NCBI GenBank assembly: GCA_011525845.1
Contig: WYBP01000003.1
Span: forward strand, 62,001 to 126,000
DNA from: Gemmatimonadaceae bacterium
GTDB lineage: Bacteria; Gemmatimonadota; Gemmatimonadetes; Gemmatimonadales; Gemmatimonadaceae
Direction of reading: 5' to 3'
DNA: 64,000 bases
The notes beneath the pieces were generated by a model. The model did no database searches. It was not told the origin of the DNA and saw only the letters and a program-made list of their open reading frames with translations. Of this stretch, positions 1 through 64,000 are shown piece by piece. The translations under genes and the position numbers were made by a program. Within the stretch, counting starts at the first letter, position 1. The number at the start of each line of letters is the position of its first letter.

Positions 1-2
1 AG

Positions 3-557
3 GCACTCCAGCTCCCCGTGGACGGGGAGATCGTGCTCTGCGTCGCGAAGCTCGATCGGTCGTACAAGCGCGTGGACCTGCTGGTCGAGGCCGTGGCCGC
101 GCTGCCCGAGCCGCGCCCCTTCCTGCTCCTCGTGGGCGCCGACGGCCCCGACGGCGCGGGACTGCGGGAGCTCGCGCGCGCACGCTGTGGCGACCGCTGG
201 GCCTGGCGCTCGCTCGCGAGCGATGCGATGGGCGACGCGTACGCGGCCGCGGACCGGTTCGCACTCCTCTCGCACAACGAGGGATTCGGCCTCGCGTACC
301 TGGAGGCGCTCGCGGCGGGACTCCCCGTGGTCGCGAACGACGACCCGACCACGCGCTATGTGATCGGCGATGCCGGCACTCTACGCGCGATCGCCGATGT
401 GGCGACGGCGCGCGCGGCGCTCGAGGCGCTGCGCGCCCTGCCCACGGACCCGCGCACGGCGCGGACGCGGCACGAGTCGGTGCGCGCGCGCTTCTCCTGG
501 GAGGCGCTGAGCCCCGCGTACGTCGCGCTCCTGCGCCACGTGGCGGCGGCCGCGTGA
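3..557 (+). CDS. Glycosyltransferase family 4, C-terminal part (5' end outside window)
   Basis: The reading frame is already open at the first base, so this is the 3' part of a longer gene; the GTG at 18 is an internal Val codon rather than a likely start. What remains is the nucleotide-sugar-binding half of a GT-B enzyme: a beta strand reading LCVAKLDRSYKRVD near the inter-domain linker, then the retaining-GT E-x7-E motif (EGFGLAYLE) at about positions 282-308, followed by GLPVVA. It would transfer a sugar to a growing glycan at the cytoplasmic face of the inner membrane. Its stop overlaps the next start by 4 bases (GTGA), so it is the upstream member of the glycosyltransferase operon. Donor and acceptor cannot be told. 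Confidence 0.85.
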   Translation, partial: ALQLPVDGEIVLCVAKLDRSYKRVDLLVEAVAALPEPRPFLLLVGADGPDGAGLRELARARCGDRWAWRSLASDAMGDAYAAADRFALLSHNEGFGLAYLEALAAGLPVVANDDPTTRYVIGDAGTLRAIADVATARAALEALRALPTDPRTARTRHESVRARFSWEALSPAYVALLRHVAAAA

Positions 558-1495
558 CGGGGGGCCGCGTGACCGTGCCCCGCTGGTCGGTGGTGGTGCC
601 GACCTTCCGCCGCCACGCGACGCTGGCCGAGTGCCTCGCGCGACTCGCGCCCGGCGCACAGCGGCTGCCCGCCGATCGGTACGAGGTGGTGGTGACCGAC
701 GACGCGCGGAGCGACGAGACGTGCGCCTTCCTCGCGGACCGCTTCCCCTGGGCGCGCTGGACGGCGGGTCCCGCGCGCGGGCCGGCGGCCAACCGCAACC
801 ACGGCGCGCGAGAGGCGCGCGGCGCGTGGATCGCCTTCACCGACGACGACACCCTTCCGGCGCCCGGGTGGCTCGAGGCGTTCGATGCGGCGTCGCGCGC
901 GGCAGACGGTCGGGGCGGAGCGGAGGAGCCAGAAGCGCTCGAGGGGCGCACGACCTGCGCAGCCGGCTTCGGGACGCCGATGCACTACGCCCCCGTGAAC
1001 GAGACCGGCGGGTGGTTCTGGTCGTGCAACGTCGCGGTGCGCGCGGACCGCTTCCGCGCGGTCGGCGGGTTCGACGAGGGCTTCACCGTGGCGCACATGG
1101 AGGACCAGGACCTGCGCGTGCGACTGGTCGCCGCGGGCGTCGACATCCGGTGGGTGCCCGGCGCCGTGGTGGACCACCCACCCCGACGGCAGCCCTCCGG
1201 GCGGGCGCTCGGCCTGCTGCGCGCCGCCGAGGTCCGCTACCTGGTGAAGCACGGTGCGCCCGGGCCGCTCCGCTGGAGGCTCCTCCGCGGGATCGCGTCG
1301 CTCCGCGTGGGCATCATCCGCGGGCTCCCGTGGAGCCTCGACTCGCTGCGCGCCCTCGGTTCGCTCGCCAGCGAGCTCTGGACGGTGCAACGGCATCTCG
1401 GGCGCTGGGAGCGGGACGCACGCCGCGAGTTCGCGGGCGCGGGTAGCGGCGCGGGCGGTGGTGCGGGCGGCCGTTCCCTTGGACGGCACGCGTGA
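554..1495 (+). CDS. Glycosyltransferase family 2
   Basis: This is a 313-residue GT-A type transferase. The N-terminal strand WSVVVPTFRR (11-20) and the metal/nucleotide-binding DDD at 97-99 (FTDDDTLPAPGWL) are typical of GT2, and ED at 183-184 in HMEDQDLRVR is the usual catalytic-region acidic pair. No membrane segment is evident. The GTG start at 554 overlaps the preceding stop (GTGA); a second in-frame GTG at 569 is possible. The stop again overlaps the next start. It probably adds one sugar to the glycan made by this operon; substrate is unknown. Confidence 0.9.
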   Translation: MTGGRVTVPRWSVVVPTFRRHATLAECLARLAPGAQRLPADRYEVVVTDDARSDETCAFLADRFPWARWTAGPARGPAANRNHGAREARGAWIAFTDDDTLPAPGWLEAFDAASRAADGRGGAEEPEALEGRTTCAAGFGTPMHYAPVNETGGWFWSCNVAVRADRFRAVGGFDEGFTVAHMEDQDLRVRLVAAGVDIRWVPGAVVDHPPRRQPSGRALGLLRAAEVRYLVKHGAPGPLRWRLLRGIASLRVGIIRGLPWSLDSLRALGSLASELWTVQRHLGRWERDARREFAGAGSGAGGGAGGRSLGRHA

Positions 1496-2484
1496 GCGAG
1501 ACGCTCTCCGTGATCGTGCCCACGCTCGCGCGCCCGGACTCGCTCGCGCGTTGCCTGCGCGCGCTCGCCGCGCAGGAGCGGCCACCGGAGGAGGTGCTCG
1601 TCGTGACGCGCGCGGACGATGAGCCCTCGCGCGCCGCGGCGCGCGCCGTCCCGCTCCCCGCCACGACCCGCCTCGTCCTCCCGGAGGTATCTGCTCCGGG
1701 GGTGATCGTGGCCATGCAGGCCGGCCTCGATGCGGCCACCGGTTCCATCATCGCCCTCACCGACGACGACGCCGAGCCTGCGCCGGAGTGGGCACGACGA
1801 CTCCTCGCACACTTCGCAGCGGACGCGGCCCAGGACGCGCGCGTGGGGGGCGTCGGCGGGCTCGACCGTCAACCGCACGAGCGGGGGAGTGCGGCGATCG
1901 TGGGCCGCGTGCAGTGGTTCGGCCGCGTGATCGGGCGCCACCACCTCGGTACGGGCGAGGCACGGCCCGTGGACCTCCTCAAGGGAGTGAACTGCGCGTT
2001 CCGGGCATCCCTTCTCCGGGCGATCGGCTTCGACGCACGCCTCCGCGGGCAGGGGGCACAGCAGCACTGGGAACTCGGCGTCTGCCTCCCGATGCGGCGT
2101 GCGGGATGGACGCTCATCTACGATCCACTCGTGCACGTCCTGCACCACGTCGAGCCGCGCCAGGGCGCGGACCAGTTCCACCGCGGGCGCTTCGACGCGG
2201 ACTCGCTCACGCACGCGGTGCACAACGAGACGCTCCTCATACTCGAACACCTGCCCCCGCTGCGCCGCGCGGCGTTCCGCCTCTGGGCGATGCTCGCGGG
2301 AACGGTGGACGCGCCCGGCCTCCTGAATGCGGTCCGACTGCGCGCACAGGGACACCCGTGGGCCTGGGACGCGTGGCGCGCGGCGCGTCGCGGACGCGCG
2401 TTCGCGCGCGCGAGCTTCGCCGAGTCGCGCCGCACCGGACGCGGCTCGCGCGATCAGGTGCCGCAGGCGGGGCGATCGTCATGA
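1492..2484 (+). CDS. Glycosyltransferase family 2
   Basis: A 330-residue GT2 protein. LSVIVPTLARP opens the GT-A fold, ALTDDD (DDD at 91-93) is the nucleotide-metal motif, and KGVNCAFR (164-171) is the strand that usually precedes the acceptor site. In place of the common ED pair there is QQHWELG around residue 190-195, so E194 may do that job; this variation is seen, its effect is inferred. GTG start at 1492 overlaps the previous stop (GTGA), and the gene ends in an ATGA overlap with the following GT4, indicating translational coupling. Confidence 0.9.
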   Translation: MSETLSVIVPTLARPDSLARCLRALAAQERPPEEVLVVTRADDEPSRAAARAVPLPATTRLVLPEVSAPGVIVAMQAGLDAATGSIIALTDDDAEPAPEWARRLLAHFAADAAQDARVGGVGGLDRQPHERGSAAIVGRVQWFGRVIGRHHLGTGEARPVDLLKGVNCAFRASLLRAIGFDARLRGQGAQQHWELGVCLPMRRAGWTLIYDPLVHVLHHVEPRQGADQFHRGRFDADSLTHAVHNETLLILEHLPPLRRAAFRLWAMLAGTVDAPGLLNAVRLRAQGHPWAWDAWRAARRGRAFARASFAESRRTGRGSRDQVPQAGRSS

Positions 2485-3608
2485 CGGACATCCGTGTCCT
2501 CGTGGTGATGCCCCTCGGCGCGCAGCTCGGCGGCGGGGAGATGATGTTCCGCCAGCTCATGCAGCACGGCGCGGGACGCGGCGTGGAATGGATCGCGGCC
2601 TTCACGCAGGACGGGCCGCTCGTGGCCGAGACGCGCGCGCTCGGCGTCGAGACGCACCTCGTGCCCGCGGGCCGGATGCGGCAGCTCCCGAAACGCGTGC
2701 GGGCCACGCGCGCGCTCGCGGCGCTCGCCAGGGAGCGGCAGGTCTCTCTCGTGCTCGGCTGGATGGCGTCGGCACAGCTCCTCGCGGGCCCCGCGGCCTG
2801 GCTCGCGGACATCCCCGGCGCCTGGTACCAGGTCGGACTCCCGCGCCCCGACTGGCTCGACCGCATCGCCACCTGGCTCCCCGCGCGCGGGATCCTCGTG
2901 CTCTCCGAGGACGTGGCGGCGGCGCAGGCGCGGGTACGGCCGCGCCGCCCGCAGCGCCTCGTCTATCCCGGCGCGTCGCTCGACCGCTTCGAGGCGGCGC
3001 GCGCGGAGCCGCCGGCCGAGGCACGTGCGGCGCTCGGCCTGCCCACCGATGGTCCGCTCGTCGGGATCGTGGGGCGACTGCAGCGCTGGAAGGGGATGCA
3101 CACCGCGATCGCGGCGATGCCCGCCGTGCTGGCGCGGCACCCGCGCGCGCACCTCGTGATCGTCGGCGGGCGGCACGACCCGGAGCCGCGCTACGAGCAG
3201 GAGCTGCGCGCGCTCGTGCAGCGACTCGGACTCGGCGCGGCCGTCATCTTCGCCGGCTTCCAGCCCGACGTGCCACGCTGGATGCAGGCGATGGACGTGG
3301 TGGTGCACGCCTCCGACCACGAGCCCTTCGGCATCGTCGTGGTGGAGGCGATGGCGCTCGGCAAGGCGGTCGTCGCCGGCGACGCGGGTGGCCCATCGGA
3401 GATCATCACGCCCGGCGTCGACGGCCTGCTCGCGCCCTTCGGGGACGCGGGGGCGCTCGCGGAGCGCATCACGCGCTTCCTGGATGACCCGGGCTTCGCC
3501 GCGCGCGCCGGAGCCGCGGCGCATCGGCGCGCCGCGGACTTCTCGGCCGAGCGCTACGCGCATGGCGTCGCGGACGCGGTGCTCGCGTTCGCGCTGGCGG
3601 AGGACTGA
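2481..3608 (+). CDS. Glycosyltransferase family 4
   Basis: A 375-residue GT-B transferase. The start is the ATG at 2481, which overlaps the upstream TGA; a much longer frame exists upstream but is only the shadow of the preceding GT2. The N-terminus VLVVMPLGAQLGGGE is the glycine-rich loop of GT4 enzymes, GIVGRLQRWKG begins the second Rossmann domain, and E281-x7-E289 (EPFGIVVVE) is the donor-binding motif followed by a GGPSEI loop. It is predicted to be a retaining transferase acting in the cytoplasm on a lipid-linked glycan. Its TGA overlaps the next ATG as TGATG. Confidence 0.9.
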   Translation: MTDIRVLVVMPLGAQLGGGEMMFRQLMQHGAGRGVEWIAAFTQDGPLVAETRALGVETHLVPAGRMRQLPKRVRATRALAALARERQVSLVLGWMASAQLLAGPAAWLADIPGAWYQVGLPRPDWLDRIATWLPARGILVLSEDVAAAQARVRPRRPQRLVYPGASLDRFEAARAEPPAEARAALGLPTDGPLVGIVGRLQRWKGMHTAIAAMPAVLARHPRAHLVIVGGRHDPEPRYEQELRALVQRLGLGAAVIFAGFQPDVPRWMQAMDVVVHASDHEPFGIVVVEAMALGKAVVAGDAGGPSEIITPGVDGLLAPFGDAGALAERITRFLDDPGFAARAGAAAHRRAADFSAERYAHGVADAVLAFALAED

Positions 3609-4678
3609 TGCCCGAACGTCCGCTCAAGGTCCTCCACGTGCTGAACACCGTGCGTGAGCTGGGGAACGGGATCATCAACACCGCGATGGACCTGGCGTGG
3701 GGGCAGGCGCAGCTCGGGCACGATGTGTCGGTCGCGTCGGCGGGGGGCGAGTTCGAGTCGCGCCTGGCCGCGTGGGGCGTGCGTCACCACCACCTCGACC
3801 AGCGGCGCACGCCGCTGAACCTGGTGCGCGCCGGCGCGCGCCTGCGGCACCTCCTCGCCACCGAGCGGCCCGACGTGGTGCACGCGCACATGATGACCGG
3901 CGTGGTGCTCGCGCGCGCGGTGCGCAGCGGCCGGACGCCGCTGCTCGTGGGCCATGTGCACAACGTCTACCAGCGGAGCGCACGCCTGATGGGGTGGGCG
4001 GACGCGGTGCTCTGCTGCGGCACCTCCGTGCGCGAGACGATGGCGGCGCGCGGCGTGCCCCGTGCGCGGCTGCGCGTGGTGCTGAACGGGACCATCGGCA
4101 GCCCGCGGCTCCCCGACCCGTCGACGGTAGCGCCGGCAGGGATCGCACGGCCCGCGATCGTGACCGTCGCGGGCCTGAACGCGCGCAAGGGGATCGACGA
4201 GCTGTTGGCGGCCTTCACCACGGTGGCGGCGCGATTCCCGGACGCCCACCTCCACGTGGTCGGCGACGGGCCGGAGCGCGCGCGCTTCGAGGGTGTGGCC
4301 GCGGCGAGCCCCGCCGCGGCGCGCATCCACTTCCACGGGTTCCAGCGCGACCCCAGGCCCTACCTTCGCGCAGCGGACATCTTCGTGCTCGCCTCGCGCC
4401 GCGAGTCCTTCCCGATCGTCATCGGCGAGGCGCGCGCCGCGGGGTGCGCGATCATCGCGACGCGCGTGGATGGCGTGCCGGAATCCCTCGACGACGGGGC
4501 GGCCGGCCTGCTCGTGCCGTCGCAGGACGTGCCGGCACTCGCCGCCGCGCTCGACTCGCTGCTCGCCGATCCCGCGGCGCGGGCCCGCTGGGCCGCGGCC
4601 GCGGGCACGGGACTCGACCACTTCCGCGTGGAGCGCATGGTCGCGGAGACCGTCGCCCTCTACCGTAGCTTCCTCTGA
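3608..4678 (+). CDS. Glycosyltransferase family 4
   Basis: A 356-residue GT-B protein. LKVLHVLNTVRELGNGI is the N-terminal acceptor domain start, VVHAHMMTG is the usual strand-helix turn, TVAGLNARKGIDEL opens the donor domain, and E266-x7-E274 (ESFPIVIGE) is the GT4 motif with a downstream GVPESL loop. Start and stop are both in TGATG overlaps with its neighbours, so expression should be coupled along the operon. Sugar specificity cannot be read from sequence. Confidence 0.9.
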   Translation: MPERPLKVLHVLNTVRELGNGIINTAMDLAWGQAQLGHDVSVASAGGEFESRLAAWGVRHHHLDQRRTPLNLVRAGARLRHLLATERPDVVHAHMMTGVVLARAVRSGRTPLLVGHVHNVYQRSARLMGWADAVLCCGTSVRETMAARGVPRARLRVVLNGTIGSPRLPDPSTVAPAGIARPAIVTVAGLNARKGIDELLAAFTTVAARFPDAHLHVVGDGPERARFEGVAAASPAAARIHFHGFQRDPRPYLRAADIFVLASRRESFPIVIGEARAAGCAIIATRVDGVPESLDDGAAGLLVPSQDVPALAAALDSLLADPAARARWAAAAGTGLDHFRVERMVAETVALYRSFL

Positions 4679-5793
4679 TGCTCTCGCTCACCTACGTCGC
4701 GCACGAGATCCATCGCCATGGCGGGCAGGAGCGCGCCGCGGCGGAGGTGCTCACGCGGCTCGCGCCGGAGGTGGACCTCACGATCGTGGCGCGCCGGTGC
4801 GAACTGCCGGGGGTCCGGGCGACGGTGCGGCTCGTGGCGGTGCCGGGACGCCCCGCGGTGCTCACCAGCGCGATGTTCGCCAGCGCCGCGGCCGGGCATG
4901 CCCGCCGCGCCGGCTCGCAGCTCCTGCAGAGCATCGGCGCGGCGGTGCCGGAGGCCGACGTGATCACCGCGCAGTTCTGCCAGGCGGCCTTCACCGCGCG
5001 CTTCGGCGGACTCCGCGGCGGCGGCGGCGCACGCGGGATCTTCCAGTCCTGGGTGCAGCGCCGCTTCGTGCGGGACGAGCGCCGCGCCTACGGCGCGCGA
5101 CGACTGCGCGCCGTGATCGCCGTGTCGAGCGGTGTCGGGCGTGAGCTCCAGGAGCACTACGGCGTGAGTGCCGACCTGATCCACGTGATTCCCAACGGCG
5201 TCGACCATGGCACCTTCCATCCGGTCCCGGCGTCCGAGCGGCACAAGCTCCGCGCCGCGCTGGGCCTGCCGGCGGACCGGTGCATCGCCCTCTTCCTCGG
5301 CGGCGACTGGGAGCGGAAGGGACTGCGCGACGCGATCGGCGCCGTCGCCGGACTCCCCGACATGGAGCTTGTGGTCGTGGGGGTCGGGCCGGTGGCGCCG
5401 ATGCAGGAGCACGCGGAACGGCTCGGGGCCGCCGCGCAGGTGCGCTTCGTGGGGAAGTCCACCGAGCCGCAGCGCTGGTACCAGGCCGCCGACTTCCTCC
5501 TCTTCCCCTCGCGCTACGAGGCCTTCTCGCTCGTGACACTCGAGGCCGCGGCGTCCGGACTGCCGATCGTCGCGCACGCGATCAACGGCACGGAGGACCT
5601 CGTCGCCGATGGCGAGAACGGGTTCCTGAGCGAGTGGGGCGTGGACGCGCTGCGCGGGCACGTCACGCGCCTGCGCGACGACACGGCCCTGCGGACCGCG
5701 ATGTCCGGCGCGGCCGTCGAGAGCTCTCGCCGCTACGCGTGGGACCGGATCGCGGCCGAGCACCTGCGCGTGCTGCGCGCGTGCGTGACGTGA
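4678..5793 (+). CDS. Glycosyltransferase family 4
   Basis: A 371-residue GT-B transferase. YVAHEIHRHGGQERAAAE is the GG loop of the acceptor domain, IPNGVDHGTFHP is the linker motif seen in this family, and E281-x7-E289 (EAFSLVTLE) followed by GLPIVA is the donor-binding site. The ATG at 4678 overlaps the previous TGA (TGATG). Seven bases separate its stop from the next gene, the only real gap in this run of transferases. Confidence 0.9.
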   Translation: MLSLTYVAHEIHRHGGQERAAAEVLTRLAPEVDLTIVARRCELPGVRATVRLVAVPGRPAVLTSAMFASAAAGHARRAGSQLLQSIGAAVPEADVITAQFCQAAFTARFGGLRGGGGARGIFQSWVQRRFVRDERRAYGARRLRAVIAVSSGVGRELQEHYGVSADLIHVIPNGVDHGTFHPVPASERHKLRAALGLPADRCIALFLGGDWERKGLRDAIGAVAGLPDMELVVVGVGPVAPMQEHAERLGAAAQVRFVGKSTEPQRWYQAADFLLFPSRYEAFSLVTLEAAASGLPIVAHAINGTEDLVADGENGFLSEWGVDALRGHVTRLRDDTALRTAMSGAAVESSRRYAWDRIAAEHLRVLRACVT

Positions 5794-5800
5794 CGCTCGC

Positions 5801-6970
5801 GTGAGCAGCGTCGCGGGTGGTCCCATGGGTGGGGCAGCGCCCTTCACCATCCAGGTGGGCTCCGGGTGGCACAACGCGCGCCCGGGCGGACTCGAGCGGC
5901 TCTTCCACGAGCTGACGCAACGCCTCCCGGCCGCCGGGGTCGGCGTGCGAGGGCTCGTGGTCGGCGATGCGAGCGTCGAGGAGGAGTCCGGCGCGCGCGT
6001 GCGCGCGTTCGCACCCGCCGATGCCTCGATGCTCGTGCGACTCCGCGGCGCACGCCGCGCCGCGCGCGCCGCGCTCCGCGAACGTCCCGACGCGCTCCTG
6101 GTCTCACACTTCGCGCCCTACGGACTCGCCCTCCTCGGCCTCCCGGCGCGCCGCTTCGTCGTGCACTTCCACGGCCCATGGTCGGGGGAGTCGCGTGCGG
6201 AGGGACATGGCCGGATGTCGTTCGCCGCGCGCCGCGCCGTCGAGCGGCTCGTCTACCGCCGTGCCGATGCGTGCGTGGTGCTCTCACGCGCCTTCCGCGA
6301 CCTCCTGCAGCACGACTTCGGCGTCGCCGCGGAGCGGATCCACATCATCCCGGGCGGCGTCAACGTGGAACGCTTCGCCGGGCTCCCCGACCGGCGCGCC
6401 GCGCGCCGCGCGCTCGGCTGGCCGGAGGACGCACCGACGGTGCTCACCGTGCGGCGCCTCGTGCGGCGCACGGGCGTGGACCGGCTGATCGATGCCGTGC
6501 CCGCACTCCGCGCGCAGGTGCCGGGCGTGCGCGTGATGGTCGCGGGCGAGGGGGTGGAGTCGGCGGCGCTCGAGCGGCGTGCGCGGGAGCTGGGCTCGGG
6601 GGACGCGGTCCGGTTCCTCGGGCGCGTGCCGGAGGCGAAGCTGGCGCTCGCCTACCGCGCCGCGGACCTCACGATCGTGCCGTCGGTGGCGCTCGAGGGC
6701 TTCGGGCTGATCGTCCCCGAGTCGCTCGCCGCGGGCACCCCCGTGCTCGTCACGCCCGTGGGCGGACTGCCGGAGACCGTCGAGGAGCTCGCGCCCGCGC
6801 TCGTGCTGCGCGATGCGTCGCCGGCGGCCATCGCCGAGGGACTCGCACGGGCGCTCACGCGTCCCGCCGAGCTCCCGGATGCCGCGACCTGCGCCGCCTT
6901 CGCGAAGGCCCGCTACGACTGGGACGTCGTCGCGCGCCGCACCGCCGACCTCTACCGCCGCCTCGCGTGA
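5801..6970 (+). CDS. Glycosyltransferase family 4
   Basis: A 389-residue GT-B transferase. NARPGGLERLFHEL near residue 25 is the acceptor-domain glycine loop, IIPGGVNVERF the linker, and E299-x7-E307 (EGFGLIVPE) the donor site. The GTG at 5801 is used here; an in-frame ATG at 5825 would remove only eight residues before the conserved region and is an equally fair start. The stop overlaps the next GTG. Function in the glycan operon is inferred from neighbours and fold. Confidence 0.88.
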   Translation: MSSVAGGPMGGAAPFTIQVGSGWHNARPGGLERLFHELTQRLPAAGVGVRGLVVGDASVEEESGARVRAFAPADASMLVRLRGARRAARAALRERPDALLVSHFAPYGLALLGLPARRFVVHFHGPWSGESRAEGHGRMSFAARRAVERLVYRRADACVVLSRAFRDLLQHDFGVAAERIHIIPGGVNVERFAGLPDRRAARRALGWPEDAPTVLTVRRLVRRTGVDRLIDAVPALRAQVPGVRVMVAGEGVESAALERRARELGSGDAVRFLGRVPEAKLALAYRAADLTIVPSVALEGFGLIVPESLAAGTPVLVTPVGGLPETVEELAPALVLRDASPAAIAEGLARALTRPAELPDAATCAAFAKARYDWDVVARRTADLYRRLA

Positions 6971-8139
6971 GCGCGCCCCGCGTGCTCTTCGTCTCGCACA
7001 CCGCCGTGCTCGGCGGCGCGGAGCGCATGCTGCTGGACCTCGTCGGCGGGTGGGAGGGGGAACGGCGCGCGGTGCTGCTGGCCAGCGGCCCGCTGCGCGC
7101 CGCGCTCGAGGCGAGGGGCGTCACCGTGGACGTCGAGCCCCTCGGTGCGCTCGGCGAGACGCGGCGCGAGTCCGCCGCGCCCGGGCTCGGCGCGCTGGTG
7201 GACGTGGCGCGCCTCGCATCGCGGCTCGCGGCGCCGGCGCGCGAGGCGGACGTCCTCCACGCGAACACGCAGAAGTCGTTCGTGGTCGCCGCGGCGGCCG
7301 GGCTGATCGCGCGGCGCCCCGTGGTCTGGCACCTGCACGACATCCTCACCACGGCGCACTTCAGTGCGTCCAACATCCGCGCCGCGGTGATGCTCGCCAA
7401 CACGCGCGCCGCGGCGGTGATCGCCAACTCCGAGGCGACGGCCGCCGCGTTCCGCGCCGCCGGAGGGAACGCGAAGCTGGTGCACGTGGTGTACAACGGC
7501 ATCCCATCCGCGCCCTTCGATGCCGTCGACCAGGAGGCGTGCCACGCCTTCCGCGCCGCGTCGGGAGATGCGCACGCCTTCGTGATCGCCGCATGTGGGC
7601 GGCTCGCGCCCTGGAAGGGCCAGCACGTGCTGGTCGCCGCGCTGGAGGCGATGCCGGACGCGGTGGCCTGGATCATCGGACGCGCCCTCTTCGGCGAGGA
7701 CCGCTACGCCGAGACGCTGCGCATCCAGGCCGCCGAGCTCGGGGTGGCGGACCGCGTGCGCTTCCTCGGCGAGCGTGAGGACGTTCCGATGCTCCTGCGC
7801 GCGTCGGACCTCGTGGTGCACACCTCGGTGGATCCCGAGCCCTTCGGGCGCGTGGTGGTGGAGGGGATGCTGGCCCGGCGTCCCGTGGTCGCCGCGGATG
7901 CGGGGGGCGTGCCGGAGATCATCCGGCATGGCGAGACCGGGTGGCTGGCACCGCCGGGCGATCCGGGCGCACTCGCCGAGCGTATCGGCGCCGTGCGCGC
8001 GCTGGCGCCGGGGGAGCGCGACGCGGTCGTGGCGCGCGCCTACGCGGATGCCGTCGCGCGCTTCTCGCCCGCCGCGATGGTCGCCGGCGTGCGCGACGTG
8101 CTCGACTCCGTCGTCAGCGGCCGCCGACGCCCAGGGTGA
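6967..8139 (+). CDS. Glycosyltransferase family 4, last gene of the operon
   Basis: A 390-residue GT-B enzyme. The GTG at 6967 overlaps the preceding TGA and is followed at once by VLFVSHTAVLGGAERML, the classic N-terminal GT4 loop. VYNGIPSAPFD is the linker, WKGQHVLVAAL the start of the donor domain, and E291-x7-E299 (EPFGRVVVE) the catalytic-side motif, followed by GGVPEII. The long open frame upstream of 6967 is a shadow of the previous gene. The 3' end overlaps a convergent gene by 26 bases. Confidence 0.9.
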   Translation: MSAPRVLFVSHTAVLGGAERMLLDLVGGWEGERRAVLLASGPLRAALEARGVTVDVEPLGALGETRRESAAPGLGALVDVARLASRLAAPAREADVLHANTQKSFVVAAAAGLIARRPVVWHLHDILTTAHFSASNIRAAVMLANTRAAAVIANSEATAAAFRAAGGNAKLVHVVYNGIPSAPFDAVDQEACHAFRAASGDAHAFVIAACGRLAPWKGQHVLVAALEAMPDAVAWIIGRALFGEDRYAETLRIQAAELGVADRVRFLGEREDVPMLLRASDLVVHTSVDPEPFGRVVVEGMLARRPVVAADAGGVPEIIRHGETGWLAPPGDPGALAERIGAVRALAPGERDAVVARAYADAVARFSPAAMVAGVRDVLDSVVSGRRRPG

Positions 8140-8878
8140 GGCGCAGGATCGGGCCCTTCGCCTGGTCGACGGGACCACCGCTCGCCACCTCGCCGCGGTA
8201 GCGCCAGTCGGGACGGTTGGGTGCGATGCGATAGCCTGCGCGCGCGCCGAGCGTGATGCCGCGACGCGCGCCCGAGGCGCGCACGACGAGGAGGTCGGCC
8301 GCGAGCATCGGTTCGTAGATCCAGTGGCCGCCGCTGATCCGGCTCGAACGGCCGGGCGCGGCGAGGATCTCGTCGAAGGTCGGCGGCGGGGAGGCGGGCG
8401 CGGCGCCGCCCGCGCGGTCGCCCACCGTGACCACGTACGAACCGCGGCCGGCACCGAAGGTGGGTGCGAGACTCAAGCGTCCGCGCGGCCGCAGGTCCCA
8501 GCCGACGGTGAGCATCGAATAGGTCGCCTCGAGGCGCGCCGAGCGCCCCGCGGACGTGCTCTCCTCACCGGCGTCGAGGCGCACGTGCTCCGCGCCGATG
8601 CGCAGCGGGCCGAACGAGGTGAAGCCGCCGACGCCGAACCCGACCGCATCGTCCGAGACCGCGTAGTACCCCGCGGGCGCGAGCTGGGCGTTGATCGTCG
8701 CCGTCTCCGCCGTGGCGCCGGCGATGCTCACGAACACCGACCAGCGCGTCGGGAACACGGGCGAGCTGCAGTCGCATCGCTGCGCGCCCAGCGCGCCGCC
8801 GAGCGCCGGGCTTCCGGCGAGGGCTGCGGCGAGGGCGAGCACGAACAGGGCGGGGGAGGTGGGGCGGCGCGGCATCAC
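8114..8878 (-). CDS. Exported protein, probable small outer-membrane beta-barrel
   Basis: A 254-residue protein of unknown function. The first 30 residues form a signal peptide (LFVLALAAALAGSPALG) ending near GALGAQR, a cleavage context typical of this genome. Two cysteines follow (CDC). The rest alternates polar and hydrophobic residues with many Gly and aromatic positions, for example VGFGVGGFTSFGPLRIGAEHVRL, and ends in LRLTLGVGG, compatible with an 8-to-10-strand outer-membrane barrel, although the last residue is Arg, not Phe. I do not recognise a named family. There is a second ATG three bases downstream. It overlaps the convergent glycosyltransferase by 26 bases. Confidence 0.65.
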   Translation of the reverse strand: MMPRRPTSPALFVLALAAALAGSPALGGALGAQRCDCSSPVFPTRWSVFVSIAGATAETATINAQLAPAGYYAVSDDAVGFGVGGFTSFGPLRIGAEHVRLDAGEESTSAGRSARLEATYSMLTVGWDLRPRGRLSLAPTFGAGRGSYVVTVGDRAGGAAPASPPPTFDEILAAPGRSSRISGGHWIYEPMLAADLLVVRASGARRGITLGARAGYRIAPNRPDWRYRGEVASGGPVDQAKGPILRLTLGVGGR

Positions 8879-8946
8879 GCATCCGGGTGTGGGTGTGATG
8901 GAGTGTCGGCACCTGCCGGCGATTCATTATGCCATATTGGCCTCAG

Positions 8947-10425
8947 ATGAACGAACCCACCGCCACCGCGCTCCTTCTGGCGCTCATCGGGCTGCTGCTC
9001 GCCGGCAGCGTCCTCTCCACCCGCGCTTCAGAGCGCACCGGCGTGCCGGCGGTGCTCGTCTTCCTCGGTGTGGGCATGCTCGCGGGCTCGGAGATGCTCC
9101 TGGGTGTCGAATTCGACGACTACGGGTTCGCCTTCCGGGCGGGCACGGTCGCGCTCGTCCTGATCCTCTTCGACGGCGGGCTGAACACGCCGCTGTCCAA
9201 GGTGCGGCCCTACTGGGGCGCGGCGGTATCGCTGGCGACGCTCGGGGTGCTCTCCACGGCGGCGATCGTCGCGCTGGCCGCGCGCCTGCTCGGGCTGCCG
9301 CTGGAACTCGCGCTCCTGCTGGGTGCCATCGTGTCGTCCACGGACGCGGCCGCGATCTTCAGCGTGCTGCGCGGGGGTGGCGTGACCGTGCAGCCGAAGG
9401 TCGCGTCCACGCTGGAGCTCGAGTCGGGCCTCAACGATCCGCTCGCCGTGCTGCTCACGCTCTCGCTCACGGTGGCGATCGCGGGTGGCTCGACGGACGT
9501 CTCGTGGTGGTCGTTCGCCGGACACGGCGCACTGGAGCTCCTCGTCGGCGCGACGGTCGGCTGGGTGACGGGGCGGGGTGGCACCGCGATCCTCCGGCGC
9601 CTGCGGCTGCGCGCCACCGGCCTCTACCCGGCGCTGACGGTGGCGCTCGCGCTCTTCACCTACGGCGTCGCGACCCTGCTCGGCGGGAGCGGGTACCTCG
9701 CCGCCTATGTCGCCGCGCTGATCGTCGGGAACGCGGAGCTGCCGTACCGTGCGAGCCTCACCCGCGTGCACGACGCGCTCGCCTGGCTCTGCCAGATCGT
9801 GATGTTCATCCTGCTCGGCCTGCTCGTGACGCCGTCGCGGCTCGCCGAGGTGGCGTGGCTGGGGCTGGCGGTCGCACTCGTGCTGATCCTCGTGGCGCGC
9901 CCCGTGACCGTGGCGGTGCTGCTGGCGCCCTTCAAGTACAGCGCCCGCGAGGCGACGGCCGTGTCGTGGGCCGGCCTGCGGGGCGCGGTGCCGATCATCC
10001 TCGCGACCTATCCCGTGCTGCGGGGGATCGAGGGTGCGGAGGGGCTGTTCGACCTGACCTTCTTCGTGGTGGTGTCGAGCGCGCTGGTGTGCGGGGGCAC
10101 GATCCCCTGGGTGATCCGGAAGCTCCGGCTCGAGTCGGACGAGCCACCGCCGCCGCCGGCGGTGCTGGAGATCACCTCGACGCAGCCGCTCTCGGGCGTG
10201 CTGCTCTCGTTCTACGTGGACGACGCGCTCGACGTCACGGGGGTCCCGCTCAGCCAGATCCCGTTCCCCGAGGGCACCGCGATCACGCTGATCCTGCGCG
10301 ACGATGCGATCCTGGTGCCCAAGGGCCACTCCGTGCTGCAGGCGGGCGACCACGTGTACGTCGCGACGGCGCCCGCGGACCGTCCGTTCGTCCAGCTGCT
10401 CTTCGGCCGACCGGAAGCGAGCTGA
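8947..10425 (+). CDS. CPA1-type cation/proton antiporter with C-terminal TrkA-C domain
   Basis: A 492-residue inner-membrane transporter resembling NhaP2/CvrA, which exchanges K+ or Na+ for protons. About 12 hydrophobic segments fill residues 1-390, including FDGGLNTP (75-82), SSTDAAAIFSVLRG with D133, and LESGLNDPLA with N163-D164, the conserved ion-binding region. Residues from about 400 to 490 form a soluble RCK/TrkA-C domain (VPKGHSVLQAGDHVYV) that in relatives senses ligands. I chose ATG 8947 over the in-frame ATG 8929: it directly begins MNEPTATALL and has TATTGG exactly six bases upstream, resembling the short promoters of this genome. Which cation is moved is not decidable here. Confidence 0.9.
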   Translation: MNEPTATALLLALIGLLLAGSVLSTRASERTGVPAVLVFLGVGMLAGSEMLLGVEFDDYGFAFRAGTVALVLILFDGGLNTPLSKVRPYWGAAVSLATLGVLSTAAIVALAARLLGLPLELALLLGAIVSSTDAAAIFSVLRGGGVTVQPKVASTLELESGLNDPLAVLLTLSLTVAIAGGSTDVSWWSFAGHGALELLVGATVGWVTGRGGTAILRRLRLRATGLYPALTVALALFTYGVATLLGGSGYLAAYVAALIVGNAELPYRASLTRVHDALAWLCQIVMFILLGLLVTPSRLAEVAWLGLAVALVLILVARPVTVAVLLAPFKYSAREATAVSWAGLRGAVPIILATYPVLRGIEGAEGLFDLTFFVVVSSALVCGGTIPWVIRKLRLESDEPPPPPAVLEITSTQPLSGVLLSFYVDDALDVTGVPLSQIPFPEGTAITLILRDDAILVPKGHSVLQAGDHVYVATAPADRPFVQLLFGRPEAS

Positions 10426-10439
10426 CGGCAGGGCACCGC

Positions 10440-10445
10440 TAGATT
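10440..10445 (+). promoter_or_regulatory. TAGATT -10 element upstream of the 10481 gene
   Basis: TAGATTCCGGG is nearly the same string as in front of sucA. Counting the same six bases places transcription start near 10452, leaving a leader of about 28 bases with a purine-rich GGAGA five bases before the ATG at 10481. So the same promoter type is used here with a leader. Confidence 0.55.
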
Positions 10446-10480
10446 CCGGGTCATTCCCTCCTGTCCTCGCGGAGATCCCG

Positions 10481-10987
10481 ATGCCCGTGGTTCCCTTCGA
10501 TACCATGCCCGACGACGCCCGCGTCTGGGTGTTCGGCGCCCGCGCCCCGCTCGACGAGGTCGATGCGCCCCGCCTGCTCACCGCGGTGGACCGCTACCTC
10601 GCCAGCTGGAAGGCGCACGGGGCGGCGCTCACCTGCGCGCGCGAGTTCCGCGACGAGCACTTCCTGGCGGTCGCGGTGGACGAGCGCGCGTCAGGGGCGT
10701 CGGGGTGCTCGGTGGACGGGCTCTTCCGTGCGCTGCAGGACGTGGAGGAGGGGATCGGCACGACGCTCCTGGCCGGCGGGCTCGCCTTCTTCCGGGATGC
10801 CGGCGGATTCGTGCACGGCGTCACGCGCGCGGAGTTCGAGCAGATGGGGGCGCTTGGCGACGTGGATGGCGCCACCCCGGTGTTCGACACGACCGTCACG
10901 ACCGCCGGCGACTTCCGCGCGCGCTTCGAACGGCCCGCGCGGGAGTCGTGGCATGCGGACCTGCTGCCGGGTCAGGCGCGCAGGTAG
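10481..10987 (+). CDS. Small conserved protein of the WKAHG/SGCSVD family (often mislabelled 'ABC transporter ATPase')
   Basis: A 168-residue soluble protein. From memory, Bacteroidota genomes carry a similar short protein with WxAHG followed by SGCSID and usually annotated 'ABC transporter ATPase', yet it has no Walker motifs. Here the matching blocks are VWVFGARAPL (16-25), WKAHG (43-47), FLAVAVDE (61-68) and SGCSVDGL (73-80). No signal peptide or membrane segment is seen. Function is unknown; the conserved Cys and the acidic VDE block hint at a metal or catalytic site, but that is speculation. The ATG at 10481 has a GGAGA Shine-Dalgarno. The 3' end overlaps the convergent gene by 16 bases. 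Confidence 0.75.
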   Translation: MPVVPFDTMPDDARVWVFGARAPLDEVDAPRLLTAVDRYLASWKAHGAALTCAREFRDEHFLAVAVDERASGASGCSVDGLFRALQDVEEGIGTTLLAGGLAFFRDAGGFVHGVTRAEFEQMGALGDVDGATPVFDTTVTTAGDFRARFERPARESWHADLLPGQARR

Positions 10988-11409
10988 TCGCCCTGCCAGT
11001 CCTTGATGGCGAGCTTGATCTCCTTCGGCTTGGCCAGCTCACCCTTGAGGACCCGCTCCACCAGGCCCGCCATCTCGCCGTCCCCCGCGAACCGCAGGGC
11101 GACGACCTGCTTGGCGCCGAGCTCGCCGAAGCGCGCGAAGAGCGCGGCCGGGAGGATCTCCTTCAGGCGGAGCCGCATCTCGAGCTGGATCACGCGGTCC
11201 TGCACGCGGATGGCCATCGCGCGCGCCGTGAGGACGCCGGCGGCGATCGCCCATCCGTAGACCGCGTACAGGATGTGGTGGGTCTCCGGGTCGCGGATCG
11301 CGCCCCAGGTGAGGTGCAGGGCCGCGAGCAGCGTGACGGGTGAGGCGAAGAAGTGGAAGGCGGGATACCAGCGCGTGTGCGTGGCGTAGGTCTGCTTGGG
11401 CTGCGACAT
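10972..11409 (-). CDS. DUF6526-like small membrane protein
   Basis: A 145-residue protein. After a short soluble start (SQPKQTYATHTRWYPAFHF), two hydrophobic helices are visible (FASPVTLLAALHLTW, about 20-35, and ILYAVYGWAIAAGVLTARAM, about 46-65), followed by a charged cytoplasmic-looking C-terminal half rich in Lys, Arg and Glu. The length, the H/Y-rich start and the two-helix layout fit the DUF6526 family, whose role is unknown. It overlaps the plus-strand gene at its 3' end by 16 bases, and its start faces the TetR efflux operon across about 100 bases. Confidence 0.7.
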   Translation of the reverse strand: MSQPKQTYATHTRWYPAFHFFASPVTLLAALHLTWGAIRDPETHHILYAVYGWAIAAGVLTARAMAIRVQDRVIQLEMRLRLKEILPAALFARFGELGAKQVVALRFAGDGEMAGLVERVLKGELAKPKEIKLAIKDWQGDYLRA

Positions 11410-11484
11410 GTGGGGAGAGGCGGGATGGGTTGGAAGGGTCCGGCGGGAAGGTGACTGGATTCTACCGTTCCCGGCCTTGACCGG

Positions 11485-11508
11485 TGTTAACTGAACGATT
11501 AGTTAACA
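11485..11508. promoter_or_regulatory. Palindromic operator at the TetR gene start
   Basis: TGTTAACT, eight bases, then AGTTAACA: two perfect 8-base inverted arms forming a 24-base dyad that ends two bases before the ATG of the TetR gene. AT-rich palindromes of this size at the start of a TetR gene are normally the repressor's own operator. The right arm includes TAGTTA at the position of a -10 element, so binding would block transcription of the whole efflux operon. Confidence 0.75.
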
Positions 11509-11510
11509 GT

Positions 11511-12185
11511 ATGCCAAGCGACCGGAGCGAGTCCCGCACCGAGATCCTCGACGCCGCCGAGGCGCGCTTCGCGCGCCAGGGGTTCGACGGCACCACGATC
11601 AAGCAGATCGCCGGCGACGCCAGGGTCAACAGCGCCCTCCTCTACTACTACTTCGCCGACAAGGACGCGCTCTACGGGGCCGTCGTCTCGCGCTTCATCG
11701 AGCGCATCGCCGCCCAGGTGGCACAGACCTTCGCCGGCGGTGGGGACCCCGCGACACTGATCGCCGACTTCGCCGCACGCCAGGGCGGCGTGTTCGAGGC
11801 GGAGCCCCGCTTCCGCAAGCTCCTGGGACGCGAACTCATCGACTTCGATGCGCGCCACGCGCAGGCGGCGATCCGCCACCTCGCCGCGACCACCTTCGAA
11901 CGGCTCCGCGAGACCATCGCCGAAGGCCAGCGCGCCGGCGTCTTCCGCGCCGACCTCGACCCCCGCTTCGCCGCGATCTCCCTCGTGGGCCAGACCGCCT
12001 ATTTCCACTTCGCGCGCCCCGCCGTCGAGATCCTCCTGGCCGACGGCAAGCCCCTCCCGGCCGGCACCACCGACGCCTTCGCCGCCCACGTCGCCGACTT
12101 CACGCTTGCGGCGCTCGCCCCCCGCAGCCCGTCCCGCCCACGCCCGAGGGCGCGCGCCACCGCACGCCGCAGGAACCGCACATGA
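11511..12185 (+). CDS. TetR/AcrR family transcriptional regulator
   Basis: A 224-residue repressor. Residues 8-55 form the DNA-binding domain: RTEILDAAEARFARQGF, then TTIKQIAGDARVNSALLYYYFADKD is the helix-turn-helix with the YYYF recognition helix. The remaining two thirds are helical and should bind an inducer. I use ATG 11511 instead of the in-frame GTG 11484 because the 24-base dyad lies between them and would otherwise be coding. The stop overlaps the start of the membrane-fusion gene (ATGA), so the regulator is co-transcribed with the pump it presumably represses. Confidence 0.9.
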   Translation: MPSDRSESRTEILDAAEARFARQGFDGTTIKQIAGDARVNSALLYYYFADKDALYGAVVSRFIERIAAQVAQTFAGGGDPATLIADFAARQGGVFEAEPRFRKLLGRELIDFDARHAQAAIRHLAATTFERLRETIAEGQRAGVFRADLDPRFAAISLVGQTAYFHFARPAVEILLADGKPLPAGTTDAFAAHVADFTLAALAPRSPSRPRPRARATARRRNRT

Positions 12186-13216
12186 CGCCCGCCCACACAC
12201 GCCGCCCTCCCGTCGCGCGCACGCGCACGCTCACGCTCACGCGCACCACCGCGCGCACGCTCGCGCTCGGCACCGGACTCACCCTCCTCGCCCTCGGCTG
12301 CGGCGCCGACCCCGACACCACGATCGAGGCGACGGGGACACTCGAGTACACCGAGGTCGAGATCGCCGCCACCACCAGCGGCCGCGTGGCGCGCGTGCTC
12401 GTCGAGGAGGGCGACCGGGTCCGCGCCGGCGACACCCTCGTCGTCCTCGCCCAGCCCACGCTCCCGGCCGAGCGTGCCCAGCGCGCGGCCCGCGTCCGCT
12501 CCGCGCGCGCGCTGCTCGACGAGGCGGTGCGCGGTCCGCGCCCCGCCGAGATCGAGGCCGCCGTGGCGGACCACGCCGCGCTCGCCGCCGACGCGGCACG
12601 CGCCGCCTCCGATGTGGTGCGCCTCACCCCGCTCGCGGCACGCGACTTTGCCACGGCGCAGCAGCTCGAGGCCGCCGAGGCGCTCGCCGCCTCCACCGCC
12701 GCACGCCGCGACGCCGCGGCCGCACGGCTGGCCCTCCTCCGCGAGGGCACGCGGCCGGAACGGATCGCGGCCCTCCGCGCCGACCTCGCCAACGCCGAGG
12801 CCGCCCTCGCGTCGTCCGACGCCGTCGCGCGCGACCTCGTGCTCCTCGCGCCGGTCGATGGGCGCGTCGTCTCGCGGCGCGCCGAGCCCGGGGAGGTGCT
12901 CGCGCCCGGTGAACGCGCGCTCCTCCTCGCGGAGGTCGCCCGGCAGTGGGTGCGGATCTACGTCGGTCAGGACGCGCTCCCGCTCGTGCCCTACGGTGCC
13001 GAGGTCACGGCGACGCTCGACGGGTTCCCGGACCGCCCGATGACCGGGGTGGTCCGCGCGGTCGCGACGAGGGCCGAGTACACGCCGCGCGTCGCCCTCA
13101 CGGAGAAGGAGCGCGCGGACCTCCTCTTCGCCGTGCGCGCCGAGTTCCGCGATACCACCGGGTTCCTGAAGGCCGGACTCCCGGTCACCGTGCGCCTCGC
13201 GCGACCGGCACCGTGA
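12182..13216 (+). CDS. HlyD-family membrane-fusion lipoprotein of an ABC efflux pump
   Basis: A 344-residue periplasmic adaptor. The N-terminus has a long Arg/Thr-rich n-region, a hydrophobic stretch, and the lipobox LALGC with Cys40, so it is likely lipid-anchored. A lipoyl-type half motif (ATTSGRVARVLVEEGDRVRAGDTLV, about 62-86) is matched by LAPVDGRVVSRRAEPGEVLAPGE after an Ala-rich helical hairpin at about 95-210 that would contact an outer-membrane channel. The C-terminal beta region contains the usual ATLDGFPDRPMTGVV. Start and stop overlap neighbours by four bases. It resembles YhiI/YbhG-type adaptors working with the ATPase and permease that follow. Confidence 0.9.
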   Translation: MTPAHTRRPPVARTRTLTLTRTTARTLALGTGLTLLALGCGADPDTTIEATGTLEYTEVEIAATTSGRVARVLVEEGDRVRAGDTLVVLAQPTLPAERAQRAARVRSARALLDEAVRGPRPAEIEAAVADHAALAADAARAASDVVRLTPLAARDFATAQQLEAAEALAASTAARRDAAAARLALLREGTRPERIAALRADLANAEAALASSDAVARDLVLLAPVDGRVVSRRAEPGEVLAPGERALLLAEVARQWVRIYVGQDALPLVPYGAEVTATLDGFPDRPMTGVVRAVATRAEYTPRVALTEKERADLLFAVRAEFRDTTGFLKAGLPVTVRLARPAP

Positions 13217-14025
13217 GCGAGCCCGCTCCCGCCGGGTCCGACCGCGAGGCGGACCGCGCGATGCACGGCGCGACGCACGGCGCACCGAACGGCGTCGCGG
13301 TCGAGACGCGCGGCCTGCGCAAGGAGTTCGGCGCGCTGGTCGCCGTCCAGGGGCTCGACCTCACGATCCGCCGGGGCGAGGTGTTCGGCATGCTCGGCCC
13401 CAACGGGTCGGGGAAGACCACGACCATCCGGATGCTCTGCGGCCTGATGCAGCCGACCGCCGGCACTGCCCGCGTGGTGGGCCACGAGGTCACCACGGAG
13501 GCGGAGGCGATCCGCCGGAAGATCGGCTACATGTCGCAGCGCTACGGCCTGTACGACGACCTCACCGTCGAGGAGAACGCGCGCTTCTACGCGACCGTGT
13601 ACGGACTCCACGGGCGCGAGCGCACTGCGCGCCTCGATGCGCACCTCTCGGAGCTCGGCTTCGATTCCCGTCGGCGGCAGATCGCCGGCACCCTCTCGGG
13701 CGGGTGGAAGCAGCGGCTCGCGCTCGCCTGTGCCACGGCGCACCGCCCCGAGATGCTCTTCCTCGACGAGCCCACTGCCGGCGTGGACCCCGCCGCCCGC
13801 CGCCGCTTCTGGGAGACGATCTACGAGCTCGCGGGGCGGGGCACGACGATCCTCGTCACCACGCATTACATGGACGAGGCCGAGCGCTGCCAGCGGCTCG
13901 CCTTCCTCTCCCGCGGCCACCTGATCGGAATCGGGACGCCGGCGGAGATCACGCGGCAGTTCAACGAGCCGACGATCGAGGACGTGTTCATCACGCTCCA
14001 GCGGAAGGACGAGGCGCCCGTATGA
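13213..14025 (+). CDS. ABC transporter ATP-binding protein (efflux)
   Basis: A 270-residue ABC ATPase. Walker A GPNGSGKT is at 62-69, the signature LSGGWKQRLA at 161-170, Walker B LFLDEPTAG at 182-190 and the switch His at 218. It resembles the CcmA/YbhF drug-exporter class. The GTG at 13213 overlaps the upstream stop; an ATG at 13261 would also keep all motifs. It ends in ATGA with the permease, and should power that subunit at the inner membrane. Substrate is unknown, but the TetR regulator suggests a toxic compound. Confidence 0.92.
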   Translation: MSEPAPAGSDREADRAMHGATHGAPNGVAVETRGLRKEFGALVAVQGLDLTIRRGEVFGMLGPNGSGKTTTIRMLCGLMQPTAGTARVVGHEVTTEAEAIRRKIGYMSQRYGLYDDLTVEENARFYATVYGLHGRERTARLDAHLSELGFDSRRRQIAGTLSGGWKQRLALACATAHRPEMLFLDEPTAGVDPAARRRFWETIYELAGRGTTILVTTHYMDEAERCQRLAFLSRGHLIGIGTPAEITRQFNEPTIEDVFITLQRKDEAPV

Positions 14026-15161
14026 GCCCCTGGCGCCGCCTGCGCGAGTCGCGCTTCTGGCCGATGCTCTGGAAGGAGTTCATCCAGATGCGCCGGGACC
14101 GGCTCACGCTCGGGATGATGACCGTCCTCCCGGCGGTGCAGCTGCTGCTCTTCGGCTACGCCATCCAGACCGACGTGCGCCACCTCCCCACCGTGGTGCT
14201 CGACGAGTCCCGGAGCGTCGAGAGCCGCCGGCTCACGCAGACCCTGGAGAACACGGACGTCTTCACCGTCGTGGGCGAGGTCCCGACGGCGGAGGCGCTG
14301 CGGTCGGCGATCGAGAGCGGCCGCGCGAACGCCGCCCTCGTGATCCCGCCCGACTACGAGACGCGCATCGCGCGCGGCGTCCCGGCGCGCGCCCAGCTCG
14401 TGGTGGACGCGGCGGACCCGCAGTCGTCCGCCGCCGCGCTCTCCGGCGCGCAGCTCGCCGCGCAGGCCCGCGGGGTGGAGATCACCTCCGAGCGGCTCGG
14501 GGGTGTGCCGATCGAGCCACCGATCGACCTCGCGGTGCGCCCCTGGTACAACCCGGCGCAGCGGAGCGCGGTGTTCATCGTCCCCGGCGTGATCGGCGTG
14601 CTGCTCACCATCACGATGACGCTCATCACGAGCACCGCCGTGGTGCGCGAGCGCGAGCGCGGCACGCTCGAGCAGCTGATCGTCACGCCGATCGACAAGC
14701 CCTCGCTGATGCTCGGGAAGCTCGTCCCCTTCATGCTCGTGGGATACGTGCAGATGGCCGTCGTGATGGGGCTCGGCAGCCTGATCTTCGACATCCCGAT
14801 CGTGGGGAGCCTCTGGCTGCTCACCCTGCTCACGGCCGCGTTCATCTTCGCGAGCCTCGGCGTGGGGCTGCTCATCTCGACCGTGGCGCGCACGCAGGCG
14901 CAGGCGATGCAGCTCTCGTTCTTCTTCATGCTGCCGAACATCCTGCTCTCGGGTTACATCTTCCCGCGCGCGGCGATGCCCGAGCCCGCGCAGTGGATCG
15001 GCCTCCTCCTCCCGCTGACCTTCTTCCTGCGCATCCTCCGCGGCATCCTGCTGAAGGGGATCGGGATGGCGCACCTCTGGCAGGACTCGCTCGTCCTCGT
15101 GGCGTTCGCGGTGGTGCTGCTCGCCATCAGCGTGCGGCGCTTCACCAAGACCATCGAGTAG
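14022..15161 (+). CDS. ABC-2 type permease (YhhJ/YbhR-like)
   Basis: A 379-residue inner-membrane permease. One helix near residue 30-50 (MMTVLPAVQLLLFGYAI) is followed by a periplasmic domain of about 130 residues, and five helices in the C-terminal half, starting with VPGVIGVLLTITMTLITSTAVVRERERGT, whose ERGTLEQLIVTP is the conserved ABC2 motif. This arrangement fits the exporter family that pairs with an HlyD adaptor. It is the last gene of the operon, and its stop is 14 bases from a convergent gene. Confidence 0.92.
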   Translation: MSPWRRLRESRFWPMLWKEFIQMRRDRLTLGMMTVLPAVQLLLFGYAIQTDVRHLPTVVLDESRSVESRRLTQTLENTDVFTVVGEVPTAEALRSAIESGRANAALVIPPDYETRIARGVPARAQLVVDAADPQSSAAALSGAQLAAQARGVEITSERLGGVPIEPPIDLAVRPWYNPAQRSAVFIVPGVIGVLLTITMTLITSTAVVRERERGTLEQLIVTPIDKPSLMLGKLVPFMLVGYVQMAVVMGLGSLIFDIPIVGSLWLLTLLTAAFIFASLGVGLLISTVARTQAQAMQLSFFFMLPNILLSGYIFPRAAMPEPAQWIGLLLPLTFFLRILRGILLKGIGMAHLWQDSLVLVAFAVVLLAISVRRFTKTIE

Positions 15162-15175
15162 CCCTACCCGTAGCG

Positions 15176-16360
15176 CTAGGCGCGCGCGACATCCTCGCGG
15201 ATGGCGGCGAGCATCCGCCGGTGGGGCTCGTCGAGCGTCCATCCCTCGAGCACGTGCTTCCTGGCGGCGTGCCCGGCGGCGGGCCAGGCGGCCCGTGCCA
15301 CCCAGGCGCGCGAGAGCGCCGACCGGAGCGCCTCGGCCGTCACGGCGCTCGCCACCCACCCGGTGCGCCCTTCGACGACGAGCTCGTCGTTGCCGCCCAC
15401 CGGCGTGACGACCGCCGGCCGGCCGTGCGCCAGTCCCTCCACGAGCGCGAAGGGCGTGCCCTCCGAGCGCGAGGGGAAGACCAGCAGGTCCGCCGCGGCG
15501 AAGGCGGCGCTCACGTCCGGATCGTGACTGCGGACGAGCACGCGCGACTCGCGGAAACCGTGCTGCTCGACGATGCGGCGGAGGAGCCGTTCGTGCGGGC
15601 CGCCCCCCTGCAGCGTGAGCGTCCAGTCGCGCTCGCGCCAGTCGGGCGCGGCCAGCGCCTCGAGCAGGATGTCCTGCCCCTTGTACGCGGGGTCGAAGCG
15701 CGCGAGGCAGAGGAGCCGCGCCGTGCCCTTGGTGCGCAGCGGGGACTCCTTCATGACGCGCTCCCCCGCGGCGACCGTCGCGGCGGTGACGCCGTTCACG
15801 CCGGCGACCACGTGCGGGAGCGAGGCGCCGACCGCGCGCTCGAGCGCGCGCCGGTTCCGCTCCGAGACCGCGAAGACGCGCCGCGCATCGCGGACGAGCT
15901 GGAGGGCGGCGTCGGTGCGGTCGTCGTTCTCGAAGTGGAAGTCCTCCTGTGCGTGCTGCAGCACGAGCCAGAAGGGGACGCCGCGCTCGGCGCAGGCCGC
16001 GCCCGCGGCCACGCACCAGTTCAGGTCCCCCATCCCCGCGAGGTTGAAGAGCACGAGGTCGGGCGCGATCGACTCGAGGCGCGTGGTCCATCGCGTGGAC
16101 TCGGGGACGGCGCTCCCGATCATCCGCCGCAGGAGCCGCTCGCGGAGCGGCGGGGGCGTGAGCTCGGTGAGCGCGTGGAAGTGCACGCCCCCGTCCCGGA
16201 AGGGCGCGGGGTCGGCATCGCGATAGGCGCGCGGCGCGAGCACGTGGAGCTCGAGTGCGGCGGCCACCGCCGGGTCCATCGCGAAATGGCGCCAGAGGTT
16301 GTGCGCGCCTCCCGGCGTCGCGATGAAGCTCACGATCAGGACGCGGGGACGCTCCGCCAT
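15176..16360 (-). CDS. Glycosyltransferase family 4, exporter-linked
   Basis: A 394-residue GT-B enzyme. VLIVSFIATPGGAHNLWRHF is the N-terminal loop, LARFDPAYKGQDILLEAL starts the donor domain, and E300-x7-E308 (EGTPFALVE) is the donor motif. The ATG at 16360 directly abuts the stop of the ATP-binding gene (zero spacing), so the three minus-strand genes form one operon with the polysaccharide exporter. It probably contributes to the exported glycan. Confidence 0.9.
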   Translation of the reverse strand: MAERPRVLIVSFIATPGGAHNLWRHFAMDPAVAAALELHVLAPRAYRDADPAPFRDGGVHFHALTELTPPPLRERLLRRMIGSAVPESTRWTTRLESIAPDLVLFNLAGMGDLNWCVAAGAACAERGVPFWLVLQHAQEDFHFENDDRTDAALQLVRDARRVFAVSERNRRALERAVGASLPHVVAGVNGVTAATVAAGERVMKESPLRTKGTARLLCLARFDPAYKGQDILLEALAAPDWRERDWTLTLQGGGPHERLLRRIVEQHGFRESRVLVRSHDPDVSAAFAAADLLVFPSRSEGTPFALVEGLAHGRPAVVTPVGGNDELVVEGRTGWVASAVTAEALRSALSRAWVARAAWPAAGHAARKHVLEGWTLDEPHRRMLAAIREDVARA

Positions 16361-17659
16361 CTACGGCGCCACCGTGCCGCGCTGCACCGCCGGATCGCCG
16401 GCGCGCGCCAGTGTCCATCCTGCCGACTCGAGGTAGGTGCAGTCCCCCGCGCTCCAGGCGTAGTCGTCGCGCGCGAGCCCGTCCATGGTGACCTCGAAGC
16501 GGCAGATGCCGTGCAGTTCGTCGTACATCGTGTTGGTGCGTCGGTCGGAGAGGAAGGCGCGCAGGGTGTACGCGCCCTCGAAGAGCCGCGCACGCGGGAC
16601 CTCGAAGCGCAGCGTGTAGTCCCCCGCCTCGCGCCGGAAGCGCGCGTCCCGCTCGAAGCACCAGAGGTGCACGATGTTCCGGTCCTCGGCGTCCACCACC
16701 TTGCAGGAGAAGCAGAGCGTGCTCGCGGGCTCGGGCACCGCGAGGTCGAACTCGAGCGTGAGCGGCTCCCCGCAGCGGTGCACCGCTCCCGGGTCCGAGG
16801 TCACCACACGCGCGGCACGGACCCGGTTGCGGGGCCGGTCGTCGGCGTCCGCCACGAAGCGTGCGCCGTCCGCCTCCCCCACGCCCTGCATCGCGCGATA
16901 GCGCGCGAGCCCGTCGCTGGTCGGTCCGTCGAACACGCACCGGCCCTTGTCCAGCAGGAGCACGCGCTGCGTGAGCGCGGAGACCGCCTGCATCGAGTGG
17001 CTGACGAAGACGACCGTGCGTCCCTCGCCCGCAACCTCCCCCATCTTCCCCAGGCACTTCCGCTGGAACTCCGCGTCCCCCACGGCGAGCACCTCGTCCA
17101 CGATCAGGATCTCGGGCTCGAGGTGCGCCGCGACCGCGAACGCGAGCCGCACGTACATCCCGCTGGAGTAGCGCTTCACCGGGGTCTCGAGGAACCGGTC
17201 GACCTCCGCGAACGCCACGATCGCGTCGAAGCGCGCGGCGATCTCGCGGCGTCGCATCCCGAGGATCGCGCCGTTGAGGAAGATGTTCTCCCGCCCGGTG
17301 AGCTCCGGGTGGAACCCCGTGCCGACCTCGAGCAGGCTTCCCACGCGCCCGCGGAGCCGCACCTCCCCCGTGGTGGGGGGCGTCACGCGCGAGAGGATCT
17401 TGAGCAGCGTGCTCTTTCCCGCGCCGTTCCGTCCGATGATCCCCACCGCGCTCCCCGCGGGGATCCTGAACTCCAGGTCACGGAGCGCCCAGAGCTCCTC
17501 GTCCGCCCCCGCGCCGCGGAAGGGCGCACGCACGAGCTGCGCGAATCTCTCGCCGAGCGTGGTGGCCGGCGGCCGTGTCGAGATGCGGTACCGCTTGCCG
17601 AGCCCGGTCGCCACGAGGGCATCCGGCACCGTGCTGCCGCCCGCAGGGCTAGATGACAT
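16361..17659 (-). CDS. wzt: Polysaccharide ABC exporter ATP-binding protein with Wzt-type C-terminal domain
   Basis: A 432-residue protein. Residues 15-260 are an ABC ATPase: Walker A GRNGAGKST at 76-84, signature YSSGMYVRL at 165-173, Walker B ILIVDEVL near 185-190 and switch His221, with the GTGFHPELTGREN block diagnostic of the O-antigen/teichoic acid subfamily. Residues from about 270 to 432 form an extra beta-rich domain (PLTLEFDLAVPEP, YTLRFEVPRARLFEGAYTL), matching Wzt carbohydrate-binding domains that recognise the capped end of the glycan. The start overlaps the permease stop by 11 bases. Such a domain implies a chain terminated by a specific cap before export. Confidence 0.9.
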   Translation of the reverse strand: MSSSPAGGSTVPDALVATGLGKRYRISTRPPATTLGERFAQLVRAPFRGAGADEELWALRDLEFRIPAGSAVGIIGRNGAGKSTLLKILSRVTPPTTGEVRLRGRVGSLLEVGTGFHPELTGRENIFLNGAILGMRRREIAARFDAIVAFAEVDRFLETPVKRYSSGMYVRLAFAVAAHLEPEILIVDEVLAVGDAEFQRKCLGKMGEVAGEGRTVVFVSHSMQAVSALTQRVLLLDKGRCVFDGPTSDGLARYRAMQGVGEADGARFVADADDRPRNRVRAARVVTSDPGAVHRCGEPLTLEFDLAVPEPASTLCFSCKVVDAEDRNIVHLWCFERDARFRREAGDYTLRFEVPRARLFEGAYTLRAFLSDRRTNTMYDELHGICRFEVTMDGLARDDYAWSAGDCTYLESAGWTLARAGDPAVQRGTVAP

Positions 17660-18497
17660 CGGCGAACCGGCGCTCGAGGCGGCGGAAGACGGCCGCGCCC
17701 AGCACGAAGGTGCCGAGGGCGACCGTCGCGCCCCACACGATCGTGTTGGTGGGCGGCATCGGCGTGCCGAGCAGAGAGGCGCGAAGGCCTTCCAGCAGCG
17801 GCGCCAGTGGGTTCAGGTAGTAGAGCGCGAGGAAGCGCTCCGGGACGTTCGACGCCGAGTACGCCACGGGGCTCGCGTAGAGCAGGAGCTGGACGCCCAC
17901 GGGGAGGATGTGCTGCACGTCGCGGTAGCTCACCATCAGCGCGGACCCGATGAGTCCGAGTCCGAGGGCGAGCATCGCGAGTGCGAGCACCCAGAGCGGC
18001 ACGGTGAGGATCGCGATGCCGGGCGCGACCTCGGCCCAGGCCATCATCCCGCCCAGGAGCAGGAGTGCGATCAGGAAGTCGATCAGCGCCGCGGGGAGCG
18101 TGGAGGCGGGGAGCACCGCGCGCGGGAACCAGACCTTGGCGATGAGCGGGCTGTTCTGCACCAGCGACCCGCTCGCGCGCGTGAGGATGCCGGCGAAGAG
18201 CGCCCAGCCCGCCAGCGAGGCGAAGGTGAAGAGGAAGTAGGGCACCCCGTCGCTCGGGAGGCCGGCGACGACGCCGAAGACGAAGGTGAAGATCAGCGCC
18301 CCGAGCACCGGCTGCAGCAGCACCCAGGCGACGCCGAGGGCGGTCTGGCGGTACCGGAGCCGGAGGTCGCGGTCGGCCAGGCTCCAGAGGAGGTCGCGGA
18401 ACGCCCAGAGGTCGCCGGCGAGGCCGAGCGTGCGCGCGCTGTCCGGGCGGATGACGAGGACAGGGGGGTCGGCGTGCGTCGGCGGCGGTGGCGGCAT
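17649..18497 (-). CDS. wzm: Polysaccharide ABC exporter permease (Wzm/TagG type)
   Basis: A 282-residue membrane protein with six predicted helices. The region [21 protein letters not shown] (about 43-63) is the coupling segment and first-helix entry of this family, and [16 protein letters not shown] near the C-terminus is the second family hallmark. It moves lipid-linked glycan to the periplasmic side together with the Wzt-like ATPase. It is the first gene of the minus-strand operon. CTATTT lies six bases before its ATG, close to the short promoters seen elsewhere here. It diverges from msrP over about 60 bases. Confidence 0.9.
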
Positions 18498-18559
18498 CGC
18501 GGGAAATAGGCATACTCACCTCCGGGAACACAATGCCGGCGTACCTGATAGATATGACT

Positions 18560-19507
18560 ATGCGAATCCCCATCCTCCCATCCAGCGAGATCACGCCGGA
18601 GTCCGCGTATCTCGACCGTCGTTCGTTCATCGCCGCCGCCGGTGTGATCGGCGCGGGTCTCGTCGGGGCGCCCGCCCTCGGCGCCTGCGCGGCGCCCGCC
18701 GCGGATGCGAGCCAGCAGGGCTCGCTCGGCACCCCGTACGGGCTCCAGCCCTACGACCAGGTGAACGCCTGGGAGGACGTGACGGGCTACAACAACTTCT
18801 ACGAGTTCGGCACCGGGAAGGACGATCCCGCGGCGAACGCGCAGGAGTTCCGGACGAAGCCCTGGACGGTGAAGGTCGAGGGGCTCGTCTCCAAGCCGGG
18901 GGACTACCAGCTCGAGGACTTCCTCAAGCCCTCGAAGATGGAGGACCGGATCTACCGGATGCGCTGCGTGGAGGCGTGGTCGATGGTGATCCCCTGGCGT
19001 GGGATCCCGCTCGCCGACGTGATCAAGCGCGCCGAGCCCACCGCGGCCGCGAAGTTCGTGGAGTTCACGACGCTCTACGACCCGCAGCAGATGCCCGGCC
19101 AGCGCGCGCGCGTGCTCGACTGGCCGTACAACGAGGGACTGCGGCTGGACGAGGCGCTGCACCCGCTCACGCTGCTGGTGACCGGGGTGTATGGGAAGGA
19201 GCTCCCGAACCAGAACGGCGCGCCGCTGCGGCTCGTGGTGCCCTGGAAGTACGGCTTCAAGGGGATCAAGAGCATCGTGCGCATCCGGCTCACCTCCACG
19301 ATGCCGAAGACGGCGTGGAGCACCGCGATCCCGAGCGAGTACGGGTTCTACGCGAACGTGAACCCCGAGGTGGACCACCCGCGCTGGAGCCAGGCGACGG
19401 AGCGGCGCATCGGGCAGTTCCGGCGCATCCCGACCCTGATGTTCAACGGCTACGCCGACCAGGTGGCGTCGTTGTACTCGGGGATGGACCTCCGCCGCAA
19501 CTACTGA
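18560..19507 (+). CDS. msrP: MsrP: molybdopterin-dependent periplasmic methionine sulfoxide reductase
   Basis: A 315-residue catalytic subunit that repairs oxidised Met in envelope proteins using electrons from MsrQ. The start at 18560 gives [18 protein letters not shown], which matches the way MsrP relatives begin; in-frame ATGs at 18533 and 18554 are alternatives. DRRSF (19-23) is a twin-arginine signal, followed by a hydrophobic stretch. The sequence LGAC ending at Cys43 also fits a lipobox, which is unusual for this enzyme. Cys136 in YRMRCVEAW is the expected molybdenum ligand. The [21 protein letters not shown] block is the cofactor region. msrQ follows after four bases. Confidence 0.93.
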
Positions 19508-19511
19508 ACCC

Positions 19512-20168
19512 GTGGCGCCACTGGGGGGGCTCGCGCGGCAGCCGCGCGGGTTCGGTGTCGTGCTCTTCCTCGCGGCGCTCGCGCCCGCGGCCTGGTTCGT
19601 GTATGCGGTGCTGAGCGACCTCTTCTTCGGGTCCTCGTATCTCGGCACGGACCCGGTGAAGGCCGCGGAGCATGGCCTCGGCGAGTGGACGCTGCGCCTC
19701 CTCTTCGCCACGCTCGCCATCACGCCGCTCCGGCGGATCACGGGGTGGAACTGGCTCGCGAAGCACCGGCGCACGCTCGGGCTCTTCGCGTTCGCGTACG
19801 TCTCGCTCCACCTTCTCACCTGGGCGCTGCTCGACGTGCAGGTCGGGATCAGCGAGTACGTCGGCTGGGCGGACGTCAAGAAGGACATCTTCAAGCGCCC
19901 GTTCATCACCATCGGGATGACTGCGTTCGTGCTCATGATCCCGCTCGCCGTCACGTCCACGAAGAAGATGATCGCGCGCCTGGGGAGGAACTGGCGTCGG
20001 CTGCACCGGCTGGCGTACGTGGTCCCCGTGCTCGGCGTGTTCCACTTCTGGATGGCGGTGAAGCTCGACATCACCGAGCCGGGGATCTACGGCCTGGTGC
20101 TCGCGGCGCTGCTGCTCTGGCGCGCGCGCGAGGCCCGGCTGGCGAAGGCGTCGGCGGCCGCCGCCTGA
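19512..20168 (+). CDS. msrQ: MsrQ: heme-binding membrane subunit for MsrP
   Basis: A 218-residue inner-membrane protein of the ferric-reductase-like family. Hydrophobic helices cover about 15-35, 58-75, 88-110, 130-150, 165-180 and 190-205. KHRRTLGLFAFAYVSLHLLTW carries a heme-ligand His, and RLHRLAYVVPVLGVFHFW carries two more; ITPLRRITGWNWL is the conserved cytoplasmic loop. It passes electrons from the quinol pool or flavin reductase to MsrP. The GTG at 19512 lies four bases after msrP, so the pair is one operon. Confidence 0.93.
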   Translation: MAPLGGLARQPRGFGVVLFLAALAPAAWFVYAVLSDLFFGSSYLGTDPVKAAEHGLGEWTLRLLFATLAITPLRRITGWNWLAKHRRTLGLFAFAYVSLHLLTWALLDVQVGISEYVGWADVKKDIFKRPFITIGMTAFVLMIPLAVTSTKKMIARLGRNWRRLHRLAYVVPVLGVFHFWMAVKLDITEPGIYGLVLAALLLWRAREARLAKASAAAA

Positions 20169-20176
20169 TCGCACGG

Positions 20177-20182
20177 TAGATT
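20177..20182 (+). promoter_or_regulatory. Predicted leaderless promoter (TAGATT, 6 bases before GTG)
   Basis: TAGATT, then gcgcgc, then the GTG start at 20189. With normal spacing the first transcribed base would be the start codon itself. No Shine-Dalgarno is present. Confidence 0.6.
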
Positions 20183-20188
20183 GCGCGC

Positions 20189-21466
20189 GTGCCCCGTGCG
20201 CGCGCGGGCGGAGCCCGCCCCTCCCCGACGACCACCACCGACTTCGGCCGCGGTGCGCTCGCGTGCTTCGCGATCGCCGCGCCGGGACTCGAGCCGCTCG
20301 TCGCGCGCGAACTCGGCGCGCTGCCCGTGCGGGGAGTGCGCGAGGTCGTCGGGGGCGTGGAGTTCACCGCGGACGCCGCCGGACTCGCCGCGGCGCAGCT
20401 GCGACTGCGCACGGCGAGCCGCGTGCTCGTCCGGCTCGCCTCCTTCAAGGCGACGGCGTTCCATGAACTCGAGCGCTCGGCCCGCCATGTGCCGTGGGCG
20501 TCGGTCCTTCCGCCCGACGCTCCTTTCGCGCTGCGCGTGACCTGCCGGAAGTCGCGGCTCTATCACTCCGACGCGGTGGCCGAACGGGTGGCGGCGGCGA
20601 TCGTGCGCTCGGTGGCGGGGGCGCGACCGGCGGAGAGGAGCACCGGTGCGCCCGAGGCCGACGACCTGGAGGACGCAGACGCCATGGACGGCACGATCGA
20701 CGCGGTCGGCGCCGATGTGGGCGACGCGGCTCCGCCCCGGACGCCGCAGCTCTTCGTCGTGCGCTTCGACCGCGACCGGTGCACCATCTCGGCCGATGCG
20801 TCGGGGGAGCTCCTGCACCGGCGTGGCTACCGGCAGGCCGTGGCGCGGGCGCCGATGCGGGAGACGCTGGCCGCCGCGCTCGTGATGGCCAGCGGATGGG
20901 ATCCGGCGACGCCGCTGCTCGATCCCTTCTGCGGTTCAGGGACGATCCCGATCGAGGCGGCGCTCATCGCGCGGCGGATCGCGCCGGGACTCGAACGTGC
21001 GTTCGCAGCGGAGCGGTGGCCTTCCACGGCGTCCGGTGTCTGGGCCGCGGCCCGCGCGGCCGCGGCGGCGGAGGTGCTGCCCAGCGCCCCGGCGCCGATC
21101 CTGGGCTCTGACCGGGACGCGGGGGCGATCGAGGCGGCCAAGGCGAACGCGGAGCGGGCGGGGGTCGCCGGGGACGTCACCTTCACCTGCGCGGCGCTCA
21201 TGCACGCCGAGCCGCCGGCGGAGCGCGGGACCCTCGTCTCGAACCCGCCATACGGTGTCCGCGTCGGGGACGCCGCCGACCTGGGGCGACTGTACGCCGC
21301 TCTCGGGGACCTGGTTCGCGCGCGATTCCCGAAATGGGATGTGACGCTGGTGGTGGCAGACCGAGTAGTACTGGCGCGGACGCGCCTCGCGTTCGCGGAG
21401 TCGCTGTCCACGCGGAACGGTGGCCTCTCGGTCCAGTTCCAGTCGAGAAGGCGTGCGGACGAGTGA
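20189..21466 (+). CDS. THUMP-domain class I RNA methyltransferase (RlmL/Trm14-like)
   Basis: A 425-residue RNA methyltransferase. The N-terminal part, about 25-190, has a ferredoxin-like/THUMP fold signature (CFAIAAPGLEPLVARELGAL and FALRVTCRKSRLYHS). The catalytic domain has DPFCGSGTIPIEAAL (245-259) for S-adenosylmethionine and NPPYG (352-356), the hallmark of N2-guanine methyltransferases. RRGYRQAVARAPMRETLAAAL links the two. Residues about 145-186 are an acidic low-complexity insert rich in Asp, Glu and Ala inside the THUMP region, longer than I would expect. It likely modifies 23S rRNA or tRNA. The GTG start is set by the TAGATT element exactly six bases upstream. Confidence 0.88.
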   Translation: MPRARAGGARPSPTTTTDFGRGALACFAIAAPGLEPLVARELGALPVRGVREVVGGVEFTADAAGLAAAQLRLRTASRVLVRLASFKATAFHELERSARHVPWASVLPPDAPFALRVTCRKSRLYHSDAVAERVAAAIVRSVAGARPAERSTGAPEADDLEDADAMDGTIDAVGADVGDAAPPRTPQLFVVRFDRDRCTISADASGELLHRRGYRQAVARAPMRETLAAALVMASGWDPATPLLDPFCGSGTIPIEAALIARRIAPGLERAFAAERWPSTASGVWAAARAAAAAEVLPSAPAPILGSDRDAGAIEAAKANAERAGVAGDVTFTCAALMHAEPPAERGTLVSNPPYGVRVGDAADLGRLYAALGDLVRARFPKWDVTLVVADRVVLARTRLAFAESLSTRNGGLSVQFQSRRRADE

Positions 21467-21482
21467 CGAATCCCCGACTTGC

Positions 21483-21515
21483 GCCCCACGGTGTGCTTCC
21501 GGCAGACTGTGGGGC
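21483..21515. terminator. Hairpin between the methyltransferase and susC gene 1
   Basis: GCCCCAC at 21483-21489 pairs perfectly with GTGGGGC at 21509-21515 around a 19-base loop. It lies 16 bases after the methyltransferase stop and 40 bases before susC. It may be a weak terminator or part of the susC leader; no T-tract follows. Confidence 0.4.
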
Positions 21516-21541
21516 TCAGTCCACCAGAACTCCCCCACTTT

Positions 21542-21545
21542 GAGG
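21542..21545 (+). promoter_or_regulatory. Shine-Dalgarno of susC gene 1
   Basis: GAGG sits nine bases before the ATG at 21555, so this gene uses a leadered message, unlike the methyltransferase just upstream. It supports the chosen start. Confidence 0.5.
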
Positions 21546-21554
21546 TAGCGTCAG

Positions 21555-24500
21555 ATGCAGCTCAACCGACTCCCACGCATCCTGGCGCGCGCCGCGATGC
21601 TCGTGGCGCTCGCCGGGGTCTCCCTGGGCGCGCAGGCCGGCACCGGTGCGATCGCCGGCAAGGTCACGCTTCGCGGCACCGATCAACCGCTCGTGGAAGC
21701 GCGGGTGATCGTGATGGGGACCGCGCTCACGGTGTACACCAACACGCAGGGCGAATACCGCCTTCCGGCCGTCCCGGCCGGGGTCGTGCAGGTCACGGTG
21801 TACAAGGTCGGCTACCAGGCGGCGAGCGACACCGTCCGCGTCATGGTCGGGCAGTCCGCGACGCTGAACCTGACGATGGCCGTCTCGCGCGTGCAGCTCT
21901 CCGACGTCGTGGTGACCGGCACCGCCGGCAACCAGGAGCGGCGGGCGCAGGCGGCGGTCGTGACCAGCGTGGACCTCTCGGAGCTCGCGGCCGGGTCCGC
22001 GGCGCAGAACGTGAGCCAGCTGCTCGCCTCCAAGGTGCCGGGGGTCTCGGTGAACCAGGCGTCCGGCACGGCCGGCACGTCGCAGCGGATCAACATCCGC
22101 GGCGCCTCGTCGATCAACCTCTCCAACCAGCCGCTGATCTTCATCGACGGCATCCGGATGATCGAGGGCCAGCCCAGCCTCGGCGTCAACGGCCAGTCGG
22201 CGGACCGCCTGAACAACCTGAACCCGGACGACATCGAGTCGATCGAGCTCGTGAAGGGTCCCGCGGCGGCCACGCTCTACGGCGCGGATGCGTCGTCCGG
22301 CGTGATCCAGATCATCACCCGCAAGGGGCGCGCGGGGTCCTCGCGCTTCTCGCAGGCGATCAGCACCGAGTGGGGGACGCAGGACAAGTACTGGACGCCC
22401 CCGACGAACTACGCGTTCTGCACCACCGCGTCGATCGCGCCGACCAGCACGAACCCCCTCTGCCGGAACCAGACGACCACGACGCTCGTCGGCGACAACC
22501 CGCTCATGCGGGAGAACGCGTTCCGCAAGGGCTCGATCGCGAACTACGGCTACCGGGCGACCGGTGGCGGGACGAACTACGGCTACTTCATCTCGCTGAA
22601 CAAGGACCTGAACACCGGCGTCCTCCCGAACAACGAGTTCGGGCGCCAGGGCCTGCGCATGAACTTCAACTTCGTGCCGGACCCCAAGGTGACGGTGAAC
22701 GCGAGCCTCGCGATCCAGCAGTCGCGCGTGAAGGCGCCGGACAACGACAACAACATCTACGGCTTCCTGGGCGGCGGCCTGCTCGGGACGCCGATCTCGC
22801 GCACCGATGACGGCTCCGGCTCCAACGGCTGGTTCGGCTTCGCGCGCAACGTCGAGGCGATCTCCGCGATCGACAACCAGCTCGTCTCCCGCGGCACCAC
22901 GGCCGGGCTCACGGTGAACTACATCCCGCGCCCCTGGTTCACGCACCGCCTCACCATCGGCGGCGACATCCTGCTCGACGAGCAGACCCGCTTCTTCCCG
23001 CGCAACTCGCGCGGCTCGTACGCCGGCCTGCTGAACACCGGGTCGAACACGCAGACGCGCAACGGGATCCAGCGCTACACGGTGGACTACCTGGCGAACG
23101 CCAAGCGCAACTTCGGCGCCGGCGGGGAGTTCGAGCTGAACGGCTCGGCCGGGCTGCAGATGATCCAGACCCGCAACGACTTCATCAACATCACGGGCAC
23201 CGGGTTCGTCACGAACGCGAACAACGTCCCGTCGTCCGCCTCGCAGACGTCCGGCGGCGGACAGGTCACCGACGTGCGCCAGCGCGGGTGGGTCGGCCAG
23301 GCGCAGTTGGGACACCTCGACCGCCGCTTCCTGCAGGTCGGTCTCCGCGTGGACGAGTTCTCCGTGTTCGGCACGAACGTGGAGCCGGCGATCCTCCCGA
23401 AGGTCGGCGGGTCGTGGGTGATCTCGGATGAGGCGTTCTTCGGCGGCATGAGCCAGTACGTGAACTCGCTCCGCCTCCGCGCGGCGTGGGGCTCCACGGG
23501 CCGTGCGCCGGGCGCGGGCGCGGCGCTCACCACCTTCTCCTCGGCGCCGAGCATCGTGGGCTCCGTGGTGGAGTCCGGGGCGATCCCGCTCAACCCGGGG
23601 AACGACTCGCTCAAGGCCGAGCGTGGCCAGGAGATCGAGTTCGGCTTCGACGCGAGCTTCCTCGATGAGCGCGTCGCGATCGAGGTCACCTACTTCAACA
23701 AGACCACGAACGACCTGATCCTCAGCCAGCCGCTGCCGCCGTCGCTCGGCTTCGCCCAGAACCCGCAGGTGAACATCGGGCAGGTCAAGAACAGCGGCTT
23801 CGAGATCGGCGTCAGCGCGACGGCCTTCCAGAACCAGTACGTCACCTGGGACCTCCGCGCCGGCATGGCGACGCTCAAGAACGAACTCACGGACCTCGGC
23901 GGGATCGCACCGTTCGGCACGACGAACCGCTTCACCGAGGGCTTCCAGCTCGGCTCGTTCGTCTCGAAGAAGATCCGCAACATCAACGAGGCGACCGGTG
24001 TGGTGACGGTCTCCGACACCCTCGAGGTGATCGGCAACCAGTTCCCGACGTTCGAGGGCACGCTCTCGAGCACGGTGACGCTCTGGAACCAGCTCCGCAT
24101 CAACGGGCAGATCGACACCAAGCGCGACTTCCTGGTGTTCAACAACACGGCGTTCTTCCGCGAGACCCAGCTGGTGCGGAGCAACGAGCGCCTCGACACG
24201 CTGGTGCTGGACCGCCGCGAGCGGCTCCGCCGCTACGGCAACCCGACCACCGGGCAGCCGGCGTTCGTGCAGGAGAACGGCTCGCCGACCACCGTGAACG
24301 AGGTGCGCGAGGCGTTCATGCAGCCCGGCGACTTCGTCCGCATCCGCGAGATCGGCATCAACTGGGACATCCCGGCGCGCTGGGTCTCCCTGGTCTCCGG
24401 CGTGCAGAGCGCCTCGATCGGCATGGCGGTGCAGAACGTGCGCCTCTGGACGAACGACCGGTTCACCGGCCGTGACCCCGAGGTGATCTCCACCACCGGC

Positions 24501-24578
24501 GGCCAGTTCACGCGCGACGACTTCCTGACGCTCCCCAATCCGCGGACCACCGTGGTGCGGCTCAACCTGACCTTCTGA
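21555..24578 (+). CDS. SusC/RagA-type TonB-dependent outer-membrane transporter (pair 1)
   Basis: A 1007-residue outer-membrane importer. Signal peptide up to about residue 28 (GVSLGAQAG), then a carboxypeptidase-regulatory-like beta domain (GAIAGKVTLRGTDQPLVEARV, 31-105), the TonB box region SDVVVTGTAG (116-125), and a plug domain with INIRGASSINLSNQPLIFIDG and IESIELVKGPAAATLYG, the SusC hallmark. The rest is a 22-strand barrel ending in TVVRLNLTF with the terminal Phe needed for insertion. Together with the SusD-like lipoprotein seven bases downstream it would capture and import a large nutrient. No glycan hydrolase or extracytoplasmic sigma factor is adjacent, so the substrate is unknown; peptides or glycans are both possible. 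Confidence 0.93.
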   Translation: MQLNRLPRILARAAMLVALAGVSLGAQAGTGAIAGKVTLRGTDQPLVEARVIVMGTALTVYTNTQGEYRLPAVPAGVVQVTVYKVGYQAASDTVRVMVGQSATLNLTMAVSRVQLSDVVVTGTAGNQERRAQAAVVTSVDLSELAAGSAAQNVSQLLASKVPGVSVNQASGTAGTSQRINIRGASSINLSNQPLIFIDGIRMIEGQPSLGVNGQSADRLNNLNPDDIESIELVKGPAAATLYGADASSGVIQIITRKGRAGSSRFSQAISTEWGTQDKYWTPPTNYAFCTTASIAPTSTNPLCRNQTTTTLVGDNPLMRENAFRKGSIANYGYRATGGGTNYGYFISLNKDLNTGVLPNNEFGRQGLRMNFNFVPDPKVTVNASLAIQQSRVKAPDNDNNIYGFLGGGLLGTPISRTDDGSGSNGWFGFARNVEAISAIDNQLVSRGTTAGLTVNYIPRPWFTHRLTIGGDILLDEQTRFFPRNSRGSYAGLLNTGSNTQTRNGIQRYTVDYLANAKRNFGAGGEFELNGSAGLQMIQTRNDFINITGTGFVTNANNVPSSASQTSGGGQVTDVRQRGWVGQAQLGHLDRRFLQVGLRVDEFSVFGTNVEPAILPKVGGSWVISDEAFFGGMSQYVNSLRLRAAWGSTGRAPGAGAALTTFSSAPSIVGSVVESGAIPLNPGNDSLKAERGQEIEFGFDASFLDERVAIEVTYFNKTTNDLILSQPLPPSLGFAQNPQVNIGQVKNSGFEIGVSATAFQNQYVTWDLRAGMATLKNELTDLGGIAPFGTTNRFTEGFQLGSFVSKKIRNINEATGVVTVSDTLEVIGNQFPTFEGTLSSTVTLWNQLRINGQIDTKRDFLVFNNTAFFRETQLVRSNERLDTLVLDRRERLRRYGNPTTGQPAFVQENGSPTTVNEVREAFMQPGDFVRIREIGINWDIPARWVSLVSGVQSASIGMAVQNVRLWTNDRFTGRDPEVISTTGGQFTRDDFLTLPNPRTTVVRLNLTF

Positions 24579-24585
24579 GGCTGCC

Positions 24586-25830
24586 ATGCGATTCTCTTCC
24601 ATCACTGCCGCCGCGCCACGTGCGCTGGTCGGCCTCGCGCTCGCGGCCTCGGTCGCCTGCTCGGACTTCCTCACGGTCAAGAACCCGAACGTCATCGACG
24701 CCGGGTCCATCGACCCGGTGCAGGACGCGGCGACCCTCGCCAACTCCGGCCAGCAGAACTACCAGGTCACCCTGGGCTGGCTGATCATGTACGGCTCCTG
24801 GTTCACGGGCGAGGCGCTCGTGGCCGAGACCTTCCCGACGCGCAACGAGTACGGGCGCCGCGAGGTCGTGAGCTCGAACGGCTCGCACAACGGCGACGTC
24901 TGGGCACCGCTCTCGCAGTCGGCCGCGTCGAACCACTTCGTGATCGGGCTCGCGCTCCCCACGCCGGACACGAACATCAACTACGTGCGGGCGCACACCT
25001 GGCTCGGGTACACCTTCCTCCTCATGGCGGAGCAGTTCTGCCAGGGCGTGGTGTACGGTGGGCCGGCGCTGACCACGGCCAACATGCTCGACTCGGCGAT
25101 CGCGAACTTCACGACCGCGATCACCAAGGGCACCGCGAACGGGACCGCGGCGGCCACCACGCTGGCGAACGTCGCCCGCGTCGGGCGTGCCCGCGCGAAC
25201 CTCCAGGCCGGGAACGGCCCGGCGGCCATCGCCGACGCCGGGTCGGTGCCCGCCAACTTCACCTACAGCTTCAGCTTCGTCGATGACGCGGCCAACCGGA
25301 CCCGCGTGAGCAACCGGATGTGGCAGTTCACCTTCGATCGTGGGTCGATCTCGGTGGCGCCCGCGTTCCGTGTGACCGACCCGCGCATCGTGTACGGCGC
25401 GCCGGGCACGCACACGCTCTCGGCGCAGGATGCGACCGCGGGTCCGTTCTGGATCCAGCGGAAGTACCCGGCGTACACGTCCTCGCTCCGCGTGGCCTCC
25501 AAGCTCGAGGCTGACTACATCGCGGCCGAGGCGGGCGGCACCGCCACGCAGCAGACCATGATCGCGACGCGTCGCGCCGCGAACAGCCTGCCCGCCTACT
25601 CGGGTCCGACCGACGCCGCCAGCATCCTGATCGAGTTCATGCGCCAGAAGAACCTGGACTTCTGGCTCGAAGGCCAGCGCTTCGGCGACTGGCGCCGCAA
25701 CCCGACCGCCGTCACCGACGTGCCGGTCCCGGGTTCGACCTACTTCAAGCCGGGCTTCTCGCCGGTCGGCAACCAGACCTGCTACCCGCTGCCCCTGGCG
25801 GAGACGGACAACAACCCGAACTTCCCCTGA
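24586..25830 (+). CDS. SusD/RagB-like outer-membrane lipoprotein (pair 1)
   Basis: A 414-residue surface lipoprotein that acts as lid and substrate binder for the SusC channel. The signal peptide ends LAASVACSDF, with Cys25 as the likely lipidated residue, although the base at -3 is Ser instead of Leu. SDFLTVKNPNVIDAGSID is the start of SusD-like proteins in this phylum, and helices with repeated Ala/Asn motifs (ALTTANMLDSAIANFTTAI) look like the TPR core. RQKNLDFWLEGQRFGDWRRNP is the diagnostic C-terminal SusD block. It follows susC after seven bases. Confidence 0.9.
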   Translation: MRFSSITAAAPRALVGLALAASVACSDFLTVKNPNVIDAGSIDPVQDAATLANSGQQNYQVTLGWLIMYGSWFTGEALVAETFPTRNEYGRREVVSSNGSHNGDVWAPLSQSAASNHFVIGLALPTPDTNINYVRAHTWLGYTFLLMAEQFCQGVVYGGPALTTANMLDSAIANFTTAITKGTANGTAAATTLANVARVGRARANLQAGNGPAAIADAGSVPANFTYSFSFVDDAANRTRVSNRMWQFTFDRGSISVAPAFRVTDPRIVYGAPGTHTLSAQDATAGPFWIQRKYPAYTSSLRVASKLEADYIAAEAGGTATQQTMIATRRAANSLPAYSGPTDAASILIEFMRQKNLDFWLEGQRFGDWRRNPTAVTDVPVPGSTYFKPGFSPVGNQTCYPLPLAETDNNPNFP

Positions 25831-25870
25831 TCGTCGCGGTCTGACGGTCCGCGGGACGCAGGCAAGGCGA

Positions 25871-25900
25871 GGGGGGTGGGACCGAAAGGTCCCACCCCCC
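25871..25900. terminator. Bidirectional hairpin terminator with GAAA tetraloop
   Basis: GGGGGGTGGGACC (25871-25883) and its exact complement GGTCCCACCCCCC (25888-25900) enclose GAAA, a stable GNRA-type loop. The 13-base perfect stem sits between the convergent susD gene (ends 25830) and the porin-like gene (ends 25924). No T-tract follows on either strand. Confidence 0.85.
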
Positions 25901-25923
25901 ACGCCACATCCGGCATCCCCGCC

Positions 25924-27267
25924 CTAGAACTCGAAGCCGAACGCGAGGTTCAAGTGCTGGTTCGTGACCGAGCTCGAGAGCTGGTCGGTCACCGTGCGCC
26001 TCCACTCGAAGCCCAGCACCAGCGGTCCCGCCGGACGCCAATGCAGGTGCGCCTCGCTCGTCCTGTTCCGCGTGCGCCCGCTGGGCGGCAGGTCCGCGTC
26101 CTCGGGATCGTCCATCCCCGCGCCCACGCCGACCAGCACGCGGGGCGTGGCGCGCAGGTTCAGTTGGCCCCAGCCACCCCGCGTGCGAACCGGTACGCCC
26201 CCCACGCCGAGCCCCTGCCCGATGCCGCCTCCTCCGAGTCCGCGCAGCGCCTGGCCGTCGAACGCCTCGGCGCGGAGCTCCACGCGGCCGACGGGCACGT
26301 GGAGGGTGAGCGTCACCGCGCGCGAATCGCGCTCCACGTCCGCCGCGTCGGCCACGCGCCCCGCGTGCACGCCGATCGCGACCGTGCCGGTCCCCTCCTG
26401 CTCGCCCCACTGCGCCCGCACCTGGCCCTCGAGATAGGGCATGCTGGTGCGCTCCGCGGCGTCGAACTGGGTGTCGAAGGTCGCGTTGGGTTCACCGCTC
26501 GTGGGCGCGAGGACCGCTGCCTGGAGCCCGACACGCACCCGCCCTGAGGTCTGCACCGTCGCGCGCACCTGTGGCAGCCAGAGCCAGAGGTTCCCTGCGG
26601 CGGTGAAGCCCGGTGTGCCCACCGAGGCGAGGCTCACCGGGTCGAGGGAGGCGACCAGGGGCTGGTCCTGTCCCACCATGAACTCCGCGTGCCGCCAGCT
26701 CAGGGTACCGCGCGCGGTGCGGAGCCTGAGCAGCGGGAAGGTGCGCCCCCCGGCGCTCGGGAGTTGCCCCCCGAAGAAGTCGACATCGAGGTCGCCGGTG
26801 AAGGTGCCGCCTGCCACCTCCTGCACGCTGAGCGCCACGCCGAGCCGCGTCTGGCGGATGCTCATCGCCATGCCGCCCTGCGGACCCGTCCCCGAGTCCG
26901 GACGCGCGAAGAGCGGGACATCCACGTTGTTGGTGCGGTGCGAGTTCGAGAAGGCGTTCACGAGCGCCCGGCCGGAGAACTCGAGCGCGACGCGGGACCG
27001 CGTGCGGAGCGCGGTGCCGCTCTCCGTGGCGAGCTGCTCCCGCAGCAGGGCGAGCGCCGCCTCGGCGTCCTCGAGTCGCTGCCGGATGGAGTCGAGCTGC
27101 GCCGCCGTCGGCGCCTGCGCGCCGGCGATGGGGGACGCGAGCAACGTGAGCAGGGTCACGCCAAGGATGGCGCGCGGCCGGCGCCACCTGCTTGACCGTC
27201 GCGCGCGCCGGAGGGTAGCGTTGGATGGTTCAGCCTCGAGGTATCGATGCGGCATCGGGACTCCCAT
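25924..27267 (-). CDS. Outer-membrane porin-like protein with N-terminal coiled coil
   Basis: A 447-residue exported protein. After an Arg-rich n-region there is a signal helix (AILGVTLLTLLASPIAGAQA), then a short coiled coil (AAQLDSIRQRLEDAEAALALLREQLA), then a long beta-rich part with alternating residues, for example RVALEFSGRALVNAF, GTLSWRHAEFMVGQDQPLV and a terminal LNLAFGFEF ending in Phe. Coiled coil plus barrel resembles trimeric porins of the DcaP/OprB kind; the exact family is not certain. The start is unclear: ATG 27267 and ATG 27255 both overlap the first codons of the divergent cupredoxin gene. Its neighbours suggest a role in metal or redox-related uptake, which is inference. 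Confidence 0.7.
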   Translation of the reverse strand: MGVPMPHRYLEAEPSNATLRRARRSSRWRRPRAILGVTLLTLLASPIAGAQAPTAAQLDSIRQRLEDAEAALALLREQLATESGTALRTRSRVALEFSGRALVNAFSNSHRTNNVDVPLFARPDSGTGPQGGMAMSIRQTRLGVALSVQEVAGGTFTGDLDVDFFGGQLPSAGGRTFPLLRLRTARGTLSWRHAEFMVGQDQPLVASLDPVSLASVGTPGFTAAGNLWLWLPQVRATVQTSGRVRVGLQAAVLAPTSGEPNATFDTQFDAAERTSMPYLEGQVRAQWGEQEGTGTVAIGVHAGRVADAADVERDSRAVTLTLHVPVGRVELRAEAFDGQALRGLGGGGIGQGLGVGGVPVRTRGGWGQLNLRATPRVLVGVGAGMDDPEDADLPPSGRTRNRTSEAHLHWRPAGPLVLGFEWRRTVTDQLSSSVTNQHLNLAFGFEF

Positions 27268-27969
27268 TGCGATTGGACCGGAGCGGGCCTGCGGATCGGG
27301 TTCGGCGTGGCGGTGCTGGCGCTCGCTGCGGCCGCCGCCGCGCCGGCCGCCGCACAGGGCACGGTCTCGGGCCGCGTGTCCATCGTGGAGCGCCCGAACG
27401 AGACCACCACCGACCTCAACAGCACCATTATCTACTTGGTGTCGGCGGAGAGCGCGAGCGTCGCACCCAAGGCCGGCCGCACCACCATCGCGATGAACGG
27501 CCGCGCGTTCGTGCCGCGACTGCGCGTGGTCTCACCGGGGAGTCGCGTGGATTTCCCCAATCAGGACCCCTTCAGCCACAACATCTTCTCGACCACGGCC
27601 GGCGCGCAGTTCGACCTGGGGCTCTACCCGGCCGGCAAGTCGAAGGAGGTGCAGTTCAAGCGCGCCGGCGCGTTCCCCGTGTACTGCAACATCCACCCGC
27701 GGATGACGGCGTTCGTCGTGGTCGCGCCCACGCCCTGGGTGGCGCAGGCCGGGAACGACGGCCGCTGGACCATCGAGGGGGTGCCGGCCGGGAAGTACAC
27801 CCTGCATGTGTGGCACGAGCGGGCAAAGGCGACGGAGACCCAAGTCGTGGTCGGTGCGGGGGGACTCGCGAACGTGGCGACGCCGCTGGACGCGCGCGGG
27901 TTCCGGTTCGTGCAGCACAAGAACAAGTTCGGCAAGGAGTACGACAAGACCGGCAAGGACCGCTACTGA
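27247..27969 (+). CDS. Secreted cupredoxin-like (plastocyanin-type) protein
   Basis: A 240-residue exported protein. The hydrophobic signal segment (GFGVAVLALAAAAAAPAAAQG) ends near residue 38. The core has the four ligands of a type 1 copper site: His111 in DPFSHNIF, then Cys147, His150 and Met153 in VYCNIHPRM. Between them FPNQDPFSHN and the Gly-rich turn match 'methylamine utilisation'-type cupredoxins. Residues about 170-205 (GRWTIEGVPAGKYTLHVWHER) form a carboxypeptidase-regulatory-like sandwich. It should bind copper and move electrons, or act as a copper-binding sensor, in the periplasm. The next gene, a sensor kinase, begins 28 bases later. Confidence 0.82.
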   Translation: MRHRDSHCDWTGAGLRIGFGVAVLALAAAAAAPAAAQGTVSGRVSIVERPNETTTDLNSTIIYLVSAESASVAPKAGRTTIAMNGRAFVPRLRVVSPGSRVDFPNQDPFSHNIFSTTAGAQFDLGLYPAGKSKEVQFKRAGAFPVYCNIHPRMTAFVVVAPTPWVAQAGNDGRWTIEGVPAGKYTLHVWHERAKATETQVVVGAGGLANVATPLDARGFRFVQHKNKFGKEYDKTGKDRY

Positions 27970-27997
27970 CGCCGCGTTCCCCCACAGCCCCCACCCC

Positions 27998-29998
27998 GTG
28001 AGACCGCGCGGCCTCAGCGTCACGCTCAAGATCTTCCTCGGCACGGCCCTCGTGATCGTCGTGGTCGTCGGCGTCACGCTGGCGGTGACCACGGCCTTCG
28101 CCACCCGGGCCGCGAACGACTCCGTGGGCCGTGTGCTCTCCTCCGCCCGCGAGGCGATGGGGACGCAGCTCACCGCGCGCGCGACGACCCTGCGCGGGGC
28201 CGCCGAGGTCTTCGCCCTCAACCCCCGCTTCCGCTCGATCGTCGAGAGCCGGGCCTTCACCGACGTGCTCGACCAGGCGGCCGTCGCCGAGGTCTCGCTC
28301 GGGGCGAGCTGGGTGCAGATCGTGGACGCCGAGGGCATCCGGATGGCGAAGAGCGACGAGCCCGGTGCCGCGGCGGACACGCTCTCGGGCTCCCCGGTGA
28401 TCGGTGCCGCCCTCGAGGGCGAGTCCGTGGTCGCGTTCGGCGTCACGGGGGATACGGTCCTCATCCAGATCACCGCCGTCCCGATCGAGGGCGCGGGGCG
28501 CATCGTCGGCGCCCTGATGGTCGCGAAGAACGTCGACAGCACCTTCGCCGCCTCCGTGAAGCGGCAGGCGGCCACCGACGTCGACGTCGTGTTCTCGTTC
28601 CTCGACCAGGACGACGAGCCGCTCGTCTCCGGTTCCACGCTCGGCCGCACGGACGAGGTCATCACGGCGCTCAAGGCGTTCCACGCGCTCGCCGGGGATT
28701 CCGCTTCCGACGCGCGCGTGGACGCCGAGATCGGCGGCATCCACTTCGTGGGGCTGGGCGAGGTGCTGCGCTCGGCAGGGGGCACGCCGCTCGGCGGTTT
28801 CGTGATGCTGCGGAACCGTGATGCGGAGTTCGCGACCTTCGCGCGGCTGCAGGAGGCGATCCTCCTCTCCGGCGGCATCGGCATCCTCGTGGCGGCGCTG
28901 CTCTCGCTCCTCCTCGCCCGGCAGATCACGCGCCCCCTCGGCCGCCTGGTGGAGGCGACCAAGCGCGCCACCGACGGCGACTACGCGACGCAGATCCCGA
29001 TCCAGAGCCGGGATGAGATCGGCACGCTGGCCGGCGCCTTCCGCGCCCTCCTCGCCGACCTGCGCGAGAAGCAGCAACTGGTCGAGTTCCTGGGCGGCAC
29101 CGACAGCGCGCGCACGGTGCAGTTGCAGGCGCTCTCGGCCACCAGCGAGCAGCGGGTGCAGGCCGGGGGGATCGTGCCGGGCGCGAAGTTCGCGGGCCGC
29201 TACGAGGTGAAGGAGGTGCTCGGGGAGGGCGGGATGGGCACCGTGTATCGCGCGCTCGACGCGGAGCTGCACGAGGTGATCGCGATCAAGACCCTCAAGA
29301 AGGACTTCCTCTCGCAGGACCCGACCGCGCTCGACCGCTTCAAGGAGGAGATCCGGCTCGCCCGCCGCATCTCGCACCGCAACGTCGTCCGCACGCACGA
29401 CCTCGGCGAGAACTCCGGCGTCTACTTCATCACGATGGAGTACGTGGAGGGGACGTCGCTCAAGGAGCTGATCCGCGCGCGCGGACGCCTCCCGCTCAAC
29501 ATCGCGCTCTCGGTCGGCAAGCAGCTGGCGCGGGCGCTCGAGGTGGCCCACGAGCAGGGGATCATCCACCGGGACATCAAGCCCGCCAACATCGTGGTGG
29601 AGGCGGACGGCGTGCTCAAGGTGATGGACTTCGGCATCGCCCGGCTCGCCGTGCGGAAGCCGGAGAGCGGCGTCACGCAGGCGGGGATGATCGTGGGGAC
29701 GCCGGAGTACATGGCGCCCGAGCAGGTGGCCGGGGGCGAGGTGGACCAGCGCGTGGACATCTACGCGGCCGGGTGCGTGCTCTACGAATGCCTCACGGGA
29801 CGGGCGCCGCTGACGGGGGAGACGCCCTACCAGCTCATCGCGAAGCTGCTGGAGGACATGCCGCAGTCCCCCCGCGCGATCAACCCGGAGATCCCCCCAG
29901 CGCTCGAGGCGCTCATCATGCGCGCCCTGGCGAAGGACCCCGCCGCCCGGCCGCAGTCCGCGGTGGAACTCCACGACCGGCTGGCCGAGATCGGCTAG
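27998..29998 (+). CDS. Membrane Ser/Thr protein kinase with histidine-kinase-like topology
   Basis: A 666-residue protein. TM1 is about 9-34 (IFLGTALVIVVVVGVTLAV), followed by a periplasmic sensor of about 250 residues whose pattern (WVQIVDAEGIRMAKSDEPG; VLIQITAVPI) looks like a double CACHE domain. TM2 is about 286-307, HAMP about 305-358 (RQITRPLGRLVEATKRATDGDY), then a linker and a complete Hanks kinase: GEGGMG 409-414, catalytic Lys431, HRD 524-526, DFG 544-546 and APE 573-575, all present. Bacterial Ser/Thr kinases usually place the kinase first and the sensor after one TM; here the order is that of a histidine kinase with the catalytic domain replaced. The GTG at 27998 begins the recognisable protein. 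Confidence 0.9.
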   Translation: MRPRGLSVTLKIFLGTALVIVVVVGVTLAVTTAFATRAANDSVGRVLSSAREAMGTQLTARATTLRGAAEVFALNPRFRSIVESRAFTDVLDQAAVAEVSLGASWVQIVDAEGIRMAKSDEPGAAADTLSGSPVIGAALEGESVVAFGVTGDTVLIQITAVPIEGAGRIVGALMVAKNVDSTFAASVKRQAATDVDVVFSFLDQDDEPLVSGSTLGRTDEVITALKAFHALAGDSASDARVDAEIGGIHFVGLGEVLRSAGGTPLGGFVMLRNRDAEFATFARLQEAILLSGGIGILVAALLSLLLARQITRPLGRLVEATKRATDGDYATQIPIQSRDEIGTLAGAFRALLADLREKQQLVEFLGGTDSARTVQLQALSATSEQRVQAGGIVPGAKFAGRYEVKEVLGEGGMGTVYRALDAELHEVIAIKTLKKDFLSQDPTALDRFKEEIRLARRISHRNVVRTHDLGENSGVYFITMEYVEGTSLKELIRARGRLPLNIALSVGKQLARALEVAHEQGIIHRDIKPANIVVEADGVLKVMDFGIARLAVRKPESGVTQAGMIVGTPEYMAPEQVAGGEVDQRVDIYAAGCVLYECLTGRAPLTGETPYQLIAKLLEDMPQSPRAINPEIPPALEALIMRALAKDPAARPQSAVELHDRLAEIG

Positions 29999-30020
29999 GC
30001 CCGGCACGGGGCCCGGCCAT

Positions 30021-30026
30021 TAGATT
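30021..30026 (+). promoter_or_regulatory. Predicted leaderless promoter of sucA (TAGATT, 6 bases before ATG)
   Basis: TAGATT, ccgggc, ATG at 30033. There is no Shine-Dalgarno in the 34 bases between the kinase stop and this ATG. Transcription would begin at the start codon. Confidence 0.6.
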
Positions 30027-30032
30027 CCGGGC

Positions 30033-32807
30033 ATGTCCAACGAACCCATCGCGAGCGTCTTCAACGACGCCTACGCGGCCGAGCAGTTCGAGGCCTACCG
30101 CCGGGATCCGGCGTCCGTCGAGGAGTCCTGGCGCCAGTTCTTCCGCTTCGCCGAGCAGGCGATGGGGGTCGCGGCTCCCGCAGCACCCGCCGCGGCCGCC
30201 CCGAGTGCGCCGGACCCCGAGTACGCGCGCAAGGCCGCCGGCGCGGCGCGCTACACCACCGCCATCCGCAACTACGGCCACTTCGCGGTCCAGATCGATC
30301 CCCTCGGCACGCCGCCTCCCGGCGCGGCCGAGCTCGAGCTCTCGTTCTTCGGCATCACCGAGGCCGACCTCGACCTCGTCACCGGTGCCTCGCTCGGCTT
30401 CCCGCACCTCGCCACGGCGCGCGATGTGGCCAACCGGCTCCGCAAGCGGTACTGCACCAACCTCGGCGTCGAGGTGCGGCACCTGGGGAGCGAGGAGGAG
30501 CGCGCCTGGTTCCGCCGCATCTTCACCGAGGAGCAGCTCACGCGCCCGCTCACCGCGGACGAGAAGAAGGCGATGCTCCGCCGCCTCACCGAGGTGGATG
30601 GGTTCGAGCGTTTCCTCGGCCGCACCTTCGTGGGATACAAGCGCTTCTCAATCGAGGGCACGGATGCCCTCGTCCCGATGCTCGACACCGCGGTGGACGA
30701 GGCCGCCGCCGCGGGGGCGAAGCACGTCGCGATCTCGATGGCGCACCGCGGGCGCATCAGCGTGCTCGCGCACATCCTCGACAAGCCCCTCGAGCTCATC
30801 CTGAGCGAGTTCCAGGGCCGGCACGGGCACCTCGCCGGCGCCTCCACGGGCGACGTGAAGTACCACCTCGGCTACGACGGCTCGCACCAGACGCCGAGCG
30901 GGACCATCGCGGTCTCGCTCGTGCCGAACCCGAGCCACCTCGAGATCGTGAACCCCGTGCTGCAGGGGAAGGCGCGCGCGCTCCAGCGCTCGGCCGCCGA
31001 CCGCCGCCGGCGCGACGAGGCGAGCGTGGTGCCCATCTGCATCCACGGCGACGCGGCGTTCCCCGGCGAGGGCATCGTCCCCGAGACGATGAACCTCTCG
31101 CGGCTGCGCGCGTACCGCGTGGGCGGCACGCTGCACATCATCGTGAACAACCAGGTGGGCTTCACCACCGATCCCACGGACGCGCGCTCCACGCGCTACG
31201 CGAGCGACGTGGCGAAGGGCTTCGAGATGCCCATCATCCACGTGAACGCGGACGACGCCGAGGCCTGCGTGATCGCGATGCGCATCGCGGTGGCCTACCG
31301 GACGCGCTTCCACAAGGACTTCCTGATCGACCTCGTGGGATACCGGCGCTGGGGCCACAACGAGGGGGACGAGCCGAGCTTCACGCAGCCCCTCCTCTAC
31401 GAGCGCGTGCGCGCACATCCCACGCCCCGGCAGGTGTGGGGCAACCGGCTGCTCAAGGAGCAGTTGGTGACCGCCGAGGAGGTGGAGGCGGTGGACAAGG
31501 AGGTCGCCGCCGGGTTCCAGGCCGCATTCGAGGCATCCAAGGCGGACACGGATGACGCCCACGCCAATGGCGTGCAGGAGGCGCCGTCGCTCGTCGTGGA
31601 CACGCGCGTTCCCGCTGGCGACCTCACGCGCTGGAACGAGCAGCTGCTCGCCTACCCGTCGGACTTCACGCCCCACCCGCGCCTGGCGAAGCAGCTCGAG
31701 CGCCGGCGCGAGGCGCTGCACGGCGACGGCGGCATCGACTGGGGGCACGCCGAGACGCTCGCCTTCGCGTCGATCCTCGCCGCCGGCACGAACATCCGCA
31801 TGTCGGGACAGGACGTGGAGCGCGGCACCTTCTCGCACCGCCACGCCGTGCTGAACGACGTGAAGACGGGCGCGAAGTACGCTCCCCTCGCGAACATCCC
31901 CGGCGTCTCCTCCTCGTTCGAGATCTACAACTCGGCGCTCTCCGAGATGGCGGTCATGGGCTTCGAGTACGGCTACAGCGTGGCCGCTCCCGACACGCTC
32001 ACGCTCTGGGAGGCACAGTTCGGAGACTTCGGGAACGTCGCGCAGCCGGTGATCGACCAGTTCCTCGTCTCCGACCGCGCGAAGTGGGCGCAGGACTCGG
32101 GGCTCGTGCTGCTGCTGCCGCACGGCTATGAGGGGCAGGGACCGGAGCACTCGAGCGCGCGCCTCGAGCGCTTCCTCCAGCTCTGCGCCGAGGACAACCT
32201 GCGGGTCGCGTACCCCAGCACCCCGGCGCAGTACTTCCACATCCTTCGCCGCCAGGCGATGCTCGACCGGCGTCGCCCACTGGTGCTGATGCAGCCCAAG
32301 TCACTGCTGCGCCTGAACGCGGCCGCCTCGGCGCTCAGCGACCTGGCGGAGGGGAACTTCCGTCCGGTGATCGACGACCCGACGGGTGCGCAGAAGCGCG
32401 ACGCGGTGCGGCGCCTGGTGTTCTGCACGGGGAAGGTCTACTACGACCTGCTCGCGCAGGGCGTGCCCGACACGGTGGCCGTGGTGAGGGTGGAGGAGAT
32501 CTTCCCCTGGCCGCACGAGGAGGTGGCGCGGATCGTGGACCTCTATCCCGCGATCGACGAGGTGGCGTGGGTGCAGGAGGAGCCGAAGAACCAGGGGGCC
32601 TGGGGCTTCGCGGCGCCGCGCCTTCGCGTGTCCGCCGGGAACGCTCTCGTCATCCGGTATTACGGCCGCGCCGAGCGCGCGAGTCCCGCCGAGGGGTACA
32701 CGGACACGCACGCGCAGGAACAGGCGCGGATCGTGAACGAGGCGCTGCAGGTGCATGTGCGCACCACCGGCGCGCGCCGGATGACCACGATGGCGCGCTC
32801 CTCCTGA
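30033..32807 (+). CDS. sucA: 2-oxoglutarate dehydrogenase E1 component
   Basis: A 924-residue thiamine-diphosphate enzyme that decarboxylates 2-oxoglutarate in the TCA cycle and passes succinyl to the E2 subunit. The N-terminal NDAYAAEQFEAYRRDPASVEESWRQFF is the E1 helix that binds E2, then an Ala/Pro linker (about 45-62), then FSIEGTDALVPML (205-217), SMAHRGRISVLAH, GDAAFPGEGIVPE for ThDP/Mg2+, and QDVERGTFSHRHAVL in the C-terminal half. It ends with the EEPKNQGAWGF block found in all SucA proteins. sucB and lpd are not adjacent. The ATG is fixed by the upstream element. Confidence 0.96.
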   Translation: MSNEPIASVFNDAYAAEQFEAYRRDPASVEESWRQFFRFAEQAMGVAAPAAPAAAAPSAPDPEYARKAAGAARYTTAIRNYGHFAVQIDPLGTPPPGAAELELSFFGITEADLDLVTGASLGFPHLATARDVANRLRKRYCTNLGVEVRHLGSEEERAWFRRIFTEEQLTRPLTADEKKAMLRRLTEVDGFERFLGRTFVGYKRFSIEGTDALVPMLDTAVDEAAAAGAKHVAISMAHRGRISVLAHILDKPLELILSEFQGRHGHLAGASTGDVKYHLGYDGSHQTPSGTIAVSLVPNPSHLEIVNPVLQGKARALQRSAADRRRRDEASVVPICIHGDAAFPGEGIVPETMNLSRLRAYRVGGTLHIIVNNQVGFTTDPTDARSTRYASDVAKGFEMPIIHVNADDAEACVIAMRIAVAYRTRFHKDFLIDLVGYRRWGHNEGDEPSFTQPLLYERVRAHPTPRQVWGNRLLKEQLVTAEEVEAVDKEVAAGFQAAFEASKADTDDAHANGVQEAPSLVVDTRVPAGDLTRWNEQLLAYPSDFTPHPRLAKQLERRREALHGDGGIDWGHAETLAFASILAAGTNIRMSGQDVERGTFSHRHAVLNDVKTGAKYAPLANIPGVSSSFEIYNSALSEMAVMGFEYGYSVAAPDTLTLWEAQFGDFGNVAQPVIDQFLVSDRAKWAQDSGLVLLLPHGYEGQGPEHSSARLERFLQLCAEDNLRVAYPSTPAQYFHILRRQAMLDRRRPLVLMQPKSLLRLNAAASALSDLAEGNFRPVIDDPTGAQKRDAVRRLVFCTGKVYYDLLAQGVPDTVAVVRVEEIFPWPHEEVARIVDLYPAIDEVAWVQEEPKNQGAWGFAAPRLRVSAGNALVIRYYGRAERASPAEGYTDTHAQEQARIVNEALQVHVRTTGARRMTTMARSS

Positions 32808-32820
32808 GCCCGACCGGGAG

Positions 32821-35505
32821 ATGCCGCCGACGCTGACGCCCGGCCGCACGCTCCGCCTACTCCCGGCGTTCGTCGCCGGCGTGGCGCTCCTGTTCGCCCT
32901 CGCGCCGCGCTCCGCCTTCGGGCAGGACCGCGGCGCGATCGCATTGGACCAGCTGGTGCGGGGGCTCCCGGTGACGGGACGCGTGCTGATGGTCGGCGCG
33001 CACCCGGACGACGAGGATACCGCGCTGCTGGCCTGGTTGGCGAAGGGGCACCAGGTGCACGCCGCCTACCTCTCGCTCACGCGCGGCGACGGCGGCCAGA
33101 ACGAGATCGGCAACGAGCTCGGCGAGGCGCTCGGGGCCATCCGCACCGAGGAACTGCTCGCGGCGCGGCGGATCGACGGCGCGCAGCAGTTCTTCTCCCG
33201 CGCCTACGATTTCGGCTTCTCCAAGAACGCGGACGAGACCTTCCGGCACTGGGATCGCGAGGCACTCACCGGAGACGTGGTGCGCGTGATCCGCGCGTTC
33301 CGCCCGCACGTGGTGGTCGGCGTCTGGTCGGGCACGCGCGCCGATGGGCACGGGCACCACGAGGCCTCGGGTATCCTCGCGCGCGACGGCTTCGACGCGG
33401 CGGCCGACACCGTGCGATTCCCGGTGCGCACGCACGGGCGCCCCTGGACGCCGCTCAAGCTCTATCGCGGCGCCTGGGCGCGGAACCGGCCCGCGACGCT
33501 CAGGGTGGACGTCGGCGTGCTCGACCCCGTGCTCGGCCGCAGCGTGGCCGAGGTCGCGGCGGAGAGCCGGTCACAGCACCGGTCGCAGGGGTTCGGCGTG
33601 CTCGGCACGCGCGCGGCGGCGGAGACACGGCTCACGCGCGAGGTGAGCCGGGTGAACGAGGAGGTGCCGGCGACCGACGAGACCTCGCCCTTCGATGGCA
33701 TCGACACGAGCTTCGCGCGGCTCGCGGAGCTGGACGTTGCCGCACGCGCGCCGCTCCGGCGCGCGTCCGCCTTGATCGACTCCGTGCAGCACGCGCTCGA
33801 CCTCCGGCGCCCGGACCGCGTGGTGCCCCAGCTCGCACGCCTGGTCGTAGCGCTGCAGGAGGCGCAGGACTCCACCGCGCGTTGCACCTTCATCCCGCAC
33901 CGGCTGAGCCTCTTCGACGGACGGATGTCGCCCGAGTGCACCGTGGCGCAGACGGAGCTGGACACCTCGCTGGGCCGCGCGCTCCAGCGGGCCCAGCGCG
34001 CCCTCCTCGAGGCCGCCGGAGTCGCGATCGAGGCGACGGCGGGGGCCGAGCTCCTCGCCTTCGGCGACTCGATGCCCGCGCGGATCGCCGTGTACAATCG
34101 CGGCCGCCACGAGGTCACGGTGCAGGCGCTCCGGCTCACGGGAACATCCCGGCGGCCCATCGACCCCGTGACGCTCCCGCCAGACAGCGCGCTCGTCGTG
34201 GAACGCAGCGTCATCGGGCTCGTGGACCACCGTCCCTGGTGGCTCGGCGGGCGCGACAGCGCGATGTTCGCCGACAACCGCTCCCCCGCGGACGGCGCGG
34301 CGCTCATCTCCTATGGCGTCGACGCGGCGCTCGTGCCGAGCGTGTCGCTCGCGGAGGAGGTCCGGCGCCTCACGGACCTGCGCGCCACGCTCACCATCGC
34401 CGGCGTGACGACGACTGTCTTCGGCGGGGAGCTGCTCCACCGCGTCGCCGACCCGGTGCTCGGGGAGCAGAACCGCCCCGTCGGCGGCGTGCCGCCGATC
34501 ACCCTCTCGCTCGACCGCGGGCTCGAGTTCGTGCGCGCGGACCAGCCGATCGACCGGCGCGTCCGCCTCACGATCCGGTCGCACACGGGCCGTGCACGCG
34601 AGCTCACGCTGAAGTACCTGCTGCCCAGGGGCGTGCGGGTGGAGGACGGCCCGGCCACGGTCTCGCTCGCGGCGGGGGAGGTGCGCGAGATCTTCGTGCG
34701 GCTCCGGGGCACGCTCCCGGCCGGCCGGCACGAGTTCGGGATCGGCGCCACCTCCGAGAGCACCACCTACACCGAGGGGATGTGGCTGATCGAGTATCCG
34801 CACATCCGGCCGCAGCGGCTCTACCGCTCCTCGGCGATGTACCTGCAGGCGGTGCCCGTCACCGTGCCGAAGTCGCTCGTGGTCGCGTACGTCACGGGCG
34901 TCTCCGATGCGGTGGCGCCCGCGCTCCGGCAGCTCGACATCCCGACGACGGTGCTCGAACCGAGCGAGCTGCCGCTCCTCGACCTCTCGCGCTACACCAC
35001 CGTGGTGATCGGGCCGCGTGCGTACGGGGCGTCCGCGGAGTTGCGCGCGTTCAACCCGCGCCTGATGGACTGGGTGCGCGGCGGCGGCACGCTCGTCGTG
35101 CAGTACGGCCAGTACGAGATGGCGGCGCCCGGGACGATGCCGTTCCCCATCGAGCTCACCCGCCCGGCCGCCCGGGTCACGATCGAGGAGGCGCCGGTGC
35201 GCGTCACCGACCCCGCAGCCCGTGTGCTCGCGTGGCCGAACCCGATCACTGCTACGGACTGGTCCGGCTGGGTGCAGGAGCGCGCCCTCTACATGCCGAC
35301 CGCGATCGACCCGCGCTACGGCACGCCGCTCGCGATGAACGACCCCGAGGAGCCGGAGAACTCCGGGGCGCTGCTCACCGCGACGCTCGGCCAGGGACGG
35401 TACGTCTACACCACGCTCTCGCTCTTCCGGCAGGTGCCGGCGGGCGTGCCGGGGAGCGTGCGGCTCCTGGTCAACCTGCTCGCGGCGGGGACGCCGCGGC
35501 CCTAG
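32821..35505 (+). CDS. Secreted PIG-L family deacetylase-like protein with long C-terminal region
   Basis: An 894-residue exported protein. A signal peptide covers about 1-35 (PAFVAGVALLFALAPRSAFG). Residues 52-260 form the PIG-L/LmbE zinc-hydrolase domain: AHPDDE at 60-65 supplies the metal and catalytic residues and DGHGHHEASG at 175-184 supplies the third ligand. Known members deacetylate GlcNAc-containing substrates. The remaining 600 residues carry beta-sandwich segments (LTIRSHTGRARELTLKYLLP) and a late Rossmann-like block (SLVVAYVTGVSDAVAPAL, VVIGPRAYGASAELRAF), so the protein is about three times the size of the core family. SD GGGAG precedes the ATG; sucA ends 13 bases upstream. Substrate unknown. 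Confidence 0.85.
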   Translation: MPPTLTPGRTLRLLPAFVAGVALLFALAPRSAFGQDRGAIALDQLVRGLPVTGRVLMVGAHPDDEDTALLAWLAKGHQVHAAYLSLTRGDGGQNEIGNELGEALGAIRTEELLAARRIDGAQQFFSRAYDFGFSKNADETFRHWDREALTGDVVRVIRAFRPHVVVGVWSGTRADGHGHHEASGILARDGFDAAADTVRFPVRTHGRPWTPLKLYRGAWARNRPATLRVDVGVLDPVLGRSVAEVAAESRSQHRSQGFGVLGTRAAAETRLTREVSRVNEEVPATDETSPFDGIDTSFARLAELDVAARAPLRRASALIDSVQHALDLRRPDRVVPQLARLVVALQEAQDSTARCTFIPHRLSLFDGRMSPECTVAQTELDTSLGRALQRAQRALLEAAGVAIEATAGAELLAFGDSMPARIAVYNRGRHEVTVQALRLTGTSRRPIDPVTLPPDSALVVERSVIGLVDHRPWWLGGRDSAMFADNRSPADGAALISYGVDAALVPSVSLAEEVRRLTDLRATLTIAGVTTTVFGGELLHRVADPVLGEQNRPVGGVPPITLSLDRGLEFVRADQPIDRRVRLTIRSHTGRARELTLKYLLPRGVRVEDGPATVSLAAGEVREIFVRLRGTLPAGRHEFGIGATSESTTYTEGMWLIEYPHIRPQRLYRSSAMYLQAVPVTVPKSLVVAYVTGVSDAVAPALRQLDIPTTVLEPSELPLLDLSRYTTVVIGPRAYGASAELRAFNPRLMDWVRGGGTLVVQYGQYEMAAPGTMPFPIELTRPAARVTIEEAPVRVTDPAARVLAWPNPITATDWSGWVQERALYMPTAIDPRYGTPLAMNDPEEPENSGALLTATLGQGRYVYTTLSLFRQVPAGVPGSVRLLVNLLAAGTPRP

Positions 35506-35522
35506 CCCGAGGGAACACCACG

Positions 35523-36788
35523 GTGTCGCGTCCACGGGTCGTGATCGTCGGCGGAGGGTTCGGGGGGCTGAGTGCCGCACGCGCGCTCAGGCGAGCGGAC
35601 GTCGACATCCTCCTCATCGACCGGACCAACCACCACCTCTTCCAGCCGCTCCTCTACCAGGCGGCGACGGCGGCGCTCGCGCCGAGTGACATCTCCGCGC
35701 CGATCCGCTGGATCCTGCGCGGCCAGCGGAACGTCGCCACGCGGCTGGGGACCGTCGAGCGGATCGACCGCGCGGCCCGGACGATCGCCCTGGCCGGGGT
35801 CGACGAGCCGATCCCCTATGACTACCTCATCCTCGCCACGGGCTCGCGGCACGCGTACTTCGGGCATCCGGAGTGGGAGGAGTTCGCGCCCGGGCTCAAG
35901 AGCCTGGACGACGCGCAGGCGATCCGGAGCCGCTTCCTCCTCGCGCTGGAGCGCGCGGAGTGGGAGCCCGACCCGCAGGCGCGGCAGGCGCTCCTCACCT
36001 TCGTGATCGTCGGCGGCGGACCCACGGGCGTCGAGCTCGCGGGCGCGCTGCCGGAGATGGGGCGCAACGCCTTCCGGCGCGACTTCCGGCACATCGACAC
36101 CTCCCGTGTGCGGGTGGTGCTCGTCGAGGGCGGACCGCGGTTGCTCGCGTCCTTCCCGGAGTCGCTCTCGGCGCGTGCGCAGCGCGACCTCGAACGACTC
36201 GGCGTCGAGGTCCGCACCTCGACGATCGTCACCGGCATCGACGCCGGAGGGGTGACGCTCGGCGCGGAGCGGATCGTCACCCGCTGCGTCTTCTGGGCCG
36301 CGGGGAGCGTGGCCTCGCCCCTCGGGCGCGCGCTCGGCGCGCCCGTCGACCGAGCGGGGCGCGTGCTCGTGGAGCCGACGCTCGCGCTCCCCGGGGACGA
36401 CCAGGTGTTCGTCGCGGGTGACCTCGCGGCCGTGCCCTGGCGCGACGGGTTGCTGGTACCGGGGGTCGCGCCCGCCGCGAACCAGATGGGGACGCGTGCC
36501 GCGCGGAACATCCTCGCGCAGCTGAAGGGGAGGCCGATGCAGGCGTTCCGCTACGCGAACAAGGGCGAGCTCGCGACCATCGGCCGCCACGCGGCCATCG
36601 CCTCACTCGGCGGCGGCAAGGTGCGCATCGCCGGCTATCCCGCGTGGCTCTTCTGGCTCTTCCTGCACGTGATGTACCTGGTCGGGTTCCGCAACCGGCT
36701 CAGCGTGCTGCTCGAGTGGGGCTTCAACTACATCTTCCACCAGCGCGCCGTCCGCGTCGTATCCGAGGGCCGGGACGGACTCAGGTAG
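35523..36788 (+). CDS. Type II NADH dehydrogenase-like FAD/NAD(P)-dependent oxidoreductase
   Basis: A 421-residue flavoprotein. VVIVGGGFGGLSAARAL (6-22) is the FAD Rossmann motif, RTNHHLFQPLLYQAA (34-48) is the NDH-2 hallmark, TFVIVGGGPTGVELAGAL is the NADH-binding motif, and VFVAGDLAAVP the second FAD block. The hydrophobic C-terminus (AWLFWLFLHVMYLVGFRNRLSVLLEW) is the membrane-anchoring helix of NDH-2. It transfers electrons from NADH to quinone without pumping protons. The GTG start at 35523 has GAGG upstream. It overlaps the convergent MFS gene by eight bases. Confidence 0.92.
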   Translation: MSRPRVVIVGGGFGGLSAARALRRADVDILLIDRTNHHLFQPLLYQAATAALAPSDISAPIRWILRGQRNVATRLGTVERIDRAARTIALAGVDEPIPYDYLILATGSRHAYFGHPEWEEFAPGLKSLDDAQAIRSRFLLALERAEWEPDPQARQALLTFVIVGGGPTGVELAGALPEMGRNAFRRDFRHIDTSRVRVVLVEGGPRLLASFPESLSARAQRDLERLGVEVRTSTIVTGIDAGGVTLGAERIVTRCVFWAAGSVASPLGRALGAPVDRAGRVLVEPTLALPGDDQVFVAGDLAAVPWRDGLLVPGVAPAANQMGTRAARNILAQLKGRPMQAFRYANKGELATIGRHAAIASLGGGKVRIAGYPAWLFWLFLHVMYLVGFRNRLSVLLEWGFNYIFHQRAVRVVSEGRDGLR

Positions 36789-38007
36789 CGGCGGCCTTCT
36801 GCGCGGCGTGGTGCGCCGTGAGGTGCGCCTCCATCCCCGCGCTCAGGGTGAGCGTGAAGAGCGCCAGCGCCGCCCCCGTGTAGAACGGCACGCCCTTCCC
36901 CAGGTAGTCGTACGCGAACCCCGCCCAGATCGGGCCGATCACCCGCGCGATCCCGCCGAAGGTCTGCTGCACCCCCATGTACAGGCCGCGCTCGTGGTTC
37001 GGGATCACCTGCGAGAGCATCCCCGTGACGCAGGGGAAGGTGAACGCGGTGCCGAGCGGGATGAGCAGGATCGCGAGCGCGAGCGCGACGTAGTTGAACG
37101 CGAGCGGGATCGCCGAGAGGCCGAGGGCGAGGAGCACGATGCCGTAGCGCGAGAGCTTCGGCTCGCGGTAGCGGTCCACCGCGGGGCCGAGCAGGAGCGC
37201 GCGGGTGACCACCGAGAGCACGCCGATGTACAGGAAGACCCAGCCGATGCTCTTCTCGTCGATCCCGAAGCGGTCGTAGAGGAAGAGCGCGAGGATCGCG
37301 GTCATCCCCTGGAAGGCGCCCATGCCGATCGCGTAGATGAAGATCAGCCGGGAGGCGGGCTCGCCGGGGTGCGTCGTCACGCGGAGCAGCGCGGTGCGCG
37401 AGCGCCGCACCACCGGACGGTCCTTCTTCGCGACCCCGGCGTGCTCGTTGGACTCGGTGAGGTACTTCCACGCGAACCCCATGTTCACGAGCGTGAGCGC
37501 GGCCGCGAGGAGCCCGGGCGCGGCGGTGCCGAGGTGCGTGGCGGCGGAACCGATCACCGGCCCGAGCGCGACGCCCGCGTTGGTGGCCGCCGAGAGCCAG
37601 CCGAGCGCCTTCGACCGGTCCTTCGGTGCGGTCGCGTCGGCCACGTACGCCTGGATCACGCCGACCGTGCCGCCGCCGGCACCCTGCACCAGGCGCGAGA
37701 GGAAGAGGAGCTCGAGCGAGTTCGCGAACGCGAAGACGATGTACGCGATGACGCTCGCGGTGAGCCCGATCAGCAGGGCGGGGCGGCGTCCGAACTTGTC
37801 GGAGACGCGCCCCCAGACCGGTGCGCTCACCAGTTGCGCGACGGCGAACGACGAGACGAGCACCGCGATCACCGCGCCCTCCCCGCCCATGCCGAGCGCG
37901 TTCATCGCGCGCCAGAGCGGTCCCTCGCCCACGAACCGGATGGCGTAGTACGGAAGCAGGGGGAGCACCATGAGGAGCCCCACCATGTCCATGAACGCGG
38001 TCACCAT
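36781..38007 (-). CDS. MFS transporter (TetA/MDR-like)
   Basis: A 12-helix major facilitator. FMDMVGLLMVLPLLPYYAIRFV is TM1 with the conserved Asp, GRVSDKFGRRPALL is the loop 2-3 motif A, and VQGAGGGTVGVIQAYVADATAPKDRSKALGW the motif near TM5, typical of the DHA1/TetA efflux subfamily. The start is unresolved: ATG 38007 lies inside TM1, while a CTG at 38028 gives a more normal N-terminus (LGKLVVLM) and has GAGG eight bases upstream. No ATG, GTG or TTG in frame lies between that and the TATCTT promoter at 38072-38067. Likely a drug or metabolite exporter; substrate unknown. Confidence 0.88.
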   Translation of the reverse strand: MVTAFMDMVGLLMVLPLLPYYAIRFVGEGPLWRAMNALGMGGEGAVIAVLVSSFAVAQLVSAPVWGRVSDKFGRRPALLIGLTASVIAYIVFAFANSLELLFLSRLVQGAGGGTVGVIQAYVADATAPKDRSKALGWLSAATNAGVALGPVIGSAATHLGTAAPGLLAAALTLVNMGFAWKYLTESNEHAGVAKKDRPVVRRSRTALLRVTTHPGEPASRLIFIYAIGMGAFQGMTAILALFLYDRFGIDEKSIGWVFLYIGVLSVVTRALLLGPAVDRYREPKLSRYGIVLLALGLSAIPLAFNYVALALAILLIPLGTAFTFPCVTGMLSQVIPNHERGLYMGVQQTFGGIARVIGPIWAGFAYDYLGKGVPFYTGAALALFTLTLSAGMEAHLTAHHAAQKAAAT

Positions 38008-38066
38008 CAGTACGACGAGCTTGCCCAGGGGGCGATCCTCGATGCGAAGGGGCGTAGCGACCGCGA

Positions 38067-38072
38067 AAGATA
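38067..38072 (-). promoter_or_regulatory. Predicted promoter of the MFS gene (TATCTT, minus strand)
   Basis: TATCTT read on the minus strand, facing away from the identical TATCTT of mlaE 80 bases away. Its expected transcription start is near 38060, giving about 30-50 bases of leader to the CTG or ATG candidates. Confidence 0.45.
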
Positions 38073-38152
38073 ACCCGGCGCCCCCTCCGGTCGGGGCATC
38101 CCGGACAGGACGTCCGGGCCGTTGCCGGTCGGTCGAACGGCCGTCCCGGCCG

Positions 38153-38158
38153 TATCTT
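38153..38158 (+). promoter_or_regulatory. Predicted leaderless promoter of mlaE (TATCTT, 6 bases before GTG)
   Basis: TATCTT, tcaagg, GTG at 38165. The six-base gap is the same as at five other genes in this window. Confidence 0.55.
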
Positions 38159-38164
38159 TCAAGG

Positions 38165-38941
38165 GTGATCGAGACCATCGGGCGGGTCGCGCGCGAGGCC
38201 CTCGAGTCCTTCGGAGCTGCCGGCCGCCTCACGGCCGAGGCGATCCGGTCCTCCCGCGACGTCAAGACGTGGTGGCCGAACCTCGTGCCGCAGGCCCGCC
38301 AGCTCGGCGTGGACTCGCTGCCGATCGGCATCCTCATCGCGCTCTTCACCGGCGTGGTGCTCGCCCTGCTGGCCAGCTACAGCTTCACCGGGGCGGTGCC
38401 GCGCTACCTCGTCGGCACGCTCGTGCAGAAGACCGTCATGATGGAGCTGGCGCCGGTGCTCACGGGGCTCGCGCTCGCCGGGCGCGTCGGCGCCAACATC
38501 GCCGCGGAGCTCGGCACCATGCGGGTGACGGAGCAGGTGGACGCGCTGGAGACGCTCGCCTTCGACCCGGTGGCCTTCCTGGTGGTCCCGCGGGTCCTGG
38601 CCGGCGTCATCATGTTCCCCGTGGTGGTCGGCGTGGCGATGTTCATCGGCCTCGGGGCGGGATGGATCGCCTCGCTGGTGCTGCTCGACCTGTCGTCGAT
38701 CGAGTTCCTCAAGGGTGCGCGCCTCTTCTTCGACGCGTTCGACGTGCGGTACGGCCTCGTGAAGTCGGCGAGCTTCGGGTTCGCGGTCACGATCCTCGGC
38801 TGCGTGAACGGGCTCGGCACGCGCGGCGGTGCGCAAGGCGTCGGGGCGGCCGCCACGCGCGCGGTGGTGCAGTCGGCAGTGATGATCCTCGTGCTCGACG
38901 CCTTCTGGGCGATGGTGTGGCTACTCGGGAGAGCCAGATGA
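38165..38941 (+). CDS. mlaE: MlaE-family lipid ABC transporter permease
   Basis: A 258-residue inner-membrane permease. The block LIALFTGVVLALLASYSF, GRVGANIAAELGTMRVTEQVDALETL (about 98-123) with the coupling helix, and DPVAFLVVPRVLAG are the MlaE hallmarks; about five helices are visible. It should move phospholipids between membranes with the MCE protein encoded next (ATGA overlap). GTG 38165 is chosen over the longer upstream frame because VIETIGRVAREALE is the usual N-terminus and the promoter sits six bases before. The expected MlaF ATPase gene is not between it and mlaD. Confidence 0.93.
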   Translation: MIETIGRVAREALESFGAAGRLTAEAIRSSRDVKTWWPNLVPQARQLGVDSLPIGILIALFTGVVLALLASYSFTGAVPRYLVGTLVQKTVMMELAPVLTGLALAGRVGANIAAELGTMRVTEQVDALETLAFDPVAFLVVPRVLAGVIMFPVVVGVAMFIGLGAGWIASLVLLDLSSIEFLKGARLFFDAFDVRYGLVKSASFGFAVTILGCVNGLGTRGGAQGVGAAATRAVVQSAVMILVLDAFWAMVWLLGRAR

Positions 38942-39948
38942 AGAAACGTTCGAACGACTGGATCGTGGGCGTGGTGATCATCGGGGCGATGGTCGGCATC
39001 GTCGCCGCGACCCTGTACCTCCAGCAGGCCGACATCGGGAGCAAGCGCTCCGACGTCTCCGCGCGCTTCCGCGACGTCGGCAACCTGCAGGTGGGGAACA
39101 CGGTGGTCATCCGCGGCGTCCGCGCGGGGCGGGTGGAGCAGATCTCGCTCGCGCCCGCCGGCTGGGTGGCGGTGCGGCTCAACCTCGACGAGGGGATCGA
39201 GCTCCCGGCGGACCCCGTGGTGCTCATCCAGGCCGCGACGCTCTTCGGCGAGTGGCAGGCGACCATCACGCCGCGGGATGCGGTGCCCTCGAACCGGGAG
39301 GTGCAGCTTGCGCTGGCCGAGGCGGAGGGCGCACCCGCCGCCACGCTCCCCGGTGCGGTGCTGCCGGACATCGCGCAGCTCACCACCGTGGCGGGCGGGA
39401 TCGCGGGGAACGTCGCCTCGGTGGCCGAGCGCGTGCGCACCGCATTCACCGACAGCGCCGCACTGGAGTTGCGGGCGTCGATCCGGAACTTCAGCGCCCT
39501 CTCGAACGACCTCGCGCGCGCCGTGCGCGTGCAGTCGCGCAACCTCGACTCCATCGCGGTGGGCGTGCGTGCCGGCGTGGCCGACGTCTCGCTCGCCTCG
39601 GCCTCCCTCCGCCGCACCGTCGCCCGCGCCGACTCGGCCACCTCCAGCGGTGAGCTGCAGGCGATCCTCACGGACGCCGCGGGCACCGCCGCCACGCTCC
39701 GCGAGGCGAGCACGCGCCTCAACGCGCTCGCGCAGTCGATGGAGTCGGCCGAGCAGCGCCTCCGCAGCGTGGTGAGCAAGGCGGACTCGGTCCTGGGGAA
39801 GGTGGACCGCGGGGAGGGGTCCCTCGGGCTCCTCGTCAACGATCCCAGCCTCTACCGGAACTCGGACTCGCTGATGGTCGACCTGCGCGCGCTCCTCGCC
39901 GACTTCAGGAAGGACCCCAAGCGCTACTTCAGCTTCCGCGTGTTCTGA
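38938..39948 (+). CDS. mlaD: MlaD/MCE-domain periplasmic lipid-binding protein
   Basis: A 336-residue protein. One N-terminal helix (WIVGVVIIGAMVGIVAATLYL, about 8-28) anchors it in the inner membrane. Residues 38-115 are the MCE domain (ARFRDVGNLQVGNTVVIRGVRAGRVEQISL), which forms the hexameric lipid channel. The rest is a long Ala/Ser/Arg-rich helical tail (about 140-300, LRRTVARADSATSSGELQAIL) like the tunnel-forming helices of PqiB/YebT-type proteins, ending with EGSLGLLVNDPSLYRNSD, common in this family. Overlap with mlaE indicates one operon; no MlaF, B or C follows. Confidence 0.9.
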   Translation: MKKRSNDWIVGVVIIGAMVGIVAATLYLQQADIGSKRSDVSARFRDVGNLQVGNTVVIRGVRAGRVEQISLAPAGWVAVRLNLDEGIELPADPVVLIQAATLFGEWQATITPRDAVPSNREVQLALAEAEGAPAATLPGAVLPDIAQLTTVAGGIAGNVASVAERVRTAFTDSAALELRASIRNFSALSNDLARAVRVQSRNLDSIAVGVRAGVADVSLASASLRRTVARADSATSSGELQAILTDAAGTAATLREASTRLNALAQSMESAEQRLRSVVSKADSVLGKVDRGEGSLGLLVNDPSLYRNSDSLMVDLRALLADFRKDPKRYFSFRVF

Positions 39949-39992
39949 CCGCGCCCCATCTTCCCGTCTCACGCCAGCCAGGGAGTCCGCCG

Positions 39993-41309
39993 ATGCCGTC
40001 CCGCCGCGAGTTCCTCGCCACCGCCTCCACCCTCGGCGCCGCCGTCGCGCTCGGCGCACGGTCGGCGGGCGCGTCTCCGCGCGAGGGGTTCGGCGTGCCG
40101 CCCCAGGCGCAAGGTGCGGCGATGCCCCCCGCGATCGCCGCCCTGCAGCCGATGAAGGATGGCGTCGTGCCGATCAGCGTCGCCGAGCGACAGGCACGGC
40201 TCGAGAAGGCGCGCCGCCTCCTGCGCACCAACGGCGCGGACGCGCTCATGCTCACCGGCGGGACATCGATGGTCTACTTCACCGGGATCCAGTGGGGGAT
40301 CAGCGAGCGCCTGCTCGCCGCCTTCATCCCCGCGTCGGGACGGCCCTTCCTCGTCACGCCGAAGTTCGAGGAGGAGCGCGCGATGGAGCAGGTCGCGATG
40401 GGTCCGATGGCGGACGGCGCCGACGTCTACGCGTGGGAGGAGGACGAGGACCCGTACGCCCTCATCGCGGGCGGGCTGCGCGCGCGCGGGCTCTCGACCG
40501 CGACCATCGCCGTGGAGGAGACGGTCCGCTTCCAGTTCAGCAACGGCGTCTCCCGGCTCCCCGCCGTGCGCCTCGCGGACGGCACGCCGGTGACGGCCGG
40601 CTGCCGCATGGTGAAGGACGCGCACGAGGTCGCGCTCATGCGCCACGCCAGCCAGGTCACCTTCCGCGCCTACGAGGCCGCCTGGAAGTCCCTCAAGGAG
40701 GGGATGACGCAGTCCGACTTCGCCCAGCTCGTCGCGCTCGCGCACACGCGGCTCGGGTACTCGGGCGGCGCCGGGGTGCAGGTCGGGAAGTACTCCGCCC
40801 TCCCGCACGGATCGGCCACGCCGCAGGTCGTGCGCGAGGGGAGCATCCTGCTGATCGACGGCGGGTGCAAGGTCGAGGGGTACAGCTCCGACATCTCGCG
40901 CACCTTCGTCCTGGGCACGCCCACGCAGCGCATGAAGGACGTGTTCGAGCTCGAGCTCCGCGCGCAGACCGCCGCGCTGCAGGCGGCGCGGCCGGGCGTG
41001 CCCTGCGAGGCCGTGGACGCCGCCGCGCGGAAGGTGATCGTGGACGGCGGGTTCGGCCCCGACTACACCTACTTCAGCCACCGCGTGGGGCACGGGATGG
41101 GGATGGACGGGCACGAGTGGCCCTACCTCGTGCGCGGCAACAAGCTCGCGCTGGCCCCGGGAATGGTGTTCTCGGACGAACCGGGGATCTACATCCCGGG
41201 AGAGTTCGGCGTGCGCCTCGAGGACGACATGGTGATCACCGAGTCGGGGGCGGAGCTCCTCACGCCGCAGTCGCCCAGTCTCGAACGGCCCTTCGACGTG
41301 GCGCGGTAG
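39993..41309 (+). CDS. Tat-exported M24 aminopeptidase P-like metallopeptidase
   Basis: A 438-residue peptidase. The N-terminus SRREFLATASTLGAAVALG is a twin-arginine signal. Residues 62-200 are the creatinase-like N-terminal domain, and 215-430 the pita-bread fold with all five metal ligands: Asp289, Asp300, His367, Glu396 and Glu410, in DGGCKVEGYSSD, HRVGHGMGMDGHE and DEPGIY. It would trim Xaa-Pro or other dipeptides in the periplasm. SD GGGAG precedes the ATG at 39993. A perfect 20-base palindrome follows its stop. Confidence 0.92.
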   Translation: MPSRREFLATASTLGAAVALGARSAGASPREGFGVPPQAQGAAMPPAIAALQPMKDGVVPISVAERQARLEKARRLLRTNGADALMLTGGTSMVYFTGIQWGISERLLAAFIPASGRPFLVTPKFEEERAMEQVAMGPMADGADVYAWEEDEDPYALIAGGLRARGLSTATIAVEETVRFQFSNGVSRLPAVRLADGTPVTAGCRMVKDAHEVALMRHASQVTFRAYEAAWKSLKEGMTQSDFAQLVALAHTRLGYSGGAGVQVGKYSALPHGSATPQVVREGSILLIDGGCKVEGYSSDISRTFVLGTPTQRMKDVFELELRAQTAALQAARPGVPCEAVDAAARKVIVDGGFGPDYTYFSHRVGHGMGMDGHEWPYLVRGNKLALAPGMVFSDEPGIYIPGEFGVRLEDDMVITESGAELLTPQSPSLERPFDVAR

Positions 41310-41310
41310 C

Positions 41311-41330
41311 GCGGCGGGGCGCCCCGCCGC
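41311..41330. terminator. Perfect palindrome between convergent genes
   Basis: GCGGCGGGGC followed directly by its complement GCCCCGCCGC; as RNA an eight-base stem with a GCGC loop. It lies one base after the M24 stop and 12 bases from the amidohydrolase stop, so it would serve both strands. No T-tract. Confidence 0.75.
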
Positions 41331-41342
41331 CCCGCCGCGAGG

Positions 41343-42746
41343 TCAGCGCACGCGGCGCCCGCGCTGCACGACGAGCGCGACATCGCGCAGCGTCTCGATC
41401 GAGCGCAGCGGGTTCTCCCGCACCGCGATGATGTCCGCCACCTTCCCCGGCGAGACGGTGCCGACGCGGTCGATCACGCCCATCGCGACCGCCGGCCAGA
41501 AGGTGGCGGCGCGGATGGTCTCCATCGGGTCCACGCCGTAGCGGCGCACCCAGGTCACCATCTCCTCCGCCGTCGCGTACCCGTGCGGGTTCGCCGGCAC
41601 CCCCGCGTCCGTGCCGATCAGCATCCGCACGCCGCTCTCCCGCAGTTGCGCGAACTTCCGCGCGAGCGTGGACTCGCGGTCCGGCACGAAGCGGTAGTAG
41701 GCCAGCGTGTCCAGGCCGCGGAGCGAGCGGCGGATGTCGCGCGCGATCGAGTCGGGGAGGAACTGGTACCAGCGCGGCGCGTCGAGGTACTCGTCGTCGT
41801 CGCGGCGCGTGGAGAAGTTCGTGAGCACGTCGATCGTCGGCGTCCAGTAGAGCGGTCCGCGGGCGCCCTGGGCCGTGCGCTCGCGCAGCGCCGCGAGGAC
41901 GTCCTCGGGATAGCCGGGCGCCGTCTGCATGCCGGTGTGCTCGAAGTCGTCCACGCCGGCTGTGAGGCCGCGCCGGATCTCCTCCGGCCGGTGCGCGTGG
42001 GCCACCACCGGGAGGCGCCGCTGGTGGGCCTCGTCGACGATGGCGCGGATCTCCTCCATCGTCATCTGGTCCTGGTCGATCAGCTTGATGGCGTCCACGC
42101 CGGCGTCGGCGAGGCGCTTCACCTTGGCGCGCGCGTCGGCGGCACCACTGATGCCCCAGCGGAAGCGCTCGGTGCCGGGGTACGGCTCGTGCTGCAGGAA
42201 GGGGCCCGAGGTGTAGATCGTCGCGCCCTCCCACTCGCCGCTCGCGATGCGCCGCTTGGCGTCGATCAGTTCCTCGAGCGGACCGCCGAGGTCGCGGACG
42301 CTGGTGACGCCCGCCATGAGGCTCTGGCGCGCGGCGGCGGGGATGATGGTGCGCCCCAGCTCCCGCGGGTAGGTGCGGTCCCAGTACGCGTAGTTGCCGT
42401 GTCCCACGAGCATCAGGTGGACGTGCATGTCCCAGAGGCCGGGGAGCAGGTGGAGCCCCTCTGTGGAGACGACCGTCGCGCCGGCCGGCACCGCGAGTGA
42501 GCCCACCTGTCCGACGGCGACGATCCGCTCGCCGGCGATCAGGATCACGCTGTTCCGCAGCGGGGCACCACCATGGCCGTCGATGAGCGTCCCGCCGACG
42601 AGGGCGAGGGTCGCGGCCGGTTGCGGCGCAGCGGAGGCGCCCTGGGGGCCTGCCGGGCGAACTGCTCCCGTCCCGAGCAGGAGTGCCGCGAGGCCCAGGG
42701 CGACGAGCCGACGCGGGACGCGCAGCATGCGCCGCACCTGCCTCAC
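41343..42746 (-). CDS. Secreted metal-dependent amidohydrolase (imidazolonepropionase/prolidase-like)
   Basis: A 467-residue protein with a signal peptide (LVALGLAALLLGTGAVR). The beta-sandwich start VGGTLIDGHGGAPLRNSVILIAGERI (50-75) and the TIM-barrel metal motif HVH (His108, His110 in WDMHVHL) mark the amidohydrolase superfamily; later metal residues appear in VVAHAHRPEE, DFEHTG and GTDAG. C-terminal VSPGKVADIIAVRENPL closes the sandwich. Related secreted enzymes cut dipeptides such as Xaa-Pro or Xaa-Arg. It overlaps the lipoprotein gene by four bases on the same strand. Substrate unknown. Confidence 0.9.
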   Translation of the reverse strand: MRQVRRMLRVPRRLVALGLAALLLGTGAVRPAGPQGASAAPQPAATLALVGGTLIDGHGGAPLRNSVILIAGERIVAVGQVGSLAVPAGATVVSTEGLHLLPGLWDMHVHLMLVGHGNYAYWDRTYPRELGRTIIPAAARQSLMAGVTSVRDLGGPLEELIDAKRRIASGEWEGATIYTSGPFLQHEPYPGTERFRWGISGAADARAKVKRLADAGVDAIKLIDQDQMTMEEIRAIVDEAHQRRLPVVAHAHRPEEIRRGLTAGVDDFEHTGMQTAPGYPEDVLAALRERTAQGARGPLYWTPTIDVLTNFSTRRDDDEYLDAPRWYQFLPDSIARDIRRSLRGLDTLAYYRFVPDRESTLARKFAQLRESGVRMLIGTDAGVPANPHGYATAEEMVTWVRRYGVDPMETIRAATFWPAVAMGVIDRVGTVSPGKVADIIAVRENPLRSIETLRDVALVVQRGRRVR

Positions 42747-43210
42747 CGTGGCGGGACCATCGCCGGCGTGCCGCCCCCTCCGCCGCCATTCCCGTCGCCA
42801 CCGCCGCCGAACCGCACGCCGGCGATGATCGCGCCCGCCGAGAGCACCCCGGCGGTCACGGCGATGGCGGTGCGTCCCTTGTCGAACTGCCGCGCGCGCA
42901 CCAGCGCGAGGTGCTCGCGCGCGAGGGAGACGGTGGAGCCCTGGAGGTAGTACGACTGCCCGTCCAGCGTGACGACCTCGCTGATCTCGACCTCGATCAC
43001 CTCGGCGGTCGCGGAGCGGACGGTCCCGGAGATCCGCGCCGCGCGCGGGCCGACGAGGGCGGTCACGGCGTCGGTGCCCGCGCTGGAGAGCTGGACCTCG
43101 ACGTTCGTGCCCGGGGTGGGCGTGGTCGTCAGCGGCTTCAGCGTGTAGCAGGCCGAGCCGGAGACGGCGAGCAGGAGTGAGACGGGTACGAGGAAGCGAC
43201 GCACGTGCAT
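42743..43210 (-). CDS. Small lipoprotein of unknown function
   Basis: A 155-residue protein. MHVRRFLVPVSLLLAVSGSAC is a lipoprotein signal with Cys21; the longer frame upstream has no signal, so ATG 43210 is chosen. Then a short beta-rich domain (ISGTVRSATAEVIEVEISEVVTL, about 60-85), a hydrophobic stretch (AIAVTAGVLSAGAIIAGVRF, about 113-132) and a glycine-rich tail. The layout resembles small Gemmatimonadota lipoproteins that often precede transport genes, but I cannot name a family. It is translationally coupled to the amidohydrolase. Confidence 0.75.
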   Translation of the reverse strand: MHVRRFLVPVSLLLAVSGSACYTLKPLTTTPTPGTNVEVQLSSAGTDAVTALVGPRAARISGTVRSATAEVIEVEISEVVTLDGQSYYLQGSTVSLAREHLALVRARQFDKGRTAIAVTAGVLSAGAIIAGVRFGGGGDGNGGGGGGTPAMVPPR

Positions 43211-43239
43211 GGAAGTTGGAATCGAGAGGGCCGGAGACA

Positions 43240-43275
43240 CCGTGGGCCGTGCCCTGTGAAGGTCACGGCCCACGG
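43240..43275. terminator. Terminator hairpin after SusD pair 2
   Basis: CCGTGGGCCGTG (43240-43251) and CACGGCCCACGG (43264-43275) form a perfect 12-base stem with a 12-base loop. It lies 25 bases beyond the minus-strand susD stop. There is no T-tract. Confidence 0.8.
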
Positions 43276-43299
43276 CGACTCCCGCAATGGCAGGGACCC

Positions 43300-44700
43300 T
43301 TAGGTGCAGAGTCTCGCGTTGTTGGGCTGCGGCGCCAGGGAGTTCTGCTGGCGCTCACCGTAGGTGATCGGCAGGAAGCAGGGCTTCGTGTTGGCCGACG
43401 AGGTCGGCAGCCAACGCGGGTCCCGCGACCCGAACCGGAACATGTCCATAAGGCGGCGGCCCTGGAGGTAGAGCTGGACCTTCCGCTCGTACTCGAGCTG
43501 CACCCGCCCGTTCCCGGTCACCGAGCCGTAGGCCGGGAGGCCGTCGACCGCGCGCGACGCGTTCAACTGCGCGAGGAAGCCGGGGTTGTCGGACGCCGCG
43601 AGCCGCGCCTCGCCGAGGATGAGCATCATCTCGCGTGCGGAGGTGGCCGTCATCGGCACGTTGTTGCCGACCGCCGGCCGGCAGCAGGCGTCGATCGCGT
43701 TGGCCACGGTCGTGCTGGCCACGCCGGTCACGGGGTCGATCATCGCGATGCCCGCGAGCCCGGGCGCCGGCACGATCGGCCGGGTCGGGTCCGCGTTCAC
43801 GAATTGGCTCCCCGCGCGGAGCTCGCCGCGGTTGTTCATCTCGAACCCGACGTTGATGCCCGCCAGGTTGTTCGCGGTCGGCGTCAGGCGGAAGCGCCAG
43901 GCCGCCGGGGTGCCGCCCCCGAGCGCCAGCATCGCGGTCGCGTCGGCGGTCGCACCGGCGTCCGAGATCAGGGGGTTGGTCGGGGTGGTGCGGCCCGGCT
44001 TGATCGTGCTCCAGGCGGCACGCGCATGCTTCGCGCGGGCCCGGAGTCCGAGCACCTGCCGCTGCAACTCGATGTCCGCCACGGCAACCGCCACCGGGAG
44101 GGCCCGGTCGAGGAAGACGATCGCGGAATCGTAGAAGATGCGCATGTTCGCCTCGCCCACCGGTGCGCCCGCCACCGTGCGGTCCGACTCGAGCACGAAG
44201 TCGTCGAACATGTCGCCGATCGTGATGTAGATGACGGCGGCGTACACGTGCGCCCGGACGTGGTCACGCCGGTTGCGCAGCGTGCTCGCCGCGTCGAACG
44301 CGAGGATCTTCGGGAGCGTGTAGTTGGCCGTCCAGCGCGCCTCGCTCACGAACGGATACGCGCCGTCCGTGTACTCGTTCACCGGGTCGGCGACATCGCC
44401 GTCGTCCAGGTTCTTCCAGAACTCACGCGAACCGACCCAGGTGAGTTCGTCCGTGGCGGCATGGTACGGACCGTACACGGCCGTCAGGGCCCGCGTGACC
44501 GAGGCGCCGAGCCCGTTGACGAGCGTCGTGGCGCCGGCCGCGTTGTTCAGAGCGTCCTCGACCACCGCGTTCGGGTTGTCCACGTCCGTCTCGAACGGAT
44601 TGGCGCATCCGAGGGGCGTGAGCACCGCCGCCAGCGCGGCGACGGTGAGGAATGTCTTGTGCATCGGACCCAGCCGACGCATGCCAGTGTGCTTGTGCAT
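43300..44700 (-). CDS. SusD/RagB-like outer-membrane lipoprotein (pair 2)
   Basis: A 466-residue lipoprotein. HKTFLTVAALAAVLTPLGC ends in a lipobox with Cys32; CANPFETDVDNPNAVVEDALNN is the usual start of this phylum's SusD proteins, and EYERKVQLYLQGRRLMDMFRFG is the C-terminal SusD signature. ATG 44700 is preferred because GAGG lies about ten bases before it; ATGs at 44682 and 44664 are in frame and would keep the lipobox. It follows susC 2 after 16 bases and would form the lid of that channel. Confidence 0.9.
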   Translation of the reverse strand: MHKHTGMRRLGPMHKTFLTVAALAAVLTPLGCANPFETDVDNPNAVVEDALNNAAGATTLVNGLGASVTRALTAVYGPYHAATDELTWVGSREFWKNLDDGDVADPVNEYTDGAYPFVSEARWTANYTLPKILAFDAASTLRNRRDHVRAHVYAAVIYITIGDMFDDFVLESDRTVAGAPVGEANMRIFYDSAIVFLDRALPVAVAVADIELQRQVLGLRARAKHARAAWSTIKPGRTTPTNPLISDAGATADATAMLALGGGTPAAWRFRLTPTANNLAGINVGFEMNNRGELRAGSQFVNADPTRPIVPAPGLAGIAMIDPVTGVASTTVANAIDACCRPAVGNNVPMTATSAREMMLILGEARLAASDNPGFLAQLNASRAVDGLPAYGSVTGNGRVQLEYERKVQLYLQGRRLMDMFRFGSRDPRWLPTSSANTKPCFLPITYGERQQNSLAPQPNNARLCT

Positions 44701-44716
44701 GTGGGTTGGTCCTCGG

Positions 44717-47700
44717 TTAGAAGCCGTAGTTGAACGCCAGCGAGAAGCGCCGCGGGATCGGGATCCCGAACGCGTCCGTGGAATCCAGGAAGTTCTGCTC
44801 GAGCGCGCTGCCGGCGCCGCGGCCGAACGCATTCGCCTCGGGGTCCATGCCCGGGTACGCCGTCCAGATCCAGAGGTTGCGGCCCGACGCGGTGATCGAG
44901 AACGAGCGCGCGCCCATCTTCGACGCGATCCCGTCCGGCGCGATCCAGGTGAGGCTCACCTCGCGCAGGCGGGTGAAGTCACCCTTCTTGTGCTGGTGCA
45001 GCCCCGGCTCCAGCAGGCGCCGGTACTCGAAGACGTACTCCTCCACCGCCGCGAGGCGCTGGCCCGGCGTGCTCGCGGGGTTGTTCAGCGTCGCCTCGAT
45101 CCGGCTCCACTCCTTCCGGTTCGAGCCGATCGACGGGTGCTGCGACTGCCGGAACCCGTCCGTCAGGTTCTGGATGAAGAAGCCCGTCTTGTACTCGAAG
45201 AGCGAGCTCAGGCGCCAGTTGCTGCGGATGCGCGCGTTGAACCCGAACGAGCCGGTCCAATCCGGGATGATGTCGCCGACGAACTGCTCGCCGGTGTTCC
45301 CGTTGCCGTCGAAGTCCGCCAGCATCGGGCGGAGGTCCGACTGCACGCCTGAGTTCTTCAGGTCGCGCGGCACGGAGAGGTAGGCCAGCAGCGAGTCGAT
45401 CGATGCCGACGTGCCGTAGCCGCGGAAGTTGATCGGCAGCTGCGAGCCGTGGGTGTAGCAGGCGATCGTGCCGCCCGCGCTGTTCGTGCGCGGCCCGCCC
45501 GCCGGGCAGACCTCGGCCAGGCGCGGCGAGAAGAGCGCCCCGAGGGGATACCCTTCCTTCAGGAAGCCGCGGTAGCGGATGTAGCCGACCTTGAGCGGCG
45601 GCGCGCCGCCGAGCGAGGTCAGGGTCTGCTTGAGATAGGCACCGTTGGCGAAGAGGTCGGCCGTGAGGTTCTGGTTCTGGATCGCGAACCAACGGACCCC
45701 GAGCTCCAAGCCGTTCGCCTTCATCTCGCCGATGTTCGAGAGCTGCGCCTGCCGGAACCCGCCCGACGAGGCGTACTGCCGCGCCACGAGCAGGTCGTTC
45801 ACCTGGCGCGTCCAGGAGGTGAGCTCGAGCGAGACGCGGTTGTCGATGAACCCCGCCTCGAACCCGATCTCGGTCTCGGTCGAGATCTCCGGCTTGAGCG
45901 CCGGGTTGCCGAGGTTGGACGGCACGAGGCCGGCACCCAGTTCGGACGAGAGCGGCCCGAACGTCGTGAACTTGTCGAACGCGCCCGGCTGGCGGCCCGA
46001 CTGGCCCCACGCACCGCGCAGGCGGAGCGTGGTCAGCCAGCTCGGCAGCTTGTCACCGACCATCCGGTGGTCCGACACCACGTACGAGAGCGACACCTTC
46101 GGGTAGAACACGCCCGGCGACTCGGCACCGAACGCGGACGAGAAGTCGTAGCGTCCGCCGACGGTGCCCGTGAGGTACTCGCGGAAGCTCACCTGCTCCT
46201 GCGCGAAGTAGCCGCCGTTGACCGTGGTGAGGAAGCCCTCACCCACGACCTGGTTCGCGCCACCCGCACCCACGACCTCGATGCCGGGGCCGGGGAAGTT
46301 CGTGGCGCTCGCCGTGGCGACCGTCGTCTGGTTGTTGAACACCTGCAGGCCCGCCACGAACGACGACGAGAAGTCCGACGTGATGTTCGTGTTCCACGCG
46401 AGCTTGCTGTCCACCGTGATGATGCCCTGGCGCTCCTCGCGCACGAAGCGCGCGCCGTCCGGGGTCTGCGCGGTGAAAAGGTCCACGTTGTAGCCGAAGG
46501 GCGAGAAGCCCACGTCGCGCTGCGACGTGAAGTCATAGCCGCCGGCGATCGAGAGGTTGAGCCCCTCGCGGAAGGCGTACTGGAAGTCCAGCGCGCCGGC
46601 GAACCGGCCGACCTTCTGGTCGTTCAGCTGCTGCATCGCCTCACGCACCGTCATGAAGGCCTGGTTGCCGAACGGGTTGCCGGCCGCCGTGCAGGCGAAC
46701 TTCCCGGCCACCGCGGACGCGGTGCAGTTGGCGAACTCCGGGCGCGCCATGTAGGCGAGCGAGTTGGCGCCGTAGATGTTGTTGTTCGCCTCCGGGCTGC
46801 GGAGCGCGGAGGCCGTGTACGAGGTGCGCACGCCGACGCGGATCTTGCTCGTCGGGATGAGCTGGAGGTTCACCGTCGCCTGCTGGCGGCGGGCGACGTC
46901 GTCCGCCGGCCCGAACTTCGAGTTGCCGAAGGGGCCGTCCTCGTTCTGGTTGCGGGCGCTGATGAAGTAGGTCACCGTCGGCGACCCGCCCTGCACCTGC
47001 GCGTTGATCGTGGTGCCGGAGCCCTGCTCGGTCAGGAAGTCCTTGAAGATCGGGACCTCATAGACCTGGTAGGGAACGGGTGTGAAGCCGATGATCGGGG
47101 CGATGTTGCTCGCGGTGGTCGCATCCTTCACATAGAAGGAGTTCGGCGCCACCCGGTCCGGCATGTTGATCGCTTCCTGCTGCAGCGTGATGTTCCACTT
47201 CGGGGCGCCCACGGCGCCGCGCTTCGTGAAGATCTGGATCACGCCGTTCGAGGCCTCGGTGCCGTACAGGGTCGCCGCGGCGGCGCCCTTCAGCACCTCG
47301 ATGCGCTCGATCGAGTTGGGGTCGAAGTCGTCGAGGCGCGACGAGCCCACGTTGCCGTTGGCCGCCTGCCCGCCACCCGCGTTGATGCGGATGCCGTCGA
47401 CGAAGATGATCGGCTCGTTGGTCTGCGAGAGCGACGAGTTGCCGCGGATGCGGATCTTCGTCCCCTCACCCGTGAGCCCGCCCGAGGGGAGGCCGACCAT
47501 GCCCGGCTCGCGCCCCTGGAGGATGTTGGACACGTCCGTCATGGGCATGTCCTCGGGGGGCTTCACGACCGCGATCGTGTTGCCGAGCTTCTTCACCTCG
47601 GTCGCCTGCCCCGACCCGGTCACGACCACCTGGTCGAGCTGGAGCGTGGACTGCGAGAGGTTGAAGTCGACGCGGACCACCTGGTCCGGCACGAGGTTGG

Positions 47701-48001
47701 CCGCGCGCGTCACCTGCGTGTACCCGATCGTCCGGGCCCGCAGCTCGGTGCGGAAGTCCCCGGTGACGTTCGGGATGATCAGGCGATACTGGCCCTGCGC
47801 GTTCGTCACCGCGCCGATCGACGTCCCGACCACGAAGACCTGCACCGCGTCGAGCGGCCGGCTGGTCGCGGCGTCGCGGACCGTGCCCTCCACGGTCGCG
47901 CTGCGCCCTTGGGCGTGCAGCAGCGCAGGGAGCGCGAGGCTGGCCGCCATGGTGAGTCGCAGGGCCCAACGGGACCGGTTTCCACTGCGGAGAAGTGACA
48001 C
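44717..48001 (-). CDS. SusC/RagA-type TonB-dependent outer-membrane transporter (pair 2)
   Basis: A 1094-residue importer. The GTG at 48001 follows a GGAGG ribosome site after eight bases, which decides the start over the ATG at 48061. Signal peptide LTMAASLALPALLHAQG, carboxypeptidase-like domain (VEGTVRDAATSRPLDAVQVFV), TonB box region LDQVVVTGSG, plug with IRIRGNSSLSQTNEPIIFVDG and IERIEVLKGAAAATLYG, and a C-terminal barrel ending in Phe (SLAFNYGF). Like pair 1, it has no glycan enzyme next to it; the neighbouring secreted peptidases and nucleoside importer are candidates for a shared nutrient. The gene is read away from the ABC importer. Confidence 0.93.
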   Translation of the reverse strand: MSLLRSGNRSRWALRLTMAASLALPALLHAQGRSATVEGTVRDAATSRPLDAVQVFVVGTSIGAVTNAQGQYRLIIPNVTGDFRTELRARTIGYTQVTRAANLVPDQVVRVDFNLSQSTLQLDQVVVTGSGQATEVKKLGNTIAVVKPPEDMPMTDVSNILQGREPGMVGLPSGGLTGEGTKIRIRGNSSLSQTNEPIIFVDGIRINAGGGQAANGNVGSSRLDDFDPNSIERIEVLKGAAAATLYGTEASNGVIQIFTKRGAVGAPKWNITLQQEAINMPDRVAPNSFYVKDATTASNIAPIIGFTPVPYQVYEVPIFKDFLTEQGSGTTINAQVQGGSPTVTYFISARNQNEDGPFGNSKFGPADDVARRQQATVNLQLIPTSKIRVGVRTSYTASALRSPEANNNIYGANSLAYMARPEFANCTASAVAGKFACTAAGNPFGNQAFMTVREAMQQLNDQKVGRFAGALDFQYAFREGLNLSIAGGYDFTSQRDVGFSPFGYNVDLFTAQTPDGARFVREERQGIITVDSKLAWNTNITSDFSSSFVAGLQVFNNQTTVATASATNFPGPGIEVVGAGGANQVVGEGFLTTVNGGYFAQEQVSFREYLTGTVGGRYDFSSAFGAESPGVFYPKVSLSYVVSDHRMVGDKLPSWLTTLRLRGAWGQSGRQPGAFDKFTTFGPLSSELGAGLVPSNLGNPALKPEISTETEIGFEAGFIDNRVSLELTSWTRQVNDLLVARQYASSGGFRQAQLSNIGEMKANGLELGVRWFAIQNQNLTADLFANGAYLKQTLTSLGGAPPLKVGYIRYRGFLKEGYPLGALFSPRLAEVCPAGGPRTNSAGGTIACYTHGSQLPINFRGYGTSASIDSLLAYLSVPRDLKNSGVQSDLRPMLADFDGNGNTGEQFVGDIIPDWTGSFGFNARIRSNWRLSSLFEYKTGFFIQNLTDGFRQSQHPSIGSNRKEWSRIEATLNNPASTPGQRLAAVEEYVFEYRRLLEPGLHQHKKGDFTRLREVSLTWIAPDGIASKMGARSFSITASGRNLWIWTAYPGMDPEANAFGRGAGSALEQNFLDSTDAFGIPIPRRFSLAFNYGF

Positions 48002-48131
48002 GGGTGCATCCTCCGGACTTGGTTGACCGCGTGATGACCGGCGGGCGCCGGCCCAGCACACGCGATGGTGGGAACAACAGCTCGGATTCGGGACCGCAAG
48101 GTTTTGCGGTGGCCCACGTTACGGGCTCCAG
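48002..48131. other. Leader region of susC pair 2
   Basis: Non-coding. It holds a GGAGG ribosome site (48010-48014, minus strand) and a small perfect hairpin CCGCAA-GGTT-TTGCGG (48094-48109). No -10 element like those elsewhere was found; the promoter of susC 2 is presumably here but was not identified. Confidence 0.4.
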
Positions 48132-48160
48132 GGCGTTCCCGCCAGTGCTGCGGGAATGCC
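48132..48160. terminator. Terminator of the BMP transporter operon
   Basis: GGCGTTCCCGC (48132-48142) and GCGGGAATGCC (48150-48160) form an 11-base stem with one G-T wobble and a seven-base loop, 37 bases past the last stop of the minus-strand operon. No T-tract. Confidence 0.75.
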
Positions 48161-48197
48161 ACCCTCCCTTCCTCAGGACTCCCAGCCCCCGAACGGG

Positions 48198-49073
48198 CTA
48201 GGCGTCCGCCTGGTTCAGTGCCGCTGGCGGCCGGCTCCGTCCCACCACCCCCGCCACGGCGATGATGGTGAGCAGGTACGGGATCATCTCGACGAACTGC
48301 GACGGGATCACCTGCGCCGCCTGCAACTGGATCTGGAGCGTCTCGGCGGCGGCGAACAGGAGGCAGGCGATCCCCGCCCGCACCGGATGCCACCGCCCGA
48401 AGATCACGGCCGCGAGCGCGATGAAGCCGCGCCCCGCCGTCATGTTGTCCGTGAACTGATGCTGGTCGAGCGCCAGGTACACCCCCCCCAGCGACGCCAG
48501 GATTCCCGACCACACTACCGCCACATACCGCACCCGCGTCACGGGCACCCCGACGCTGGCGGCCGCCTGGGGGTGCTCCCCCACCGCCCGGACCCGGAGG
48601 CCGAAGGTGGTCCGCGCCACCACGAAGGCGAGCACCGGCATCACCGCCACCCCCATCCACACCAGCGGGTTGGCCGCGAGCGCGGTGAGCGCCGAGAGCC
48701 CCTCGCCCCCGAACCCGGCCACCCGTGGCGAGTTGGAGGAGCTCTGGAAGGCCACGTCCAGGAAGAAGCGCGTCACGCCCACGGCGAAGAGGTTGATCGC
48801 GACGCCGGTCACCACCTGGTCCGCCCTGAATCGGATGCAGGCCACGGCGTGGATCGCGCCCAGCGCCATCCCGGCCGAGACGCCGGCCGCGATCCCGATC
48901 CAGGCGCTGCCGCCGTAGTAGGAGCCGAGCACGGCGCCGAACGCGCCCCCGAGCATGAACCCCTCGAGCGTGAGCGCCACGATACCCGCGCGCTCCGAGA
49001 GCGCGCCGCCGGCGGCCGCGAAGAGGAAGGGGATCGCGATCCGCAGGGTCTGGGCGAGGAAGAGGAGGATCAT
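48198..49073 (-). CDS. Nucleoside-type ABC importer permease 2
   Basis: A 291-residue inner-membrane permease of the BPD_transp_2 family. The ATG at 49073 overlaps the previous stop (ATGA); a longer frame upstream is a shadow. LSERAGIVALTLEGFMLGGAFGAVLG near residue 25-50 is the family hallmark, and about eight to nine helices follow. AVGEHPQAAASVGVPV is the conserved EAA-like loop that docks on the ATPase. With its partner permease it forms the channel for nucleosides in BMP-type importers. Confidence 0.9.
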   Translation of the reverse strand: MILLFLAQTLRIAIPFLFAAAGGALSERAGIVALTLEGFMLGGAFGAVLGSYYGGSAWIGIAAGVSAGMALGAIHAVACIRFRADQVVTGVAINLFAVGVTRFFLDVAFQSSSNSPRVAGFGGEGLSALTALAANPLVWMGVAVMPVLAFVVARTTFGLRVRAVGEHPQAAASVGVPVTRVRYVAVVWSGILASLGGVYLALDQHQFTDNMTAGRGFIALAAVIFGRWHPVRAGIACLLFAAAETLQIQLQAAQVIPSQFVEMIPYLLTIIAVAGVVGRSRPPAALNQADA

Positions 49074-50140
49074 CGTGCCCGCCCCGTCGCACGCCCCGCC
49101 GCCTGCCGCACGAGGCGCCGCACCTCCGGCACCGCCATCGCCACTGCGAGGATCACGATCCCCTGCAGCACCTCCACCATCTGCTTGGGCACGAGCGCGT
49201 TGATCGCGAGCCCGCCCTGCGAGAGCGTCGCGAAGAAGAGCGCGGCGAGCAGCACGCCCACCGGGTGGTTCCGCCCCACGAGCGCCACCGCGATCCCGAG
49301 GAAGCCCGCGCCCCCGGCGAACCCGTCCTCGTAGTAACCCTTGTATCCAAGCACGAAGTTCACGCCGCCGAGGCCGGCGAGGGCGCCCGCCATCAGCATC
49401 GCGCGCCACCACGCCTGCCCCACGTGGATCCCGCCATACTCGGCCGCGTCCGGCTGCTGCCCAACGGCGCGGAGTTCGTACCCGCTGCGCGTGCGAAAGA
49501 GGAACCACCAGGTCGCGCCGACCGCGAGGAGCACCACCGCGAGCGTCCAGTTCGCCGCCGACCCGTGGAAGGCCGGGATCATCGCGCTCAGCCGCGGAAG
49601 CACCCCGGCCCGTACGCCCTCCGTGTGGAGCGTCTCGGGCACCGCCAGGTGCGCGCTCACGATCCAGTTCAGGAAGGCGAGCACGATGAAGTTCAGCATG
49701 ATGGTCACGATCACCTCATGCGCGCCGAACCTCGCCTTGAGCACCCCGGGGACCAGGCCCACGGAACCGCCCGCGACGCAGGCCGCGCCGACGCAGAGCG
49801 GCACCGCGAGGAGTGCCGGCGTGGTGGACGGGAGCCAGAGCCCCATGATCGCCGCGCCGAACCCTCCCGCGGCCAGCTGCCCCTCACCCCCGATGTTGAA
49901 GAGCCCCGCCCGGAGGCCGATCGCGACCGCGAGCCCGGTGCAGGTGAGCGTCGTCGCCTTGTAGAGCACCTGGCCGAAGCCGTAGGCGTTCCCCCACGTG
50001 CCCTCGATCAGCAGCGACCAGACCGCCCCCGGCGCCTGCCCGTAGGCGAGGATCAGGAGGTCACCGGCGACGAGCGCGACAAGGAGTGCGACCAGCGGCG
50101 CGAGGACCCCTTCCTCGAAGACCTGGCGCAGGCGGCTCAC
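49070..50140 (-). CDS. Nucleoside-type ABC importer permease 1
   Basis: A 356-residue BPD_transp_2 permease. GLAVAIGLRAGLFNIGGEGQLAAGGFGAAIMG (about 70-101) is the diagnostic block, followed by PGVLKARFGAHEVIVTIMLNFIV and AVGQQPDAAEYGGIHV, the cytoplasmic coupling loop. About ten helices. The GTG start at 50140 overlaps the ATPase stop, and the ATGA at its end overlaps permease 2. Related to YufP/NupP of Bacillus. Confidence 0.9.
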   Translation of the reverse strand: MSRLRQVFEEGVLAPLVALLVALVAGDLLILAYGQAPGAVWSLLIEGTWGNAYGFGQVLYKATTLTCTGLAVAIGLRAGLFNIGGEGQLAAGGFGAAIMGLWLPSTTPALLAVPLCVGAACVAGGSVGLVPGVLKARFGAHEVIVTIMLNFIVLAFLNWIVSAHLAVPETLHTEGVRAGVLPRLSAMIPAFHGSAANWTLAVVLLAVGATWWFLFRTRSGYELRAVGQQPDAAEYGGIHVGQAWWRAMLMAGALAGLGGVNFVLGYKGYYEDGFAGGAGFLGIAVALVGRNHPVGVLLAALFFATLSQGGLAINALVPKQMVEVLQGIVILAVAMAVPEVRRLVRQAAGRATGRAR

Positions 50141-51681
50141 GCGACCGCCCCGCGCTGCGCGCCCGTCATCCAGGGGCCGAGCACCTCCTCGGACGCCTCG
50201 CGGCGCGGCATCACCGTCACCAGCCGGCCCCCGTACATCACGGCCACGCGGTCGGAGAGCGCGAGCACCTCGCGCAGCTCGGCCGAGACGAGCAGGATCG
50301 CCTTCCCCTCGTCGCGCGCGCGGCGGAGCTGGGCGTGGATGAACTCGATCGCCCCAACGTCCACGCCGCGCGTGGGCTGCGCCGCGAGCAGCACGGAAAA
50401 GGCGCGCGCCATCTCCCGCGCGATCACGACCTTCTGCTGGTTGCCCCCCGACAGCGCGCGCACCGGCAGCCGCGCGTCCGCCGGGCGGATGTCGTAGGCG
50501 GCGATCCGGGACTCGGCGTGCGCGTCGATCGCGGCCCGGTCGAGCATGCCCCGGCGCGTGAAGTGGTGCTGTTGGCCGAAGATCAGGTTCTCCGCCACCG
50601 AGTACTCGAGCAGGAGCCCGCGCCGGTGCCGGTCCTCGGGGATGTGCGAGAGCCCCGCGTCACCCCGCTCGCGCACGCTGTCCGTCGTCAGGTCCACCCC
50701 CCCGACGCGGATGCTCCCGCCGGCGGCCTCACGCAGCCCGGCGAGCGCGTCGAGCAGCTCCGTCTGGCCGTTCCCCTCCACGCCGGCGATGCCGAGGATC
50801 TCCCCCGGCGCCACGGAGAAGGAGATCCCGTCCACCGCGCGCGGGATGCGCGCGCCGCGCACCACGAGGTCGCGCACCTCGAGCCCGGTCCCCGCCGCAG
50901 GCACCGCCGCGGGTGGGGCACCCTCGCGCTGGACCATGAGCGCCACGTCCCGCCCGACCATCGCCCGCGCGATCCCCTCGGGCGAGGTGTCGCGCGTGGC
51001 CAGCCGCTCCACCGTCTCCCCCTGGCGCATCACGGTGATCCGCTCGGAGACGGCCATCACCTCGTCGAGCTTGTGCGTGATGAGGATGATCGTCGCCCCG
51101 CCGTCGCGCACGCGCCGGAGCACCTTCCAGAGCTCGGTGACCTCGGGCGGCGAGAGCACCGCCGTGGGTTCGTCGAGCAGGAGCACGCGGGCCCCCCGGT
51201 AGAGCGTCTTGAGGATCTCCACCCGCTGCGCCTCCCCCACCGAGAGGTCGGCGACCAGCCGGTCCGCGGGCACCCGCAGACCGCTCTGCTCCGCGAGCTC
51301 CTCGACCTCGCGCAGCGCGCGCGCGCGGTCGAAGGTGCCCACGCTCACCGGCTCGCGCCCGAGCACCACATTCTCCGCCACGGTGAGCGTCGGGACGAGC
51401 ATGAAATGCTGGTGCACCATCCCCACACCGGCGGCGATCGCCTGCGCGGTGCTCCACCCGGTGACATCGCGCCCGCCGACCTCGATGGTGCCCGCGTCGG
51501 GTGCGAGCATACCGCTCAGGATCTTCATGAGCGTGGACTTTCCCGCGCCATTCTCCCCCACCAGCGCGTGGATCTCCCCCGGGCGCACCTCGATCGCCGC
51601 GCCGCGGTTGGCCTGCACGGCCCCGAAGCGCTTGTCGATACCCGTCAACCGGACGGCGGGCGCCTGCGCGGTCTCGCTCAT
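50137..51681 (-). CDS. Nucleoside-type ABC importer ATPase with two ABC domains
   Basis: A 514-residue fused double ATPase. Domain 1 has Walker A GENGAGKST (42-50), signature LSVGEAQRVEILK and Walker B VLLLDEPTAVLSP. Domain 2 has a changed Walker A (GVEGNGQTEL), as is normal for the family, with signature LSGGNQQKVVIAREM and QPTRGVDVGA. It resembles YufO/MglA and powers the two permeases encoded next. Overlaps both neighbours by four bases. Confidence 0.92.
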   Translation of the reverse strand: MSETAQAPAVRLTGIDKRFGAVQANRGAAIEVRPGEIHALVGENGAGKSTLMKILSGMLAPDAGTIEVGGRDVTGWSTAQAIAAGVGMVHQHFMLVPTLTVAENVVLGREPVSVGTFDRARALREVEELAEQSGLRVPADRLVADLSVGEAQRVEILKTLYRGARVLLLDEPTAVLSPPEVTELWKVLRRVRDGGATIILITHKLDEVMAVSERITVMRQGETVERLATRDTSPEGIARAMVGRDVALMVQREGAPPAAVPAAGTGLEVRDLVVRGARIPRAVDGISFSVAPGEILGIAGVEGNGQTELLDALAGLREAAGGSIRVGGVDLTTDSVRERGDAGLSHIPEDRHRRGLLLEYSVAENLIFGQQHHFTRRGMLDRAAIDAHAESRIAAYDIRPADARLPVRALSGGNQQKVVIAREMARAFSVLLAAQPTRGVDVGAIEFIHAQLRRARDEGKAILLVSAELREVLALSDRVAVMYGGRLVTVMPRREASEEVLGPWMTGAQRGAVA

Positions 51682-52715
51682 CGCGTGGAGGGGACGGTGA
51701 TGCGTCCCGCGATGATCTCGGCGCGCAGCGCCTCGATCCGCGCGTGCACGCTGTCCGGGATCAGCGCCCGGTTGTTCTCGTCGTACACATAGCCCACGCC
51801 GTTCTCTGCAAGCCCGAACTGATAGACGCCGCCGGTGAAGGTGCCCGCCTGCACGCGCTGGATCGCATTGAACACGGACTCGTCGACGCGCTTCACCATC
51901 GACGTGAGCACGCGGCCGGGCGCCTCGTTGTACTGGTCGGCGTCCACGCCGATCCCGAAGCGGCCGAGCGTCCGCGCCGCCTCGAACACCCCGAGGCCGG
52001 TGGAGCCCGACGCATGGTAGATGACGTTCACGCCCTGCTGGTACTGGCTCAGCGCGAGCTCCTTGCCGCGCCCCGGGTTCCCGAACGCCTCGGGCGTGAC
52101 GCCCGCGTACTGCGCGATCACCGTGCAGTCCGGGCAGACATGCCTCACGCCCGCCTTGTATCCCATCTCGAACTTGTGGATGAGGGGCGAATCCATCCCG
52201 CCGACGAAGCCGACCTTCTTCGACCCGCCGACAAGGGCAGCGAGCGCGCCCACCAGGAACGACCCCTGCTCCTCACGGAACTTGAGCGCCGCCAGGTTGC
52301 CCGGCGGCGCCACCACGTTGCCGGCGGCGTCCACGGTGAGCGCGTAGTCCACGCCGGCGAACGCGACGTCGGGATACTCGCGCGCGAGCGAGGTGAGGTC
52401 GTCCGTGAAGATGAATCCCACGCCGATCACGAGGTCCATCCCCTCGGCGGCGAGGAGCCGGAGTCCCGCCTCGCGGTCGGAGCCCTCCCCCGGTTCCACG
52501 AACCGCACGCGGGCGCCCAGCTCCTGCGAGGCGCGCATCGCGCCGGCGTAGGCGCCGTCGTTGAACGACTTGTCGCCGCGCCCACCGAGGTCGAACACCA
52601 CGCCCACCTCGAGCGCGTCCCCGTCGGGGAGTCGCACGGCGCCGGCCGGATGCACGAGGAGGAGCGCCAGATGGGCGACGAGGAGGCCGCCCAGCACGAA
52701 GAGGAGCTTCCGCAT
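51678..52715 (-). CDS. BMP-family substrate-binding protein of the nucleoside ABC importer
   Basis: A 345-residue periplasmic binding protein. VGVVFDLGGRGDKSFNDGAYAGA (about 37-59) is the BMP/PnrA hallmark, and VGFVGGMDSPLIHKFEMGYKAGV the second lobe block. Relatives bind purine nucleosides. The N-terminal helix (LLFVLGGLLVAHLALLLVHPAGAVRL) has no cysteine, so it lacks the lipid anchor usual in BMP proteins and may stay as a membrane-anchored or soluble form. First gene of the operon; ATGA overlap with the ATPase. Confidence 0.92.
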   Translation of the reverse strand: MRKLLFVLGGLLVAHLALLLVHPAGAVRLPDGDALEVGVVFDLGGRGDKSFNDGAYAGAMRASQELGARVRFVEPGEGSDREAGLRLLAAEGMDLVIGVGFIFTDDLTSLAREYPDVAFAGVDYALTVDAAGNVVAPPGNLAALKFREEQGSFLVGALAALVGGSKKVGFVGGMDSPLIHKFEMGYKAGVRHVCPDCTVIAQYAGVTPEAFGNPGRGKELALSQYQQGVNVIYHASGSTGLGVFEAARTLGRFGIGVDADQYNEAPGRVLTSMVKRVDESVFNAIQRVQAGTFTGGVYQFGLAENGVGYVYDENNRALIPDSVHARIEALRAEIIAGRITVPSTR

Positions 52716-52790
52716 TGGGCGGGAACGTTCGCCCCGAAGGTCGCGGCGGGCAAGGCGTCACCGCGGCTTCCGCCATCAGGGACAGGGGCG

Positions 52791-52796
52791 TTGATT
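52791..52796 (+). promoter_or_regulatory. Predicted leaderless promoter of nadB (TTGATT, 6 bases before ATG)
   Basis: TTGATT, gagggc, ATG at 52803. One base differs from TAGATT and the gap is the same. The GAGGGC just before the ATG is too close to act as a Shine-Dalgarno. Confidence 0.5.
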
Positions 52797-52802
52797 GAGG
52801 GC

Positions 52803-54314
52803 ATGAGCGATCGCATCCGGACACGATTCCTGGTCATCGGCTCGGGGATCGCCGGATTGCAGACCGCGTGGCGCGCCTCGGACCATGGTGAGGTGTACGT
52901 CCTCACCAAGCGCACGCTGAAGGATTCCGCGACCGCCTACGCGCAGGGCGGGATCGCCGCGGCCCTCGGGGCGGGGGACTCCACCGAGCTGCACCGCCAG
53001 GACACGCTCGCCGCAGGTGCCGCGCTCTGCGACGCCGCCGCGGTCGAGGTGCTCGTGGCCGAGGGGCCGGACCGGGTGCGCGAGCTCGCCTCGGCCGGCG
53101 CGCAGTTCGACAAGGACCCCATGGGGCGCTTCACGCTCGGCAAGGAGGCGGCGCACTCGCGCAAGCGGATCGTGCACGCCAAGGGGGACCAGACCGGCGC
53201 CGAGGTCGCGCGCACGCTGATCCACCGTGTGACCGAGCGCGCGAACATCACCGTGCTCGAGACCGCGCGCGTGCTCGACCTCGTCGTCCAGGACGGGCGC
53301 TGCTGCGGGGTGCGCGCGAACGTCGCCGGGAAGGCGGTGGAGATCATCGCCGACGCGACGGTGCTCGCGGCCGGCGGGAGCGGACAGCTCTACCGCTACA
53401 CGACCAACCCGCTCGTGGCGACGGGGGACGGCTACGCCATCGCGCACCGGGCGGGGGCGACGCTCGCGGACATGGAGTTCGTGCAGTTCCACCCCACCGC
53501 CCTCGAGACGCCCGAGAACCCGCTCGCGCTGATCTCGGAGGCGGTGCGGGGCGAGGGGGCCGTGCTGGTGAACGACCGCGGCAAGCGCTTCATGTCCAAG
53601 CGCCACAAGCTCGCCGAGCTCGCCCCGCGCGACATCGTCGCCCGCGAGATCTTCCGCGAGCAGATGGGCGGGAGCCGGGTCTGGCTCGATGCCACCAAGC
53701 AGTCCCGCTCCTTCGCGCGGCGCTTCCCCGGCATCCTCAAGCTCTGCCTCGCGCGCGGCATCGACCCGCGGCGCGACCTGATCCCCGTGACGCCCGCCGC
53801 GCACTACATGATGGGGGGCGTCGTCACGGACCTCGCGGGGCGGTCGAGCCTCGAGCGGCTCTACGCCTGCGGCGAGGTGTCGCGCACGGGCGTGCACGGC
53901 GCGAACCGGCTCGCCTCGAACTCGCTCCTCGAGGGGCTGGTCTTCGCGGAACGCGTCGCGCGCGACGCGGTCAACCAGCCGAAGCTGCGCAAGGTGCCGC
54001 GCCGCGCCGACTGGAAGGTCCCCACGCTGCGCGACCGGGGCGCGGCGCAGGTCGCCGCGGACGAGATCCGGCGGCTGATGTGGGAGCACGCGGGGATCGA
54101 CCGCGACGCGAAGGGGCTCCGCACGGCCGCGCGCGCCCTCGAGGGCATCCGGGCGCGTCTCGCCGCCGGCGCCACCGAGGAGATCAACATGGTGGAGACC
54201 GCGCTCCTCATCGTCGAGTCCGCGCTCCTCCGGCGCGAGTCGCGCGGCGGGCACTTCCGGAGCGACTTCCCCAAGCCGAAGAAGAAGTGGCGGGGGAAGC
54301 ACATCGAGTGGTGA
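52803..54314 (+). CDS. nadB: L-aspartate oxidase
   Basis: A 503-residue flavoenzyme that makes iminoaspartate for NAD synthesis; NadA uses its product. FLVIGSGIAGLQTAW (9-23) is the FAD motif, KDSATAYAQGGIAAALG the NadB-specific loop, FVQFHPTAL, SEAVRGEGAVLVNDRGKRFM and HYMMGGVVTDLAGR are active-site blocks of the SdhA/NadB family, and NRLASNSLLEGLVFAERVA the C-terminal FAD contact. The longer frame upstream is the shadow of the BMP gene. A 12-base palindrome (54317-54328) covers its 3' side. NadB, NadA and NadC in one region form the complete route from aspartate to nicotinate mononucleotide. Confidence 0.95.
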   Translation: MSDRIRTRFLVIGSGIAGLQTAWRASDHGEVYVLTKRTLKDSATAYAQGGIAAALGAGDSTELHRQDTLAAGAALCDAAAVEVLVAEGPDRVRELASAGAQFDKDPMGRFTLGKEAAHSRKRIVHAKGDQTGAEVARTLIHRVTERANITVLETARVLDLVVQDGRCCGVRANVAGKAVEIIADATVLAAGGSGQLYRYTTNPLVATGDGYAIAHRAGATLADMEFVQFHPTALETPENPLALISEAVRGEGAVLVNDRGKRFMSKRHKLAELAPRDIVAREIFREQMGGSRVWLDATKQSRSFARRFPGILKLCLARGIDPRRDLIPVTPAAHYMMGGVVTDLAGRSSLERLYACGEVSRTGVHGANRLASNSLLEGLVFAERVARDAVNQPKLRKVPRRADWKVPTLRDRGAAQVAADEIRRLMWEHAGIDRDAKGLRTAARALEGIRARLAAGATEEINMVETALLIVESALLRRESRGGHFRSDFPKPKKKWRGKHIEW

Positions 54315-54320
54315 GGCCGG

Positions 54321-55190
54321 CTAGCCGGGCGTCGCGGTCGACGCGAGGATCCCGGTGAGCGCGATCACGAGCGCGGCGAACACCAGCTCGCGCCCGAAGC
54401 TCGCCCGCAGCGCCCCGGACTCCCCCGCGGTCAGTCGTGCCTCCGCCGACTTCCAGTTCCGCTGGCCGAGCAGGACGACCACCGCGACGAGCGCGACCTT
54501 GGCCAGCAGCCACCGGCCCCAGGGCGAGCCCACCAGGTCTCCGGGCGCGCCGAGCACGCTCCAGGCCTGGTAGGCGCCGCTCACCACGAGCGCGCCCACC
54601 GCGCCGACGGCGAGCGGGTGGAACGATCGCACCATCGCGAGCACGGTGGAGGCGCTCACCCAGCGCAGCGCGCGCCAGAGGTGGAAGAGCGTGCCCAGCC
54701 AGATCCCGGCCGCCAGCACGTGCACGGTCGTGGCGGCCTGCGCGAGCAGTGGGGACTCGGATGCGGCCGCGTGCCCGGCGAGTGCCGGCGTCGCGGAGAG
54801 CACGAGTGCGCTGATGGTCGCGGCGCTCCACCCCCGCTCCCTTCCCGCGCGCGCCACGGTGAACGCCATCAACGCGGCCGCCGCCCAGATCGCCTGCAGT
54901 TGCAACGCGCGCCCCAGCGAGGTCTCCACGAGGATCGTCTGGAGGAGCGGCCGCCAGGGCTCGCCCGGATCCGCGAGCTGCGAGACCTGCAGCAGGAGCC
55001 GCGCCGGGGCGGCGACGAGCACGACCACGGCCGCGAACGCCGCCGTCGTCGCCGCCGCGCGCAGCGGCGGCACGCGCTCCGCCTGAGCCAGCCCGGACCG
55101 CGGCAGCACGAGATACCGCACGGCGGCGGCACCGAGCACCACGGCGAGGCCGGCGTACGTCGCGGCGTTCAGGATCGGGAGGAGGACCAT
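54321..55190 (-). CDS. CopD-domain membrane protein
   Basis: A 289-residue inner-membrane protein with about eight hydrophobic segments. HVLAAGIWLGTLFHLWRAL (near residue 165) and RSFHPLAVGAVGALVVSGAYQAWSVLG are the signature blocks of the CopD/PcoD domain, linked to copper transfer across the inner membrane. No CopC or cupredoxin is adjacent; a cupredoxin is 25 kb away. The ATG at 55190 starts MVLLPILNAATYAGLA; longer in-frame starts exist but extend into the nadA promoter region. Convergent with nadB (six-base gap). Confidence 0.82.
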   Translation of the reverse strand: MVLLPILNAATYAGLAVVLGAAAVRYLVLPRSGLAQAERVPPLRAAATTAAFAAVVVLVAAPARLLLQVSQLADPGEPWRPLLQTILVETSLGRALQLQAIWAAAALMAFTVARAGRERGWSAATISALVLSATPALAGHAAASESPLLAQAATTVHVLAAGIWLGTLFHLWRALRWVSASTVLAMVRSFHPLAVGAVGALVVSGAYQAWSVLGAPGDLVGSPWGRWLLAKVALVAVVVLLGQRNWKSAEARLTAGESGALRASFGRELVFAALVIALTGILASTATPG

Positions 55191-55340
55191 GGAGCCGATC
55201 AGGGCAGCACCGGGGTGGCGGGGAACGGGATCGTCGTGCGACGGATGGACGGGCGCGTCGCAGGCGGGCACCGTGGGGAGCGAAGCATATCCGCGACCGG
55301 CGTTCCCTCGCCACCCGCGCGACTCCTGTATCATTAACGC
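55191..55340. other. Divergent intergenic region, CopD-like gene / nadA
   Basis: Non-coding, 150 bases. It contains the TATCAT element of nadA at its right end. No NadR/NrtR-like operator was recognised; no good palindrome is evident. Confidence 0.3.
55329..55334 (+). promoter_or_regulatory. Predicted leaderless promoter of nadA (TATCAT, 6 bases before ATG)
   Basis: TATCAT, taacgc, ATG at 55341. This is close to the TATAAT consensus and has no Shine-Dalgarno after it. Confidence 0.6.
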
Positions 55341-56357
55341 ATGGACCACGCCCCGCACTCCGCCCGGGAGATCAAGGAGCTCCAGCGCCGCATCCGCGCC
55401 CTCGCCAAGGACCGGAACGCGGTGGTGCTCGCCCACAACTACCAGCGCCCCGAGGTGCAGGACGTCGCGCACTACGTCGGCGACTCGCTCGGACTCTCGC
55501 GCGAGGCCGCGAAGACGGACGCCGACGTCATCTGCTTCTGCGGCGTGCACTTCATGGCCGAGACCGCGGCGATCCTCTCGCCGGAGAAGACGGTCCTCCT
55601 GCCGGACCTCGCGGCCGGCTGTTCCCTCGCCTCCACGATCGACGCCGAGCAGCTGCGCGCCTGGAAGGCGGAGCACCCCGGCGCGGTGGTGGTGTCGTAC
55701 GTGAACACGACCGCCGAGGTGAAGGCCGAGAGCGACTACTGCTGCACCTCCGGCAACGCGGTGGACGTGGTGAACGCGGTGCCGGCGGACAAGCCGATCC
55801 TCTTCCTCCCCGACATGTTCCTCGGCGCCCATGTGCGGCGCATCACGGGCCGGGCGAACATCCACGTCTGGATGGGGGAGTGCCACGTGCACGCGGGGAT
55901 CGACCCGGAGAACATCCGGCGGCAGCGGAAGCTGCATCCGGACGCGGAGTTCCTGATCCACCCCGAGTGCGGGTGCGCCACCAGCGTCGTGGAGGCGGTG
56001 AGCGCAGGGGACGTGGACCCGGAGGGCGTGCACATCCTCTCCACCGAGGGGATGATCAACCGGCCGGGCCTGTCGCCGGCGGAGAGCTTCATCGTCGCCA
56101 CCGAGGTCGGGATCCTGCACCGGCTGCAGAAGGCGCACCCGGACAAGACGTTCTACGCGGCGAACGAGCGGGCCTCCTGCGCCTACATGAAGGTGACCAC
56201 GCTGCCCAAGGTGCTCACCTCGCTCGAGCATCTCCGGCACCGCATCACCGTGCCCGAGGACGTGGCCGCGAGGGCACGGCTCGCGATCGAGCGGATGGTC
56301 GCGATCGGCGGGAAGGGAAGCACGCCGCCGGGTCCCGGAGTGGATCCCGGCGAGTGA
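55341..56357 (+). CDS. nadA: Quinolinate synthase
   Basis: A 338-residue [4Fe-4S] enzyme that joins iminoaspartate with dihydroxyacetone phosphate. The likely cluster ligands are Cys94 (AAGCSLAS), Cys181 (GECHVHAGI) and Cys280 (ERASCAYMK). [20 protein letters not shown] (31-50), [10 protein letters not shown] and STEGMINR fit the family, as does HPECGCA (208-213). The stop overlaps the nadC GTG (GTGA). Confidence 0.97.
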
Positions 56358-57274
56358 CGCGCCCGGGCGATCCGAAGCCGCCGCGGCGGATCACGCCGCT
56401 CGCGACGCCGGCCTTCGCGCCCCCGGCCGCCGGGTTCCCGCTCGCCCAGGACGCCCTCGTCACCCTCGTCCGCGCCGCGCTCGACGAGGACCGCGCGTTC
56501 GAGGACGTGACCACCATCGCCACGGTCGTCTCCGCGCGCCACGCGCGGGCGGCGCTCGTCGCGCGCGCGGATGGCGTGGTGGCCGGCGTCCCGCTCGCCC
56601 TGGCGGCCTTCCACCTGCTCGACTCCCACGTGGAGATCCGCGTGGACGCCGAGGACGGCACCCCCGTGAGGCGCGGGGACACGGTGCTCTTCCTCAGCGG
56701 ATCGGCGCGCGGGCTCCTCTCCGCGGAGCGTGTCGCCCTCAACTTCCTGCAGCGCCTCTCGGGCGTCGCGACGCTCACGGCACGCTACGTGGAGGCGGTG
56801 CGGGGCACCGGCACCGCGATCCTCGACACCCGCAAGACCACGCCGGGGTGGCGCGCGCTCGAGAAGTACGCGGTCCGGCGCGGGGGCGGGGTGAACCACC
56901 GGCCCGACCTCAGCGCAGCGGTCCTCATCAAGGACAACCACATCGCCGCCTGCGAGGGGGACGTGGCGCTCGCCGTGCAGCGCGCCCGCACCCACGCCCC
57001 GGAGGGGATGCTCGTGCAGGTGGAGTGCGACACCCTTCTGCAGGTGCGCGAGGCCATCCGCGCCGGCGTCGACGCACTCCTCCTCGACAACATGCCGGAT
57101 CACGCGCTGAGCCAGGCGGTCCAGATCGCCAAAGGGAAATGCATCACCGAGGCCTCGGGCGGCGTGAGTCTCGCGACGGTGCGCGCGATCGCGGAGACGG
57201 GCGTCGACCGCATCTCGGTCGGCGCGCTCACCCACTCGGCCCCGAGCCTGGACCTCGCCCTGGACTTCGAGTGA
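56354..57274 (+). CDS. nadC: Nicotinate-nucleotide pyrophosphorylase (carboxylating)
   Basis: A 306-residue quinolinate phosphoribosyltransferase. [17 protein letters not shown] is the N-terminal substrate-binding segment, [28 protein letters not shown] (about 155-182) holds the Arg/Lys/His that grip quinolinate and [29 protein letters not shown] and ASGGVS are the barrel motifs. The N-terminal 20 residues are a Pro-rich extension. GTG 56354 overlaps nadA; the frame extends further upstream as a shadow of nadA. Stop overlaps the next small gene. Confidence 0.96.
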
Positions 57275-57450
57275 GCGGTGCCGATGCTCGCGAAGCGGCG
57301 CGCGGCACCGCGGACCGCCACCCCGCCGGCCCGGGTCCCGTCCCCGCTGACGGCCCCGCCGACGGCGAGACCTGCGACCACTGCGGCTCGGTGTTCCTCG
57401 AATGGCGGAAGTGCAAGCTGATCTGCCGGAACTGCGCGCAGATCAACAAG

Positions 57451-57468
<18 letters not shown>
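57271..57468 (+). CDS. 65-residue zinc-ribbon protein at the end of the NAD operon
   Basis: A small gene that starts with a GTG overlapping the nadC stop (GTGA). The first half is Pro/Ala/Gly-rich and disordered; the second half has Cys35, Cys38 (CDHC), Cys48, Cys52, Cys55 (CRNC) and Cys62, a compact zinc-ribbon pattern, with hydrophobic VFLEW and KLI between. The coupling with nadC and the tight CxxC pairs argue that it is real; similar tiny zinc-ribbon genes are known in many genomes but without function. The 3' end overlaps the convergent gene by 18 bases. Confidence 0.65.
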
Positions 57469-59520
<2,052 letters not shown>

Positions 59521-59563
59521 CGGCGGGTGCAGGGAGTGGGCGGGACGCACTGGCGTGCGCCGT

Positions 59564-59569
59564 TACATT
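59564..59569 (+). promoter_or_regulatory. Predicted leaderless promoter of the GT39-like operon (TACATT, 6 bases before ATG)
   Basis: TACATT, cagtct, ATG at 59576. It supports the ATG at 59576 over the longer frame that overlaps the divergent gene. Confidence 0.6.
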
Positions 59570-59575
59570 CAGTCT

Positions 59576-61105
59576 ATGCACGGCGGCGCCCACTGGCGGC
59601 AGGCACTCTGGATCCTCGCGGCGATGACCGTCGTGCGACTCGCACTCGGCGTCGTCGTCCCGCTCTTTCCCGACGAGACGTACTACTGGGATTGGTCGCG
59701 CCAGCTCGCGGGCGGGTACTTCGACCATCCCCCCGTGATCGCCTTCCTGATCGCGGGGGGCACCGCGCTCCTCGGCGACACGCCCATCGGCGTGCGGCTG
59801 CTCCCGATCCTCGCCGGCACCGCCGGCGGCTTCGCGCTCATCCGCACCACCTGCCACCTCGCGGGGCCGAGCGCCGCGCGGTACGCCTCCGTCGTGTTCG
59901 CCGTCATCCCGCTCTCGGCCGCGGGCCTCGTGCTCGCGACGCCCGACGCCCCGCTGCTCGCCGGCATCGCGTGGACGCTCTACGCGGTGGTGCGCGCGCT
60001 GGACGAGCCCATCGGGAGCGCGACGAGCACCCGCTGGTGGATGATCGCGGGGCTCGCGATCGGCATCGCCATGGCGTCGAAGTTCACCGGCGCGTTCATC
60101 CCGGTCGGCCTCGTGCTCGGCTTCGCCTGGCACAGGCCCCTGCGAGCGCGGCTCCTCGAGCGCGGTCCGTGGATCGCCGTCGGCATCGCGTCGCTGGTGA
60201 TGGTGCCCGTGCTCCTCTGGAACTCGCAGCACGAGTGGATCGCCTTCACCTACCAGCTCGGGCACGCGCTCGCGCCCACGGCGCGCGGCACCTGGTACAA
60301 CCGCGAGCTGGAGCTCGTGGGCGGGCAGGCGGCGCTCCTCTCGCCGATCCTCTTCGTGCTCGTCATGGCGGCCATCGTGCGCGAGCTCCGCGCGCCACGC
60401 GAGCACTCGCACTTCGCGCTCGCCGCCATCTCCGCCTTCTGCCTCGCCTTCTTCGTCTACAGCGCCATCGGCAAGGGCGTCTCCGCCAACTGGCCGGCGA
60501 TCGCCTGGCTGCCGGGGATCATCCTGCTGGGTGCGGCGCGCGAGGGGCAGCGCACGGCGTGGGAGCGGCGCGGGGCGTGGCTCTCCGCGGTGCTCGTGGT
60601 GCCACTCCTCGTGCACGTGGTGATGCCGTACGTGCCGTTGCCGCCGCGCCGCGACCAGGTGAACAAGGCGTACGGCTGGGACCAGGTGGCGCTCTCGGTG
60701 GACAGCGCACGCCGCGCGATCGAGGAGGCACGGGGCCTGCCGGCAGGGAGCGTCGCGGTGGCAGCGAACCGCTACCAGGACGCGTCGATGCTCGCCTACC
60801 ACATGCCCGGTCGGCCCGCGATCCCCGCGCTCAACCTCGGTGGCCGTCCCAACCAGTACGAGATCTGGCCGAACCTCACGCGCACGCCGCAGCCGGGGCT
60901 CACGCTCCTCCTCGTGCTCGAACTCCCGCGCGAGGGCGTGCCCGGCCCCATCCGGCGGCTCACGGCGCACTTCGACTCCATCACCGCGGGCGACCTGATC
61001 CCGCTCAAGCGCGGCGAGGTGGAACTCGGCCATCGACGGCTCTGGGTCCTCACCGGCTGGGACGGTGTCTGGCCCGACCCGCGCACGCCCATATTCCCCC
61101 CATGA
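59576..61105 (+). CDS. GT39/ArnT-like membrane glycosyltransferase
   Basis: A 509-residue protein with about ten hydrophobic helices. FPDETYYWDWSRQLAGGYFDHPPVIAFLI (about 30-58) is the first periplasmic loop with the catalytic Asp-Glu pair of PMT_2/ArnT enzymes, and the C-terminal 110 residues are a soluble periplasmic domain. It would transfer a sugar from a polyprenyl-phosphate carrier to protein, lipid A or a glycan on the outer side of the inner membrane. Coupled to the dipeptidase by ATGA. Acceptor unknown. Confidence 0.9.
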   Translation: MHGGAHWRQALWILAAMTVVRLALGVVVPLFPDETYYWDWSRQLAGGYFDHPPVIAFLIAGGTALLGDTPIGVRLLPILAGTAGGFALIRTTCHLAGPSAARYASVVFAVIPLSAAGLVLATPDAPLLAGIAWTLYAVVRALDEPIGSATSTRWWMIAGLAIGIAMASKFTGAFIPVGLVLGFAWHRPLRARLLERGPWIAVGIASLVMVPVLLWNSQHEWIAFTYQLGHALAPTARGTWYNRELELVGGQAALLSPILFVLVMAAIVRELRAPREHSHFALAAISAFCLAFFVYSAIGKGVSANWPAIAWLPGIILLGAAREGQRTAWERRGAWLSAVLVVPLLVHVVMPYVPLPPRRDQVNKAYGWDQVALSVDSARRAIEEARGLPAGSVAVAANRYQDASMLAYHMPGRPAIPALNLGGRPNQYEIWPNLTRTPQPGLTLLLVLELPREGVPGPIRRLTAHFDSITAGDLIPLKRGEVELGHRRLWVLTGWDGVWPDPRTPIFPP

Positions 61106-62514
61106 CCCCGAATGCGAAGGCCTCCATGGGCACCGCGGTCCCGAAGGACCTCGACCAGTGGCTCCGGCAGCAGGATCAGCGGTTGCACGACGACCTCTTC
61201 GAGTTCCTCCGCATCCCGAGCGTGAGCGCGCGGAGCGAGCACAACGCCGACATGAAGCGCGCGGCCGCCTGGCTGCACGGGCACCTCGAGCGCATCGGCT
61301 TCACCACGCGCACCATCGAGACGCCGGGCCATCCGGTGGTGCTCGCGGAGTGGCGCAAGGCGCCCGCCGGCGCGCCGACCGTGCTCGTCTACGGCCACTA
61401 CGACGTGCAGCCCCCGGAGCCGCTCGAGCTCTGGACCTCCCCCGCCTTCGAGCCCACGCTTCGCGGCGGCAACATCTACGCGCGCGGCAGCGTCGACGAC
61501 AAGGGCCAGCTCTGGCTCCACGTCGCCGCGCTCGAGGCGCACCTCGCCGTGCGCGGCACCCTCCCGGTGAACGTCGTCGTCCTCGCCGAGGGTGAAGAGG
61601 AGGTCGGGTCCGAGCACCTCGCGCCCTTCATCGAGGCGCGCCGCGGGGAGCTCGCGTGCGACGCGGTCGTGATCTCCGACTCCACGATGTTCGCGCCGGG
61701 CATCCCCAGCATCCTCTCGTCGCTGCGCGGGCTCGCCTACCTGCAGGTCGACGTCACCGGCCCGAACTCGGACCTCCACTCCGGGATGTACGGCGGCGCG
61801 GTGGTGAACCCCGCGGCCGCGCTCGCCCGCATCGTCGCCAGCCTGCACCACGACGACGGGCGCGTCGCGATCCCCGGGTTCTACGACGCCGTCCTCGACT
61901 TCCCCGCACCCGTGCGCGCCGGGATGAAGGCGCTCCCCTTCGACGAGGCGGAGTTCAAGCGCCACCTCGGCGTCGACACGCTCGGCGGCGAGCCCGGCTT
62001 CACCACGCTCGAGAAGCTCTGGACGCGTCCCACCTGCGAGGTGAACGGGATGCTCTCGGGCTACACCGGCGAGGGCGCCAAGACCGTGCTCCCCGGCAAG
62101 GCGATGGTGAAGGTGAGCTGCCGCCTGGTGCCGGACCAGGACCCGAAGGAGGTCGCGCGGGCGCTCGAGCGGCACGTGCGTGCCGCCGCACCGCCGGGCG
62201 TGACGGTGCAGGTGACCGAGCTGCACGGCGGCCGTCCGTGGCGCGCGGACCTCGAGGGGCCGCTCTACGACGCGGCCGCGCGCGCCCTGGGCGCCGCGTT
62301 CGGGCGCGCCCCGGTGATCACGGGCGAGGGGGGCTCGATCCCCGTGGTGAACGACTTCGCGCGGATCCTCGGCGCCCCGGTGCTGCTCGTCGGCTTCGGG
62401 CTCCCGGGGGAGAACGCGCACGCCCCCGACGAGTGGATCAGCCAGGAGAACTTCCGGCTGGGGATGCGCGCGATCGCCACGCTCTGGGACGAGCTGGCCG
62501 CCGCCGGCACGTGA
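61102..62514 (+). CDS. M20 family dipeptidase
   Basis: A 470-residue zinc peptidase. LYGHYDVQPP-type motif with His99, then GSVDDKGQ with Asp132/133, and EGEEEVGSEHL with Glu165/166 are the catalytic and zinc ligands of M20; HSGMYGG lies in the lid domain. It would cleave short peptides in the cytoplasm. ATG 61102 overlaps the GT39 stop; CATATT lies six bases before it and might serve as an internal promoter. Overlaps the FkbM gene (GTGA). Confidence 0.92.
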   Translation: MTPNAKASMGTAVPKDLDQWLRQQDQRLHDDLFEFLRIPSVSARSEHNADMKRAAAWLHGHLERIGFTTRTIETPGHPVVLAEWRKAPAGAPTVLVYGHYDVQPPEPLELWTSPAFEPTLRGGNIYARGSVDDKGQLWLHVAALEAHLAVRGTLPVNVVVLAEGEEEVGSEHLAPFIEARRGELACDAVVISDSTMFAPGIPSILSSLRGLAYLQVDVTGPNSDLHSGMYGGAVVNPAAALARIVASLHHDDGRVAIPGFYDAVLDFPAPVRAGMKALPFDEAEFKRHLGVDTLGGEPGFTTLEKLWTRPTCEVNGMLSGYTGEGAKTVLPGKAMVKVSCRLVPDQDPKEVARALERHVRAAAPPGVTVQVTELHGGRPWRADLEGPLYDAAARALGAAFGRAPVITGEGGSIPVVNDFARILGAPVLLVGFGLPGENAHAPDEWISQENFRLGMRAIATLWDELAAAGT

Positions 62515-63386
62515 GCGCACTGGCCGCGGGCTACGACCTGCTCGCGGCCGCGAGTCGCGCGCTCCCGGCCTTCCGCGGCAAGGGACGCCTCGCGCTCGCG
62601 CTGCACCGGCGGCTGCAGCGCGCGGCGGTGGCCCGCGCGCCGCTGCGCGACGTCCGCATGCGCGACGGGAGCCGCGCCCGCTGGGACCTGCGCGACGAGG
62701 CCGAGGCGCTCGCCTGCTGGCTCGGCGAGGCAGACGACGCCGTGCGCGACGCGCTCCTGGCGCGCGTGCGCCCCGACGCGATCGTCCTCGACGTGGGGGC
62801 GAACGTCGGCTGGTGGAGCGTGCCGCTCGCCCGCCGCGTGGGGCCCAAGGGAGGGCGCGTGGTCGCCTTCGAGCCCGTGCCGGACAACCGCCGCCGCCTC
62901 GAGTGGGCCCTCGCCGCGAACGATGCCCAGTCGCACTGCACCGTGGTCCCCGCGGCACTCGGCGACCGCCCCGGCGAACTCGGCATGTGGCTCAAGTCCG
63001 CCGAGACCGGGGCGGGGAGCGGCACGGCCGCGCTCGTGACGGGGGAGGGCGAATCGCACCTGCGCGTGCCGGTGATCACGCTCGACGCGTGGGGGGACGA
63101 GCATCCGCTCCCGCGCTGCGACCTGATGAAGCTCGACATCGAGGGCGCGGAGCTGCTGATGCTGCGCGGCGCCGAGCGTTTCGTCGCGCGCCACCGCCCG
63201 CTGATCTTCGGCGAGTTCGAGGCGTACTGGCTCACCACCTTCGGCGCGACCTTCCTCGACGTGGCGGAGTGGGCCGGGCGGATGGACTACCGGATGCTCA
63301 GGTGGGATCCGCGCGGCGAGAGGTTCGAGCCGCTCGCCGAGGCCGCGGTCGGCGTGCAGGATGTGTTGCTCGAACCAAGGATGTGA
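62511..63386 (+). CDS. FkbM family methyltransferase
   Basis: A 291-residue S-adenosylmethionine-dependent methyltransferase. VLDVGANVGWWSVPLARRVG is motif I, VVAFEPVPDNRRRLE motif II, and DLMKLDIEGAELLMLRGA the FkbM motif. Such enzymes often methylate sugars in glycans, so it may modify the surface polysaccharide made by this region. GTG 62511 is coupled to the dipeptidase. Confidence 0.9.
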   Translation: MSALAAGYDLLAAASRALPAFRGKGRLALALHRRLQRAAVARAPLRDVRMRDGSRARWDLRDEAEALACWLGEADDAVRDALLARVRPDAIVLDVGANVGWWSVPLARRVGPKGGRVVAFEPVPDNRRRLEWALAANDAQSHCTVVPAALGDRPGELGMWLKSAETGAGSGTAALVTGEGESHLRVPVITLDAWGDEHPLPRCDLMKLDIEGAELLMLRGAERFVARHRPLIFGEFEAYWLTTFGATFLDVAEWAGRMDYRMLRWDPRGERFEPLAEAAVGVQDVLLEPRM

Positions 63387-63474
63387 GATGGGAGATGGGA
63401 GATGGGAGGAACTCCGCTCGCAACGAGAGAAGGCCGCCCGAACGGGCGGCCTCCTCACATCTCCCATCTCACAT
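63381..63474. repeat. Composite inverted repeat with heptamer array, flanking a terminator
   Basis: Arm 63381-63397 (ATGTGAGATGGGAGATG) is the exact complement of 63458-63474. Inside the left arm the heptamer GAGATGG is repeated three times (63385-63405). Between them lies the hairpin at 63431-63452. The arms are far from any known transposase and look like a dispersed intergenic element. Confidence 0.75.
63431..63452. terminator. Hairpin between FkbM gene and rho (convergent)
   Basis: AGGCCGCCC-GAAC-GGGCGGCCT: nine perfect base pairs with a four-base loop, 45 bases after the FkbM stop and 31 bases after the rho stop on the other strand. No T-tract. Confidence 0.75.
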
Positions 63475-63482
63475 CTGCCGTT

Positions 63483-64000
63483 CTAAAGCCCTGCGAGCAA
63501 TGCGTCGTTCGAGGTGGTGCCCGCGATCCGCTTGATCAGCCATTCCATCGCCGACTGCGGTGGCATCTGCTGGAGCCCGCGGCGCAGCGTGTAGATCGCC
63601 TCGATCTGCTCCGCCTTGTAGAGCTTCTCCTCGCGCCGCGTGCCCGAGCTCGCGATGTCGAACGCCGGGAAGATGCGCTTCTCGGAGAGGGAGCGGTCGA
63701 GCTTGATCTCGCAGTTGCCCGTGCCCTTGAACTCCTCGAAGATCACGTCGTCCATCCGCGAGCCCGTCTCGACGAGCGCCGTCGCGATGATCGTCAGCGA
63801 CCCGCCGCCATTCTCCGGGGCGATCGAGCGTGCGGAGCCGAAGAACGCCTTCGGCCGCGCCATCGCCGAGGTGTCGAGGCCGCCCGAGAGCGTGCGCCCC
63901 GTGCCCCGTTCGGCCGTGTTGAACGCGCGGGCCATGCGGGTGAGCGAGTCGAGCACGATCACCACGTCGCGCCCCTGCTCCACGAGTCGGCGGGCGCGCT
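63483..64000 (-). CDS. rho: Transcription termination factor Rho, C-terminal part (5' end outside window)
   Basis: The last 172 residues of Rho; the frame runs off the window. [17 protein letters not shown] is Walker [47 protein letters not shown] covers the Q-loop and the ATPase core, [27 protein letters not shown] is the R-loop region, and SGTRREEKL and [14 protein letters not shown] finish the domain. Rho stops transcription at C-rich sites without a hairpin T-tract. Confidence 0.95.

Follow-up and report, generated by a model that had tools for sequence, protein, structure and literature searches.

The sensor kinase gene of the window (the whole stretch of DNA analysed, 64,000 nucleotides long) raises the question of how a bacterial Ser/Thr kinase built on the plan of a histidine kinase receives its signal, and whether the copper-protein gene in front of it takes part. 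The first-pass annotation had read the gene product as transmembrane segment, CACHE-like sensor, transmembrane segment, HAMP and Hanks kinase, and this order was confirmed by Pfam and hydropathy analysis (Table 1). The hydropathy profile contained two strong hydrophobic segments, so that two membrane helices are predicted rather than a single one. The domain between them, at first only "CACHE-like", could be specified as dCache_3 (29.4 bits against a cut-off of 25.7); it is followed, after the second helix, by HAMP (56.0 bits, cut-off 25) and by the kinase domain (Pkinase, 191.1 bits, cut-off 31.7). All catalytic residues noted at first reading were found, namely the Gly-rich loop (GEGGMG), the VAIK-type Lys (IAIK), the HRD Asp (HRDIKPAN), DFG and APE. 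By this set of motifs the protein is a Hanks-type Ser/Thr kinase, with predicted activity. HisKA, HATPase_c and receiver domains were not detected by Pfam, and the PknB-like kinase domain occupies the position of a histidine-kinase transmitter. The best NCBIfam match was the PASTA kinase model NF033483 (340.2 bits, cut-off 450), which covered the kinase domain only; PASTA repeats were not detected by Pfam. Of 33 Pkinase matches in approximately 32 genes and 13 HAMP matches in the genome, this gene was the only one to combine both. A homologue in locus L011 begins at a GTG equivalent to that of the window gene. Long open reading frames on the opposite strand (e.g., 27656–30007) were regarded as shadow frames of high-GC DNA and were not taken for genes.

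Table 1. Features of the cupredoxin–receptor kinase locus in the window and of the apparent cyclase/barrel fusions in related loci (L numbers).
Feature	Position	Strand	Basis
Porin-like outer-membrane protein gene, divergent	25924..27267	-	structure model and Foldseek; homologue nearby in 51/60 loci
Secreted cupredoxin gene, C-terminal CarboxypepD_reg-like domain; exact start uncertain	27247..27969	+	ligand motif, Pfam
Sensor Ser/Thr kinase gene, GTG start, 666 aa	27998..29998	+	ORF, Pfam
TM1, residues 12-30	28031..28087	+	hydropathy
dCache_3 match, residues 53-200, inside periplasmic region 31-287	28154..28597	+	Pfam, 29.4 bits
TM2, residues 288-306	28859..28915	+	hydropathy
HAMP, residues 305-357	28910..29068	+	Pfam, 56.0 bits
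Hanks-type kinase domain, residues 402-653, catalytic motifs intact	29201..29956	+	Pfam, motif inspection
Cyclase/barrel fusion frame	L112:7884-10952
Cyclase/barrel fusion frame	L113:7965-10946
Further cyclase/barrel fusion frames	L142, L147, L151, L152, L154, L157, L160

The sensor half was examined for residues that could hold a metal. Among the homologues, the periplasmic domain showed no well-conserved Cys, His or Met, and its most conserved polar pair was the near-invariant D92-Q93. Copper sensing by this domain alone is thus unlikely, as a conserved Cys/His/Met site is absent. An AF2 model of the sensor, built from four sequences and of low confidence (pLDDT 44), had an order of elements compatible with a double PAS-like fold behind a long N-terminal helix.

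The kinase gene lies directly behind a gene for a secreted cupredoxin. The interval of 28 bases given at first reading was correct, since the cupredoxin stop ends at 27969, and the porin-like gene is divergent from the cupredoxin gene, as had been stated. The cupredoxin possesses the type-1 copper ligand set H111/C147/H150/M153 and ends in a CarboxypepD_reg/fn3-like domain; its score against Pfam Copper-bind was 20.3, slightly below the cut-off of 21.2. Based on the ligand set, it is a putative type-1 copper protein. The His-Cys-His-Met ligands with C-x2-H-x2-M spacing were complete in 120 of 121 cupredoxin homologues, the sole failure being L145, where the frame stops before the Cys. Distant homologues were also seen on Sinorhizobium and Phyllobacterium plasmids (L124, L126), there without a receptor and with SCO, hemA, metallophosphoesterase and Sox or cbb3-type oxidase genes as neighbours. 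In a further group of cupredoxins, genes for a histidine kinase and for a response regulator of the sigma-54 type lie 5' of the cupredoxin gene (L129, L130, L131, L133, L134, L144, L156, L167); the histidine kinase of L130 carries dCache_1 and PAS domains.

To determine how constant this arrangement is, 395 Gemmatimonadota genomes were searched for homologues of the sensor half, and approximately 75 surrounding stretches were mapped by tblastn. The cupredoxin linkage was counted in the sensor-kinase loci with at least 900 bp of upstream sequence (n = 66). A cupredoxin gene was located directly 5' and on the same strand in 65 of them, representing 31 of 32 genera. The link between kinase and cupredoxin, which the first-pass annotation had drawn from position only, therefore holds, and the neighbours of the homologues are conserved rather than unrelated. 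The lone exception was L062 (genus g14), in which an outer-membrane-like gene lies directly 5' of the receptor kinase and a cytochrome-like gene is nearby. Of 60 loci, 51 had a porin homologue no more than 3 kb away. Because it is divergent in 35 and codirectional in 16 of these, the link of cupredoxin, receptor and porin survives rearrangement, and the order cupredoxin to receptor was maintained even where the porin was inverted.

Such a neighbourhood could simply have been inherited vertically, with genes travelling together free of functional coupling. The sensor-kinase loci all come from one phylum and near relatives of the window genome keep the downstream gene sucA too, as this explanation would have it. 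However, sucA was lost in 39 of 58 loci (kept in 19) and the porin was inverted in 16, yet the cupredoxin was kept in 65 of 66; the pair was also found in a second phylum and together with different outputs. Inheritance without coupling was thus already disfavoured, and we consider it highly improbable. The sucA gene itself (2-oxoglutarate dehydrogenase E1; 30033–32807 in the window) was rejected as a member of the module in view of its frequency and is a local neighbour only. It stands close behind the kinase in near relatives, e.g., L011, L042 and L044–L048, and a Ser/Thr kinase beside 2-oxoglutarate dehydrogenase recalls the control of OdhI by PknG. On the other side of the locus, window positions 21555–25830 encode a TonB-dependent receptor whose N-terminus is of the carboxypeptidase-regulatory type; the lipoprotein-like gene after it is SusD-like by look and had no Pfam match.

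The porin-like protein had no Pfam match and no sequence match in the PDB. Its AlphaFold model was of low confidence (pLDDT 51); the Foldseek matches of this model were porins, with DcaP (6eus) first (E value, 4.9e-13), and a coiled-coil-like helix (H55-82) precedes the modelled barrel. In DcaP, a coiled-coil helix lies ahead of a 16-strand barrel. The model and the character of the sequence weakly suggest that the protein is an outer-membrane barrel. The annotated start of its gene overlaps the cupredoxin start, and the true start is probably further inside the annotated frame.

The same sensor half was also found in front of other enzymes. Sampling comprised Gemmatimonadota genomes and plasmids. 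A plasmid search with the sensor of the window returned no match at an E value of 1e-5; the receptors with other outputs, including those of Pseudomonadota, were found by way of a cupredoxin search and the loci around its matches. Output classes were assigned by Pfam for ten proteins and by scripted sequence motifs for the remainder. A profile of the kinase-class sensor half matched, end to end, receptors beside the cupredoxin that were histidine kinases (e.g., L100, E value, 8e-52; L114, E value, 5.7e-55), class III nucleotide cyclases (L112, E value, 2.7e-33) and GGDEF-EAL proteins on Pseudomonadota plasmids (L123, E value, 9.7e-45). In BLASTP, the window sensor shared 28% identity over 342 aa with a Caballeronia GGDEF-EAL protein (E value, 1e-20). 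The histidine kinase and cyclase outputs occurred in Gemmatimonadota and the GGDEF-EAL output on Pseudomonadota plasmids. On these plasmids the cupredoxin gene precedes the receptor gene by a few bp and is annotated as "methylamine utilization protein" or "carboxypeptidase regulatory-like"; genes for DUF3034 and for a truncated haemoglobin are mostly nearby. The pairing of cupredoxin and receptor thus spans Gemmatimonadota, is independent of the output domain and extends to Pseudomonadota. In maximum-likelihood trees of the sensors and of the cupredoxins, the kinase, cyclase and GGDEF-EAL classes each formed one group with strong support, and the histidine kinases formed two or three. The sensor tree requires a minimum of three output changes, in a direction left open by the lack of a known root. 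In L114, a response regulator with an HD_5 domain (9473–10441) follows the histidine-kinase module, a possible link to c-di-GMP. Four loci of the kinase class (L106, L107, L108 and L109; genera g3 and g6) encode degenerate, pseudokinase-like domains, with changes such as HRD to HAN or HGG and DFG to DYG or ITG, and still keep cupredoxin and porin.

The receptor frame of nine cyclase-type modules, which belong to families f5 and f6, runs stop-free into an outer-membrane-like domain of approximately 400 aa. The order in these frames is dCache-HAMP-class III cyclase, hydrophobic stretch and outer-membrane-like domain, with an aromatic C-terminus in eight of the nine; in most, the hydrophobic stretch ends with an A-x-A|Q-like signal-peptidase site. 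They are apparent receptor-cyclase/barrel polyproteins, the barrel being assigned by its sequence character. Because nine receptor frames continue in this way, the barrel can be tied to the receptor. A single barrel family for all output classes was not supported, as the kinase-class porin and the cyclase-fused domain showed no profile similarity.

Taken together, the anatomy, the intact motifs, the near-invariant copper ligands, the near-universal linkage, the interchange of outputs and the matching division of the sensor and cupredoxin trees by output class support the reading that we favour by a modest degree, in which the window kinase is a cupredoxin-coupled transmembrane receptor kinase and one version of a module with exchangeable output. 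Two parts of this module are constant, namely a secreted cupredoxin of the type-1 copper kind and a receptor of the dCache_3-HAMP type; an outer-membrane barrel usually forms the third. Counting against this reading are the sensor devoid of metal ligands, the sub-cut-off Copper-bind score, the degenerate kinases of L106–L109 and the lack of an adjoining cupredoxin in L062. From this we infer the signal, the role of the cupredoxin as input and its contact with the sensor and, for the kinase, dimerisation, activity and targets. In the proposed working, a small molecule or redox-active species would enter the periplasm via the barrel, and the cupredoxin would switch its state by taking up or losing copper, by passing between Cu(I) and Cu(II), or by binding a ligand. 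A redox or metal signal, as suggested at first reading, is a candidate. The changed cupredoxin would then engage the dCache_3 domain, presumably by physical contact, and a conformational change would travel along TM2 into the HAMP bundle in the manner of histidine kinases. The two Ser/Thr kinase domains at the C-termini would thereby be re-oriented, leading to trans-autophosphorylation and to phosphorylation of cytoplasmic targets. A HAMP relay to the kinase is consistent with the anatomy and with the occurrence of this sensor half in front of three other outputs (histidine kinase, cyclase, GGDEF-EAL). The simplest reading makes the cupredoxin a component of the input. As the periplasmic domain lacks a well-conserved Cys, His or Met, copper would be read via the cupredoxin, or the cupredoxin would relay its redox state.

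The linkage could equally mean, and this counts against the cupredoxin as input, that the cupredoxin is regulated by the receptor. In the strongest rival explanation, cupredoxin and barrel are both regulated products, dCache_3 binds a small molecule such as a carboxylate or amino acid, the output controls an envelope electron-transfer or uptake unit, and the cupredoxin is an ordinary electron carrier. Regulators often adjoin their targets, the barrel model resembles porins with DcaP first, and the sensor lacks metal ligands yet has its near-invariant D92-Q93. Cache domains usually bind small molecules directly. Sensing of amino acids and citrate by dCache_1 domains is described in a review. 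However, the pair stays with four types of output enzyme, mostly ones that do not control how a neighbouring gene is transcribed; a conserved redox enzyme partner beside the cupredoxin was not seen when the neighbourhoods were inspected; and the order cupredoxin to receptor does not follow the inversion of the porin. We regard regulation of the cupredoxin by the receptor as rather unlikely.

A role in copper homeostasis would make the cupredoxin a periplasmic copper store or carrier, with the receptor reporting copper overload or shortage and the barrel admitting copper complexes. The full ligand set in 120 of 121 cupredoxins fits this explanation, but type-1 copper sites usually serve electron transfer, not storage. 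In addition, copper ATPase, CopC/CopD and CueO-like genes were not seen beside the conserved genes, as judged by inspection and not by family search, and the truncated haemoglobin among the Pseudomonadota neighbours points instead to NO or O2. Copper homeostasis is therefore considered improbable.

Beyond the window kinase, we tentatively propose, with slightly more doubt than confidence, a new class of envelope sensing in which the cupredoxin serves a dCache_3-HAMP receptor as its signal-input subunit. Its output would have been swapped at least three times among Ser/Thr kinase, histidine kinase, class III cyclase and c-di-GMP enzyme, the pairing would have been kept in at least two phyla, and receptor and barrel would form one polyprotein in some lineages. 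If the cupredoxin is the input, the module would represent a principle of periplasmic copper-protein or redox sensing that serves several output enzymes, and one route by which envelope signals reach bacterial Ser/Thr kinases. It also provides a candidate function for cupredoxins annotated merely as "methylamine utilization protein", and a natural experiment in which one HAMP-linked input is joined to four unrelated outputs, including a Ser/Thr kinase.

Parts of this picture have precedents. The reviews of bacterial Ser/Thr kinases considered here describe PASTA and other types with an N-terminal kinase, and the word HAMP is absent from two of them (PMC6213207, PMC1262709). CHASE2-kinases, whose CHASE2 domain is also used by histidine kinases, are a precedent for shared input domains (PMC1262709). 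Heme-bearing Cache sensors with the properties of NO sensors have been reported in a preprint (PMC12889525) and are a precedent for redox or NO sensing by Cache receptors, with another arrangement of the cofactor. In the open-licence literature, searches on DUF3034, on Gemmatimonadetes Cache-kinases and on cupredoxins combined with EAL, HAMP or a porin gave no account of the pairing, and no description of a cupredoxin paired with a dCache_3 kinase was found, an absence that is weak evidence.

Compared with known systems, the architecture of the window kinase is already on record. In the portion of the 2016 Cache census considered here, the dCache_3 proteins comprise 327 histidine kinases, 236 chemoreceptors, 248 c-di-GMP proteins, four cyclases and one Ser/Thr kinase, so that the dCache_3-kinase architecture is counted once; 25 dCache_1 proteins with a Ser/Thr kinase are listed as well (PMC4822843). 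These proteins belong to the same architecture class and are counted in that portion without a partner, whereas the present family is phylum-wide and has a cupredoxin as partner. The PASTA kinases PknB and PrkC share the PknB-like kinase domain; they have an N-terminal kinase, one transmembrane segment and PASTA repeats, whereas the window kinase domain is C-terminal (402–653 of 666 residues) and the protein has two transmembrane segments with HAMP between them and the kinase. With Cache-HAMP histidine kinases and chemoreceptors, the window protein has the input half in common (transmembrane segment, periplasmic Cache, transmembrane segment, HAMP). It differs from the histidine kinases in its Hanks Ser/Thr kinase output, in place of HisKA, HATPase and receiver domains, and true histidine kinases with homologous sensors adjoin the same cupredoxin family. 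Plastocyanin, amicyanin and nitrosocyanin share the H-C-H-M type-1 ligand set with the window cupredoxin, with weak sequence matches, whereas the family of the window cupredoxin is linked to receptors and adds, at the C-terminus, a CarboxypepD_reg-like domain in which a WH motif is conserved. A parallel in gene order is offered by the Pseudomonadota clusters of "methylamine utilization protein", EAL and DUF3034 genes, known from annotation only: they differ in their GGDEF-EAL output, in the added truncated haemoglobin gene and in a DUF3034 protein without demonstrated kinship to the window barrel, and they likewise place a homologue of the cupredoxin directly 5' of a dCache_3-HAMP receptor.
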